This document shows, one piece after another, positions 1 to 64,000 of a stretch of DNA of 64,000 nt. The stretch covers positions 33,157,501 to 33,221,500 of the forward strand of contig OX485805.1 of the NCBI GenBank assembly GCA_950295325.1, in the 5' to 3' direction. Both the position numbers and the translations under genes were made by a program. Under the pieces are notes generated by a model. The model searched no databases. It had not been told where the DNA came from and saw nothing but the letters and a program-made list of their open reading frames with translations. The DNA comes from Polytrichum commune (lineage: Eukaryota > Streptophyta > Polytrichopsida > Polytrichales > Polytrichaceae). Positions within the stretch are counted from its first letter, which is position 1. Each line of letters starts with the position of its first letter.

Positions 1-360
1 GAGGCGGAGTACATGGCCATGAACCGATGCACGAGGGAGGCCATTTGGCTAAGGCAATTAATGGAGGATGTAGGTTGTGTACAAGAGGAGGCCACGACCA
101 TCATGTGCGACAACCAAGGTTCTATGGCATTAGCTAAGAACCCAACCAACCATGATAGGTCGAAGCATATAGATGTGCAACACCATTTCATTAGAGAAAA
201 GATTGAAAACAAAATTGTAGAGTTAGAATATTGTCCAACGCAATATATGGTAGCGGACATTCTAACAAAGGCTTTAGCGAGAGATAGGCATGAGGGGTTA
301 AGTAAAATAATGGGGTTGGAGTACAATGCCACCTCGCAAAGTGGGAGTATTGCAAGATAG
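1..360 (+). CDS. copia pol, C-terminal RNase H end (partial, cut by window edge)
   Basis: The reading frame is open from the first base and ends with TAG at 358-360. It encodes the tail of a Ty1/copia RNase H: the EAEYMA motif carrying a catalytic Glu, then [12 protein letters not shown] with the catalytic Asp, then the [11 protein letters not shown] and VADILTKAL motifs typical of copia C-termini. The RNase H would degrade the RNA strand during reverse transcription in the virus-like particle. The last codons (SIAR and stop) lie inside the following LTR. Sequence matches the MASSEG subfamily. The rest of the element lies to the left of the window. Confidence 0.9.
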   Translation, partial: EAEYMAMNRCTREAIWLRQLMEDVGCVQEEATTIMCDNQGSMALAKNPTNHDRSKHIDVQHHFIREKIENKIVELEYCPTQYMVADILTKALARDRHEGLSKIMGLEYNATSQSGSIAR

Positions 361-539
361 TGTTAGGTTGCATCGGTGACATTGTCCCATATGGGTTGTC
401 TACGCTGGTCCTAACCCATACATATAAATAAAGGCATAAGGGGAGGAGCTAATCACTCTCTCCATTGTATGCAACCATTGTGTATTGTGTTCTTGCTTGC
501 TACGCTGATCTCTTTGCTTCTTCCTCTCATTTCCCAATA
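348..539 (+). repeat. copia LTR (B type), 3' LTR of the left-edge element
   Basis: The 192-bp LTR starts TATTGC just after the polypurine tract AAAGTGGGAG and ends CCCAATA. The U3 contains the palindrome CCCATATGGG, and a TATAAATA box lies at 423-430. This is the B type, recognised by GGTTGTCTACGC after the palindrome and CAACCATTGTG in the R/U5 region. Confidence 0.9.
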
Positions 540-691
540 GTTGGAATGCATTTTCGGCACATGAAACACGTCGTGCATTCTAATGCTCCGCACACGGCCT
601 TTCACGCGTGTTTCCACTAGTATGGAGCCTTTGCCTACGGCCTCTACCATGCCGTTATCACCCATAAACACTTTGCGACCCGTGACGGGTT
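540..691 (-). pseudogene. copia gag-pol fragment (protease to pre-integrase)
   Basis: This 152-bp minus-strand piece matches the MASREN-subfamily gag-pol just after the protease (encoding KVFMGDNGMV and RMHDV-type sequence). It is trapped between LTR ends on both sides with no target duplication, so it is a remnant of an element broken by insertions. It is too short to have a function. Confidence 0.8.
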
Positions 692-883
692 TATTGGGAA
701 ATGAGAGAAGAAAGGAAAGAGATCAGCGTAGAATGGTAGAACACAACACACAAGGATTGCATACAATGGAGAGAGTGATTAGCTCCTCCCCTTATGCCTT
801 TATTTATATGTATGGGTTAGGACCAGCGTAGACAACCCATATGGGACAATGTCACCGATGCAACCTAACACTATCTTGCAATA
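692..883 (-). repeat. copia LTR (B-like), reverse, with 43-bp internal remnant
   Basis: This is a complete 192-bp LTR in reverse orientation (TATTGGG at left, GCAATA at right). It is followed at 884-926 by CTCCCACTTTGCG, the reversed polypurine tract, and about 30 bp of reversed pol end. It is therefore the 3' LTR of a minus-strand copy interrupted at 926 by the next element. The copy plausibly resumes at 6491. Confidence 0.85.
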
Positions 884-926
884 CTCCCACTTTGCGAGGT
901 GGCATTGTACTCCAACCCCATTATTT

Positions 927-1118
927 TATTGGAAGGTAGTGTTAGGTTGCATCGGTGACATTGTCCCATATGGGTTGTCACGGCTGGTCCTAACCTACAC
1001 ATATAAATAAAGGCATAAGGGGAGGAGCTAATCACTCTCTCCATTGTATGCAATCCTTGTGTGTTGTGTTCTACCTTTCTACGCTGATGTCTTTGCTTTC
1101 TCCTCTCATTTCCCAATA
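927..1118 (+). repeat. 5' LTR of the 927-6490 element (A type)
   Basis: The 192-bp LTR starts TATTGGAAGG and ends CCCAATA. Its TATAAATA box at 1002-1009 is the probable core promoter. The A type is marked by GGTTGTCACGGC and CAATCCTTGTGTG. GGTTATGGGCCCAC follows directly. Confidence 0.92.
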
Positions 1119-1132
1119 GGTTATGGGCCCAC
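1119..1132 (+). other. primer-binding site, half-tRNA type (tRNA-iMet anticodon arm)
   Basis: GGTTATGGGCCCAC abuts the LTR. Its reverse complement GTGGGCCCATAACC matches the anticodon stem-loop of plant initiator tRNA-Met as I remember that sequence, not its 3' acceptor end. The same 14 bases abut LTRs at 12546, 22850, 23626, 32224 and 38289, and in reverse at 17547-17560, 21915-21928 and 34293-34306. Drosophila copia is known to prime from an internally cleaved initiator tRNA. Confidence 0.8.
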
Positions 1133-1372
1133 TTTGCTTTAGAGCTTAGAGATCAGCTTAGGAGGAGGTAGGAGAGAGTCGGATCTGATCGGAGGCGATT
1201 TGAAGGTGTTTCAAGCTTTTGGTGGAGTTTTGGAGTTTTGGAGCATTTTTGGAGCGCCTTGGAGCATTCTTGGACACTTGGACCAGCGTGGAGGATACCT
1301 TAGGTTGAGGTTCATTGTATCTTGAGTGTTTATGTGAGATCGATTCGCATTTTGAGGGTTTGAGGTGATTAG

Positions 1373-2153
1373 AGTTCCAAAAGGCTTTGTTGTGGCTTTT
1401 TGATGGTTATGTAGTTATTAAGCTTAGTTTTGGAGTGGAAAGGTGTTGACTTGAGAGATCCATCCATTCTATGCTTACTTTGAGGTGTTTTGAGTTCCAA
1501 AAGGCTTAGGTGTGGCTTTTTGATGGTTATATAGTTATTAAGCTTAGTTTTGGAGTGGAAAGGTGCTGACTTGAGAGATCCATCCATTCTATGCTTACTT
1601 TGAGGTGTTTTGAGTTCCAAAAGGCTTAGGTGTGGCTTTTTGATGGTTATGTAGTTATTAAGCTTAGTTTTGGAGTGGAAAGGTGCTGGCTTGAGAGATC
1701 CATATTGCAAGATAGTGTTAGGTTGCATCGGTGACATTGTCCCATATGGTGGACCCATAACCTATTGGGAAATGAGAGGAGAAAGCAAAGACATCAGCGT
1801 AGAAAGGTAGAACACAACACACAAGGATTGCATACAATGGAGAGAGTGATTAGCTCCTCCCCTTATGCCTTTATTTATATGTGTAGGTTAGGACCAGCCG
1901 TGACAACCCATATGGGACAATGTCACCGATGCAACCTAACACTACCTTCCAATATTTTGATGGTTATATAGTTATTTGGCTTAGTTTTGGAGTGGAAAGG
2001 TGCTGACTTGAGAGATCCATCCATTCTATGCTTACTTTGAGGTGTTTTGAGTTCCAAAAGGCTTAGTTGTGGCTTTTTGATGGTGATATAGTTATTTGGC
2101 TTAGCTTTGGAGTGGAAAGGTGCTGACTTGAGTGTGTGAGAACCTTGAATTAA
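1373..2153 (+). repeat. leader 120-bp tandem array (type A), interrupted at 1703-1954
   Basis: The units have period 120 bp and contain GTTCCAAAAGGCTTAG, TTTTGATGGTTAT and GAAAGGTGCTGACTTGA. About 2.8 units precede the interruption and about 1.6 follow it. The array lies in the untranslated leader between the primer-binding site and gag. The sense strand is full of stops. Confidence 0.9.
1703..1954 (-). mobile_element. inserted LTR debris: partial LTR(+), reversed PBS, complete LTR(-)
   Basis: A 46-bp LTR start (TATTGCAAGATAG..., 1703-1748) joins directly to a reversed primer-binding site with one change (GTGGACCCATAACC, 1749-1762), and then to a complete reverse LTR (1763-1954). The internal domain is thus reduced to about 14 bp. 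The leader repeats of the host element resume at 1955 without a target duplication. Confidence 0.8.
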
Positions 2154-2246
2154 TTCCAAAGTTTAAAATCATTTTCTAAACTTCCTTGAGGGTTTCTAAG
2201 CCCTTGTACTACATTGAGTGAGTGGGAGCTTGCATTCGCTTTGAAA

Positions 2247-5200
2247 ATGGCTTCTAGGGAAAACGATGGACTTATATCGGTTGACAAGTTCGGTGGCGAG
2301 AACTTCAACCTCTATAAGTTCAAATTGGAGATGGCCATGTCCACCAAGGATCTTTGGGAGATCGTGGATGGTTCGGAGTTGCCACCACCTTCTACGGCGA
2401 GCGACGAAGTCAAGAAGGCGTACGAGCGACGATGCAAGAAAGCCTTCGCCATCATTGCCATGAGTTTGGTGGACAAGGAGTTGGCGCACATCAAAGGATG
2501 CAAGGGACCCGCGGAAGCATGGAAGACCTTGTGCAACATCCACGAAACCAAAAGCTTGTCCAACATCTTGTTCATAAGGCGCAAGTTCTTCACCATCAAG
2601 ATGGACGAGGGCGACGACATCCTCACGCACATCAACAAGGTAAAATCTCTTGCGGACCAACTCACGTGCTTGGAGGTGCCTATGAAGGACGAGGACGTGG
2701 TCATGACCTTGCTCGATAGCCTACCGCCCTCGTTCGAGCATTTGATCACCGCATTGGAGACGCGCCCCATTTCGGAGCTCAAGTTGGACTTCATCACCGC
2801 ACGTCTCATGCACGAGGTGTCCAAGAGGAAGGAGAAGGAGCCTCAAGGCGACGATGCGGCCATGTTGTCCCGCCAACATCGAGCGTTCGACAACAACGAG
2901 AGGCGCGGCGACGGCCCGAGGTGCTACAATTGTGGTAAGTTGGGCCACATTGCTCGTAATTGTCGAATGAAACACAAGGCGAACGCAAACATGGCAAGGG
3001 CGAGCGATGATTTTGCATTTGTAGCGAGAGATGGGGCGTCTAAAACGTCCGCCACTAGATGGATCGTGGATTCGGGGGCCTCGCAACACATGACACCACA
3101 TAAGCATTTTTTTGACACTTACGAACCCGTCACGGGTCGCAAAGTGTTTATGGGTGATAACGGCATGGTAGATGCCGTAGGCAAAGGCTCCATACTAGTG
3201 GAAACCCGCGTGAAAGGCCGTGTGCGGAGCATTAGAATGCACGACGTGCTTCATGTGCCGAAAATGCATTCCAACTTGCTTTCGGTGAGCAAGCTCATTT
3301 CGAGGGGTTTGAAAGTGCATTTCAACTCGTTGGGATGCGTGGTGAGGGCGAGCAACGGCGAGATGTTGGGCGTGGCGTCGTTGGAGTCCAATTTGTACCA
3401 ATTGGACACCAACGTGTTGAATGGGGCCGAAACGGGCTCTTTGGCGCATTCCGAGGCCAACTCGCATCCTTTGGAGCTTTGGCACAAGAGGTTGGGGCAT
3501 CTCAACGCCAATAGCGTGAAAATGCTCCAAAGCATGGTGAGCGGGATGGACGCGGGAGCGGCGCAAGGCGACGTGCATTCCTTCGCATGCGAAGGATGTG
3601 TGGAGGGCAAACAAGCGAGGCGACCATTCCCCACGGACGGAGGCACCCGCGCCACCAAGATCTTGGAGCTCGTGCATTCCGACGTGTGCGGGCCGATGAA
3701 AACGGCGTCCATCGGGGGCGCAAGGTATTTTCTCACCTTCATTGACGATTTCTCGCGCAAGATTTGGGTGTACGTGCTCAAGTCCAAGAAGGAGGTGTTG
3801 GCAAGGTTCAAAGAATGGAAAACCTTGGTGGAGAGGCAATCGGAGCACGTAGTGAAGGTTCTTAGGTCGGATAACGGGGGGGAATACATTTCAAAGGCAT
3901 TTGATGATTTCTTGAGCAAACATGGCATTGCACGGCAAACCTCCTCACCTTACACGCCGCAACAAAACGGCGTGGCGGAGCGAGCCAACCGGACCATTGT
4001 GGAGATGGCACGGTCCATGATTCATGCCCAACGCCTCGGCCACGAATATTGGGCGGAGGCGGTGTGCAATGCGGCGTACGTACGCAACCGGTGTCCGACC
4101 AAGGCGGTTGAAGGAATGACACCCGAGGAGGCGTGGAGCGGGAGGATGCCGCACGTGTCGCACATGCGGGTGTTCGGATGCGTGGCTTACGCGAAGGTGC
4201 CGGATCAAAGGCGAACGAAGTTGGATGCGAAGGGCGTCAAGTGTTTGTTCCTCGGATATTGCGAAGGCACCAAGGCGTATCGCCTCATGTGCTTGGAGAC
4301 GAAGAAAATCATCAAGAGTCCGGACGTGGTGTTTTTCGAGGACAAAACGCATTTGGAGGATTGTCCAAGTGGGAGAGTTGATGAAGTACCGACGGTGAAG
4401 GTGGACATATCTCCCAAATCGGAAGCGGAGGAGTTGGAGGCGAGCGGCGACGTTTCGGAGCCGGACGAGGAGGAGCCGAACATTGAGGACGAGTGGGAGG
4501 CCGAAGTACCGGCCGCGAAATCCACTCGTAGCGCGGAGGCATCGAAACTTAACGCCGGTAAGAGAACCGCAACCAAACCACCTCCACCACCGCAAGATGG
4601 CAATGAGACCATAGGCAATTCTAGGTATCCGGATAGGCCACGCAAACCTCTTGGGGAATGGTGGAAGAACCACATTCCGCAACCCGAAGACGATGAGCAC
4701 GCAAACATAGCAATGGTTGGGGAACCTAGAAACTTGAGAGAAGCATTTGAATCGAGTGATGCGAGCGAGTGGGAGTCGGCTATGCAAGAGGAGTACGAAT
4801 CTCTCATAGCCAACGCCACGTGGGAGTTGGTTCCATTGCCGAAGGGCCGCAAGGCCGTGAAATGCAAGTGGGTGTTTCGCACGAAGAAGGATGCCAACGG
4901 TACGGTAGTTCGGTTCAAAGCGAGGTTGGTGGCCAAGGGGTGCTCGCAAGTGGAAGGTGTGGATTTCGGCGAGACTTTCGCACCCGTGGCCAAATTCAAC
5001 ACCATTAGGGTCATCCTCGCAATGGCGGCGGCCATGGGCTTGGAGATACATCAAATGGACGTCAAGACCGCATTCTTGAACGGCGAATTGCACGTGGTCA
5101 TCTACATGGAGCAACCGGAGGGGTTTGTCCAAAAAGGGCGAGAGCACCTCGTATGCAAGTTGGGGAAATCGCTCTACGGATTGAAGCAATCCGGACGAGC

Positions 5201-6311
5201 GTGGTACGAGTGCATTCACATATTCTTTGTGAACAAAGGCTTTACGAGGAGCCATGCGGACCACTCGTTGTACGTGTTACAAACTTGCCACTACATTGTG
5301 ATCGTAATCATATATGTAGACGACCTCATCATCTTGGCAAGCAACGTGGACGTGATCAACGAGTTGAAATCTAGCCTCGAGAAGGAGTTCGAGATGAGCG
5401 ACCTCGGCGAGTTGCATTTCTTCCTCGGAGTCCATTTCGAGCGGGATAGGAGGACGCGCACCATCACCATGCATCAACGAAGCTACATCGAAACCATTTT
5501 GGAGCGATTCGGCATGAGTGATTGCAAGCCCATCTCAACCCCGCTCGACACCAAGACCTCATTGGCGAAGCTTTCGGAGGAGGAATATGAGAAGCATTCA
5601 CACGAAATGAAGGACATTCCGTACCAAAGGGCGGTGGGGTCGTTGATGTACGCAATGGTGGCCACGAGACCGGACCTCGCATTCGCGGTAAGCGTGGTAA
5701 GTCGGTTTATGTCGCAACCGGGTCCGATGCATTGGATGGCCGTGAAACGAATCATGAGATACTTGAAAGGCACCATTGATATGAGGTTGCGCATCGGAGG
5801 ACAACACATAAACCTTAAAGGTTATTCGGACGCGGATTGGGCCGGCGATGTGGAAAACCGAAGGTCTACCTCCGGATACGTTTTCTTCGTTGGAGACGGG
5901 GCCGTGACGTGGAATAGCAAACGACAACTAACGGTGGCTCAATCCACAATGGAGGCGGAGTACATGGCCATGAACCGATGCACGAGGGAGGCCATTTGGC
6001 TAAGGCAACTAATGGAGGATGTAGGTTGTGCACAAGAGGAGGCGACGACCATGATGTGCGACAACCAAGGTTCTATGGCATTAGCTAAGAACCCAACCAA
6101 CCATGATAGGTCAAAACATATAGATGTGCAACATCATTTTATTAGAGAGAAAATTGAAAACAATGTTGTAGAGCTAGAATATTGTCCAACGCAATATATG
6201 GTAGCGGATATTCTTACAAAGGCTTTAGCGAGGGATAGGCATGAGATGTTAAGTGAAATAATGGGGTTGGAGTACAATGCCACCTCGCAAAGTGGGAGTA
6301 TTGGAAGGTAG
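2247..6311 (+). CDS. copia Gag-Pol polyprotein (intact, MASREN subfamily)
   Basis: This uninterrupted ORF of 1354 codons starts at ATG 2247 in good context (AAAATGG). The frame is open upstream to 2214 but without an ATG. Domains in order are: copia-type Gag (about residues 10-200); CCHC knuckle from Cys226; aspartic protease WIVDSGAS with Asp275; pre-integrase HKRLGHLN; integrase DD35E triad Asp479, Asp542, Glu578; reverse transcriptase with YVDD at 1023-1026; RNase H with Asp1195, Glu1236, Asp1272. Integrase before RT is the Ty1/copia order. The product would make virus-like particles and copy and integrate the element. The stop codon falls inside the 3' LTR. No inactivating change is seen, so it may be autonomous. 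Confidence 0.93.
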   Translation: MASRENDGLISVDKFGGENFNLYKFKLEMAMSTKDLWEIVDGSELPPPSTASDEVKKAYERRCKKAFAIIAMSLVDKELAHIKGCKGPAEAWKTLCNIHETKSLSNILFIRRKFFTIKMDEGDDILTHINKVKSLADQLTCLEVPMKDEDVVMTLLDSLPPSFEHLITALETRPISELKLDFITARLMHEVSKRKEKEPQGDDAAMLSRQHRAFDNNERRGDGPRCYNCGKLGHIARNCRMKHKANANMARASDDFAFVARDGASKTSATRWIVDSGASQHMTPHKHFFDTYEPVTGRKVFMGDNGMVDAVGKGSILVETRVKGRVRSIRMHDVLHVPKMHSNLLSVSKLISRGLKVHFNSLGCVVRASNGEMLGVASLESNLYQLDTNVLNGAETGSLAHSEANSHPLELWHKRLGHLNANSVKMLQSMVSGMDAGAAQGDVHSFACEGCVEGKQARRPFPTDGGTRATKILELVHSDVCGPMKTASIGGARYFLTFIDDFSRKIWVYVLKSKKEVLARFKEWKTLVERQSEHVVKVLRSDNGGEYISKAFDDFLSKHGIARQTSSPYTPQQNGVAERANRTIVEMARSMIHAQRLGHEYWAEAVCNAAYVRNRCPTKAVEGMTPEEAWSGRMPHVSHMRVFGCVAYAKVPDQRRTKLDAKGVKCLFLGYCEGTKAYRLMCLETKKIIKSPDVVFFEDKTHLEDCPSGRVDEVPTVKVDISPKSEAEELEASGDVSEPDEEEPNIEDEWEAEVPAAKSTRSAEASKLNAGKRTATKPPPPPQDGNETIGNSRYPDRPRKPLGEWWKNHIPQPEDDEHANIAMVGEPRNLREAFESSDASEWESAMQEEYESLIANATWELVPLPKGRKAVKCKWVFRTKKDANGTVVRFKARLVAKGCSQVEGVDFGETFAPVAKFNTIRVILAMAAAMGLEIHQMDVKTAFLNGELHVVIYMEQPEGFVQKGREHLVCKLGKSLYGLKQSGRAWYECIHIFFVNKGFTRSHADHSLYVLQTCHYIVIVIIYVDDLIILASNVDVINELKSSLEKEFEMSDLGELHFFLGVHFERDRRTRTITMHQRSYIETILERFGMSDCKPISTPLDTKTSLAKLSEEEYEKHSHEMKDIPYQRAVGSLMYAMVATRPDLAFAVSVVSRFMSQPGPMHWMAVKRIMRYLKGTIDMRLRIGGQHINLKGYSDADWAGDVENRRSTSGYVFFVGDGAVTWNSKRQLTVAQSTMEAEYMAMNRCTREAIWLRQLMEDVGCAQEEATTMMCDNQGSMALAKNPTNHDRSKHIDVQHHFIREKIENNVVELEYCPTQYMVADILTKALARDRHEMLSEIMGLEYNATSQSGSIGR

Positions 6312-6490
6312 TGTTAGGTTGCATCGGTGACATTGTCCCATATGGGTTGTCACGGCTGGTCCTAACCTACACATATAAATAAAGGCATAAGGGGAGGAGC
6401 TAATCACTCTCTCCATTGTATGCAATCCTTGTGTGTTGTGTTCTACCTTTCTACGCTGATGTCTTTGCTTTCTCCTCTCATTTCCTAACA
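6299..6490 (+). repeat. 3' LTR of the 927-6490 element (A type)
   Basis: It follows the polypurine tract AAAGTGGGAG and matches the 5' LTR until the last few bases, which read CCTAACA instead of CCCAATA. The next base begins a reversed pol sequence (GTTAGAATGTCC). The altered end suggests loss of the LTR tip and a few filler bases. Confidence 0.88.
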
Positions 6491-9400
6491 GTTAGAATGT
6501 CCGCTACCATATATTGCGTTGGACAATATTCTAACTCTACAATTTTGTTTTCAATCTTTTCTCTAATGAAATGGTGTTGCACATCTATATGCTTCGACCT
6601 ATCATGGTTGGTTGGGTTCTTAGCTAATGCCATAGAACCTTGGTTGTCGCACATGATGGTCGTGGCCTCCTCTTGTACACAACCTACATCCTCCATTAAT
6701 TGCCTTAGCCAAATGGCCTCCCTCGTGCATCGGTTCATGGCCATGTACTCCGCCTCCATTGTTGATTGTGCCACCGTTTGTTGCCGTTTGCTATTCCACG
6801 AAACGGCTCCCTCTCCGACAAAGAATACGTACCCGGACGTGGACCTACGGTTTTCCACATCGCCGGCCCAATCCGCATCCGAATACCCTTTGACGTTAAT
6901 ATGATTGCCTCCGATGCGCAACTTCATATATAAGGTGCCCTTCAAGTAGCGCATGATCCGTTTGACCGCCATCCAATGCATCGGACCGGGTTTCGACATA
7001 TAGCGGCTTACCACGCTTACCGCAAATGCGAGGTCCGGTCTTGTGGCCACCATTGCGTACATCAACGACCCCACCGCCTCTTGGTATGGAACGTCCTTCA
7101 TTTCATGCAAATGCTCTTCGTGCTCGTCATCCGAAAGCTTCGGCAACGATGTCTTGGTGTCGAGCGGGGTTGCGATGGGCTTGCAATCACTCATGCCGAA
7201 TCGCTCCAAAATGGTTTCGATGTAGCTTCGTTGATGCATGGTGATGGTGCGCGACCTCCTATCCCTCTCGAAATGAACGCCGAGGAAGAAATGCAACTCG
7301 CCGAGGTCGCTCATCTCGAATTCGCGCTCGAGGCTAGCCTTCAACTCGTTGATCATGTCCACGTCGTCCGACAAAATCACGAGGTCGTCCACATATATGA
7401 TGACAATCACAATGTAGTTGCAAGTTTGCAAAACATACAACGAGTGATCCGCATGGCTCCTCGTAAAGCCTTTGTTCACGAAGAACACGTCAATGCATTC
7501 GTACCATGCTCGTCCGGATTGCTTCAATCCGTAGAGCGTTTTCCTCAACTTGCATACGAGATGCTCTCGGCCTTTTTGCACGAACCCCTCCGGTTGCTCC
7601 ATGTAGATCACCACGTCCAATTCGCCGTTCAAGAATGCGGTCTTCACGTCCATTTGATGTATCTCCAACCCCATGGCCGCCGCCAATGCGAGTATGACTC
7701 GAATGGTGTTGAATTTGGCCACCGGTGCAAAGGTTTCGCTAAAGTCTACGCCTTCCACTTGCGAGCACCCCTTTGCTACTAACCTTGCTTTGAAACGAAC
7801 CACCACGCCTCTCGCATCTTTTTTCGTTTTAAACACCCATTTGCACTTCACGGCCTTGCGGCCCTTCGGCAACGGAGTTAACTCCCACGTGCCGTTGGCA
7901 ATGAGAGATTCGAACTCCTCTTGCATAGCCAACTCCCACTCGCTCGCATCACTCGATTCAATGGCCTCTCTCACATTTCTAGGTTCCCCGATGGTTGCCA
8001 TGTTTGCATGCTCTTTGTCTTGGGGCGGCGGAATGTGGTTCTTCCACCATTCCCCGAGCGGTTTGCGTGCCCTATCCGGATACCTAGAATGGCCCATGGT
8101 TTCATTGCTATGTTGCGGTGGTGGAGGTGCTTTGGTTGCGGGTTTCTTACCGTAGTCAAGTTTCGATGCCTCCGCGCTACGAGTGGATTTCGTGGCCGGA
8201 ATGTTGGCCTCCGCATCCTCCTCCTCCTCGATGTCGAGCTCCTCCAAAGGATCGTCGCCGTTGGCCTCCGACTCGTCCACGTCCGATTTGGCGGATATGT
8301 CCACCTTGACCGCCGGTGTTTCGTCAACGCTCCCACTTGGACAATCCTCCAAATGCGTTTTGTCCTCGAAAAACACCACGTCCGGACTCTTGATGATTTT
8401 CTTCGTCTCCAAGCAAATGAGCCGGTACGCCTTCGTGCCTTCGCAATATCCGAGGAACAAACACTTGACGCCCTTGGCGTCCAACTTCGTCCGCCGTTGA
8501 TCCGGCACCTTCGCATAAGCCACGCAACCGAACACGCGCATGTGGGACACGTGCGGCATCCTCCCGCTCCACGCTTCCTCGGGCGTCTTACCTTCCACGG
8601 CCTTCGTGGGACACCGGTTGCGCACGTACACCGCATTGCACACCGCCTCCGCCCAAAATTCGTGGCCGAGGCGTTGGGCATGAATCATGGACCGCGCCAT
8701 CTCCACGATGGTGCGATTGGCCCGTTCGGCCACCCCGTTTTGTTGCGGCGTGTAAGGTGAAGAATTTTGGCGTGCGATGCCATGTTTGCTTAAAAAATCA
8801 TCGAATGCCTTAGAAATGTATTCCCCGCCGTTATCCGTCCTAAGGACCTTCACTACGTGTTCCGATTGCCTCTCCACCAAGGTTTTCCATTCTTTGAACC
8901 TTGCCAACACCTCGCTCTTGGATTTGAGCACATACACCCAAATCTTGCGCGAAAAATCGTCGATGAAGGTGAGAAAATACCTTGCGCCTCCGATGGACGG
9001 CGTTTTCATCGGCCCGCATACGTCGGAATGCACGAGCTCCAAGATCTTGGTGGCGCGGGTGCCTCCCTCCGTGGGAAACGGACGCCTCGCTTGCTTGCCT
9101 TGGACGCATCCTTCGCACGCGAACGAATGCACGTCGTTGGGCACCGCTCGCACGTCCATGCCGCTCACCATGGTTTGGAGCGATTTCACGCTATTGGCGT
9201 TGAGATGCCCCAACCTCTTGTGCCAAAGCTCCAAAGGATGCGAGTTGGCCTCCGAATGCGCCAAAGAACTCGTTTCGGCCTCATGCATCACCTTCGTGTC
9301 CAATTGGTACAAATTGGACTCCAACGACGCCACGGCCAACATCTCGCCGTTGCTCGCCCTCACCACGCATCCCAACGAGTTGAAATGCACTTTCAAACCC

Positions 9401-10458
9401 CGCGATATGAGTTTGCTCACCGAAAGCAAGTTGGAATGCAAGTCGGGCACGTGAAGCACGTCGTGCATTCTAATGCTCCGTGCACGACCCTTCACACGTG
9501 TTTCCACTAGGATGGAGCCTTTGCCTAGGACCTCTACGATGCCATTGTCACCCATAAACACTTTACGGCCCGAAATGGATTCGTACGTGTCGAAAAATTG
9601 CTTATGCGGTGTCATGTGGTTCGAGGCCCCCGAATCAACTATCCATCTAGTGGTGGAGGTTTTAGACGCCCCATCTCTCACAACAAATGCAAAATCATCG
9701 CTCGACCTCGCGACGTTGGCATTCACCTTGCGTTTCAATCGACAATTGCGAGCGAGGTGGCCCAACTTACCACAATTGTAGCACCTCGGGCCGTCGCCTC
9801 GCCTCTCGTTGTTGTCGAACGTGCGAGGTTGGCGGGACAACATGGCCGCATCGTCTCCTTGAGGCTCCTTCTCCTTCCTCTTGGACACCTCGTGCATGAG
9901 ACGTGCGGTGATGAAATCCAACGTGAGGTCCTTCATGGGGCGCGTCTCCAACGCCGTGATCAAATGGTCGAATGAAGGCGGTAGGCTATCGAGCAAGGTC
10001 ATGACCACATCCTCGTCCTTCATTGGCACCTCCAAGCATGTGAGTTGGTCGGCGAGAGATTTTACCTTGTTGATGTGGTCGAGGATGTCGGCGCCTTCGT
10101 CCATCTTGATGGTGAAAAACTTGCGCCTAATGAACAAGATGTTGGACAAGCTTTTGGTTTCGTGGATGTTGCACAACGTCTTCCACGCTTCCGCCGGTCC
10201 TTTACACCCTTTGATGTGCGCCAACTCCTTGTCCACCAAGCTCGTGGCAATGATGGCGAAGGCTTTCTTGCATCGACGCTCGTACGCCTTCTTCACCTCG
10301 TCGCTCGCCGTGGACGGTGGCGGCAACTCCGAACCCTCCACGATCTCCCAAAGGTCTTTGGTGGACATCACCATCTCCAACTTGAACTTGTAGAGGTTGA
10401 AGTTGTCGCCGCCGAACTTGTCGAGCGTGATGTGGCCATCGCCCTCACTAGAAGCCAT
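6478..10458 (-). CDS. copia Gag-Pol polyprotein, MASSEG subfamily, C-terminus lost
   Basis: The minus-strand ORF starts at ATG 10458 (MASSEGDG) and stays open for 1326 codons. It holds Gag, the CCHC knuckle (CYNCGKLGHLARNC), protease WIVDSGAS, the integrase DD35E motifs, RT YVDD and RNase H. It runs off at VADILT into the neighbouring LTR, ending VRK and stop at 6478, and so lacks the last 25-30 residues (KALARDRHE onward), its polypurine tract and its 3' LTR. All known catalytic residues are present, but without a 3' end the copy cannot move by itself. Its 3' end may be the piece at 692-926, split off when the 927-6490 element inserted. Confidence 0.88.
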   Translation of the reverse strand: MASSEGDGHITLDKFGGDNFNLYKFKLEMVMSTKDLWEIVEGSELPPPSTASDEVKKAYERRCKKAFAIIATSLVDKELAHIKGCKGPAEAWKTLCNIHETKSLSNILFIRRKFFTIKMDEGADILDHINKVKSLADQLTCLEVPMKDEDVVMTLLDSLPPSFDHLITALETRPMKDLTLDFITARLMHEVSKRKEKEPQGDDAAMLSRQPRTFDNNERRGDGPRCYNCGKLGHLARNCRLKRKVNANVARSSDDFAFVVRDGASKTSTTRWIVDSGASNHMTPHKQFFDTYESISGRKVFMGDNGIVEVLGKGSILVETRVKGRARSIRMHDVLHVPDLHSNLLSVSKLISRGLKVHFNSLGCVVRASNGEMLAVASLESNLYQLDTKVMHEAETSSLAHSEANSHPLELWHKRLGHLNANSVKSLQTMVSGMDVRAVPNDVHSFACEGCVQGKQARRPFPTEGGTRATKILELVHSDVCGPMKTPSIGGARYFLTFIDDFSRKIWVYVLKSKSEVLARFKEWKTLVERQSEHVVKVLRTDNGGEYISKAFDDFLSKHGIARQNSSPYTPQQNGVAERANRTIVEMARSMIHAQRLGHEFWAEAVCNAVYVRNRCPTKAVEGKTPEEAWSGRMPHVSHMRVFGCVAYAKVPDQRRTKLDAKGVKCLFLGYCEGTKAYRLICLETKKIIKSPDVVFFEDKTHLEDCPSGSVDETPAVKVDISAKSDVDESEANGDDPLEELDIEEEEDAEANIPATKSTRSAEASKLDYGKKPATKAPPPPQHSNETMGHSRYPDRARKPLGEWWKNHIPPPQDKEHANMATIGEPRNVREAIESSDASEWELAMQEEFESLIANGTWELTPLPKGRKAVKCKWVFKTKKDARGVVVRFKARLVAKGCSQVEGVDFSETFAPVAKFNTIRVILALAAAMGLEIHQMDVKTAFLNGELDVVIYMEQPEGFVQKGREHLVCKLRKTLYGLKQSGRAWYECIDVFFVNKGFTRSHADHSLYVLQTCNYIVIVIIYVDDLVILSDDVDMINELKASLEREFEMSDLGELHFFLGVHFERDRRSRTITMHQRSYIETILERFGMSDCKPIATPLDTKTSLPKLSDDEHEEHLHEMKDVPYQEAVGSLMYAMVATRPDLAFAVSVVSRYMSKPGPMHWMAVKRIMRYLKGTLYMKLRIGGNHINVKGYSDADWAGDVENRRSTSGYVFFVGEGAVSWNSKRQQTVAQSTMEAEYMAMNRCTREAIWLRQLMEDVGCVQEEATTIMCDNQGSMALAKNPTNHDRSKHIDVQHHFIREKIENKIVELEYCPTQYMVADILTVRK

Positions 10459-11454
10459 TTTGCAACTCAAATGCAAGCTCCCACTCACTTAATGTACCAC
10501 GAGGGCTAAAAAACCCGCGAAAATTTTAGAATTTGATTTTAAACTTTGGAATTAATTCAAGGTTCTCACACACTCAAGTCAGCACCTTTCCACTCCAAAG
10601 CTAAGCCAAATGACTACATAACCATCAAAAAGCCAAAACTAAGCCTTTTGGAACTCAAAACACCTCAAAGTTAGTTTTGAATGGATGGATCTCTCAAGTC
10701 AGCACCTTTCCACTCCAAAACTAAGCCAAATAACTACATAACCATCAAAAAACCACAACTAAGCTTTTTGGAACTCAAAACACCTCAAAGTTAGTCTTGA
10801 ATGGATGGATCTCTCAAGTCAGCACCTTTCCACTCCAAAACTAAGCCAAATAACTACATAACCATCAAAAAGCCACAACTAAGCCTTTTGGAACTCAAAA
10901 CACCTCAAAGTTAGCATAGAATGGATGGATCTCTCAAGTCAGCACCTTTCCACTCCAAAACTAAGCTTAATAACTACATAACCATCAAAAAGCCACACCT
11001 AAGCCTTTTGGAACTCAAAACACCTCAAAGTAAGCATAGAATGGATGGATCTCTCAAGTCAGCACCTTTCCACTCCAAAGCTAAGCCAAATGACTACATA
11101 ACCATCAAAAAGCCAAAACTAAGCCTTTTGGAACTCAAAACACCTCAAAGTTAGTTTTGAATGGATGGATCTCTCAAGTCAGCACCTTTCCACTCCAAAA
11201 CTAAGCCAAATAACTACATAACCATCAAAAAACCACAACTAAGCTTTTTGGAACTCAAAACACCTCAAAGTTAGTCTTGAATGGATGGATCTCTCAAGTC
11301 AGCACCTTTCCACTCCAAAACTAAGCTTAATAACTACATAACCATCAAAAAGCCACAACTAAGCCTTTTGGAACTCAAAACACCTCAAAGTAAGCATAGA
11401 ATGGATGGATCTCTCAAGTTAGCACCTTTCCACTCCAAAACTAAGCCAAATAAC
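10459..11454 (-). repeat. reversed leader with 120-bp type A array (about 7.4 units)
   Basis: The 5' untranslated leader of the minus-strand copy holds 120-bp units from about 10570 to 11454. Variant bases (CCAAATGAC, CCAAATAAC, CTTAATAAC and others) repeat every four units: the unit at 10581 is the same as the unit at 11061. This indicates a 480-bp higher-order repeat. The array is cut at 11454 by an LTR. Confidence 0.88.
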
Positions 11455-11646
11455 TATTGGGAAATGAGAGGAGAAAGCAAAGAGATCAGCGTAGAATGGT
11501 AGAACACAACACACAAGGATTGCATACAATGGAGAGAGTGATAAGCTCCTCCCCTTATGCCTTTATTTATATGTGTAGGTTAGGACCAGCCGTGACAACC
11601 CATATGGGACAATGTCACCGATGCAACCTAACACTACCTTCCAATA
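11455..11646 (-). repeat. copia LTR (A type), reverse
   Basis: Complete 192-bp LTR, reverse orientation. It is followed by the reversed polypurine tract CTCCCACTTTGC, so it is the 3' LTR of the pol fragment to its right. It inserts into the leader array with left flank ATAAC; no matching duplicate is visible. Confidence 0.88.
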
Positions 11647-12353
11647 CTCCCACTTTGCAAGGTGGCATTGTACTCCAACCCCATTATTTCACTTAACATC
11701 TTATGCCTATCCCTCGCTAAAGCCTTTGTAAGAATATCCGCTACCATATATTGCGTTGGACAATATTCTAGCTCTACAACATTGTTTTCAATTTTCTCTC
11801 TAATAAAATGATGTTGCACATCTATATGTTTTGACCTATCATGGTTGGTTGGGTTCTTAGCTAATGCCATAGAACCTTGGTTGTCGCACATCATGGTTGT
11901 CGCCTCCTCTTGTGCACAACCTACATCCTCCATTAGTTGCCTTAGCCAAATGGCCTCCCTCGTGCATCGGTTCATGGCCATGTACTCCGCCTCCATTGTG
12001 GATTGAGCCACCGTTAGTTGTCGTTTGCTATTCCACGTCACGGCCCCGTCTCCAACGAAGAAAACGTATCCGGAGGTAGACCTTCGGTTTTCCACATCGC
12101 CGGCCCAATCCGCGTCCGAATAACCTTTAAGGTTTATGTGTTGTCCTCCGATGCGCAACCTCATATCAATGGTGCCTTTCAAGTATCTCATGATTCGTTT
12201 CACGGCCATCCAATGCATCGGACCCGGTTGCGACATAAACCGACTTACCACGCTTACCGCGAATGCGAGGTCCGGTCTCGTGGCCACCATTGCGTACATC
12301 AACGACCCCACCGCCCTTTGGTACGGAATGTCCTTCATTTCGTGTGAATGCTT
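11634..12353 (-). pseudogene. copia pol 3' fragment (late RT and RNase H)
   Basis: The minus-strand frame is open from 12353 to the stop at 11634-11636. It encodes the end of RT (DIPYQRAVGSLMYAMVATRPDLAFAV) and the whole RNase H of the MASREN subfamily. Gag, protease, integrase and the RT active site are missing because the next LTR begins at 12354. The frame is intact but the piece is orphaned. Confidence 0.85.
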
Positions 12354-12545
12354 TATTGGAAGATAGTGTTAGGTTGCATCGGTGACATTGTCCCATATGG
12401 GTTGTCTACGCTGGTCCTAACCCATACATATAAATAAAGGCATAAGGGGAGGAGGTAATCACTCTCTCCATTGTATGCAACCATTGTGTATTGTGTTCTT
12501 GCTTGCTACGCTGATCTCTTTGCTTCTTCCTCTCATTTCCCAATA
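12354..12545 (+). repeat. copia LTR (B type) with PBS and leader start
   Basis: This complete LTR is followed by the primer-binding site (12546-12559) and about 230 bp of leader. It appears identical to the LTRs at 22658, 28607 and 31597 (GGAGGAGGTAATC and CTTGCTTGC variants). It is the 5' LTR of the deletion derivative to its right. Confidence 0.9.
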
Positions 12546-15500
12546 GGTTATGGGCCCACTTTGCTTTAGAGCTTAGAGATCAACTTAGGAAGAGGTAGGA
12601 GAGAGCCGGATCTGATCGGAGGCGATTTGGAGGTGTTTCAAGCTTTTGGTGGAGTTTTGGAGTTTTGGAGCACTTTTGGAGCGCCTTGGAGCATTCTTGG
12701 ACACTTGGACCAGCGTGGAGGACACCTTAGGTTGAGGTTCATTGTATCTTGAGTGTTTATGTGAGATCGATTCGCATTTTGAGGGTTTGAAAGTGCATTT
12801 CAACACGTTGGGATGCGTGGTGAGGGCGAGCAACGGCGAGATGTTGGCCGTGGCGTCGTTGGAGTCCAATTTGTACCAATTGGACACGAAGGTGATGCAT
12901 GAGGCCGAAACGAGTTCTTTGGCGCATTCGGAGGCCAACTCGCATCCTTTGGAGCTTTGGCACAAGAGGTTGGGGCATCTCAACGCCAATAGCGTGAAAT
13001 CGCTCCAAACCATGGTGAGCGGCATGGACGTGCAAGCGGTGCCGAACGACGTGCATTCGTTCGCGTGCGAAGGATGCGTCCAAGGCAAGCAAGCGAGGCG
13101 TCCGTTTCCCACGGAGGGAGGCACCCGCGCCACCAAGATCTTGGAGCTCGTGCATTCCGACGTGTGCGGGCCGATGAAAACGCCGTCCATCGGAGGCGCA
13201 AGGTATTTTCTCACCTTCATCGACGATTTTTCGCGCAAGATTTGGGTGTATGTGCTCAAATCCAAGAGCGAGGTGTTGGCAAGGTTCAAAGAATGGAAAA
13301 CCTTGGTGGAGAGGCAATCGGAACACGTAGTGAAGGTCCTTAGGACGGATAACGGCGGGGAATACATTTCTAAGGCATTCGATGATTTTTTAAGCAAACA
13401 TGGCATCGCACGCCAAAATTCTTCACCTTACACGCCGCAACAAAACGGGGTGGCCGAACGGGCCAATCGCACCATCGTGGAGATGGCGCGGTCCATGATT
13501 CATGCCCAACGCCTCGGCCACGAATTTTGGGCGGAGGCGGTGTGCAATGCGGTGTACGTGCGCAACCGGTGTCCCACGAAGGCCGTGGAAGGTAAGACGC
13601 CCGAGGAAGCGTGAAGCGGGAGGATGCCGCACGTGTCCCACATGCGCGTGTTCGGTTGCGTGGCTTATGCGAAGGTGCCGGATCAACGGCGGACGAAGTT
13701 GGACGCCAAGGGCGTCAAGTGTTTGTTCCTCGGATATTGCGAAGGCACGAAGGCGTACCGGCTCATTTGCTTGGAGACGAAGAAAATCATCAAGAGTCCG
13801 GACGTGGTGTTTTTCGAGGACAAAACGCATTTGGAGGATTGTCCAAGTGGGAGCATGGACGAAACACCGGCGGTCAAGGTGGACATATCCGCCAAATCGG
13901 ACGTGGACGAGTCGGAGGCCAACGGCGACGATCTTTTGGAGGACCTCGACATCGAGGAGGAGGAGGAGGATGCGGAGGCCAACATTCCGGCCATGAAATC
14001 CACTCGTAACGCGGAGGCATCGAAACTTGACTACGGTAAGAAACCCGCAACCAAAGCACCTCCACCACCGCAACATAGCAATGAAACCATGGGCCATTCT
14101 AGGTATCCGAATAGGGCACGCAAACCGCTCGGGGAATGGTGGAAGAACCACATTCCACCGCCCCAAGACAAAGAGCATGCAAACATGGCAAGCATCGGGG
14201 AACCTAGGAATGTGAGAGAGGCCATTCAATCGAGTGATGCGAGCGAGTGGGAGTTGGCTATGCAAGAGGAGTTCGAATCTCTCATTGCCAATGGTACGTG
14301 GGAGTTAACTCCGTTGCCGAAGGGCCGCAAGGCCGTGAAGTGCAAATGGGTGTTTAAAACGAAAAAGGATGCGAGAGGCGTGGTGGTTCGTTTCAAAGCA
14401 AGGTTAGTAGCAAAGGGGTGCTCGCAAGTGGAAGGCGTAGACTTTAGCGAAACCTTTGCACCGGTGGCCAAATTCAACACCATTCGAGTCATACTCGCAT
14501 TGGCGGCGGCCATGGGCTTGGAGATACATCAAATGGACGTCAAGACCGCATTCTTGAACGGCGAATTGGACGTGGTGATCTACATGGAGCAACCGGAGGG
14601 GTTCGTGCAAAAAGGCCGAGAGCATCTCGTATGCAAGTTGAGGAAAACGCTCTACGGATTGAAGCAATCCGGACGAGCATGGTACGAATGCATTGACGTG
14701 TTCTTTGTGAACAAAGGCTTTACGAGGAGCCATGCGGATCACTCGTTGTATGTTTTGCAAACTTGCAACTACATTGTGATTGTCATCATATATGTGGACG
14801 ACCTCGTGATTTTGTCGGACGACGTGGACATGATCAACGAGTTGAAGGCTAGCCTCGAGCGCGAATTCGAGATGAGCGACCTCGGCGAGTTGCATTTCTT
14901 CCTCGGCGTTCATTTCGAGAGGGATAGGAGGTCGCGCACCATCACCATGCATCAACGAAGCTACATCGAAACCATTTTGGAGCGATTCGGCATGAGTGAT
15001 TGCAAGCCCATCGCAACCCCGCTCGACACCAAGACATCGTTGCCGAAGCTTTCGGATGACGAGCACGAAGAGCATTTGCACGAAATGAAGGACGTTCCAT
15101 ACCAAGAGGCGGTGGGGTCGTTGATGTACGCCATGGTGGCCACAAGACCGGACCTCGCATTTGCGGTAAGCGTGGTAAGCCGGTATATGTCGAAACCGGG
15201 TCCGATGCATTGGATGGCGGTCAAACGGATCATGCGCTACTTGAAGGGCACCTTAGATATGAAGTTGCGCATCGGAGGCAATCATATTAACGTCAAAGGG
15301 TATTCGGATGCGGATTGGGCCGGCGATGTGGAAAACCGTAGGTCTACGTCCGGGTACGTATTCTTTGTCGGAGAGGGAGCCGTTTCGTGGAATAGCAAAC
15401 GGCAACAAACGGTGGCACAATCAACAATGGAGGCGGAGTACATGGCCATGAACCGATGCACGAGGGAGGCCATTTGGCTAAGGCAATTGATGGAGGATGT

Positions 15501-15672
15501 AGGTTGTGTACAAGAGGAGGCGACGACCATCATGTGCGACAACCAAGGTTCTATGGCATTAGCTAAGAACCCAACCAACCATGATAGGTCGAAGCATATA
15601 GATGTGCAACACCATTTCATTAGAGAAAAGATTGAAAACAAAATTGTAGAGTTAGAATATTGTCCAACGCAA
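12546..15672 (+). pseudogene. copia deletion derivative: leader fused to pol, with nonsense codon
   Basis: The leader (12546-12782) runs straight into pol at an 8-bp microhomology GGGTTTGA (12783-12790). This deletes the repeat array, all of Gag and the protease. Pol then continues through pre-integrase (GLKVHFN), integrase, RT and most of RNase H in one frame, broken by TGA at 13612-13614 where related copies have TGG (Trp). The copy ends at CPTQ and fuses through GCAA (15669-15672) to a reversed LTR fragment. Catalytic motifs survive, but there is no start, Gag or protease, so it is inactive. Confidence 0.88.
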
Positions 15673-15831
15673 AGAGATCAGCGTAGGAAGCAAGAACACA
15701 ATACACAATGGTTGCATACAATGGAGAGAGTGATTAGCTCCTCCCCTTATGCCTTTATTTATATGTATGGGTTAGGACCAGCGTAGACAACCCATATGGG
15801 ACAATGTCACCGATGCATTGCCGAAGGGCCG
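15669..15831 (-). mobile_element. truncated reverse LTR plus 14-bp pol patch
   Basis: Positions 15669-15817 are the middle of a reversed LTR lacking both ends. Then TTGCCGAAGGGCCG (15818-15831) is an exact pol sequence from about 225 bp upstream of the pol sequence that resumes at 15832 (AATTGCACG). Such a chain of short joins looks like template switching or end-joining with filler. Confidence 0.75.
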
Positions 15832-17057
15832 AATTGCACGTGGTCATCTACATGGAGCAACCGGAGGGGTTTGTCCAAAAAGGGCGAGAGCACCTCGTAT
15901 GCAAGTTGGGGAAATCGCTCTACGGATTGAAGCAATCCGGACGAGCGTGGTACGAGTGCATTCACATATTCTTTGTGAACAAAGGCTTTACGAGGAGCCA
16001 TGCGGACCACTCGTTGTACGTGTTACAAACTTGCCACTACATTGTGATCGTAATCATATATGTAGACGACCTCATCATCTTGGCAAGCAACGTGGACGTG
16101 ATCAACGAGTTGAAATCTAGCCTCGAGAAGGAGTTCGAGATGAGCGACCTCGGCGAGTTGCATTTCTTCCTCGGAGTCCATTTCGAGCGGGATAGGAGGA
16201 CGCGCACCATCACCATGCATCAACGAAGCTACATCGAAACCATTTTGGAGCGATTCGGCATGAGTGATTGCAAGCCCATCTCAACCCCGCTCGACACCAA
16301 GACCTCATTGGCGAAGCTTTCGGAGGAGGAATATGAGAAGCATTCACACGAAATGAAGGACATTCCGTACCAAAGGGCGGTGGGGTCGTTGATGTACGCA
16401 ATGGTGGCCACGAGACCGGACCTCGCATTCGCGGTAAGCGTGGTAAGTCGGTTTATGTCGCAACCGGGTCCGATGCATTGGATGGCCGTGAAACGAATCA
16501 TGAGATACTTGAAAGGCACCATTGATATGAGGTTGCGCATCGGAGGACAACACATAAACCTTAAAGGTTATTCGGACGCGGATTGGGCCGGCGATGTGGA
16601 AAACCGAAGGTCTACCTCCGGATACGTTTTCTTCGTTGGAGACGGGGCCGTGACGTGGAATAGCAAACGACAACTAACGGTGGCTCAATCCACAATGGAG
16701 GCGGAGTACATGGCCATGAACCGATGCACGAGGGAGGCCATTTGGCTAAGGCAACTAATGGAGGATGTAGGTTGTGCACAAGAGGAGGCGACAACCATGA
16801 TGTGCGACAACCAAGGTTCTATGGCATTAGCTAAGAACCCAACCAACCATGATAGGTCAAAACATATAGATGTGCAACATCATTTTATTAGAGAGAAAAT
16901 TGAAAACAATGTTGTAGAGCTAGAATATTGTCCAACGCAATATATGGTAGCGGATATTCTTACAAAGGCTTTAGCGAGGGATAGGCATGAGATGTTAAGT
17001 GAAATAATGGGGTTGGAGTACAATGCCACCTCGCAAAGTGGGAGTATTGGAAGGTAG
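15832..17057 (+). pseudogene. copia pol 3' half (RT to RNase H), MASREN subfamily
   Basis: The frame is open from ELHVVIYMEQPEGF to the stop in the following LTR. It includes RT with YVDD and all of RNase H (SDADWAG, MEAEYMA, CDNQGS). Everything 5' of this point is missing. The first 147 bp are an inverted, near-identical copy of 17753-17899. This and the flank pattern mark it as one side of an inversion, the rest of the element being the minus-strand gag-pol at 17753-20735. Confidence 0.85.
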
Positions 17058-17236
17058 TGTTAGGTTGCATCGGTGACATTGTCCCATATGGGTTGTCACG
17101 GCTGGTCCTAACCTACACATATAAATAAAGGCATAAGGGGAGGAGCTAACCACTCTCTCCATTGTATGCAACCATTGTGTATTGTGTTCTTGCTTCCTAC
17201 GCTGATCTCTTTGCTTCTTCCTCTCATTTCCCAATA
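17045..17236 (+). repeat. copia LTR with recombinant structure (A-type U3, B-type R/U5)
   Basis: The 192-bp LTR has the A-type first half (GGTAGTG, GTCACGGC, CCTACACATATAAATA) but the B-type second half (CAACCATTGTG, CTTCCTACGCTGATCTC). It is the 3' LTR of the pol fragment before it. Right flank is CTTTC, the reverse complement of the GAAAG flank at 22121-22125. Confidence 0.85.
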
Positions 17237-17752
17237 CTTTCCACTCCAAAACTAAGCTTAATAACTACATAACCGTCAAAAAGCCACACCTAAGCCTTTT
17301 GGAACTCAAAACACCTCAAACCCTCAAAATGCGAATCGATCTCACATAAACATTCAAGATACAATGAACCTCAACCTAACGTGTCCTCCACGCTGGTCCA
17401 AGTGTCCAAGAATGCTCCAAGGCGCTCCAAAAGTGGTCCAAAACTCCAAAACTCCACCAAAAGCTTGAAACACCTCCAAATCGCCTCCGATCAGATCCGG
17501 CTCTCTCCTACCTCTTCCTAAGTTGATCTCTAAGCTCTAAGGCAAAGTGGGCCCATAACCTATTGGGAAATGAGAGGAAGAAGCAAAGAGATCAGCGTAG
17601 CAAGCAAGAACACAATACACAATGGTTGCATACAATGGAGAGAGTGATTAGCTCCTCCCCTTATGCCTTTATTTATATGTATGGGTTAGGACCAGCGTAG
17701 ACAACCCATATGGGACAATGTCACCGATGCAACCTAACACTATCTTGCAATA
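17237..17752 (-). mobile_element. reversed leader, PBS (17547-17560) and 5' LTR (17561-17752)
   Basis: Part of one 120-bp unit, the unique leader and the reversed primer-binding site GTGGGCCCATAACC lead into a complete reverse B-type LTR. This is the 5' end of a host element. Its leader was interrupted after CTTTC (GAAAG in its own sense), and the continuation lies at 22121. Confidence 0.85.
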
Positions 17753-20735
17753 CAAAGAATATGTGAATGCACTCGTACCACGCTCGTCCGGATTGCTTCA
17801 ATCCATAGAGCGATTTCCCCAACTTGCATACGAGGTGCTCTCGGCCTTTTTGTACAAACCCCTCCGGTTGCTCCATGTAGATGACCACGTGCAATTCGCC
17901 GTTCAAGAATGCGGTCTTGACGTCCATTTGATGTATCTCCAAGCCCATGGCCGCCGCCATTGCGAGGATGACCCTAATGGTGTTGAATTTGGCCACGGGT
18001 GCGAAAGTCTCGCCGAAATCCACACCTTCCACTTGCGAGCACCCCTTGGCCACCAACCTCGCTTTGAACCGAACTACCGTACCGTTGGCATCCTTCTTCG
18101 TGCGAAACACCCACTTGCATTTCACGGCCTTGCGGCCCTTCGGCAATGGAACCAACTCCCACGTGGCGTTGGCTATGAGAGATTCGTACTCCTCTTGCAT
18201 AGCCGACTCCCACTCGCTCGCATCACTCGATTCAAATGCTTCTCTCAAGTTTCTAGGTTCCCCAACCATTGCTATGTTTGCGTGCTCATCGTCTTCGGGT
18301 TGCGGAATGTGGTTCTTCCACCATTCCCCAAGAGGTTTGCGTGGCCTATCCGGATACCTAGAATTGCCTATGGTCTCATTGCCATCTTGCGGTGGTGGAG
18401 GTGGTTTGGTTGCGGTTTTCTTACCGGCGTTAAGTTTCGATGCCTCCGCGCTACGAGTGGATTTCGCGGCCGGTACTTCGGCCTCCGACTCGTCCTCAAT
18501 GTTCGGCTCCTCCTCGTCCGGCTCCGAAACGTCGCCGCTCGCCTCCAACTCCTCCGCTTCCGATTTGGGAGATATGTCCACCTTCACCGTCGGTATTTCA
18601 TCAACTCTCCCACTTGGACAATCCTCCAAATGCGTTTTGTCTTCGAAAAACACCACGTCCGGACTCTTGATGATTTTCTTCGTCTCCAAGCACATGAGCC
18701 GATACGCCTTGGTGCCTTCGCAATATCCGAGGAACAAACACTTGACGCCCTTCGCATCCAACTTCGTTCGCCTTTGATCCGGCACCTTCGCGTAAGCCAC
18801 GCATCCGAACACCCGCATGTGCGACACGTGCGGCATCCTCCCGCTCCACGCCTCCTCGGGTGTCATTCCTTCAACCGCCTTGGTCGGACACCGGTTGCGT
18901 ACGTACGCCGCATTGCACACCGCCTCCGCCCAAAATTCGTGGCCGAGGCGTTGGGCATGAATCATGGACCGTGCCATCTCCACGATGGTCCGGTTGGCTC
19001 GCTCCGCCACGCCGTTTTGTTGCGGCGTGTAAGGTGAGGAGGTTTGCCGTGCAATGCCATGTTTGCTCAAGAAATCATCAAATGCCTTTGAAATGTATTC
19101 CCCCCCGTTATCCGACCTAAGAACCTTCACTACGTGCTCCGATTGCCTCTCCACCAAGGTTTTCCATTCTTTGAACCTTGCCAACACCTCCTTCTTGGAC
19201 TTGAGCACGTACACCCAAATCTTGCGCGAGAAATCGTCAATGAAGGTGAGAAAATACCTTGCGCCCCCGATGGACGCCGTTTTCATCGGCCCGCACACGT
19301 CGGAATGCACGAGCTCCAAGATCTTGGTGGCGCGGGTGCCTCCGTCCGTGGGGAATGGTCGCCTCGCTTGTTTGCCCTCCACACATCCTTCGCATGCGAA
19401 GGAATGCACGTCGCCTTGCGCCGCTCCCACGTCCATCCCGCTCACCATGCTTTGGAGCATTTTCACGCTATTGGCGTTGAGATGCCCCAACCTCTTGTGC
19501 CAAAGCTCCAAAGGATGCGAGTTGGCCTCGGAATGCGCCAAAGAACTCGTTTCGGCCCCATTCAACACGTTGGTGTCCAATTGGTACAAATTGGACTCCA
19601 ACGACGCCACGCCCAACATCTCGCCGTTGCTCGCCCTCACCACGCATCCCAACGAGTTGAAATGCACTTTCAAACCCCTCGAAATGAGCTTGCTCACCGA
19701 AAACAAGTTGGAATGCATTTTCGGCACATGAAGCACGTCGTGCATTCTAATGCTCCGCACACGGCCTTTCACGCGTGTTTCCACTAGTATGGAGCCTTTG
19801 CCTACGGCATCTACCATGCCGTTATCACCCATAAACACTTTGCGACCCGTGACGGGTTCGTAAGTGTCGAAAAAATGCTTATGTGGTGTCATGTGTTGCG
19901 AGGCCCCCGAATCCACGATCCATCTAGTGGCGGACATTTTAGACGCCCCATCTCTCGCTACGAATGCAAAATCATCGCTCGCCCTTGCCATGTTTGCGTT
20001 CACCTTGCGTTTCATTCGACAATTACGAGCAATGTGGCCCAACTTACCACAATTGTAGCACCTCGGGCCGTCGCCGCGCCTCTCGTTGTTGTCGAACGCT
20101 CGATGTTGGCGGGACAACATGGCCGCATCGTCGCCTTGAGGCTCCTTCTCCTTCCTCTTGGACACCTCGTGCATGAGACGTGCGGTGATGAAGTCCAACT
20201 TGAGCTCCGAAATGGGGCGCGTCTCCAATGCGGTGATCAAATGCTCGAACGAGGGCGGTAGGCTATCGAGCAAGGTCATGACCACGTCCTCGTCCTTCAT
20301 AGGCACCTCCAAGCACGTGAGTTGGTCCGCAAGAGATTTTACCTTGTTGATGTGCGTGAGGATGTCGTCGCCCTCGTCCATCTTGATGGTGAAGAACTTG
20401 CGCCTTATGAACAAGATGTTGGACAAGCTTTTGGTTTCGTGGATGTTGCACAAGGTCTTCCACGCTTCCGCGGGTCCCTTGCATCCTTTGATGTGCGCCA
20501 ACTCCTTGTCCACCAAACTCATGGCAATGATGGCGAAGGCTTTCTTGCATCGTCGCTCGTACGCCTTCTTGACTTCGTCGCTCGCCGTAGAAGGTGGTGG
20601 CAACTCCGAACCATCCACGATCTCCCAAAGATCTTTGGTGGACATGGCCATCTCCAATTTGAACTTATAGAGGTTGAAGTTCTCGCCACCGAACTTGTCA
20701 ACCGATATAAGTCCATCGTTTTCCCTAGAAGCCAT
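17721..20735 (-). pseudogene. copia gag-pol 5' two-thirds (Gag to early RT), MASREN subfamily
   Basis: The frame starts at ATG 20735 (MASREND) and encodes 1004 residues: Gag, CCHC knuckle, protease, integrase and the first part of RT. It breaks off after YECIHIFF at 17753, where it joins an LTR end and stops at 17721. The RT active site and RNase H are missing here; the matching 3' half lies inverted at 15832-17044. Coding quality is otherwise intact, so the break is recent. Confidence 0.87.
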
Positions 20736-21928
20736 TTTCAAAGCGAATGCAAGCTCCCACTCACTCAATGTAATGCAAAGGCTTAGAAACCCTCAAGGAA
20801 GTTAGATATGGCCAAAACAAAGTTGATTTATCACCCAATGTTCTCCTAAAGTCAAGTCAGCACCTTTCCTCTCAAGTTAGATGCACAATAACTTCAAAAC
20901 ACATCAAAGAGCTAATCTAAGCCCTTTGGCACTTGAATATGCTCAATCTAGTGTAGAAATGAACCAATATGTCAAGTCAGCACCTTTCCTCTCAAATTAG
21001 ATGCAAAATATCTCCAAAACACATCAAAGAGCTAATCTAAGCCCTTTGGCACTTGAATGTCCTCAATCTAGTGTAGAAATGAAGCAATATGTCAAGTCAG
21101 CACCTTTCCTCTCAAGTTAGATGCAAAATATCTCCAAAACACATCAAAGAGCTAATCTAAGCCCTTTGGCACTTGAATGTCCTCAATCTAGTGTAGATAT
21201 GAAGCAATATGTCAAGTCAGCACCTTTCCTCTCAAGTTGGATGCAAAATATCTCCAAAACACATCAAAGAGCTAATCTAAGCCCTTTGGCACTTGAATGT
21301 CCTCAATCTAGTGTAGAAATGAAGCAATATGTCAAGTCAGCACCTTTCCTTTCAAGTTAGATGCAAAATATCTCCAAAACACATCAAAGAGCTAATCTAA
21401 GCCCTTTGGCACTTGAATGTCCTCAATCTAGTGTAGAAATGAACTAAACACTCAAGTCAGCACCTAAATGATCCGGTTAGATGCACAAAACTTCAAAACC
21501 CATCAAAGAGCTTATCTAAGCCCTTTGGCGCTTGAATGCCCTCTATCTAGTGTAGAAATGAACTAAACACTCAAGTCAGCACCTAAATGATCCGGTTAGA
21601 TGCACAAAACTCCAAAACACATCAAAGAGCTAATTCTAAGCCCTTTGGCACTCAAATGGCCTTCAACAACTCAAATACGGATCTGATGTACACTTAAGCA
21701 TTCGAAATGGTATGGACATATACCTAAAGAGATCTAGAATGTAGAAACACTCCTCTAAGGTCCCTAACGCTGGTCCACTCCTCCAAGAATGCTCTAAGGC
21801 GCTCTAAAAGCTTCAAGACTCCGCCACAAGGCCTAAAACACCTCTAAAGCACCTCCAATCAGATCCGGCCTTCTCCAAGCTCTTCCTAAGTCGATCTCCT
21901 ACCTCTAAAGCAAAGTGGGCCCATAACC
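20736..21928 (-). repeat. reversed leader with 120-bp type B tandem array and PBS
   Basis: The leader contains about seven units of a second 120-bp repeat (about 20850-21660) with motifs CACATCAAAGAGCTAATC and GCCCTTTGGCACTTG. It differs strongly from type A but keeps the period and the core TCAAGTCAGCACCTTTC. Unique leader and the reversed primer-binding site (21915-21928) follow. Confidence 0.88.
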
Positions 21929-22120
21929 TATTGGGAAATGAGAGGAAGAAGCAAAGAGATCAGCGTAGGAAGCAAAAACACAATACACAATGGTTGCATA
22001 CAATGGAGAGAGTGGTTAGCTCCTCCCCTTATGCCTTTATTTATATGTGTAGGTTAGGACCAGCCGTGACAACCCATATGGGACAATGTCACCGATGCAA
22101 CCTAACACTACCTTCCAATA
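21929..22120 (-). repeat. copia LTR, reverse (5' LTR of the type B leader element)
   Basis: Complete 192-bp LTR with A-type U3 and B-type R/U5, the same recombinant form as at 17045-17236. This supports both being ends of one element. Right flank GAAAG. Confidence 0.87.
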
Positions 22121-22657
22121 GAAAGGTGCTGACTTGAGAGATCCATCCATTCTATGCTAACTTTGAGGTGTTTTGAGTTCCAAAAGGCTTAGGTGTGGCT
22201 TTTTGATGGTTATGTAGTTATTAAGCTTAGTTTTGGAGTGGAAAGGTGCTGACTTGAGAGATCCATCCATTCTATGCTTACTTTGAGGTGTTTTGAGTTC
22301 CAAAAGGCTTAGGTGTGGCTTTTTGATGGTTATGTAGTTATTAAGCTTAGTTTTGGAGTGGAAAGGTGCTGACTTGAGAGATCCATCCATTCTATGCTAA
22401 CTTTGAGGTGTTTTGAGTTCCAAAAGGCTTAGTTGTGGCTTTTTGATGGTTATATAGTTATTAAGCTTAGTTTTGGAGTGGAAAGGTGCTGACTTGAGAG
22501 ATCCATCCATTCTATGCTTACTTTGAGGTGTTTTGAGTTCCAAAAGGCTTAGTTGTGGCTTTTTGATGGTTATGTAGTTATTAAGCTTAGTTTTGGAGTG
22601 GAAAGGTGCTGACTTGAGAGATCCATCCATTCAAAACTAACTTTGAGGTGTTTTGAG
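22121..22657 (+). repeat. type A leader array fragment (about 4.5 units), host of nested insertion
   Basis: Plus-strand 120-bp units begin within GAAAGGTGCTGACTTG and end TTTTGAG just before an LTR. The last five bases TTGAG recur at 28799-28803, where the leader resumes. The fragment is therefore the left part of the element whose gag starts at 29359. Confidence 0.87.
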
Positions 22658-22849
22658 TATTGGAAGATAGTGTTAGGTTGCATCGGTGACATTGTCCCAT
22701 ATGGGTTGTCTACGCTGGTCCTAACCCATACATATAAATAAAGGCATAAGGGGAGGAGGTAATCACTCTCTCCATTGTATGCAACCATTGTGTATTGTGT
22801 TCTTGCTTGCTACGCTGATCTCTTTGCTTCTTCCTCTCATTTCCCAATA
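22658..22849 (+). repeat. outer 5' LTR of the 22658-28798 element (B type)
   Basis: TATTGGAAGATAG to CCCAATA, 192 bp, TATAAATA at 22733-22740. PBS GGTTATGGGCCCAC follows at 22850-22863. Confidence 0.9.
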
Positions 22850-23433
22850 GGTTATGGGCCCACTTTGCTTTAGAGCTTAGAGATCAACTTAGGAAGAGGT
22901 AGGAGAGAGCCGGATCTGATCGGAGGCGATTTGGAGGTGTTTCAAGCTTTTGGTGGAGTTTTGGAGTTTTGGAGCACTTTTGGAGCGCCTTGGAGCATTC
23001 TTGGACACTTGGACCAGCGTGGAGGACACCTTAGGTTGAGGTTCATTGTATCTTGAGTGTTTATGTGAGATCGATTCGCATTTTGAGGGTTTGAGGTGCT
23101 TTGAGTTCCAAAAGGCTTAGGTGTGGCTTTTTGATGGTTATGTAGTTATTAAGCTTAGTTTTGGAGTGGAAAGGTGCTGACTTGAGAGATCCATCCATTC
23201 TATGCTTACTTTGAGGTGTTTTGAGTTCCAAAAGGCTTAGGTGTGGCTTTTTGATGGTTATGTAGTTATTAAGCTTAGTTTTGGAGTGGAAAGGTGCTGA
23301 CTTGAGAGATCCATCCATTCTATGCTTACTTTGAGGTGTTTTGAGTTCCAAAAGGCTTAGGTGTGGCTTTTTGATGGTTATGTAGTTATTAAGCTTAGTT
23401 TTGGAGTGGAAAGGTGCTGGCTTGAGAGATCCA
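22850..23433 (+). repeat. first leader with type A array (about 2.9 units)
   Basis: Leader of the outer copy; 120-bp units from about 23090. It ends GCTGGCTTGAGAGATCCA immediately before an LTR, the same break sequence as at 1685-1702. Confidence 0.85.
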
Positions 23434-23625
23434 TATTGCAAGATAGTGTTAGGTTGCATCGGTGACATTGTCCCATATGGGTTGTCTACGCTGGTCCTAA
23501 CCCATACATATAAATAAAGGCATAAGGGGAGGAGCTAATCACTCTCTCCATTGTATGCAACCATTGTGTATTGTGTTCTTGCTTCCTACGCTGATCTCTT
23601 TGCTTCTTCCTCTCATTTCCCAATA
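23434..23625 (+). repeat. inner copia LTR (B type) with PBS 23626-23639
   Basis: TATTGCAAGATAG to CCCAATA, 192 bp. It is followed by a primer-binding site and a full leader that reaches gag, so it is a real 5' LTR rather than a solo LTR. Compared with the outer LTRs it has C for G at position 6, GAGCTAATC for GAGGTAATC and CTTCCTACG for CTTGCTACG. Confidence 0.88.
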
Positions 23626-23870
23626 GGTTATGGGCCCACTTTGCTTTAGAGCTTAGAGATCAACTTAGGAAGAGGTAGGAGAGAGCCGGATCTGATCGGA
23701 GGCGATTTGGAGGTGTTTCAAGCTTTTGGTGGAGTTTTTGGAGTTTTGGACCACTTTTGGAGCGCCTTGGAGCATTCTTGGACATTTGGACCAGCGTGGA
23801 GGACACGTTAGGTTGAGGTTCATTGTATCTTGAATGTTTATGTGAGATCGATTCGCATTTTGAGGGTTTG

Positions 23871-24445
23871 AGGTGTTTTGAGTTCCAAAAGGCTTTGTTG
23901 TGGCTTTTTGACGGTTATGTAGTTATTAAGCTTAGTTTTGGAGTGGAAAGGTGCTGACTTGAGAGATCCATCCATTCTATGCTTACTTTGAGGTGTTTTG
24001 AGTTCCAAAAGGCTTAGGTGTGGCTTTTTGATGGTTATGTAGTTATTAAGCTTAGTTTTGGAGTGGAAAGGTGCTGACTTGAGAGATCCATCCATTCTAT
24101 GCTTACTTTGAGGTGTTTTGAGTTCCAAAAGGCTTAGGTGTGGCTTTTTGATGGTTATGTAGTTATTAAGCTTAGTTTTGGAGTGGAAAGGTGCTGACTT
24201 GAGAGATCCATCCATTCTATGCTTACTTTGAGGTGTTTTGAGTTCCAAAAGGCTTAGTTGTGGCTTTTTGATGGTTATGTAGTTATTTGGCTTAGTTTTG
24301 GAGTGGAAAGGTGCTGACTTGAGAGATCCATCCATTCAAAACTAACTTTGAGTTGTTTTGAGTTCCAAAAGGCTTAGTTTTGGCTTTTTGATGGTTATGT
24401 AGTCATTTGGCTTAGCTTTGGAGTGGAAAGGTGCTGACTTGATTG
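23871..24445 (+). repeat. second leader, type A array (about 4.8 units)
   Basis: 120-bp units between the unique leader and the gag start. The last unit runs into GTGTGAGAACCTTGAATTAA, the conserved pre-gag segment. Confidence 0.88.
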
Positions 24446-24557
24446 TGTGAGAACCTTGAATTAATTCCAAAGTTTAAAATCAAATTCTAAAATTTTCGAG
24501 GGTTTTTTAGCCCTCGTGGTACATTAAGTGAGTGGGAGCTTGCATTTGAGTTGCAAA

Positions 24558-27500
24558 ATGGCTTCTAGTGAGGGCGATGGCCACATCACGCTCGACAAGT
24601 TCGGCGGCGACAACTTCAACCTCTACAAGTTCAAGTTGGAGATGGTGATGTCCACCAAAGACCTTTGGGAGATCGTGGAGGGTTCGGAGTTGCCGCCACC
24701 GTCCACGGCGAGCGACGAGGTGAAGAAGGCGTACGAGCGTCGATGCAAGAAAGCCTTCGCCATCATTGCCACGAGCTTGGTGGACAAGGAGTTGGCGCAC
24801 ATCAAAGGGTGTAAAGGACCGGCGGAAGCGTGGAAGACGTTGTGCAACATCCATGAAACCAAAAGCTTGTCCAACATCTTGTTCATTAGGCGCAAGTTTT
24901 TCACCATCAAGATGGACGAAGGCGCCGACATCCTCGACCACATCAACAAGGTAAAATCTCTCGCCGACCAACTCACATGCTTGGAGGTGCCAATGAAGGA
25001 CGAGGATGTGGTCATGACCTTGCTCGATAGCCTACCGCCTTCATTCGACCATTTGATCACGGCGTTGGAGACGCGCCCCATGAAGGAACTCACGTTGGAT
25101 TTCATCACCGCACGTCTCATGCACGAGGTGTCCAAGAGGAAGGAGAAGGAGCCTCAAGGAGACGATGCGGCCATGTTGTCCCGCCAACCTCGCACGTTCG
25201 ACAACAACGAGAGGCGAGGCGACGGCCCGAGGTGCTACAATTGTGGTAAGTTGGGCCACCTCGCTCGCAATTGTCGATTGAAACGCAAGGTGAATGCCAA
25301 CGTCGCGAGGTCGAGCGATGATTTTGCATTTGTTGTGAGAGATGGGGCGTCTAAAACCTCCACCACTAGATGGATAGTTGATTCGGGGGCCTCGAACCAC
25401 ATGACACCGCATAAGCAATTTTTCGACACGTACGAATCCATTTCGGGCCGTAAAGTGTTTATGGGTGACAATGGCATCGTAGAGGTCCTAGGCAAAGGCT
25501 CCATCCTAGTGGAAACACGTGTGAAGGGTCGTGCACGGAGCATTAGAATGCACGACGTGCTTCACGTGCCCGACTTGCATTCCAACTTGCTTTCGGTGAG
25601 CAAACTCATATCGCGGGGTTTGAAAGTGCATTTCAACTCGTTGGGATGCGTGGTGAGGGCGAGCAACGGCGAGATGTTGGCCGTGGCGTCGTTGGAGTCC
25701 AATTTGTACCAATTGGACACGAAGGTGATGCATGAGGCCGAAACGAGTTCTTTGGCGCATTCGGAGGCCAACTCGCATCCTTTGGAGCTTTGGCACAAGA
25801 GGTTGGGGCATCTCAACGCCAATAGCGTGAAATCGCTCCAAACCATGGTGAGCGGCATGGACGTGCAAGCGGTGCCGAACGACGTGCATTCGTTCGCGTG
25901 CGAAGGATGCGTCCAAGGCAAGCAAGCGAGGCGTCCGTTTCCCACGGAGGGAGGCACCCGCGCCACCAAGATCTTGGAGCTCGTGCATTCCGACGTGTGC
26001 GGGCCGATGAAAACGCCGTCCATCGGAGGCGCAAGGTATTTTCTCACCTTCATCGACGATTTTTCGCGCAAGATTTGGGTGTATGTGCTCAAATCCAAGA
26101 GCGAGGTGTTGGCAAGGTTCAAAGAATGGAAAACCTTGGTGGAGAGGCAATCGGAACACGTAGTGAAGGTCCTTAGGACGGATAACGGCGGGGAATACAT
26201 TTCTAAGGCATTCGATGATTTTTTAAGCAAACATGGCATCGCACGCCAAAATTCTTCACCTTACACGCCGCAACAAAACGGGGTGGCCGAACGGGCCAAT
26301 CGCACCATCGTGGAGATGGCGCGGTCCATGATTCATGCCCAACGCCTCGGCCACGAATTTTGGGCGGAGGCGGTGTGCAATGCGGTGTACGTGCGCAACC
26401 GGTGTCCCACGAAGGCCGTGGAAGGTAAGACGCCCGAGGAAGCGTGGAGCGGGAGGATGCCGCACGTGTCCCACATGCGCGTGTTCGGTTGCGTGGCTTA
26501 TGCGAAGGTGCCGGATCAACGGCGGACGAAGTTGGACGCCAAGGGCGTCAAGTGTTTGTTCCTCGGATATTGCGAAGGCACGAAGGCGTACCGGCTCATT
26601 TGCTTGGAGACGAAGAAAATCATCAAGAGTCCGGACGTGGTGTTTTTCGAGGACAAAACGCATTTGGAGGATTGTCCAAGTGGGAGCATGGACGAAACAC
26701 CGGCGGTAAAGGTGGACATATCCGCCAAATCGGACGTGGACGAGTCGGAGGCCAACGGCGACGATCCTTTGGAGGAGCTCGACATCGAGGAGGAGGAGGA
26801 TGCGGAGGCCAACATTCCGGCCATGAAATCCACTCGTAACGCGGAGGCATCGAAACTTGACTACGGTAAGAAACCCGCAACCAAAGCACCTCCACCACCG
26901 CAACATAGCAATGAAACCATGGGCCATTCTAGGTATCCGGATAGGGCACGCAAACCGCTCGGGGAATGGTGGAAGAACCACATTCCGCCGCCCCAAGACA
27001 AAGAGCATGCAAACATGGCAACCATCGGGGAACCTAGAAATGTGAGAGAGGCCATTCAATCGAGTGATGCGAGCGAGTGGGAGTTGGCTATGCAAGAGGA
27101 GTTCGAATCTCTCATTGCCAACGGCACGTGGGAGTTAACTCCGTTGCCGAAGGGCCGCAAGGCCGTGAAGTGCAAATGGGTGTTTAAAACGAAAAAAGAT
27201 GCGAGAGGCGTGGTGGTTCGTTTCAAAGCAAGGTTAGTAGCAAAGGGGTGCTCGCAAGTGGAAGGCGTAGACTTTAGCGAAACCTTTGCACCGGTGGCCA
27301 AATTCAACACCATTCGAGTCATACTCGCATTGGCGGCGGCCATGGGGTTGGAGATACATCAAATGGACGTGAAGACCGCATTCTTGAACGGCGAATTGGA
27401 CGTGGTGATCTACATGGAGCAACCGGAGGGGTTCGTGCAAAAAGGCCGAGAGCATCTCGTATGCAAGTTGAGGAAAACGCTCTACGGATTGAAGCAATCC

Positions 27501-28619
27501 GGACGAGCATGGTACGAATGCATTGACGTGTTCTTCGTGAACAAAGGCTTTACGAGGAGCCATGCGGATCACTCGTTGTATGTTTTGCAAACTTGCAACT
27601 ACATTGTGATTGTCATCATATATGTGGACGACCTCGTGATTTTGTCGGACGACGTGGACATGATCAACGAGTTGAAGGCTAGCCTCGAGCGCGAATTCGA
27701 GATGAGCGACCTCGGCGAGTTGCATTTCTTCCTCGGCGTTCATTTCGAGAGGGATAGGAGGTCGCGCACCATCACCATGCATCAACGAAGCTACATCGAA
27801 ACCATTTTGGAGCGATTCGGCATGAGCGATTGCAAGCCCATCGCAACCCCGCTCGACACCAAGACATCGTTGCCGAAGCTTTCGGATGACGAGCACGAAG
27901 AGCATTTGCATGAAATGAAGGACGTTCCATACCAAGAGGCGGTGGGGTCGTTGATGTACGCAATGGTGGCCACAAGACCGGACCTCGCATTTGCGGTAAG
28001 CGTGGTAAGCCGCTATATGTCGAAACCCGGTCCGATGCATTGGATGGCGGTCAAACGGATCATGCGCTACTTGAAGGGCACCTTAGATATGAAGTTGCGC
28101 ATCGGAGGCAATCATATTAACGTCAAAGGGTATTCGGATGCGGATTGGGCCGGCGATGTGGAAAACCGTAGGTCCACGTCCGGGTACGTATTCTTTGTCG
28201 GAGAGGGAGCCGTTTCGTGGAATAGCAAACGGCAACAAACGGTGGCACAATCAACAATGGAGGCGGAGTACATGGCCATGAACCGATGCACGAGGGAGGC
28301 CATTTGGCTAAGGCAATTAATGGAGGATGTAGGTTGTGTACAAGAGGAAGCCACTACCATCATGTGCGACAACCAAGGTTCTATGGCATTAGCTAAGAAC
28401 CCAACCAACCATGATAGGTCGAAGCATATAGATGTGCAACACCATTTCATTAGAGAAAAGATTGAAAACAAAATTGTAGAGTTAGAATATTGTCCAACGC
28501 AATATATGGTAGCGGACATTCTAACAAAGGCTTTAGCGAGAGATAGGCATGAGGGGTTAAGTAAAATAATGGGGTTGGAGTACAATGCCACCTCGCAAAG
28601 TGGGAGTATTGGAAGATAG
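24558..28619 (+). CDS. copia Gag-Pol polyprotein (intact, MASSEG subfamily)
   Basis: The ORF of 1353 codons starts at ATG 24558 (AAAATGG context) and is uninterrupted. Domains: Gag; CCHC knuckle near residue 225; protease WIVDSGAS near 272-279; integrase triad Asp479, Asp542 and the Glu of NGVAERAN; RT YVDD starting at residue 1022; RNase H with SDADWAG, MEAEYMA and CDNQGS. The acidic stretch after the integrase (DIEEEEDAEA) is shorter than in the MASREN copies. The stop lies in the 3' LTR. With LTRs, PBS and polypurine tract present, this is the copy most likely to be competent. Confidence 0.93.
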   Translation: MASSEGDGHITLDKFGGDNFNLYKFKLEMVMSTKDLWEIVEGSELPPPSTASDEVKKAYERRCKKAFAIIATSLVDKELAHIKGCKGPAEAWKTLCNIHETKSLSNILFIRRKFFTIKMDEGADILDHINKVKSLADQLTCLEVPMKDEDVVMTLLDSLPPSFDHLITALETRPMKELTLDFITARLMHEVSKRKEKEPQGDDAAMLSRQPRTFDNNERRGDGPRCYNCGKLGHLARNCRLKRKVNANVARSSDDFAFVVRDGASKTSTTRWIVDSGASNHMTPHKQFFDTYESISGRKVFMGDNGIVEVLGKGSILVETRVKGRARSIRMHDVLHVPDLHSNLLSVSKLISRGLKVHFNSLGCVVRASNGEMLAVASLESNLYQLDTKVMHEAETSSLAHSEANSHPLELWHKRLGHLNANSVKSLQTMVSGMDVQAVPNDVHSFACEGCVQGKQARRPFPTEGGTRATKILELVHSDVCGPMKTPSIGGARYFLTFIDDFSRKIWVYVLKSKSEVLARFKEWKTLVERQSEHVVKVLRTDNGGEYISKAFDDFLSKHGIARQNSSPYTPQQNGVAERANRTIVEMARSMIHAQRLGHEFWAEAVCNAVYVRNRCPTKAVEGKTPEEAWSGRMPHVSHMRVFGCVAYAKVPDQRRTKLDAKGVKCLFLGYCEGTKAYRLICLETKKIIKSPDVVFFEDKTHLEDCPSGSMDETPAVKVDISAKSDVDESEANGDDPLEELDIEEEEDAEANIPAMKSTRNAEASKLDYGKKPATKAPPPPQHSNETMGHSRYPDRARKPLGEWWKNHIPPPQDKEHANMATIGEPRNVREAIQSSDASEWELAMQEEFESLIANGTWELTPLPKGRKAVKCKWVFKTKKDARGVVVRFKARLVAKGCSQVEGVDFSETFAPVAKFNTIRVILALAAAMGLEIHQMDVKTAFLNGELDVVIYMEQPEGFVQKGREHLVCKLRKTLYGLKQSGRAWYECIDVFFVNKGFTRSHADHSLYVLQTCNYIVIVIIYVDDLVILSDDVDMINELKASLEREFEMSDLGELHFFLGVHFERDRRSRTITMHQRSYIETILERFGMSDCKPIATPLDTKTSLPKLSDDEHEEHLHEMKDVPYQEAVGSLMYAMVATRPDLAFAVSVVSRYMSKPGPMHWMAVKRIMRYLKGTLDMKLRIGGNHINVKGYSDADWAGDVENRRSTSGYVFFVGEGAVSWNSKRQQTVAQSTMEAEYMAMNRCTREAIWLRQLMEDVGCVQEEATTIMCDNQGSMALAKNPTNHDRSKHIDVQHHFIREKIENKIVELEYCPTQYMVADILTKALARDRHEGLSKIMGLEYNATSQSGSIGR

Positions 28620-28798
28620 TGTTAGGTTGCATCGGTGACATTGTCCCATATGGGTTGTCTACGCTGGTCCTAACCCATACATATAAATAAAGGCATAAGG
28701 GGAGGAGGTAATCACTCTCTCCATTGTATGCAACCATTGTGTATTGTGTTCTTGCTTGCTACGCTGATCTCTTTGCTTCTTCCTCTCATTTCCCAATA
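28607..28798 (+). repeat. 3' LTR of the 22658-28798 element (B type)
   Basis: 192 bp, follows the polypurine tract AAAGTGGGAG, ends CCCAATA. Right flank TTGAG completes the target duplication. Confidence 0.9.
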
Positions 28799-29358
28799 TT
28801 GAGTTCCAAAAGGCTTAGTTTTGGCTTTTTGATGGTTATATAGTTATTAAGCTTAGTTTTGGAGTGGAAAGGTGCTGACTTGAGAGATCCATCCATTCTA
28901 TGCTAACTTTGAGGTGTTTTGAGTTCCAAAAGGCTTAGTTGTGGCTTTTTGATGGTTATGTAGTTATTTGGCTTAGTTTTGGAGTGGAAAGGTGCTGACT
29001 TGAGAGATCCATCCATTCAAGACTAACTTTGAGGTGTTTTGAGTTCCAAAAAGCTTAGTTGTGGTTTTTTGATGGTTATGTAGTTATTTGGCTTAGTTTT
29101 GGAGTGGAAAGGTGCTGACTTGAGAGATCCATCCATTCAAAACTAACTTTGAGGTGTTTTGAGTTCCAAAAGGCTTAGTTTTGGCTTTTTGATGGTTATG
29201 TAGTCATTTGGCTTAGCTTTGGAGTGGAAAGGTGCTGACTTGAGTGTGTGAGAACCTTGAATTAATTCCAAAGTTTAAAATCAAATTCTAAAATTTTCGC
29301 GGGTTTTTTAGCCCTCGTGGTACATTAAGTGAGTGGGAGCTTGCATTTGAGTTGCAAA
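28799..29358 (+). repeat. right half of the host leader, type A array (about 3.8 units)
   Basis: Starts TTGAGTTCCAAAAGG, the exact continuation of the unit broken at 22657, and runs to the pre-gag segment and ATG 29359. Confidence 0.87.
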
Positions 29359-31609
29359 ATGGCTTCTAGTGAGGGCGATGGCCACATCACGCTCGACAAG
29401 TTCGGCGGCGACAACTTCAACCTCTACAAGTTCAAGTTGGAGATGGTGATGTCCACCAAAGACCTTTGGGAGATCGTGGAGGGTTCGGAGTTGCCGCCAC
29501 CGTCCACGGCGAGCGACGAGGTGAAGAAGGCGTACGAGCGTCGATGCAAGAAAGCCTTCGCCATCATTGCCACGAGCTTGGTGGACAAGGAGTTGGCGCA
29601 CATCAAAGGGTGTAAAGGACCGGCGGAAGCGTGGAAGACGTTGTGCAACATCCACGAAACCAAAAGCTTGTCCAACATCTTGTTCATTAGGCGCAAGTTT
29701 TTCACCATCAAGATGGACGAAGGCGCCGACATCCTCGACCACATCAACAAGGTAAAATCTCTCGCCGACCAACTCACATGCTTGGAGGTGCCAATGAAGG
29801 ACGAGGATGTGGTCATGACCTTGCTCGATAGCCTACCGCCTTCATTCGACCATTTGATCACGGCGTTGGAGACGCGCCCCATGAAGGACCTCACGTTGGA
29901 TTTCATCACCGCACGTCTCATGCACGAGGTGTCCAAGAGGAAGGAGAAGGAGCCTCAAGGAGACGATGCGGCCATGTTGTCCCGCCAACCTCGCACGTTC
30001 GACAACAACGAGAGGCGAGGTGAGGGCCCGAGGTGCTACAATTGTGGTAAGTTGGGCCACCTCGCTCGCAATTGTCGATTGAAACGCAAGGTGAATGCCA
30101 ACGTCGCGAGGTCGAGCGATGATTTTGCATTTGTTGTGAGAGATGGGGCGTCTAAAACCTCCACCACTAGATGGATAGTTGATTCGGGGGCCTCGAACCA
30201 CATGACACCGCATAAGCAATTTTTCGACACGTACGAATCCATTTCGGGCCGTAAAGTGTTTATGGGTGACAATGGCATAGTAGAGGTCCTAGGCAAAGGC
30301 TCCATCCTAGTGGAAACACGTGTGAAGGGTCGTGCACGGAGCATTAGAATGCACGACGTGCTTCACGTGCCCGACTTGCATTCCAACTTGCTTTCGGTGA
30401 GCAAACTCATATCGCGGGGTTTGAAAGTGCATTTCAACTCGTTGGGATGCGTGGTGAGGGCGAGCAACGGCGAGATGTTGGCCGTGGCGTCGTTGGAGTC
30501 CAATTTGTACCAATTGGACACGAAGGTGATGCATGAGGCCGAAACGAGTTCTTTGGCGCATTCGGAGGCCAACTCGCATCCTTTGGAGCTTTGGCACAAG
30601 AGGTTGGGGCATCTCAACGCCAATAGCGTGAAATCGCTCCAAACCATGGTGAGCGGCATGGACGTGCAAGCGGTGCCGAACGACGTGCATTCGTTCGCGT
30701 GCGAAGGATGCGTCCAAGGCAAGCAAGCGAGGCGTCCGTTTCCCACGGAGGGAGGCACCCGCGCCACCAAGATCTTGGAGCTCGTGCATTCCGACGTGTG
30801 CGGGCCGATGAAAACGCCGTCCATCGGAGGCGCAAGGTATTTTCTCACCTTCATCGACGATTTTTCGCGCAAGATTAGGGTGTATGTGCTCAAATCCAAG
30901 AGCGAGGTGTTGGCAAGGTTCAAAGAATGGAAAACCTTGGTGGAGAGGCAATCGGAACACGTAGTGAAGGTCCTTAGGACGGATAACGGTGGGGAATACA
31001 TTTCTAAGGCATTCGATGATTTTTTAAGCAAACATGGCATCGCACGCCAAAATTCTTCACCTTACACGCCGCAACAAAACGGGGTGGCCGAACGGGCCAA
31101 TCGCACCATCGTGGAGATGGCACGGTCCATGATTCACGGCCGGCGATGTGGAAAACCGTAGGTCCACGTCCGGGTACGTATTCTTTGTCGGAGAGGGAGC
31201 CGTTTCGTGGAATAGCAAACGGCAACAAACGGTGGCACAATCAACAATGGAGGCGGAGTACATGGCCATGAACCGATGCACGAGGGAGGCCATTTGGCTA
31301 AGGCAATTAATGGAGGATGTAGGTTGTGTACAAGAGGAGGCGACGACCATCATGTGCGACAACCAAGGTTCTATGGCATTAGCTAAGAACCCAACCAACC
31401 ATGATAGGTCGAAGCATATAGATGTGCAACACCATTTCATTAGAGAAAAGATTGAAAACAAAATTGTAGAGTTAGAATATTGTCCAACGCAATATATGGT
31501 AGCGGACATTCTAACAAAGGCTTTAGCGAGAGATAGGCATGAGGGGTTAAGTAAAATAATGGGGTTGGAGTACAATGCCACCTCGCAAAGTGGGAGTATT
31601 GGAAGATAG
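29359..31609 (+). pseudogene. copia gag-pol with large internal deletion (late integrase to RNase H)
   Basis: The ORF begins MASSEG at 29359 and reads through Gag, CCHC knuckle, protease and the integrase core. At about 31138 it jumps from RSMIH in the integrase to the GDVENR region of RNase H. All of the RT and the late integrase are deleted and the frame shifts, giving a stop at 31159-31161. The RNase H tail continues in another frame (about 31148-31609). It also reads RVYV where the other copies have WVYV in the integrase. It can encode Gag and protease but no RT, so it could only be mobilised in trans. Confidence 0.88.
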
Positions 31610-31788
31610 TGTTAGGTTGCATCGGTGACATTGTCCCATATGGGTTGTCTACGCTGGTCCTAACCCATACATATAAATAAAGGCATAAGGGGAGGAGGTA
31701 ATCACTCTCTCCATTGTATGCAACCATTGTGTATTGTGTTCTTGCTTGCTACGCTGATCTCTTTGCTTCTTCCTCTCATTTCCCAATA
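31597..31788 (+). repeat. 3' LTR of the deleted host element (B type)
   Basis: 192 bp, TATTGGAAGATAG to CCCAATA, after the polypurine tract. It appears identical to the LTRs at 22658 and 28607. Right flank AAAAC. Confidence 0.9.
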
Positions 31789-32031
31789 AAAACGGCGTGG
31801 CGGAGCGAGCCAACCGGACCATTGTGGAGATGGCACGCTCCATGATTCATGCCCAACGCCTCGGCCATGAATTTTGGGCGGAGGCGGTGTGCAATGCGGC
31901 GTACGTACGCAACCGGTGTCCGACCAAGGCGGTCGAAGGAATGACACCCGAGGAGGCGTGGAGCGGGAGGATGCCGCACGTGTCGCACATGCGGGTGTTC
32001 GGATGCGTGGCTTACGCGAAGGTGCCGGATC
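31789..32031 (+). pseudogene. copia pol fragment (integrase C-terminal part)
   Basis: This 243-bp MASREN-subfamily fragment encodes NGVAERANRT to VAYAKVPD and includes the integrase catalytic Glu. It is bounded by LTRs on both sides in the same orientation, a leftover of an element split by two insertions. Confidence 0.85.
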
Positions 32032-32223
32032 TATTGGAAGGTAGTGTTAGGTTGCATCGGTGACATTGTCCCATATGGGTTGTCACGGCTGGTCCTAACC
32101 TACACATATAAATAAAGGCATAAGGGGAGGAGCTTATCACTCTCTCCATTGTATGCAATCCTTGTGTGTTGTGTTCTACCTTTCTACGCTGATGTCTTTG
32201 CTTTCTCCTCTCATTTCCCAATA
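32032..32223 (+). repeat. copia LTR (A type) with PBS 32224-32237
   Basis: 192 bp, followed by PBS and leader. Left flank GGATC lies in pol; no matching right flank is seen in the window. Confidence 0.9.
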
Positions 32224-32465
32224 GGTTATGGGCCCACTTTGCTTTAGAGCTTAGAGATCAGCTTAGGAGGAGGTAGGAGAGAGTCGGATCTGATCGGAGG
32301 CGATTTGAAGGTGTTTCAAGCTTTTGGTGGAGTTTTGGAGTTTTTGGAGCTTTTTTGGAGCGCCTTGGAGCATTCTTGGACACTTGGACCAGCGTGGAGG
32401 ATACCTTAGGTTGAGGTTCATTGTATCTTGAGTGTTTATGTGAGATCGATTCGCATTTTGAGGGT

Positions 32466-33428
32466 TTGAGGTGATTAGAGTTCCAAAAGTCTTTGTTGTG
32501 GCTTTTTGATGGTTATGTAGTTATTAAGCTTAGTTTTGGAGTGGAAAGGTGCTGACTTGAGAGATCCATCCATTCTATGCTTACTTTGAGGTGTTTTGAG
32601 TTCCAAAAGGCTTAGTTGTGGCTTTTTGATGGTTATGTAGTTATTAAGCTTAGTTTTGGAGTGGAAAGGTGCTGACTTGAGAGATCCATCCATTCTATGC
32701 TTACTTTGAGGTGTTTTGAGTTCCAAAAGGCTTAGGTGTGGCTTTTTGATGGTTATATAGTTATTAAGCTTAGTTTTGGAGTGGAAAGGTGCTGACTTGA
32801 GAGATCCATCCATTCTATGCTAACTTTGAGGTGTTTCGAGTTCCAAAAGGCTTAGTTGTGGCTTTTTGATGGTTATGTAATTATTAAGCTTAGTTTTGGA
32901 GTGGAAAGGTGCTGACTTGAGAGATCCATCCATTCTATGCTTACTTTGAGGTGTTTTGAGTTCCAAAAGGCTTAGATGTGGCTTTTTTGATGGTTATGTA
33001 GTTATTAAGCTTAGTTTTGGAGTGGAAAGGTGCTGGCTTGAGAGATCCATCCATTCTATGCTTACTTTGAGGTGTTTTGAGTTCCAAAAGGCTTAGTTGT
33101 GGCTTTTTGATGGTTATGTAGTTATTAAGCTTAGTTTTGGAGTGGAAAGGTGCTGACTTGAGAGATCCATCCATTCTATGCTTACTTTGAGGTGTTTTGA
33201 ATTCCAAAAGGCTTAGTTGTGGGTTTTTTTATGGTTATATAGTTATTTGGCTTAGTTTTGGAGTCGAAAGGTGCTGACTTGAGAGATCCATGCATTCTAT
33301 GCTTACTTTGAGGTGTTTTGAGTTCCAAAAGGCTTAGAATTAGCTCTTTGATGTGTTTTGGAGTTTTGTGCATCTAACCGGATCATTTAGGTGCTGACTT
33401 GAGTGTTTAGTTCATTTCTACACTATTT
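32466..33428 (+). repeat. leader array switching from type A to type B units
   Basis: About seven type A 120-bp units pass into type B sequence near 33331-33340 (TTAGCTCTTTGATGTG, CATCTAACCGGATCATT), keeping the repeat register. The array then joins a pol end at about 33429. It is the only place where both repeat types lie in one array. Confidence 0.85.
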
Positions 33429-33652
33429 AGAACCCAACCAACCATGATAGGTCGAAGCATATAGATGTGCAACACCATTTTATTAGAGAAAAGATTGAAA
33501 ACAAAATTGTAGAGTTAGAATATTGTCCTACGCAATATATGGTAGCGGACATTCTAACAAAGGCTTTAGCGAGAGATAGGCATGAGGGGTTAAGTGAAAT
33601 AATGGGGTTGGAGTACAATGCCACCTCGCAAAGTGGGAGTATTGGAAGATAG
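33429..33652 (+). pseudogene. copia pol C-terminal fragment
   Basis: The frame [17 protein letters not shown] to SIGR and stop (33431-33652) is the RNase H tail. It is directly attached to leader repeats, so gag and nearly all pol are deleted in this derivative (32032-33832). Confidence 0.85.
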
Positions 33653-33832
33653 TGTTAGGTTGCAACGGTGACATTGTCCCATATGGGTTGTCAAGGCTGG
33701 TCCTAACCTACACATATAAATAAAGGCATAAGGGGAGGAGTTAATCCACTCTCTCCATTGTATGCAATCCTTGTGTGTTGTGTTCTACCTTTCTACGCTG
33801 ATGTCTTTGTTTTCTCCTCTCATTTCCCAATA
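33640..33832 (+). repeat. copia LTR (A-like), 193 bp
   Basis: Follows the polypurine tract. One extra base in TTAATCCACTCTC and GCAACGG for GCATCGG mark it as a diverged copy. Right flank GTCAG lies in a reversed type B array. Confidence 0.87.
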
Positions 33833-34306
33833 GTCAGCACCTAAATGATGCGGTTAGATGCACAAAACTCCAAAAACACATCAAAGAGCTTATCTAAGCC
33901 CTTTGGCACTTGAATGCCCTCAATCTAGTGTAGAAATGAAGTAAACACTCAAGTCAGCACCTAAATGATCCGGTTAGATGCACAAAACTTCAAAACACAT
34001 CAAAGAGCTAATTCTAAGCCCTTTGGCGCTCAAATGGCCTTCAACAACTCAAATACGGATCTGATGTACACTTAAGCATTCGAAATGGTGTGGACATATA
34101 TCTAAAGAGATCTAAAATGTAGAAACACTCCTCTAAGGTCCCTCACGCTGGTCCACTCCTCCAAGAATGCTCTAAGGCGGTTCAAAAGCTTTAAGACTCC
34201 TCCACAAGTCCTAGAACAACTCTAAAGCACCTCCAATCAGATCCGGCCGTCTCCAAACTCTTCCTAAGTCGATCTCCTACCTCTAAAGCAAAGTGGGCCC
34301 ATAACC
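33833..34306 (-). repeat. reversed type B leader and PBS (34293-34306)
   Basis: Nearly two type B units, then a unique leader resembling 21660-21914, then GTGGGCCCATAACC against an LTR. It is the 5' end of a minus-strand element. Confidence 0.85.
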
Positions 34307-34498
34307 TATTAGGATATGAGAGGAAGAAGCTAAGAGATCAGCGTGGAAGCAAGAACACAATACACAAGGATTGCATACAATGGAGAGAGAGGATTAGCTC
34401 CTCCCCTTATGCCTTTATTTATATGTGTAGGTTAGGACCAGCCTTGACAACCCATATGGGACAATGTCACCAATGCAACCTAACACTACCTTCCAATA
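34307..34498 (-). repeat. copia LTR, reverse, diverged
   Basis: 192 bp with TATTAGGATATGAG at left and GTCACCAATGCAACC near the right end, variants shared with the LTRs at 35555 and 44511. Right flank CTATC. Confidence 0.85.
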
Positions 34499-34980
34499 CT
34501 ATCCCTCTCGAAATGAACGCCGAGGAAGAAATGCAACTCGCCGAGGTCGCTCATCTCGAATTCACACTCGAGGCTAGCCTTGAACTCGTTGACCACGTCC
34601 ACGTTGCTTGCCAAGATGATGAGGTCGTCTACATATATGATTACAATCACAATGTAGTCGCAAGTTTGTAGAACATACAACGAGTGGTCCGCATGACTCC
34701 TCGTAAAACCTCTATTCACGAAGAATACGTGAATGCATTCGTACCATGCTCGTCCGGATTGCTTCAATCCGTAGAGCGTTTTCTTCAACTTGCATACGAG
34801 ATACTCTCGGCCTTTTTGCACGAACCCCTCCGGTTGCTCCATGTAGTTGACCACGTCCAATTCGCCGTTCAAGAATGCGGTCTTCGCGTCCATTTGATGT
34901 ATCTCCAAGCCCATGGCCGCCGCCAATGCGAGTATGACTCGAATGGTGTTGAATTTGGCCACCGGTGCAAAGGTTTCGCT
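34499..34980 (-). pseudogene. copia RT fragment
   Basis: The minus-strand frame encodes RT from ETFAPVAKFNTIRV through KTAFLNGELD and YVDD to LGVHFERD. It carries substitutions (QMDAKT, VVNYME) that suggest an older copy. Its upstream end is fused at 34980/34981 to an unrelated transposase sequence. Confidence 0.85.
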
Positions 34981-35554
34981 CCCAATCAGGCACCTCCTGG
35001 ATGTAATGCACATTGAGCGCAACATATGCGACAGCTTACTAAAACTACTATTTGGAGCGAAAGACACTGTAGCCTCGCATCGAGATATGGAGGAGGAGAG
35101 AAATACGGCAACATTTGTGGGTTCGTCGAGGACCGGTGCCAGGGGGACATTACATAAAGCCTCCTGCGCCATACGTGCTGACCAAAGAGGAACAGAAATT
35201 TTTTTTGGAGCAATTGGCAGGAATTTCACTACCAACGGGTTATTGCAGGCCAATGCAGAAGCACATACTCCAGAATAGAATCGGTAACATGAAGTCACAT
35301 GACTTCCACATCTTTTTCCAATTTATACTCCCTGTTTGTTTGAGACATCTTATGGACAGTGGGCCCCGAGCTGCCATTATTCGGCTTGCAAGGTTGTTCA
35401 CAATGATCTGCAAAAAAATCATAAATGCAACAGAGTTGGAGCGTTTGCAACATTATGCAGCCGAAACAATGTGCTTAATGGAGGTATGGTTTCCTCCTTC
35501 ATTTTTTGACATTATGGTCCATTTGCCAATCCACCTTGTTAGACAAGTGAAGTT
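34981..35554 (+). pseudogene. CACTA (En/Spm) TNP2-type transposase fragment, DUF4218 part
   Basis: The plus strand encodes LLDVMHIERNICDSLL, then after a frame change near 35110, PPAPYVLTKEEQKFF, MKSHDFHIF, and FPPSFFDIMVHLPIHL. These are the ordered landmarks of the conserved C-terminal part of CACTA transposases (LDVMHIEKN, SKEE, LKSHDCH, FPPAFFDIMVHL). The piece lacks both element ends and stops where LTR sequence begins at 35555. It is the only non-copia DNA in the 46-kb cluster, either a captured fragment or the relic of an earlier resident. Confidence 0.82.
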
Positions 35555-35746
35555 TATTGGGATATGAGAGGAAGAAGCTAAGAGATCAGCGTGGAAGCAA
35601 GAACACAATACACAAGGATTGCATACAATGGAGAGAGAGGGTTAGCTCCTCCCCTTATGCCTTTATTTATATGTGTAGGTTAGGACCAGCCTTGACAACC
35701 CATATGGGACAATGTCACCAATGCAACCTAACACTACCTTCCAATA
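35555..35746 (-). repeat. copia LTR, reverse (diverged type)
   Basis: 192 bp with TATTGGGATATGAG and CACCAATGC variants; followed by the reversed polypurine tract, so it is the 3' LTR of the pol copy at right. Confidence 0.87.
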
Positions 35747-38096
35747 CTCCCACTTTGCGAGGTGGCATTGTACTCCAACCCCATTATTTCACTTAACATC
35801 TCATGCCTATCCCTCGCTAAAGCCTTTGTAAGAATATCCGCTACCATATATTGCGTTGGACAATATTCTAGCTCTACAACATTGTTTTCAATTTTCTCTC
35901 TAATGAAATGGTGTTGCACATCTATATGCTTCGACCTATCATGGTTGGTTGGGTTCTTAGCTAATGCCATAGAACCTTGGTTGTCGCACATGATGGTCGT
36001 CGCCTCCTCTTGTACACAACCTACATCCTCCATTAATTGCCTTAGCCAAATGGCCTCCCTCGTGCATCGGTTCATGGCCATGTACTCCGCCTCCATTGTT
36101 GATTGTGCCACCGTTTGTTGCCGTTTGCTATTCCACGAAACGGCTCCCTCTCCGACAAAGAATACGTACCCGGACGTGGACCTACGGTTTTCCACATCGC
36201 CGGCCCAATCCGCATCCGAATACCCTTTGACGTTAATATGATTGCCTCCGATGCGCAACTTCATATCTAAGGTGCCCTTCAAGTAGCGCATGATCCGTTT
36301 GACCGCCATCCAATGCATCGGACCGGGTTTCGACATATAGCGGCTTACCACGCTTACCGCAAATGCGAGGTCCGGTCTTGTGGCCACCATTGCGTACATC
36401 AACGACCCCACCGCCTCTTGGTATGGAACGTCCTTCATTTCATGCAAATGCTCTTCGTGCTCGTCATCCGAAAGCTTCGGCAACGATGTCTTGGTGTCGA
36501 GCGGGGTTGCGATGGGCTTGCAATCGCTCATGCCGAATCGCTCCAAAATGGTTTCGATGTAGCTTCGTTGATGCATGGTGATGGTGCGCGACCTCCTATC
36601 CCTCTCGAAATGAACGCCGAGGAAGAAATGCAACTCGCCGAGGTCGCTCATCTCGAATTCGCGCTCGAGGCTAGCCTTCAACTCGTTGATCATGTCCACG
36701 TCGTCCGACAAAATCACGAGGTCGTCCACATATATGATGACAATCACAATGTAGTTGCAAGTTTGCAAAACATACAACGAGTGATCCGCATGGCTCCTCG
36801 TAAAGCCTTTGTTCACGAAGAACACGTCAATGCATTCGTACCATGCTCGTCCGGATTGCTTCAATCCGTAGAGCGTTTTCCTCAACTTGCATACGAGATG
36901 CTCTCGGCCTTTTTGCACGAACCCCTCCGGTTGCTCCATGTAGATCACCACGTCCAATTCGCCGTTCAAGAATGCGGTCTTCACGTCCATTTGATGTATC
37001 TCCAACCCCATGGCCGCCGCCAATGCGAGTATGACTCGAATGGTGTTGAATTTGGCCACCGGTGCAAAGGTTTCGCCGAAATCCACGCCTTCCACTTGCG
37101 AGCACCCCTTTGCTACTAACCTTGCTTTGAAACGAACCACCACGCCTCTCGCATCTTTTTTCGTTTTAAACACCCATTTGCACTTCACGGCCTTGCGGCC
37201 CTTCGGCAACGGAGTTAACTCCCACGTGCCGTTGGCAATGAGAGATTCGAACTCCTCTTGCATAGCCAACTCCCACTCGCTCGCATCACTCGATTCAATG
37301 GCCTCTCTCACATTTCTAGGTTCCCCGATGGTTGCCATGTTTGCATGCTCTTTGTCTTGGGGCGGCGGAATGTGGTTCTTCCACCATTCCCCGAGCGGTT
37401 TGCGTGCCCTATCCGGATACCTAGAATGGCCCATGGTTTCATTGCTATGTTGCGGTGGTGGAGGTGCTTTGGTTGCGGGTTTCTTACCGTAGTCAAGTTT
37501 CGATGCCTCCGCGCTACGAGTGGATTTCGTGGCCGGAATGTTGGCCTCCGCATCCTCCTCCTCCTCGATGTCGAGCGCCTCCAAAGGATCGTCGCCGTTG
37601 GCCTCCGACTCGTCCACGTCCGATTTGGCGGATATGTCCACCTTGACCGCCGGTGTTTCGTCAACGCTCCCACTTGGACAATCCTCCAAATGCGTTTTGT
37701 CCTCGAAAAACACCACGTCCGGACTCTTGATGATTTTCTTCGTCTCCAAGCAAATGAGCCGGTACGCCTTCGTGCCTTCGCAATATCCGAGGAACAAACA
37801 CTTGACGCCCTTGGCGTCCAACTTCGTCCGCCGTTGATCCGGCACCTTCGCATAAGCCACGCAACCGAACACGCGCATGTGGGACACGTGCGGCATCCTC
37901 CCGCTCCACGCTTCCTCGGGCGTCTTACCTTCCACGGCCTTCGTGGGACACCGGTTGCGCACGTACACCGCATTGCACACCGCCTCCGCCCAAAATTCGT
38001 GGCCGAGGCGTTGGGCATGAATCATGGACCGCGCCATCTCCACGATGGTGCGATTGGCCCGTTCGGCCACCCCGTTTTGTTGCGGCGTGTAAGGTG
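35734..38096 (-). pseudogene. copia pol, late integrase to end, subfamily hybrid
   Basis: The frame is uninterrupted from TPYTPQQNGVAERAN (integrase Glu region) through RT (YVDD) and RNase H to the stop in the LTR. The body matches the MASSEG subfamily, but the end (ENNVVELEYC, RHEMLSEIMG) and FGETFAPV match MASREN. This indicates recombination between subfamilies. Gag, protease and the early integrase are missing because an LTR begins at 38097. Confidence 0.87.
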
Positions 38097-38288
38097 TATT
38101 GGAAGGTAGTGTTAGGTTGCATCGGTGACATTGTCCCATATGGGTTGTCACGGCTGGTCCTAACCTACACATATAAATAAAGGCATAAGGGGAGGAGCTA
38201 ATCACTCTCTCCATTGTATGCAATCCTTGTGTGTTGTGTTCTACCTTTCTACGCTGATGTCTTTGCTTTCTCCTCTCATTTCCCAATA
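38097..38288 (+). repeat. copia LTR (A type) with PBS 38289-38302
   Basis: 192 bp, A type, like 927-1118. PBS and leader follow. Confidence 0.9.
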
Positions 38289-38535
38289 GGTTATGGGCCC
38301 ACTTTGCTTTAGAGCTTAGAGATCAGCTTAGGAGGAGGTAGGAGAGAGTCGGATCTGATCGGAGGCGATTTGAAGGTGTTTCAAGCTTTTGGTGGAGTTT
38401 TGGAGTTTTGGAGCATTTTTGGAGCGCCTTGGAGCATTCTTGGACACTTGGACCAGCGTGGAGGATACCTTAGGTTGAGGTTCATTGTATCTTGAGTGTT
38501 TATGTGAGATCGATTCGCATTTTGAGGGTTTGAGG

Positions 38536-39343
38536 TGATTAGAGTTCCAAAAGGCTTTGTTGTGGCTTTTTGATGGTTATGTAGTTATTAAGCTTAGTTT
38601 TGGAGTGGAAAGGTGCTGACTTGAGAGATCCATCCATTCTATGCTTACTTTGAGGTGTTTTGAGTTCCAAAAGGCTTAGGTGTGGCTTTTTGATGGTTAT
38701 GTAGTTATTAAGCTTAGTTTTGGAGTGGAAAGGTGCTGACTTGAGAGATCCATCCATTCTATGCTTACTTTGAGGTGTTTTGAGTTCCAAAAGGCTTAGG
38801 TGTGGCTTTTTGATGGTTATGTAGTTATTAAGCTTAGTTTTGGAGTGGAAAGGTGCTGACTTGAGAGATCCATCCATTCTATGCTTACTTTGAGGTGTTT
38901 TGAGTTCCAAAAGGCTTAGGTGTGGCTTTTTGATGGTTATGTAGTTATTAAGCTTAGTTTTGGAGTGGAAAGGTGCTGACTTGAGAGATCCATCCATTCT
39001 ATGCTTACTTTGAGGTGTTTTGAGTTCCAAAAGGCTTAGGTGTGGCTTTTTGATGGTTATGTAGTTATTAAGCTTAGTTTTGGAGTGGAAAGGTGCTGAC
39101 TTGAGAGATCCATCCATTCTATGCTTACGTTGAGGTGTTTTGAGTTCCAAAAGGCTTAGGTGTGGCTTTTTGATGGTTATGTAGTTATTAAGCTTAGTTT
39201 TGGAGTGGAAAGGTGCTGACTTGAGAGATCCATCCATTCTATGCTTACTTTGAGGTGTTTTGAGTTCCAAAAGGCTTAGTTGTGGTTTTTTGATGGTTAT
39301 ATAGTTATTTGGCTTAGCTTTGGAGTGGAAAGGTGCTGACTTG
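38536..39343 (+). repeat. leader array, type A, about 6.7 near-identical units
   Basis: The most homogeneous array in the window. Consecutive 120-bp units at 38640, 38760, 38880 and 39000 look nearly identical. The antisense strand stays open across all units (39372 to 38539). Confidence 0.9.
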
Positions 39344-39459
39344 AGTGTGTGAGAACCTTGAATTAATTCCAAAGTTTAAAATCATTTTCTAAACTTCCTT
39401 GAGGGTTTCTAAGCCCTTGTACTACATTGAGTGAGTGGGAGCTTGCATTCGCTTTGAAA

Positions 39460-40204
39460 ATGGCTTCTAGGGAAAACGATGGACTTATATCGGTTGACAA
39501 GTTCGGTGGCGAGAACTTCAACCTCTATAAGTTTAAATTGGAGATGGCCATGTCCACCAAAGATCTTTGGGAGATCGTGGATGGTTCGGAGTTGCCACCG
39601 CCTTCTACGGCGAGCGACGAAGTCAAGAAGGCGTACGAGCGACGATGCAAGAAAGCCTTCGCCATCATTGCCATGAGTTTGGTGGACAAGGAGTTGGCGC
39701 ACATCAAAGGATGCAAGGGACCCGCGGAAGCGTGGAAGACCTTGTGCAACATCCACGAAACCAAAAGCTTGTCCAACATCTTGTTCATAAGGCGCAAGTT
39801 CTTCACCATCAAGATGGACGAGGGCGACGACATCCTCACGCACATCAACAAGGTAAAATCTCTTGCGGACCAACTCACGTGCTTGGAGGTGCCTATGAAG
39901 GACGAGGACGTGGTCATGACCTTGCTCGATAGCCTACCGCCCTCGTTCGAGCATTTGATCACCGCATTGGAGACGCGCCCCATTTCGGAGCTCAAGTTGG
40001 ACTTCATCACCGCACGTCTCATGCACGAGGTGTCCAAGAGGAAGGAGAAGGAGCCTCAAGGCGACGATGCGGCCATGTTGTCCCGCCAACATCGAGCGTT
40101 CGACAACAACGAGAGGCGCGGCGACGGGCCGAGGTGCTACAATTGTGGTAAGTTGGGCCACATTGCTCGTAATTGTCGAATGAAACGCAAGGTGAACGCA
40201 AACA
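39460..40204 (+). pseudogene. copia gag fragment (MASREN), cut after zinc knuckle
   Basis: ATG 39460 opens a Gag frame of 248 codons ending just past the CCHC knuckle (CYNCGKLGHIARNC, KRKVNAN), where a reverse LTR starts at 40205. It could encode a near-complete Gag with LTR-derived tail residues and stop at 40446. It has no protease or polymerase. Confidence 0.87.
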
Positions 40205-40396
40205 TATTGGGAAATGAGAGGAGAAAGCAAAGACATCAGCGTAGAAAGGTAGAACACAACACACAAGGATTGCATACAATGGAGAGAGTGATTAGCTCCT
40301 CCCCTTATGCCTTTATTTATATGTGTAGGTTAGGACCAGCCGTGACAACCCATATGGGACAATGTCACCGATGCAACCTAACACTACCTTCCAATA
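40205..40396 (-). repeat. copia LTR (A type), reverse
   Basis: 192 bp, followed by the reversed polypurine tract CTCCCACTTTGCG. It is the 3' LTR of the minus-strand pol to its right. Confidence 0.88.
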
Positions 40397-43332
40397 CTCC
40401 CACTTTGCGAGGTGGCATTGTACTCCAACCCCATTATTTCACTTAACATCTCATGCCTATCCCTCGCTAAAGCCTTTGTAAGAATATCCGCTACCATATA
40501 TTGCGTTGGACAATATTCTAGCTCTACAACATTGTTTTCAATTTTCTCTCTAATAAAATGATGTTGCACATCTATATGTTTTGACCTATCATGGTTGGTT
40601 GGGTTCTTAGCTAATGCCATAGAACCTTGGTTGTCGCACATCATGGTTGTCGCCTCCTCTTGTGCACAACCTACATCCTCCATTAGTTGCCTTAGCCAAA
40701 TGGCCTCCCTCGTGCATCGGTTCATGGCCATGTACTCCGCCTCCATTGTGGATTGAGCCACCGTTAGTTGTCGTTTGCTATTCCACGTCACGGCCCCGTC
40801 TCCAACGAAGAAAACGTATCCGGAGGTAGACCTTCGGTTTTCCACATCGCCGGCCCAATCCGCGTCCGAATAACCTTTAAGGTTTATGTGTTGTCCTCCG
40901 ATGCGCAACCTTGTATCAATGGTGCCTTTCAAGTACCGCATGATTCGTTTCACGGCCATCCAATGCATCGGACCCGGTTGCGACATAAACCGACTTACCA
41001 CGCTTACCGCGAATGCGAGGTCCGGTCTTGTGGCCACCATTGCGTACATCAACGACCCCACCGCCCTTTGGTACGGAATGTCCTTCATTTCGTGTGAATG
41101 CTTCTCGTGTTCCTCCTCCGAAAGCTTCGCCAATGAGGTCTTGGTGTCGAGCGGGGTTGAGATGGGCTTGCAATCACTCATGCCGAATCGCTCCAAAATG
41201 GTTTCGATGTAGCTTCGTTGATGCATGGTGATGGTGCGCGTCTTCCTATCTCGCTCGAAATGGACTCCGAGGAAGAAATGCAACTCGCCGAGGTCGCTCA
41301 TCTCGAACTCCTTCTCGAGGCTAGATTTCAACTCGTTGATCACGTCCACGTTGCTTGCCAAGATGATGAGGTCGTCTACATATATGATTACGATCACAAT
41401 GTAGTGGCAAGTTTGTAACACGTACAACGAGTGGTCCGCATGGCTCCTCGTAAAGCCTTTGTTCACAAAGAATATGTGAATGCACTCGTACCACGCTCGT
41501 CCGGATTGCTTTAATCCGTAGAGCGATTTCCCCAACTTGCATACGAGGTGTTCTCGGCCTTTTTGGACAAACCCCTCCGGTTGCTCCATGTAGATGACCA
41601 CGTGCAATTCGCCGTTCAAGAATGCGGTCTTGACGTCCATTTGATGTATCTCCAAGCCCATGGCCGCCGCCATTGCGAGGATGACCCTAATGGTGTTGAA
41701 TTTGGCCACGGGTGCGAAAGTCTCGCCGAAATCCACACCTTCCACTTGCGAGCACCCCTTGGCCACCAACCTCGCTTTGAAACGCACCACCACGCCGTTG
41801 GCATCCTTCTTCGTGCGAAACACCCACTTGCACTTCACGGCCTTGCGGCCCTTCGGCAATGGAACCAACTCCCACGTGGCGTTGGCTATGAGAGATTCGT
41901 ACTCCTCTTGCATAGCCGACTCCCACTCGCTCGCATCACTCGATTCAAATGCTTCTCTCAAGTTTCTAGGTTCCCCAACCATTGCTATGTTTGCGTGCTC
42001 ATCGTCTTCGGGTTGCGGAATGTGGTTCTTCCACCATTCCCCAAGAGGTTTGCGTGGCCTATCCGGATACCTAGAATTGCCTATGGTCTCATTGCCATCT
42101 TGCGGTGGTGGAGGTGGTTTGGTTGCGGTTTTCTTACCGGCGTTAAGTTTCGATGCCTCCGCGCTACGAGTGGATTTCGCGGCCGGTACTTCGGCCTCCC
42201 ACTCGTCCTCAATGTTCGGCTCCTCCTCGTCCGGCTCCGAAACGTCGCCGCTCGCCTCCAACTCCTCCGCTTCCGATTTGGGAGATATGTCCACCTTCAC
42301 CGTCGGTACTTCATCAACTCTCCCACTTGGACAATCCTCCAAATGCGTTTTGTCCTCGAAAAACACCACGTCCGGACTCTTGATGATTTTCTTCGTCTCC
42401 AAGCACATGAGCCGATACGCCTTGGTGCCTTCGCAATATCCGAGGAACAAACACTTGACGCCCTTCGCATCCAACTTCGTTCGCCTTTGATCCGGCACCT
42501 TCGCGTAAGCCACGCATCCGAACACCCGCATGTACGACACGTGCGGCATCCTCCCGCTCCACGCCTCCTCGGGTGTCATTCCTTCGACCGCCTTGGTCGG
42601 ACACCGGTTGCGTACGTACGCCGCATTGCACACCGCCTCCGCCCAAAATTCGTGGCCGAGGCGTTGGGCATGAATCATGGACCGTGCCATCTCCACGATG
42701 GTCCGGTTGGCTCGCTCCGCCACGCCGTTTTGTTGCGGCGTGTAAGGTGATGAGGTTTGCCGTGCAATGCCATGTTTGCTCAAGAAATCATCAAATGCCT
42801 TTGAAATGTATTCCCCCCCGTTATCCGACCTAAGAACCTTCACTACGTGCTCCGATTGCCTCTCCACCAAGGTTTTCCATTCTTTGAACCTTGCCAACAC
42901 CTCCTTCTTGGACTTGAGCACGTACACCCAAATCTTGCGTGAGAAATCGTCAATGAAGGTGAGAAAATACCTTGCGCCCCCGATGGACGCCGTTTTCATC
43001 GGCCCGCACACGTCGGAATGCACGAGCTCCAAGATCTTGGTGGCGCGGGTGCCTCCGTCCGTGGGGAATGGTCGCCTCGCTTGTTTGCCCTCCACACATC
43101 CTTCGCATGCGAAGGAATGCACGTCGCCTTGCGCCGCTCCCACGTCCATCCCGCTCACCATGCTTTGGAGCATTTTCACGCTATTGGCGTTGAGATGCCC
43201 CAACCTCTTGTGCCAAAGCTCCAAAGGATGCGAGTTGGCCTCGGAATGCGCCAAAGAACTCGTTTCGGCCCCATTCAACACGTTGGTGTCCAATTGGTAC
43301 AAATTGGACTCCAACGACGCCACGCCCAACAT
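40384..43332 (-). pseudogene. copia pol, pre-integrase to end (MASREN), 5' end lost at inverted junction
   Basis: The frame is open from MLGVASLESNLY (pre-integrase) through integrase, RT and RNase H to the LTR stop. At about 43333 it meets, head to head, a plus-strand pol piece. Gag and protease are absent. Catalytic motifs (HSDVCG, RSDNGGEY, YVDD, SDADWAG) are present, so the coding part is undamaged but cannot be expressed from its own promoter. Confidence 0.87.
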
Positions 43333-43340
43333 CACGTTGT

Positions 43341-44523
43341 ACAAAAAGGCCGAGAGCACCTCGTATGCAAGTTGGGGAAATCGCTCTATGGATTGAAGCA
43401 ATCCGGACGAGCGTGGTACGAGTGCATTCACATATTCTTTGTGAACAAAGGCTTTACGAGGAGCCATGCGGACCACTCGTTGTACGTGTTACAAACTTGC
43501 CACTACATTGTGATTGTAATCATATATGTAGACGACCTCATCATCTTGGCAAGCAACGTGGACGTGATCAACGAGTTGAAATCTAGCCTCGAGAAGGAGT
43601 TCGAGATGAGCGACCTCGGCGAGTTGCATTTCTTCTTCGGAGTCCATTTCGAGCGGGATAGGAGGACGCGCACCATCACCATGCATCAACGAAGCTACAT
43701 CGAAACCATTTTGGAGCGATTCGGTATGAGTGATTGCAAACCCATCTCAACCCCGCTCGACACCAAGACCTCATTGGCGAAGCTTTCGGAGGAGGAATAC
43801 GAGAAGCATTCACACGAAATGAAGGACATTCCGTACCAAAGGGCGGTGGGGTCGTTGATGTACGCAATGGTGGCCACAAGACCGGACCTCGCATTCGCGG
43901 TAAGCGTGGTAAGTCGGTTTATGTCGCAACCGGGTCCGATGCATTGGATGGCCGTGAAACGAATTATGCGATACTTGAAAGGCACCATTGATATGAGGTT
44001 GCGCATCGGAGGACAACACATAAACCTTAAAGGTTATTCGGACGCGGATTGGGCCGGCGACGTGGAGAACCGAAGGTCTACCTCCGGATACGTTTTCTTC
44101 GTCGGAAACGGGGCCGTGACGTGGAATAGCAAACGACAACTAACGGTGGCTCAATCCACAATGGAGGCGGAGTACATGGCCATGAACCGATGCACGAGGG
44201 AGGCCATTTGGCTAAGGCAACTAATGGAGGATGTAGGTTGTGCACAAGAGGAGGCGACAACCATGATGTGCGACAACCAAGGTTCTATGGCATTAGCTAA
44301 GAACCCAACCAACCATGATAGGTCAAAACATATAGATGTGCAACATCATTTTATTAGAGAGAAAATTGAAAACAATGTTGTAGAGCTAGAATATTGTCCA
44401 ACGCAATATATGGTAGCGGATATTCTTACAAAGGCTTTAGCGAGGGATAGACATGAGATGTTAAGTGAAATAATGGGGTTGGAGTACAATGCCACCTCGC
44501 AAAGTGGGAGTATTGGAAGGTAG
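43341..44523 (+). pseudogene. copia pol 3' part (RT to RNase H), inverted relative to its neighbour
   Basis: The plus-strand frame runs from QKGREHLVCKLGKSLYG through YVDD and RNase H to the stop in the LTR at 44511. Its start shares the variants GTACAAAAAGGCC and CTCTATGG with the break at 17753-17899. With 40397-41580 it forms an inverted repeat of about 1.17 kb with a 1.8-kb spacer. One change (FFFGVHF for FFLGVHF) is seen. Confidence 0.85.
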
Positions 44524-44702
44524 TGTTAGGTTGCATTGGTGACATTGTCCCATATGGGTTGTCAAGGTTGGTCCTAACCTACACATATAAATAAAGGCAT
44601 AAGGGGAGGAATTAACCCCGTCTCTCCATTGTATGCAATCCTTGTGTATTGTGTTCTTGCTTCCACGCTGATCTCTTAGCTTCTTCCTCTCATTTCCCAA
44701 TA
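44511..44702 (+). repeat. copia LTR, diverged A type
   Basis: 192 bp after the polypurine tract; GCATTGGTGAC and GTCAAGGTTGG variants. Right flank ATAGA leads into an older pol end. Confidence 0.87.
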
Positions 44703-44894
44703 ATAGACGTGCAATATCATTTTATTAGAAAAAATGTTGAAAACAAAATTGTAGAGCTAGAATATTGTCCAACGCAATATATGGTAGCGGACATTCTGAC
44801 AAAGGCATTAGCGAGGAATAGGCATGAGTTGTTAAGTGAGATAATGGGTTTGGAGTACAATGCCACCTCGCAAAGTGAGAGTATTGGAGGATAG
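44703..44894 (+). pseudogene. old copia pol C-terminal fragment
   Basis: The frame [22 protein letters not shown] to SESIGG and stop is more diverged than all other copies (AKALARNRHELLSEIMG). It is followed by its LTR. Confidence 0.82.
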
Positions 44895-45272
44895 TGTTAG
44901 GTTGCATCGGCGACATTGTCCCATATGGGTTGTCAACGCTGGTCCTAACCCATACATATAAATAAAGGCATAAGGGGAGGAGCTAAACCTTTCTCTCCAT
45001 TGTATGCAATCTTTGTGTATTGTATTCTTAGTTCCTACGCTGATCTCTTTGCTTCTTCCTCTCAGTTCTCAATAATAACCTATTGGGAAATGAGAGAAGA
45101 GAGCAAAGAGATTAGCGTAGGAAGCAAGAACACAATACACTAAGATTGCATATAATGGAGAGAGTGATTAGCTCATCCGCTTATGCCTTTATTTATATGT
45201 ATGGATTAGGACCAACGTAGACAACTCATATGGGACAATGTCGCCGATGCAACCTAACACTATCTTCCAATA
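44882..45272. mobile_element. two LTRs tail to tail (44882-45074 plus, 45081-45272 minus)
   Basis: A plus LTR ending TCTCAATA is separated by only ATAACC from a minus LTR starting TATTGGG. ATAACC is the LTR-proximal end of a reversed primer-binding site, so the minus LTR was once a 5' LTR. Both carry many substitutions (GCGACATTG, ATATAATGG, ACTCATATGGG) and are old. Confidence 0.82.
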
Positions 45273-46252
45273 CATTTCCACTCCAAAATGATGCCAAATA
45301 ACTAGATAATCATCAAAAGGCCATAGCTAAGTATTTCGGAACTCAAATCACCTCAAACTAAATATAGAAGTGAGGAATCTCTCAAGTCATCACCTTTCCA
45401 CTCCAAAATGATGCCAAATATCAACAAAACCATCAAAAGGCCACAACTAAGTCTTTCGGAACTCAAATTATTTCAAACTAAGCATAGAAGTGAGGAGTTT
45501 TTCAAGTCAACATATTTTCACTCCAAAATGATGCCAAATGACTAGATAACCATCAAGAGAGTTAGACTAAGCCTCTTCAAATACGAATCGCCTCAAACTA
45601 ACATAGGAAGGAGGAATCTCTCAAGTTAGTACATTTTCACTCCAAAATAATGTCAAATAATTAGATAACCATTAAGAGAGTTGGACCAAGCCTCTTGGAA
45701 CTCGAATCGCCTCAAACTAAACATAGAAAGGAGGGATCTTTGAAATCAGCACATTTCCACTCCAAAACGATGCAAAATGAATAGATAACCATTAAAAGAG
45801 TTAGACTAAGCCTCTTGGAACATGAATCACCTCAAACTAAATATAGAAAGGAGGGATCTCTCAGCACATTTCTACTCCAAAACGATGTAAAATGACTAGA
45901 TAACCATCAAAATAGTTAAATTAAGTCTCTTGGAACACGAATCGCCTCAAACTAAGCATAGAAAGGAGGGATCTCTCAAGTCAGTACTTTTGCATTCAAT
46001 ATACGAATCGATCTACACCCAAGAGTTCAAAATGGAATGGACCTCTACCAAATGGATTCTCCAATGTAGTAACACTCCTAGAAGGTGCTCTACGTTGGTC
46101 CAAACCACCAAGAATGCTCAAAGGCGCTCCGAAGGTCTTCCAAAGCTTCAAAACTCCACCAAAAACCTCCAACCACCTCCGATCTGTTCCAGCCCTCTCC
46201 TAGCTACTCCTAAGTCGATCTCCTACCTCTAAAGCAAAGTGGGCCCATAACT
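45273..46252 (-). repeat. old reversed leader with type C 120-bp array
   Basis: About six degenerate units with CCACTCCAAAATGATGCC at 45279 and 45399 (period exactly 120) and CCTCAAACTAA. They resemble type A but are heavily mutated. A unique leader and GTGGGCCCATAAC end it. No gag or pol remains in this copy. Confidence 0.8.
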
Positions 46253-46447
46253 TTTTGGGAAATGAGAGAAGAGAGCAAAGATATCAGCGTAGGAAGGTAG
46301 AACACAATACACAAGAATTGCATACAATGGAGAGAGTGATTAGCTCCTCCCTTTATGCATTTATTTATATATGTGGGTTAGGACCAGCGTTGACAACCCA
46401 TATGGGATAATGTCGTCAATGCAACCTAACATTATTCTCTGATAATA
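46253..46447 (-). repeat. decayed copia LTR, right boundary of the cluster
   Basis: Reverse LTR with TTTTGGGAAATG at left and ATTATTCTCTGATAATA at right; the ends are mutated. Single-copy sequence follows. Confidence 0.72.
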
Positions 46448-48500
46448 AGCAAATCAGAAACACGAAGTGTCACATACCTCTCCATAAGGAGTGTTTACAA
46501 CACCATGGGCACAAGGGGGACCCTAGAGTGACACCCATAACTTGTGGTGCCATAGGTAAGAAGGCCCAAGTGATTTTGGTGTGGATGAGGGTCGTGGGCA
46601 TCATGAACGCCTCTCATCCACAAAAATTGGGAGTCACAAAGATAATGCCATGAGCATTACATATCTTATGGCAACTGGATTCTAAAATGCTCAAGAACAA
46701 CCCAATTGGAGATGTGAGCTAGAAAATATGGCAATTTGAGGATGGCGTTGCCTAAGGACAACACCCAGCAGTGAAAGGGGCATTGTGGGGGAAAATAATG
46801 CCTAGGGAGTGGTGCCAATGACTGCCAAGGTTAGAACAATGATAACTCCTGTAATACTTGTCCGAATGGGGCAAGTGAGGAGTCTATCAACATCTATGCA
46901 AAGAGTAGTTGTCAATGAATTGGTTGCTTGATAAAATCGGGAATCAAATGATGAAGTTATGAAGGTTTGAAGTTGTTGGGGGGCTCTGGACCCAACAACT
47001 AAGGGAAAACGTCTACATGGTCCCAATTCTTAGGAGTGAGACAAAGGTTACTTGAGGGTGGGCTAGGGGCCTTACGTAAAGTCCTATAGGTTTATACGAG
47101 GAGGCATCTCTGCCAATCGACCCTACCCGAACAATGCAGCTTCCACCAAAGTTGGCCCAATGTGGAGGCGAACTTGCCAAGTATCCTTTGGGTTGATGTA
47201 GTGTTCCTCCAGCAACGCGATGATCAATTCAAAATTAGATGGATATGAATGGAAATATGCACCTAACCATTGGCTACCTACTAAAGGGAGAGTCTCGGAT
47301 GCATGTGTAGGAGGGTTTGGTAACCAAGCTATGATTTTGGAGGTTGGTATGGGGAGCTAACCATGGGTGTGTGTGTGGGATGTGCAAGGCTAGCGCTCGT
47401 GGCACTTGCTAGAGTTGCAAAACGGTGAAGATAAGTTAAGGCGAGCTAGCAAGAGTCGCTACACAAAGGCATATGTTTGGAGTGAGATGGTCATTCTCAT
47501 CCTTTGCCTTGCCCTTTATTGTATTTTTTCTCCTTGGTTCATACAATGTATATGGGATATCTCAACTCCCACTTTCCCACAAATCATATGGATTTATTCA
47601 AACCTTTTTCATTCTTATACCTCTACATTGATTACTCAATGACTACAAGCAACCTAGTGCCCTAACCTCAACAATGTGGTTTCTTTCTAATGCATTCTTG
47701 CAAGTTTAAAGTGATATAGTATACTATGTATGGGCATAATGCCTTGCTTACCACAATATGCAAATAGTTTTAAAGGAAGACTTCCCCAATTATTCATGAC
47801 ATTGTTAAAGTTGATCAAAAGTAGGACTTTGATTTCTATATTGTACATTTAGTATATTAATTTGATAGTGTTATTAACAATCATCAAATGATTTGACCAC
47901 AAAATTTGATGAAATGTGGTCATGTTTTTGTCTATGTTGCCTATACAATGCAAATTCATTTATGATTTACATATGTAGAAGGCGGGGTTCTAATAACTAT
48001 AGAACCGTAGAAGTCAGAATCATGGAAGTTGGTTGAGTCCATCTTGTAGAAAATAAGGGCAAGGTTATGGTAATGACCTATGGTTGTGACCATCACTTTC
48101 TAAAATCTCTCATTGGTTGAAAAATGAATAGCTTTCCCATTTTACTTCACACTAGGTCACTGTAAACAAAATTGACCATGTGAGAGGGACAAATGAAAAA
48201 GTAACATGAAATTCTACATCACCTTAAATCAACATTGTTTGGTGGTATGTAGAGTTTACGTTGAGACCACTTAAATGGGTGGTCTCAACAAGAATAAATA
48301 AGTAAAGTGACCGTCCAGTTTATAAAGTGTCCCGTGACGTACGATGGTAGAATGTAGTGTGATGGGGATTTCTCTTTGTCATGGCTTGTGGCCATGAGAA
48401 TCCTAAATCATGTTTTCTCACGGATTTTGGTCACTACTGTACTTGTTAACAGGTCCTACTAATAACATACAGCGTCTACTGACGAACTGCTGGCGGCACT
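46448..48500. other. about 2 kb without a recognisable gene
   Basis: AT-rich DNA with only short, uncharacteristic reading frames. No protein family, RNA gene or transposon end is recognised. The one clear structure is the stem-loop at 48260-48289. The right part must hold the upstream region of the receptor kinase gene; TATAAA occurs at 48321-48326 but its role is unknown. Confidence 0.5.
48260..48289. other. perfect inverted repeat, 11-bp arms
   Basis: GTTGAGACCAC (48260-48270) and GTGGTCTCAAC (48279-48289) are exact reverse complements around an 8-base loop. They lie about 700 bp before the receptor kinase start. The function is unknown. Confidence 0.7.
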
Positions 48501-48759
48501 GATGCCTGATATTGACAGCGCTTACAGACTTGGTTCGATGCTCGGCTCTTTCTCTTCCGCACTGCACTCTTCTCCCCCTCCCTGGGCAGCTCGAACGTTG
48601 CAGATTAAATTATCACTCGCACGCCACGTGAGGACGGCTCTCGCACGGCCATTATGAGGACGTCCACGATGGGTCTCCGCACCAGGGGGGCTACGGAGTG
48701 CCGACATTGTGAACACTCTCCACGGACGATGCAGCTGCCCAGCTAATTGAGGAGCCGCC

Positions 48760-48861
48760 ATGCCTGCTTGCTGTTGGCCATGGGCGGCGCTGCTTCTTCC
48801 AGGGCTCTCATCCGGAAAGCCGAGCCCTGGGACGACGAGGGATCACCAGCCAGCTGAATGA
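48760..48861 (+). CDS. upstream ORF 1 of the CR4-like gene (33 codons)
   Basis: ATG 48760 to TGA 48859-48861 encodes a peptide starting MPACCWPWAALLLPG, parallel to the start of the receptor ([15 protein letters not shown]). It sits in a strong context (GCCGCCATGC). If the transcript begins upstream, ribosomes would meet this ORF first, which could reduce receptor translation. Whether it is transcribed is not known. Confidence 0.45.
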   Translation: MPACCWPWAALLLPGLSSGKPSPGTTRDHQPAE

Positions 48862-48882
48862 AGAAGAGAAGAACTACATGCC

Positions 48883-48984
48883 ATGCCTGCATTGTGGTGG
48901 CCATGGGTGAAGCTACTGCTTCTAGTTCTAGGGACATGCAAAACACCGAGTTTTGCAGTACGGGGAGACGGGGCAGCTGAGTGA
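48883..48984 (+). CDS. upstream ORF 2 of the CR4-like gene (33 codons)
   Basis: ATG 48883 to TGA 48982-48984 encodes a second duplicate of the signal-peptide start (MPALWWPWVKLLLLVLG). It ends AAE-stop, much as ORF 1 ends PAE-stop, so both duplicates have the same length and end at the corresponding place. It is 17 bp from the main start codon. Confidence 0.45.
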   Translation: MPALWWPWVKLLLLVLGTCKTPSFAVRGDGAAE

Positions 48985-49001
48985 GAGGTGGAGCCACCGC
49001 C

Positions 49002-52000
49002 ATGCCTGCCCTGCCGTGGCCATGGGTGAGGCTGCTGCTTATGCTCAGTGTCTACCTTACACAAGCTCACGCGCTAGGCTCGATGAACTCAATGGCAGCT
49101 TCTTATGGAGAGAACGGGCAGGCCTTGTGCAGTTTACGTGCAGACAAAGCCAATGTTGTGACATGCTTTGGCAGTGATGTAGCGTCGGTGTACGGGGCGC
49201 CCCCACGACTGCCCTTACTGGGTCTTACAGGTGAACTCCTCTGTTTTGTTGCGATACCAGTAGCGCTAGTCAGACTTTTCAATAGAAAGACACGGCGATG
49301 AAGAATCTCGTTACGAGGTGCTTGGCTTGGGGTTTAGGTACCTAATTATAGTCTTGGTGCCAAGAGGCCACACGGTCTTAGATCCTCTTGATTTTGCGCA
49401 CCGCAGTGATGTAAACCTGTTTGACACACACTTGACGATCAGAAACCACGGCATCCCATGTTTTACATACACATGTGGACATGTTTTCCTACTTTACAGG
49501 GGGCGACGGCTTTGTGTGTGGACTCTCAATGGGGGTGCGTCAGCCGTACTGCTGGGGCAACAACATTTATGTAGAAGCTGGCGTACCTGCAGTGGGCGAC
49601 CGCCATTATGCTGCGTTGAGTGCTGGGGACAATCACTTGTGTGCATTACGCCAATCTTCTAGCTATGTCGCAGGTGGGCCAGCAGTGGATTGCTGGGGCT
49701 ACAATATGACTGGCTCCTTTGTAAATGCGCCACTTCTGTCCATCACTTCTGGCTCCTTCTTCAGCTGTGGGCTGTTTGCAGCCAATTCGACACCCGTGTG
49801 CTGGGGTGATGAGACAGGAAGCGGCGCCATCAGCACAGCTCCCACGCTGAAGGCATTCGATTCAATCATTGCTGGCGGTTACCATGTTTGTGGAATACTT
49901 TTAAAGAGTCAGGACACATTCTGCTGGGGCCGCTCGCTGGATGCTCAAGCGGGAGTGCCTAAGGGAGCCATCTTCAGCTCTCTGGTGGCGGGGAAGTTCT
50001 CAACCTGTGGGCTACGAGCGGACAGTCATTTCCCGCTGTGTTGGGGTCTCACGCTACCCAACAATACACCCATGCCCACGAATGTGGGCTTCTCCATTCT
50101 GGTAGCCGGCGATTACTTCATTTGTGGCCTTCCAGAGCTCACATCGCAGCCACAGTGCTGGGGCTCAGGGTATCCTGTGGTGCTGGCGGGGGGCGTGGCC
50201 CCTGGCATGTGCAGCTCGCAGGCCTGCTTGCCCGGCACCTACAGTCTCAGTCCGGAGGCTGTCAAGGCGCTGTCCGCAAGTGGGGCGGCTCTTTGCTCAA
50301 ACCCCACCGACAATGTGTGTGTCACCTGCAGTGTGAGCTGCCCAGCAGGCATGGTGCCGTCTGCGCCATGCACCTCTACTGCAGATCGCCAGTGCAGCTA
50401 CAACTGCTCCCAGTGCCACAACAACACCAGTTGCTCAGCGGCCTGCTATTCACCAAAGGGACGTACCGAATCCATACAAGTCCCCATTATTATTGGAGAG
50501 CTTGTGATGGCTGTTGTGGTCATTGGCATTCTGCTGATGGTGGCATTTTTCTGTGTGCGGAGAAAACTCACAAATGTTGCTAAACTGGACAATGCGAAAG
50601 GCAGCAAAGCAGCTCACGAAATGGTTTCCAAAAAGAGTTCCTTTCGATCATTCCATAAGGTAAAAGTTCAGGATTCGGTTGAGAGAAAGGTGCATGCACG
50701 CTTGTTCAGCTACAAGGAACTGAATGACGCGACAGGAGGATTCTCAGAAGACAGCGAGATTGGTCGGGGTAGCTTCTCATGTGTGTACAAGGGTGTTCTC
50801 AGTGATGGTCATCTAGTCGCCGTGAAGGTAAGCTTCTGAAGGAACGCACCGAATGATTTGCATGTCACCCTGACTCTTCGTAGAAGACACCCGATTTTTT
50901 TCTTCCAACATCTTTGTTCAGAGTTCCAGATTTTAATGCACTGTCCTACGAGTTGGCAAAGTTGAAGCAGGTTCGACTTTCGCTTCCAGCACTGTAGTTT
51001 GTGTACAGTCCCACTAGGTCTACTGGATAAAATCTTAGAGATTGAACGTAGCCATCCTGCTTGCTTGCTCCTCTCTTTAGAACGTTCTTTTCCTTGATAA
51101 GAGTGGTCGATACTGTGCTCATCAAATTTATTGGATGTTCAATATAACAGCGGCCAGCACCTCCTGCCCCTAAACATCAGTCTTGCAACTCCAAGGACTT
51201 CAACAATGAGATTGACTTATTGTCCCGTCTCAACCATGCCCACCTGCTCAACCTAATAGGCTACTGCAACGAAGGAGGAGAGAGACTCCTGGTATTTGAG
51301 TACATGGAAATGGGCACATTATATGAACACCTCCATGGGCCACAGCTAAACCCAGAGCTTACCTGGGTGACAAGGGTGAAGATTGCAGTGCAAGTTGCAC
51401 GCGGTCTTGAGTATTTGCATGGTTATGCCTGTCCGCCAGTCATTCACCGGGACATTAAGTCTCCAAATATTTTGCTTGATGACGAGTGGAATGCAAGGGT
51501 GGCAGACTTTGGACTCTCGTTATTGGGACCTTCCGACAGCAGCACACCCCTCTCCGAGCTCCCTGCAGGCACTCTTGGGTACTTGGATCCAGAGTATTAC
51601 AGGCTTCACTACCTTACCACAAAGAGCGATGTATACAGCTTCGGTGTGCTTCTACTTGAGATTCTTGCAGGAAGGAAGGTCACAGACGAGGAATTTGAGA
51701 ATGGAAACATTGTAGAATGGGCAGTGCCAGTCATTAAAAAGGGTGAGATATTGTCCATTCTGGACCCCAGATTAGACCATCCAGCGGAACCCGAGGGTTT
51801 GCTTCGAATAGCACGGGTGGCTGCCCGATGTGTGAGGATGCGGGGCAAGGACCGGCCTTCCATGGACAGGGTGACCACCTCGCTGGAGCGGTCGCTTGCA
51901 CTTTTAATGGGCACACCGTCGGATGGGCAATTGATACTGCCCTCGGAAGTGGTGCTGGGAAGCAGTAGGCTACATCGAAAGTCGTCTCGGAGTAAGTCAT

Positions 52001-52257
52001 CGCACAAGTCGTCTCACTCGCGGCTGTCATCGGCTCTGACGGCGGATAGCTCGTGGCAGGCCATGGAGGCGGAGCATCAATCGATCGCGTCCTCCAGGAG
52101 GCAGCGCAGGTGGCCGTCCGAGTCGGAAGACGAAGGGGCGGAGGACACCCGATTGACGGTCATCATGTCGCCTCCCGAGACGAAGGCTCATGAATTGCTG
52201 AGCAGGAAGAACTCCGAGATTGCTCCTGCTTCTCCTCTCAATGTTGCAGCCGACTAG
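49002..52257 (+). CDS. CR4: CRINKLY4-like receptor kinase (three exons, 887 aa)
   Basis: Coding exons 49002-49230, 49500-50827 and 51151-52257, joined by GT-AG introns of 269 and 323 bp, give 887 residues. ATG 49002 has a strong context (GCCACCGCCATGC) and opens a signal peptide ([15 protein letters not shown]...AHA). The mature part has the ALGSM.S.A.SYGE start and seven crinkly (RCC1-like) repeats with CWG motifs. Next come a TNFR-like Cys-rich segment ([12 protein letters not shown] to CSAAC), one transmembrane helix near 404-430, and a Ser/Thr kinase. The kinase has [12 protein letters not shown], the VAVK lysine 519, HRDIKSPN with Asp620, DFG with Asp638, and [11 protein letters not shown]. 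All catalytic residues are present. CR4/ACR4 proteins sit at the plasma membrane and control cell fate and oriented division. A basic Ser-rich stretch, [15 protein letters not shown], lies in the tail. Confidence 0.93.
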
Positions 52258-53291
52258 CTTATTTATGAGGGTGAGGTAGAAAATCATGCTTATGCCAGGT
52301 AAGTTAGTCTACATATACCAAGTTTTGTATGGTAGCACTATGTCCCTTTAGATGCTCGTCAATGCGAGCCGGCGTGCCTTTATTACTCAATCCTAGTGCA
52401 GCCTGGGTCGGAAGAGTGATTACTCGTTCAAGTTTTGTTTGCCCATTCTGATTGTCACTGCTGACTACATAGGTGCTGTACATTGAGAAATCTAATTTTG
52501 GGGCTGCACTACAAGAATCCATCGTGTGAACTTTGCCACTTTATTGGGGTGAGTGCCCATAACTTATCCTCCTTATAGCTGCATGTGGTCCCAGTCCTCA
52601 ATACCTGAACTCATCAGAGCAAACAGAACTTACTTGTGGTGCCCTCAGTTTTTGGCTCAAAGGCTGCCATCTTCATTTGAATTTTATTCAGTGCCCTGAA
52701 GGTCCAAGCCTTCTTCAGTGACATTTTCACTCAAGGTTGTGATCTATGATTCCTTTCCAAAGTCTCCAGATTTTGAAAACTATGAAAATCTTCAAATATT
52801 GTGTCTATTCAACAAGAGATACAATTAGTACCAAATGTGACACTTTCAGAAAGGAACATACAATTTAGTTGTGTTGACTGATTAGAATACATGCCATATT
52901 TGTGTGAATTCCACACCTGGGATATGAACATTTCGATTAGCTGAAATTTCTCCGTCTTGAAATACACATGAAGCAACTTTCAAGTTACAAATACAAGTGA
53001 GCTTTCATGAAGGTACACAGAAAATGGAAGTGAGCTAACCTCTTGCCAAACTTGGTCTCAAAGCATCAAAAAGATCCAAGGGCATTGTCTATAAAACCAG
53101 AAACTGGAAATTGTAATCCCAACCTGTCTCAAAGACAACAAAATCACACTTTTGTTGCCATGTTCTTCCCCATCCTCTACATCCACATCCTATACCTATT
53201 TATGCCCAACAATAATATCTCTAAGAGGTTGCATGGGACTTCTCTATGATACATACATCTCCTCAGAGTTTTAAATTCAACAGTTGATTCT
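52258..53291. other. interval between convergent gene ends
   Basis: Presumably 3' untranslated regions of the receptor kinase gene (plus strand) and the disordered-protein gene (minus strand). Short frames here show no family features. No repeat or RNA gene is seen. Confidence 0.5.
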
Positions 53292-56200
53292 TCATTCTGA
53301 ACCAAGGGGAGCTGGAGGCCATGGAAGGCCTAAGACCTTAGGCACCTTCTCCTTCACCTGCTGAGAGGCTTGCTTGGATTTTATTGGTTGACCAATGGAA
53401 GGTTGTTTTTTCAAATGTTTCAAGTTCCAAAGACTCTGTATATGCTCCTCCTTGTCTTCTCCTTCTGCATTAGTAGGACTAGCACCTGCCTCTTTTTCAG
53501 GAACTCTAGCCTCTGATACTGCCACAATATGACTCCCCTCTGTTAAAGTCACTTTCACACCATTGTCATCTTTATTCCTGTAACCCTCTGATGTAGGTGA
53601 TTCTGCTCCCATCTCTTCTGCAACCGAAGTCTCTTGTTTCATTGTTATCTTTGTTGGAGAAGTATCTTCCCCAACCCCAGGTGGTCCCAGTTCCTTGTCA
53701 ACAACCATGGGGCTAGCCTCTTCTAGCTTTGTTGCCTCTTCAGTTGGGTGCACCTGGAGAAGAGTCACATCAACCTCCTGTGCAGGTGCCCCCCCGTCCA
53801 TGTGGGGTGCCTTCTCTTCCTTATATGGCGTAGTTTCATGCTCCAATGATGTGTCTAGTGGGGTCTCCTGTGTGGGAGCAACCTCTCTCTCAACCTCGGT
53901 AGGACCCAAATAGTCCTTCTCTGCACCTCTGTAGCCAACCTCTTCTTCCCTCATTTCCTCAAGGAGAGCCTCTTCAGTTGATTCTGCATGTGCTTCTTTC
54001 TCCATATGGGGTGTTGCCTCCATTGTCTTCTCTTGAACGGGGTTGTCAAGCTCTGTAGTTGCCTCTGTTGGCTCCTTGATAAGATTAACCTCCCCCCCAG
54101 CATCAGGTGCCCATGATTCGTCTTTAGCAACTGTTGGGACAACATCTGCTTCCTTTGATTCCTTGTCAGCTGGGCTCTCCTCAACGAAGTATGCAGGTGC
54201 GCCGCCTTCCTCCACTCTGACAGTTGCTTCTGCTGCCTTCTCCACAATGAGAGGCTGTGGCTTCACTGCTGCCTCGTTTGAATGGTTCTCCAAAGGAAGA
54301 GCCTTTTGTTCAACTTCAAGTACGTCCAATCCCTTGTCTGCATGTTCTTTGTGCTTAGCTGCTTCCTCAATGGAGACGTTTCCAAGAGAAACCAACTCTT
54401 GTGGTTGCACTCCCAGCAGAACATAGCCTTCTCCATCACCTTCCACATCCCGTGTTTCAATATCGTCAGATTGATTGCTCCCAGAAGACCTTACCAGGTC
54501 TGCTTCCTCATCTGAATTTGCACCACTTAGTGGAGCATTTGCACGTCTTTGTAGTTCTTGTATGGGGCCCTTGTATTTCTCTGCTTGCATGACACTACAT
54601 GTTTAGAATGGTGACATTAATTTATTTTTTCATAGAGGTGCACGTTCTTCATTCATTTGCCATTAACCATTTACAGTGAGTCAGTTTCAAGCGTATGGAA
54701 ATGCATAGAACTGTATACTTAATAGCACTGATCAAATGTATTAAGAAGGAACCAGAAACTTTAGAAGCCATTAAAATCAAACGCTGAGGAAAGTCTTGTA
54801 AATGCCAATACACATTTCTGACAAATTTGAAATTCTTGTGCTTCATTCCAGGTTTCAAGTTCAAATTTTGTCAATTTGTTGGTTGAAAATCAATAGGAGT
54901 CTAACAATCCATGAAATTTAGATGGATGGACATGAAGGAATTATGGAATTCAAGGTTCACCCTCCTTCATTTCCTGCATTAGGACAGAGATTAGGAAGTT
55001 GAAACCGGCAAATTTGATATATATATTAAAACTAGGAAAGCAAACCAAACAAGAGATCCCCCTAAGAACCAACAAGACTTTGAGAGCATCATGCAAGCAG
55101 AGATTGATCAAACATACCAGGATCTCTTGTGCTGGATGCGGGCAGGTCAGTCAATTCTGACAAAGTGTTTCGTAATGGCTCTCTTGACAGAAGCTCCCAC
55201 TTGTCACCAAAATCAGCACCCCCATCTGAATGGTTTATTAGATCTGTCTTACTAGAGGTAGCAGGAACCAGTGATGTTCTGTTCTCCACCCGAGTTGGAA
55301 GACTAACACTTGGTGCAAGATGCCTTGAGTATTTCTCAGAAGGGAAATCAGTTGTTCTTATTTTGCTTGGGGTTGCAGAAATAGATACAGATCTGTCTGC
55401 AATTGTGTACTTTGGTTTCTGTACCACAGGAAGAGCCACACTATTGTATTGTCTCGATACATCAACTGTGGGAGTAACAGCATCAGATATCTGAATGGTT
55501 GAAGTAGGAACTAATAAGGACCTGTCTTCCACTTGAGAAACAGATAGAGGAAGGCTAGAAATGCTTGCTGAGTTCCTCAACTCGTTGTGGCTGGTGCCCT
55601 CAAGCCTCTTCTTTGAACCAACACCACTCTGTCTTGATTCTTCCAGGGGGACGTGATTACTGCTATCCTGAGCAGGAAAGAGGTCATCATCACTATTAGG
55701 GTCATAAAACCTGGGTTTTGGGGGAGTAGCTGAAGGTTGATCATAACCAGCTCTGCCTGCATCGACATTGAATTTTGGGTAATTAGGTAGAAGAGTTCCT
55801 GATGGTCGGATAGGAGAGGTTAGGTAGTCTTGCAGATCCTCAGAAGCACTATTGTAAAGAGTATCAGGGCTGTGGCCTCCACTGGAGAATGAGCGAGATG
55901 GACTTGGGTGTGCTGTGTTGTATGCGCTTAGCAACTCGGAGGTCGACCGGGATGGCCCTAGCAACATGTGACCTGACTGAGATGCAACCTCTTGCTGGTT
56001 GAACATGACATTTGTGTCGATGTCACCGTCCTCATCCTCATTCTTCAAGGGAGATTTCTCTGGTACATCTTGGAATTCTTCTTTCTGCAAGAAAAATTTT
56101 ATATTTTATAAGAACCGATTTTGTTAAGTTCATGAATTTCTCTTTTTCGGTGTCACAAAGTCACCAGCTCTGTTATACACATAAGCTATAAAGAAACAAA

Positions 56201-56863
56201 GTCATTGGACTAACTAATAATCTGATGTATCAAATTCAATTATTGGCATCAAACAACAACAATATTGCCCATTCTTTCAAATGTTGATGCTCTGTCATCT
56301 TGCAGATTACACTGACCCACACAAAATTGACTTTAGTTAATTTACTGAAACATTAGTTTTGAAAGAATGTGTGAAAAAATAAATAGAAGATTGTTACATT
56401 CCTCAATTTCTTGACAATGTTGTACAAGAATTGCATTAAGGTTTCACCACAGCAAGATGTGATTAAATTCAAAATGCAGCATAAATGAAGGGAGATTATT
56501 ACATGAGAATAACTCCCAAATTGCCCCACACAAACTGCTCTTTCACCAATGCTCTTGAATATCTACTCAAGACTTGAACATCGTTGATGCAAGCTAAGCA
56601 CTAATTTCCACATTACACAGTTTCAGAAGATTGGCCCAAAATATTTTGTGCCGAGTACCAGGAAATTGGGCTTTCCCATTAGTCATGATAGGACAGGAGC
56701 AACCACATACCTGAGAAATGAAAGGCTCCCTGGTGCTTGAAGGGAGTTTGGAAGTCTTGGGAGCAGTGGGAGATTTGAAGCAGTCAGAGGGCCGAGGTAC
56801 TGCAGGAAGCCTGGAAGACCGCAATGGGCCTGCACCGCGCTCTCGACTAGCACACTTTCCCAT
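53292..56863 (-). CDS. acidic, largely disordered protein of unknown function (about 802 aa, three coding exons)
   Basis: Exons 56863-56711, 56084-55118 and 54580-53292 join in one frame at GT-AG sites (CTCAG/GTATGT, GCAG/AAAG, CCTG/GTATGT, GCAG/AGAA). The proposed start MGKCASRE fits N-myristoylation (Gly2, Ser6) with a palmitoylatable Cys4 and has a good context (CAGGATGG). The middle exon is Ser/Pro-rich (SPSRSFSSGGHSPDTLYNSASEDLQ). The last exon is a 430-residue Glu/Thr/Pro-rich acidic tract with a short basic end (KHLKKQPSIGQPIKSKQ) and GLPWPPAPLGSE. I recognise no domain. An in-frame upstream start at 57673 (MSADVISS) is possible if a different acceptor is used. Gene structure is well supported; function is not. 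Confidence 0.65.
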
Positions 56864-57600
56864 CCTGCACCCTTCATGTAGTCCCAAAGAGCTCTCAAAA
56901 ACATGAAGTTTACCTCCCCTGCAAGCTGTTGTTGAGATCAACTGTGCAATACACAAGAGAGCTTCTCTTTCCAGAAAACCTTTTTTGCATTATTCCAGTT
57001 GACATGAATAATTGATCTAAAATAATTCATCCTCTACTCCCGATGATCATGACCAGTGTCAACTTCTTACTCCAAACAGTGTCCAAATTAGGAGTAGGGG
57101 AACACAAAAGGAAGGCAGCCTTGTAGTGGTGTGACCCTATGATAGTGCCATTTACTACCACCAACTCACAAAAATGCCATTATGTACAGAACCTTTGTCA
57201 TAAATTACACAACAGTTGGAAGTGTTCTCAAGGAGGCAGGAGTCACCAGATAATCTATCTACAATAGGTTGAAGGTTGAAATATGAGATTGAGAACAAGA
57301 ATCTTGACCTACAGATAGAAAATTGGGGTATTTTTTAGTGCAATCCTGGTTTAAGTATCTTAGTGTTTGTTCAGCACTTTGATAGGTATATGTGTTCAGA
57401 AAACTAGTATCAATACCAATTACACTAGTTTGTATCATGTAATTGCTCAAAGCTACATGTATTATCCTGAAGCACACTATTTATTTACCTTAACATCATA
57501 TATGCTACAGTATTGATCTTAGAATCATTTCCAAGATAAATCACCCTCAGGTCTTCAAAAAGTGAACCCCAGCAGATGCCCTTAAGTGGACATTTCTCAC

Positions 57601-57681
57601 CTTGAGACAGCGGTACAGTGATTGTGACAGGATTACCAATAATCGAAATCGATGATATGACGTCTGCAGACATTTTTGGTC
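57601..57681 (-). other. upstream exon of the minus-strand gene (5' UTR or alternative start)
   Basis: A short exon with good splice sites at both ends: acceptor CATTACAG/ACC and donor CTCAAG/GTGAG. It contains ATG 57673 (MSADVISSISIIG), open to the donor. Joined to an acceptor AACAG at 56926 it stays in frame with MGKCASRE. Joined 7 nt later at GCAG it does not, and translation would then have to start at 56863. Confidence 0.55.
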
Positions 57682-58302
57682 TGTAATGACAGAACGTGAA
57701 TCGAACGTTTTTGTGTTTGCAACCTCGGGAATAAGTTATGTGGGCCTCACATGGTCAGTCATCTTGATTCGACACCTATTCGTAAGTGCTATATGGCAAG
57801 GTTTGTAGTTAAGAATGGACACCAAAAAGTCATGTGCTACAATGAGATTAGACTACTTGCTCAAAATATATTGATCATTTTAGGTTCAGGTGTTAAGACA
57901 AAGACAATTGGGAGGCCCTCTACAATCGCTTGAAGTGGAAGAAAATCTTCACTTGACCTGCTATACCTTCTGTATCTCCTAGTGTAAGTCTGAGACTTGG
58001 AATGACAATCTGTGTGCTTCATATCTGCTAATCAGATGAGACAATTCCTGATTCAATCCAAAAGTCAAAATCGTATGTGAAGTTGAAAGTGCCCACAATA
58101 CCTTGGTGTAAGGCGAAAAATGTGTTCCCTCTAATATTCCTGAAAAAAACCAATAACATCAAATTCCTAACCTCAAAGCGATCACCTAAGCCCAAGGTTC
58201 AAGTAGAAGGTATTTGTGACGAGTAGAGCGCCTGTCCCAAAAACCTATCTACAAGAACTAAAGAGATTGGAGGATGTACAAGTTGAAGCAAGGCAAATTA
58301 CC

Positions 58303-58414
58303 TTTCTTCAATGTCCAAACTGCAGACTTCTCCTGATCTCCTTCATCCGCGGCACCTTGAACAATGGATGCGTGAGAGAAAAGATATCATGAGAGAACTC
58401 TGCGAGCTTTTATA
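58303..58414 (-). promoter_or_regulatory. candidate TATA box and first untranslated exon of the minus-strand gene
   Basis: On the minus strand TATAAAA (58414-58408) is followed about 25 bp later by the presumed start of transcription. A donor AAAG/GTAATT at 58303/58302 would end the first exon. The exon position is inferred from these signals only; an ATG at about 58391 opens just 15 codons. Confidence 0.35.
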
Positions 58415-58779
58415 TCAGTTGCACTCTATAGCAGGCCTGCGTGGTTAGAAACGAGCAAGGATTGTTAGATGTGAACCATGTGTGGTACGAGAAAATCTGT
58501 GAAGTAATCGCGCACAAACTTCGGTAACATTATGCACTTGTGGATCCCAAGCAGAAGTTAGTAGGGACGAGTATACAAAAAACCGGCGCGTATTTGGATG
58601 CGAAATTGAGGAGCTGGAAAGATGCAAGAAATGAGGAGAGAGACAGTACAAGCGATAAAATCGAAGTAGCTGATTATGTTGGTGCAACGTATCCGCGTGC
58701 GCAGAGATGGATAGTGGCAGCAGGACGAGGAGCGAGTGAAGATTGCCAAGGCGATGAGGGATAGACGAAGAAGATTGAG

Positions 58780-59270
58780 ATGCGGGAGGTAAGAAGAAGT
58801 GGTGAAGAGGGAGAAGAGGGAGATGCTGGGGTGAGGCAGGCAGGAGGGAGGGAGGGGGGGAGGGAGGGCCGGCAGGCAGGCTGGCCCGCGACGACAAGGT
58901 CAGAGTCACAGCTTGCGGCGGCTGCTGCTGCTGCTTTCCTCTTTCGTCACTTAAGTTACCTTCTTATTTACTACATACTCACTCTCACCTCCTTTACTTG
59001 GTCTTCTCTTCTTCACTTTCCCGTGGGCTCCCCCGGCCGGCCCGCCTGCCCGCCGCCCACGCCGCCCCTCCCTCCCTCCCTCCCTCCCTCCGATCCCTCC
59101 CTCCCTCCCGCCGATCCCTCCGATCCCTCGCTCGGCCTAATTTGGTCGTCCTGCTCCCGCCTGCAGCCTGGCCCTCCATCGGCGTCACTCCCCCTTTTTC
59201 ATTGTCTACCTGCTTGCTCTGCTCACTTATTTAACTTCTACCCATCGCCTGCACTGCGCACGCACATCAT
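58780..59270. repeat. polypurine and (CCCT)n low-complexity block, G-quadruplex motif
   Basis: Five G-runs at 58846-58868 separated by single A residues form a clear G-quadruplex motif on the plus strand. From about 59070 to 59135 CCTCCCTCC repeats give the complementary kind of tract, so the two can also pair imperfectly. The open frames across this block are rich in Pro/Leu/Ser or Gly/Arg and are composition artefacts. The block lies upstream of the minus-strand gene. Confidence 0.65.
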
Positions 59271-59463
59271 GCTCACTTGGGGACTCTACCGCCTGTACAC
59301 TAGACTAAATTACATCACTTCCCTTCCGGGAGCTCATCCTTTTCCACAGTCACCTTGTAGGGAGTCCATGGCCTTCGTTTCCTCTCTATTTAACTCATAT
59401 GATGCTGGAATTGGCACCCGCAAATTCCTCCCCATACGCTCAAAATGGGTCAAAGCAAAGTAA

Positions 59464-61908
59464 AGCAAAACAAACACATTGGGCATCGCCAATGATAGGC
59501 TTCAAATAAGTGGTAGGGTAGCTTAGCATTTCGGCATCTATTTGAATGATGGAGCGAGGTTTGGGTGGAGCGGGGAGGTCCTTCTCTCGCATTTGCATGA
59601 GACCACAAATTCCTTGGAGTGGAGTTCACGTCCTGTGGAGTTTGAAATTTATGTGTGGGCTTTAAACACAACTTAGTCATAATCCCATCACAGTGCTTCC
59701 TTTCACATAAGAGGGGGAAACAAAATCAAAACCAAAAACAATTGCTGGGGGACCAAAAAGCCTAATGTTTCATTGGATCGTAATATACATGAGGTACATA
59801 ATATTCAAAGTTGAGCCCTCATGTATACATACCTTTGACACCTGCATTGGGGAGGGATGGAAACAATACCATTGCCATACTTATGTCATTGCCCCAAAAA
59901 CCGTTTCTAAAACAAGTCCATAGCAATCTAACATTTTTGGGGACTCTTCATCTCTTTCACTTTCTCTTCTATCATTATCCATGTTTTGAAACTAGTGCAG
60001 TATGCTTCAAATTAAACAAAATTAAGTCACCTTGTTTATATTCTAAGAAAATTGACGAGCATCTTACAATTGTTTTCAATATTGAACATGGTGTCTATTG
60101 GGAAGTCAATGAAAATTACATTAAATATCATAGTGCTATATATTTTCACTGTTGATGTGATTTCTACCAAGTAAAGTTGTTAATGTTTTATAATGTCCAA
60201 ACCACCAACTTTACATTTCTTGGTAAAATATAAGATATATGACAAATAGATATTGCATTTTGTGATTCCAAATAGTTAGTGACATTAAATATCATGCTTA
60301 GTGTAGTTATAAAGTGAACCCAAAACCTTGTTCATATGTCATGGGGTGTGGGTCATAGTCATTGAATGCCACTATTATAGATGAAACCTTCACAAATATC
60401 TTAAAACCCTAACATACCATGTGATGCGCTACAACATGTGTATGCATGATATGCACAATATATTGTTAATTTCATTTTTATATTTAAAATATTTTCTCGT
60501 GTTCTCTATGGTTTCCACTTTACCCATTACTTCAAATATCACAATCTAACATCTACTATGAAGGTGGATGTTTGCATTTATGAAGAGTGAGATTACTAAG
60601 GGGATGTTAAAATAATCATGATCCTTGAATGATAACAATTTAAATACGTAAAGTATATGAGTATATAACAATTCACTTATGAGTATTAAGATTAGGATTT
60701 AGTTGGTAAGAGTTTATTGTAACTCAAACCAGTCATGTTTTTTATATTGTTTTTCTCTTTGACCTCCTATAACTTTGCATCTCAATTTCAAATTCAAAAT
60801 TTTAAAAGACAATTTGTATGGTAGCTAATTGGATTAAACAATTCCACAACCAATGTACATGGGGCAGAATTGCCCACAGTAAAGCCACATACTCACCTTA
60901 GGCAATAGTGTGGATGCCACACAAAGTCACTTTGTCATTGATGTTAAAAGTTGAAAAAAACAAATTTTGGATGGCATATCAAACATGCTTGCTGAAGCAT
61001 CCACATTGGTTTTCCACTCACACCATATTTCAAATTAGTGTAGTAGAATCCAACTTGAACACGTGATTTTTTGCACTACCCATGCAAATATTTGTTGCCT
61101 TAGGTGCTTACTCGTATAAATTGAAGTCAACAAAAACAATGCTCTGAATCTACAATATTGCTAAGAGCCCAAGATGGGTTCCAAGGGTGCCACACCTAAT
61201 TCCAACAAATGATCGCATAAGATGGAGTTATCATTTTTACGGTTTTGAGTTAGCGATGATTGTGTAATGTTTTACAACGCTCTTACCATTGGGGATTCTT
61301 GCCTTTGGGAACTCTTGCCATCAAACAAAATTATAATTCCTTTAGTTTTTTGAACTATTTCAATGTATTTGCTAACTTGGGTGCATAACTCCATGTTGAA
61401 TCCTCATCTACTTTTACTACAAAATTGTTTGAGTTTAAGATTTGATGTAGATTTGAACTCAAATCGTTCCCAAAAATTGTAATAAGACCATGAAGTAAGC
61501 TTTAGACTTTTGATTAAGAAATGCTATATTTGTAGAAGACACCATGCCCAAGATCATCATTATATACCATTATCATATATTTTTGAAACCCCCAAATGTA
61601 CAATCATGATACATAATGTCGAATTCAAGTCCATTGTTGGTTATAGGTATGTCTCTCTTATGTTTCATCTTCAAAGATTGACCAATCTTGAAACTTGAAA
61701 TTGCAACTCAAGATAAAATTCCAAACTTTGACTAAAGGATTGTCCCAAGTTGCATTTATTCACCATAGAGTATAAGTACGAAGCACCCCACCAATGAGGC
61801 TCAACTCTTGAGGCCTTAGTCTTTGTATTCCAAAATGGACATCATATATAATTCAAGATTTTGGAGATCAAGTTGCATAAGGTCAAGGATTCTAAATTTA
61901 AATCTCAT
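59464..61908. other. AT-rich interval, no gene recognised
   Basis: Only short scattered frames without family features; no LTR, TIR or tandem array was found by eye. It may contain decayed transposon DNA. Confidence 0.45.
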
Positions 61909-62431
61909 GTAGCATTCCCGGGTACGCAACTCCCATATTATAAGGTCTTGATTATAATCACTTATAATGCGTTTTAGTCCAATATTGAGTGATACAATTT
62001 GTTTTAATGCAGGAAACCCTTGTAGCCCTTCTAACAATGAATCCAAAAATGTAATTATATATAGGAAATGAATATATTTTGAAGCATATAATTGCATTAA
62101 AAACCTAATTATATGAATTTTTTTAATACATGTACCATAGGTCAAACTACCCAACTTTTTGGACTTTTTAATAAAAATTTAACATTGTGAATGACTTATA
62201 ATTTTAATGGGAGGCAACTATTCGTGGCTTAATATTCTAATTGGAGGCAAATATTCGTGTGGATTTTTTAAAATTATGTATAGGCAACTTACTGGTCTAA
62301 CTGTTGGGATAGAAAACTAATGATTTGTGTTAGGATACAATTGAGGTATGTATTTTTAAGACCATATACATCATATGGTGCCCCGACTACTCAAGGGTAT
62401 CATGGGGTATTTCAAAATATCATGGGTTCCC

Positions 62432-62458
62432 GGTTTAGGGTTAGGGCTTAGGGTTTGA
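62432..62458 (+). promoter_or_regulatory. telomere-like / telo-box cluster
   Basis: GGTTTAGGGTTAGGG followed by CTTAGGGTTTG gives three degenerate TTTAGGG units; the reverse strand reads AAACCCTAAG. In plants such telo-boxes occur in promoters. A TATATA follows at about 62466, and a small ORF starts about 115 bp downstream. Confidence 0.5.
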
Positions 62459-62572
62459 GGCTTCTATATATTCGCTTTGAAGCTTTTGTGTTCGGTTTTG
62501 GAGCCTTTGTGTCGTCGCTTTGGAGTGTGCTTGTGCTCATTTGGGAGGGTCATCCTTGGCTTAAACAAACAC

Positions 62573-62767
62573 ATGGATTGTGAGATGAAGTGTAGAGGCT
62601 CATGTAGTGGAGGTAGAGATAGGGAGAAGGAATATGTTACACCTGTAATTGCCACAACTCCTTCCAAAAGAGGGAGACCTCGAAAGGACCCTCTATCATT
62701 TGTGAATATTAATCCGACATCTACATTGAATACCCCTCTTAGACGCTCTACAAGGTTAAAAAACTAG
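62573..62767 (+). CDS. small AT-hook protein inside the TIR transposon (64 aa, hypothetical)
   Basis: ATG 62573 to TAG 62767 encodes MDCEMKCRGSCSGG..., then an AT-hook core KRGRPRKDPL and a basic end PLRRSTRLKN. The AT-hook binds the minor groove of AT-rich DNA in other proteins. The frame is open upstream to 62477 without an ATG. It could be a real small protein, or an exon tail captured with its promoter by the transposon. No longer homologue comes to mind. Confidence 0.5.
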   Translation: MDCEMKCRGSCSGGRDREKEYVTPVIATTPSKRGRPRKDPLSFVNINPTSTLNTPLRRSTRLKN

Positions 62768-62817
62768 GTGTTTCAATTGTTTATATACGTTGGAGTTTTT
62801 TTTAAATAAATATGCAA

Positions 62818-62925
62818 CCCAACTTTTTTTCCATCTCATTTTATTTAATTTGGTCTTTACCCAACTTTTTTTTCATCTCATTTTATTTAATTTGGTCTTC
62901 ACCCAACTTTTTGATCATTTTAATT
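62818..62925 (+). repeat. 42-bp tandem repeat, about 2.6 copies
   Basis: CCCAACTTTTT starts at 62818, 62860 and 62902, each followed by CATCTCATTTTATTTAATTT or a variant. It lies between the AT-hook ORF and the right TIR. Confidence 0.8.
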
Positions 62926-63017
62926 TGATATAATTTTTACAAAAGCCGTCCTCTAAGCCGTTTTTAATACGATGCCCCCTGCGTATAATATGGGAGTTGC
63001 GTACCCGGGGTAGCATT

Positions 63018-64000
63018 ACGACTATATGTTCACAAAGTGTTGCTATGAATTGGTGCAACCTGTGAATTTTCTTCCCAAGTAGTGTAACTCAAACTCAAAC
63101 TCAACATAACATAGACTCATAGTTAACAAAAACAATTTCTCAATTTCTCTCTCTTTCTCTCTCTCTATATATGTATATTATCTTCATCCTCCCTTCCCAC
63201 ATGCAGCCTGATAGCTTACCATGAAAATATATTAAATAAATTAAAAATACAAATCAATATTTGATGTACCTAGGTGAGGGTGAAACTTGTAGGTATGGTC
63301 ACCTAGGCAACCTACTTCAATACACTTTCACTTCTACATCTATTTGGGTCGTGAAACTTGTAAAGTCTAGTGATCATAATAGTTCACAATAGTGCACTTG
63401 CCCTTCTGCATCTTCATGAGAATTTTGTACAAAGTAAACTACAATAGGCAAGAATGATGACATTGGAGTCAAGCTCAAGGCAACTTGCATGCATAATACG
63501 AGGATTCAAATGGCACTGTTGTGCTTAAATAAGGACACTTGTGGGAATCATGTGCAAAGAGGCGACTTCAATACAATAACAAATTTACTATGCACTAGGA
63601 GATGACCTTCCTTACTTCATATGTTTCATAAATGTTAATGTTTTAGAAAGCATGAAAGCTTTGTTGACATTGATAACAAGTAAGAAGTTTGGTGACATGT
63701 GATGTACACTCTAATAATATATTGTGTGATATCATGAGGAGCATGGGCACAAATAAGGAGTTCTTATGCAAAACGCTCCACACCTTCTGAAGAGTTGCTT
63801 ACTTATATCAAGAATCCTATGAGAAATTCTATGGAAACATTATGTTGGTAGTCGGTCATTGTATGCAATTTTAAGAACATGAAAATAATTGTTGCCTAAA
63901 GCCTAATTAGTGTAGATATACTTTCATAGTCGATGTCATAATATGCAAGATGGACTTACATAAACACTGAATATATTGGAGTAGGAGGTTTACGCGAGAG
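63018..64000. other. AT-rich right edge, no gene recognised
   Basis: Contains a (CT)n run at about 63146-63166. No reading frame or repeat of note was seen. Confidence 0.5.

Follow-up and report, generated by a model that had tools for sequence, protein, structure and literature searches.

Triplication of the start of a CR4 receptor kinase gene in Polytrichum commune, and upstream open reading frames that may dampen its translation

How does a receptor gene come to be preceded by short open reading frames that begin as the receptor itself begins, and what might such frames do? The question is raised by a 64-kb window from Polytrichum commune, i.e., the whole stretch of DNA analyzed here, in which a receptor kinase gene follows two such upstream open reading frames (uORFs). 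The original prediction held that the start region of the receptor had been triplicated by tandem duplication, that coding DNA had thereby become uORFs, and that these could repress translation, act as alternative starts by splicing, or encode secreted peptides.

The receptor had been taken to be CR4, and its kinase domain and ectodomain matches confirm this. Three plus-strand exons, separated by two introns, join in frame to encode 887 amino acids: exon 1 (49002..49230) contains the signal peptide and mature N-terminus, exon 2 (49500..50827) the crinkly repeats, cysteine-rich region, transmembrane segment and start of the kinase, and exon 3 (51151..52257) the remaining kinase and C-terminus. 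The kinase domain is of the active type and matches Pfam PK_Tyr_Ser-Thr (E = 2.5e-42). Over its whole length the ectodomain aligns with PDB entry 7a0k_A (annotated as 'Predicted protein'; E = 7e-207, 302/372 identical), which we take to be the CR4 ectodomain of Physcomitrium patens; the match to ACR4 (PDB 7a0j) is weaker (E = 9.1e-77) and covers the propeller. The cysteine-rich region aligns with 7a0k_A and matches Pfam TNFR_c6 with E = 3.2e-4, at a score of 21.5 bits that lies under the cut-off of 29.4. The pattern C-X9-11-CWG occurs five times, as counted by pattern, where the family has seven repeats of the form C(X10)CWG. Judged by hydropathy only, the protein has a signal peptide, with an N-terminal hydrophobic stretch near residue 12, and a single transmembrane segment (19-residue maximum of 3.19 at residue 411). 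The match to 7a0k_A starts at residue 25 (LGSM...), where the signal peptide should end, and this supports 49002 as the true start. An in-frame start at 49041, right after the repeated block described below, is possible, but lies about 11 residues before LGSM and would probably leave a short signal peptide.

The predicted triplication of the start region was borne out. A 42-nt block composed of GCC, an ATG and 12 further codons is present in three direct-orientation copies on the plus strand, at 48757-48798 (copy 1), 48880-48921 (copy 2) and 48999-49040 (copy 3), the last of which opens CR4; successive blocks are spaced by 123 and 119 nt. Identities are 33/42 between copies 1 and 2, 31/42 between copies 1 and 3, and 36/42 between copies 2 and 3, and for each pair none of 300 dinucleotide shuffles gave a local alignment score as high. 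This repeat at the CR4 start is real, and its occurrence in triplicate is far beyond chance. A degenerate pattern built from copies 2 and 3 found only those two sites in the window with at most three mismatches, a limit beyond which copy 1 lies, and no site in any of 100 shuffles. Short-word blastn of 48300-49130 against the window returned only the copies of the start block and an insignificant 14-mer at 59002-59015. No fourth copy was detected in the 127 nt that precede copy 1 (175, 112 and 259 of 300 shuffles were as good). An assembly error behind the triplication was rejected, since copies that differ by 14-26% are probably too divergent for a collapsed or repeated read.

Each of the two upstream copies begins a uORF of 33 codons, with the receptor-like first residues that had been described: uORF1 (48760..48861, plus strand, MPACCWPWAALLLPGLSSGKPSPGTTRDHQPAE) and uORF2 (48883..48984, plus strand, MPALWWPWVKLLLLVLGTCKTPSFAVRGDGAAE). 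They end at the same relative point, as anticipated, with a TGA stop 99 nt past the ATG in both. The first ATG of all three copies stands in GCCATGCC, so that both uORF starts agree with the main start at every position between -3 and +5 and have an initiation-competent context. In-frame fusion of the uORFs was rejected: uORF1 and uORF2, though in a common frame, are parted by a stop, and neither is in frame with the main ORF. uORF1 and uORF2 lie 21 nt apart, and a further 17 nt separate uORF2 from the main ATG.

While both uORFs exist, the picture of a leader with two uORFs proved incomplete. There are 18 ATGs from 48300 to the main start, ten of them from 48640 on; besides the uORF starts they are located at 48780, 48858, 48878, 48903 and 48936, with 11 more in 48300-48760. 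None of the ORFs that begin at these 18 sites extends beyond the main start. The ATG at 48858 opens a 40-codon ORF (48858..48980, plus strand), absent from the original prediction, that overlaps the stop of uORF1 and most of uORF2. Furthermore, each repeat contains a second ATG 20 nt on from the first (48780, 48903 and 49022), within a TGGCCATGGG that all three copies share without change, and in a frame different from that of the first ATG. Positions -3 and +4 of these second ATGs are both G, by the usual rule a better start context than that of the first ATGs. On the minus strand, an 86-codon antisense ORF (48743-49003) spans all of copies 1 and 2 and an end of the third, probably by chance.

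We then asked how far the kinship between the copies extends. Each repeat unit was divided into a leader (from CAGCT to the core), the 42-nt core and a tail, with limits set after the alignment was seen. The leader of copy 2 (CAGCTGAATGA..., 48851..48879, plus strand) contains the uORF1 stop and the ATG at 48858, and that of copy 3 (CAGCTGAGTGA..., 48974..48998, plus strand) contains the uORF2 stop. The leaders of copies 1 and 3 and of copies 2 and 3 are alike (2/1000 and 6/1000 shuffles as good), with a less clear likeness between copies 1 and 2 (174/1000). The tail of copy 1 (48799..48850, plus strand) shows no recognisable kinship with the receptor, and neither does that of copy 2 (48922..48973, plus strand), both aligning with it no better than shuffles do (295/1000 and 703/1000; 260/300 and 45/300 as good); the two tails are weakly similar to each other (14/1000 and 26/300). 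When tails were simulated at core-level divergence, with an assumed indel rate of 6% per site, none of 2000 scored as low as observed for any of the three pairs. Fisher tests of core against tail on gapped identities, a cruder comparison that flatters the tails, gave 0.005 for copies 2 and 3 but were weaker for the two pairs with copy 1, at 0.07 and 0.08.

As aligned, homology with the receptor comprises the 13 codons, being significant only to 49040, and a weak 25-nt leader; the tails of about 52 nt, which make up most of the remaining uORF sequence, appear unlike the receptor. The claim that duplicated coding DNA became uORFs is demonstrated for 39 nt, i.e., 13 codons, while the other uORF sequence bears no resemblance to the receptor. 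A plain tandem duplication of the whole unit, of about 120 nt, should yield uniform divergence along it, with tails matching as well as cores, yet they do not. Either copying was confined to the leader and core, after which a unit of copy plus tail underwent doubling, or it took in a longer unit of which the core alone has survived.

The sharp edge of the core also bears on whether the likeness of the cores reflects recent common origin. Selection at the nucleotide level, on paired ATG contexts or a DNA or RNA element, could have held the 42-nt core at three sites, and would fit the fall from 31-36/42 identity in the cores to chance level in the tails. Clustering is also seen among the 12 columns that vary within the core, seven of which form one run (0.12% of permutations); this leaves GCCATGCCTGC and TGGCCATGGG invariant, each surrounding an ATG, a pattern noticed post hoc. 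Copying of leader and core alone, for example by templated filler insertion, would however give the same sharp edge, and the RNA folding is ordinary: six folds had z-scores from -0.17 to +1.44, none being unusually stable compared to shuffles, and RNA structure was rejected as a conserved feature. We regard such selection as an unlikely explanation of the three cores. Known RNA families gave no match anywhere in the window. The tail of copy 1 contains a perfect 9-bp inverted repeat (48799-48830, loop of 14) and that of copy 2 a perfect 8-bp one (48937-48957, loop of 5); the rate seen across the window predicts approximately 0.24 eight-bp inverted repeats per 371 nt.

Selection on the uORF peptides received no significant support from codon positions, pN/pS, hydropathy or simulation. 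It is highly improbable that the peptides act themselves, whether inside the ribosome tunnel, as nascent arrest peptides, or after secretion. In favor of such activity, pN was below pS in all three core comparisons (0.20/0.34, 0.26/0.36 and 0.10/0.31), values that rest on at most 11 differences (3 to 3.5 synonymous, 3 to 7.5 non-synonymous), and the N-terminus of uORF2 is hydrophobic, with an 8-residue mean of 2.94 that 3 of 141 background ORFs reach. Against it, besides these tiny counts, the variable columns are spread over the codon positions as 3, 4 and 5; the hydropathy of uORF1 is ordinary (18/141 background ORFs reach the same); the C-terminal 20 residues differ between uORF1 and uORF2; and a Pfam search of the two peptides returned no match. 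In addition, the length of the ribosome tunnel is about that of a 33-residue chain, which barely emerges from it, and this makes co-translational export doubtful. The suggestion that the uORFs encode secreted peptides is, on these grounds, doubtful. Simulated loss of constraint at 20% divergence kept the ATG in 50% of cases, and the ATG with the whole frame in 25%.

Whether the upstream copies matter depends on where the mRNA begins and how it is spliced. Plant core promoter elements are reported to include Y patches and TATA boxes (PMC3965062). Between 47800 and 49000, TATA[A/T]A is matched once, at 48321, a site that precedes both uORFs, as do the long pyrimidine runs at 48546 and 48567; because these elements lie ahead of the copies, a transcription start upstream of the uORFs is weakly favored. 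With respect to splicing, the two uORFs contain eight GT dinucleotides; splicing from two of these, after 48772 and after 48949, would fuse a uORF start to exon 2 without a shift of frame. Alternative starts by splicing could thus be formed on paper, but both in-frame donors have only 3/9 bases of the donor consensus, against 7/9 and 8/9 for the gene's own donors. The leader also contains acceptor-like AGs, e.g., before 48926 and 48959, and leaves room for a 5' UTR intron that would excise one or both upstream ATGs (uATGs).

These features frame the main rival to a role in translation, namely that the upstream copies are relics without effect, either lying untranscribed in the promoter or being spliced out, so that the mRNA starts past the uORF2 ATG or skips it. 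This is a real though minority possibility in our judgment. The ten ATGs from 48640 on would be a heavy burden for an expressed gene, retention of the uORFs requires no selection given the simulated survival of ATG and frame, and the acceptor-like AGs point the same way; conversely, no TATA-like site lies between the copies and the gene, and the cores are far better preserved than the intervening tails.

The explanation we prefer, to which we would give roughly even odds, is an old local duplication of the CR4 start whose upstream copies, if transcribed, reduce translation whatever their peptide sequence. The CR4 start, i.e., about 25 nt of leader and the first 13 codons, would have been duplicated locally so as to place two copies upstream, with the last still serving as the start of CR4 and both upstream copies retaining an ATG in the immediate context of the real start, hence the 33-codon uORFs. 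If the mRNA starts upstream of 48760, scanning ribosomes would use the uATGs about as readily as the main ATG, and CR4 output would then be low, set by leaky scanning and independent of the peptides. Since just 21 and 17 nt between frames are available for re-initiation, strong dampening through leaky scanning is expected if the leader is transcribed. The repeat, the ORFs, the matching ATG contexts and the CR4 gene are established by the sequence analysis; we infer the presence of the uORFs in the mRNA, their use by ribosomes and the resulting repression; translational repression, the first of the predicted functions, is plausible if the region is transcribed. Counting against it, transcription might begin between the uORFs and the gene, and the acceptor-like AGs would permit a 5' UTR intron that removes the uATGs.

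A more specific proposal, which we consider quite unlikely, is that the uATGs, with the immediate context of the true start and a matching signal-peptide N-terminus, serve as decoys that titrate initiation, so that CR4 dose is set by leaky scanning and follows any change in initiation stringency. What selection preserves would then be the decoy start sites, and not the peptides. Selection of this kind would account for the survival of the 42-nt cores while the tails were lost.

According to a published 478-species analysis, most uORFs regulate translation, and conserved-peptide uORFs (CPuORFs) amount to less than 1% as estimated in human and fly (PMC7889888). Like ordinary, sequence-independent plant uORFs, those of P. 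commune are short tandem ORFs that have an initiation-competent ATG and end before the main start; they differ in having their first 13 codons copied from the start of the main ORF, and they are known from genomic sequence alone. They resemble CPuORFs in being short uORFs upstream of a regulatory gene, whereas the CPuORF peptide is conserved across species and the P. commune locus bears no significant mark of selection on the peptide. A pattern scan and a protein scan of viral contigs gave no related sequence, and a protein scan of a set of genome contigs yielded 23 pattern matches, none of them confirmed; plant genomes are outside both collections by design, and these results carry no information about conservation. 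The gene itself shares with CRINKLY4 receptor kinases (moss CR4, 7a0k; ACR4, 7a0j) the signal peptide, transmembrane segment and kinase, and appears to share the crinkly repeats and cysteine-rich region; its triplicated start goes unmentioned in the accessible text of the CR4 phylogeny paper (PMC4617170), where neither uORF nor UTR appears. In our literature searches we met neither a CR4 uORF nor a uORF that stems from the start of its own main ORF, which is not proof of absence.

uORFs are common and their origin is less clear; here the uORF starts are visibly copied from the main ORF start and, as such, arrived with a working ATG context. If transcribed, the locus would be a natural test of whether the dose of a receptor can be set by a series of identical start contexts. 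CR4 dosage could matter, since CR4 is reported to be a likely receptor for CLE peptides during the development of moss gametophores (PMC11296525).

Several features of the surrounding window were also recorded. Adjoining CR4, an uninterrupted acidic ORF of 432 codons occupies 53292-54590 on the minus strand, and another open frame lies at 55089-56105; neither has a Pfam match. Positions 1-45000 contain many nested or broken copia-type elements and 120-nt tandem arrays at several sites; one ORF there, at 2190, has Pfam matches to the gag, integrase and reverse transcriptase of copia. Kinship of the start block with these satellite arrays of the retrotransposon-rich half was rejected: the period is equal, no sequence match was found, and we take the agreement as coincidence. 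Just outside the retrotransposon block, at 45268-45991, lies a further tandem array of 120-nt period that has diverged more (80% matches).
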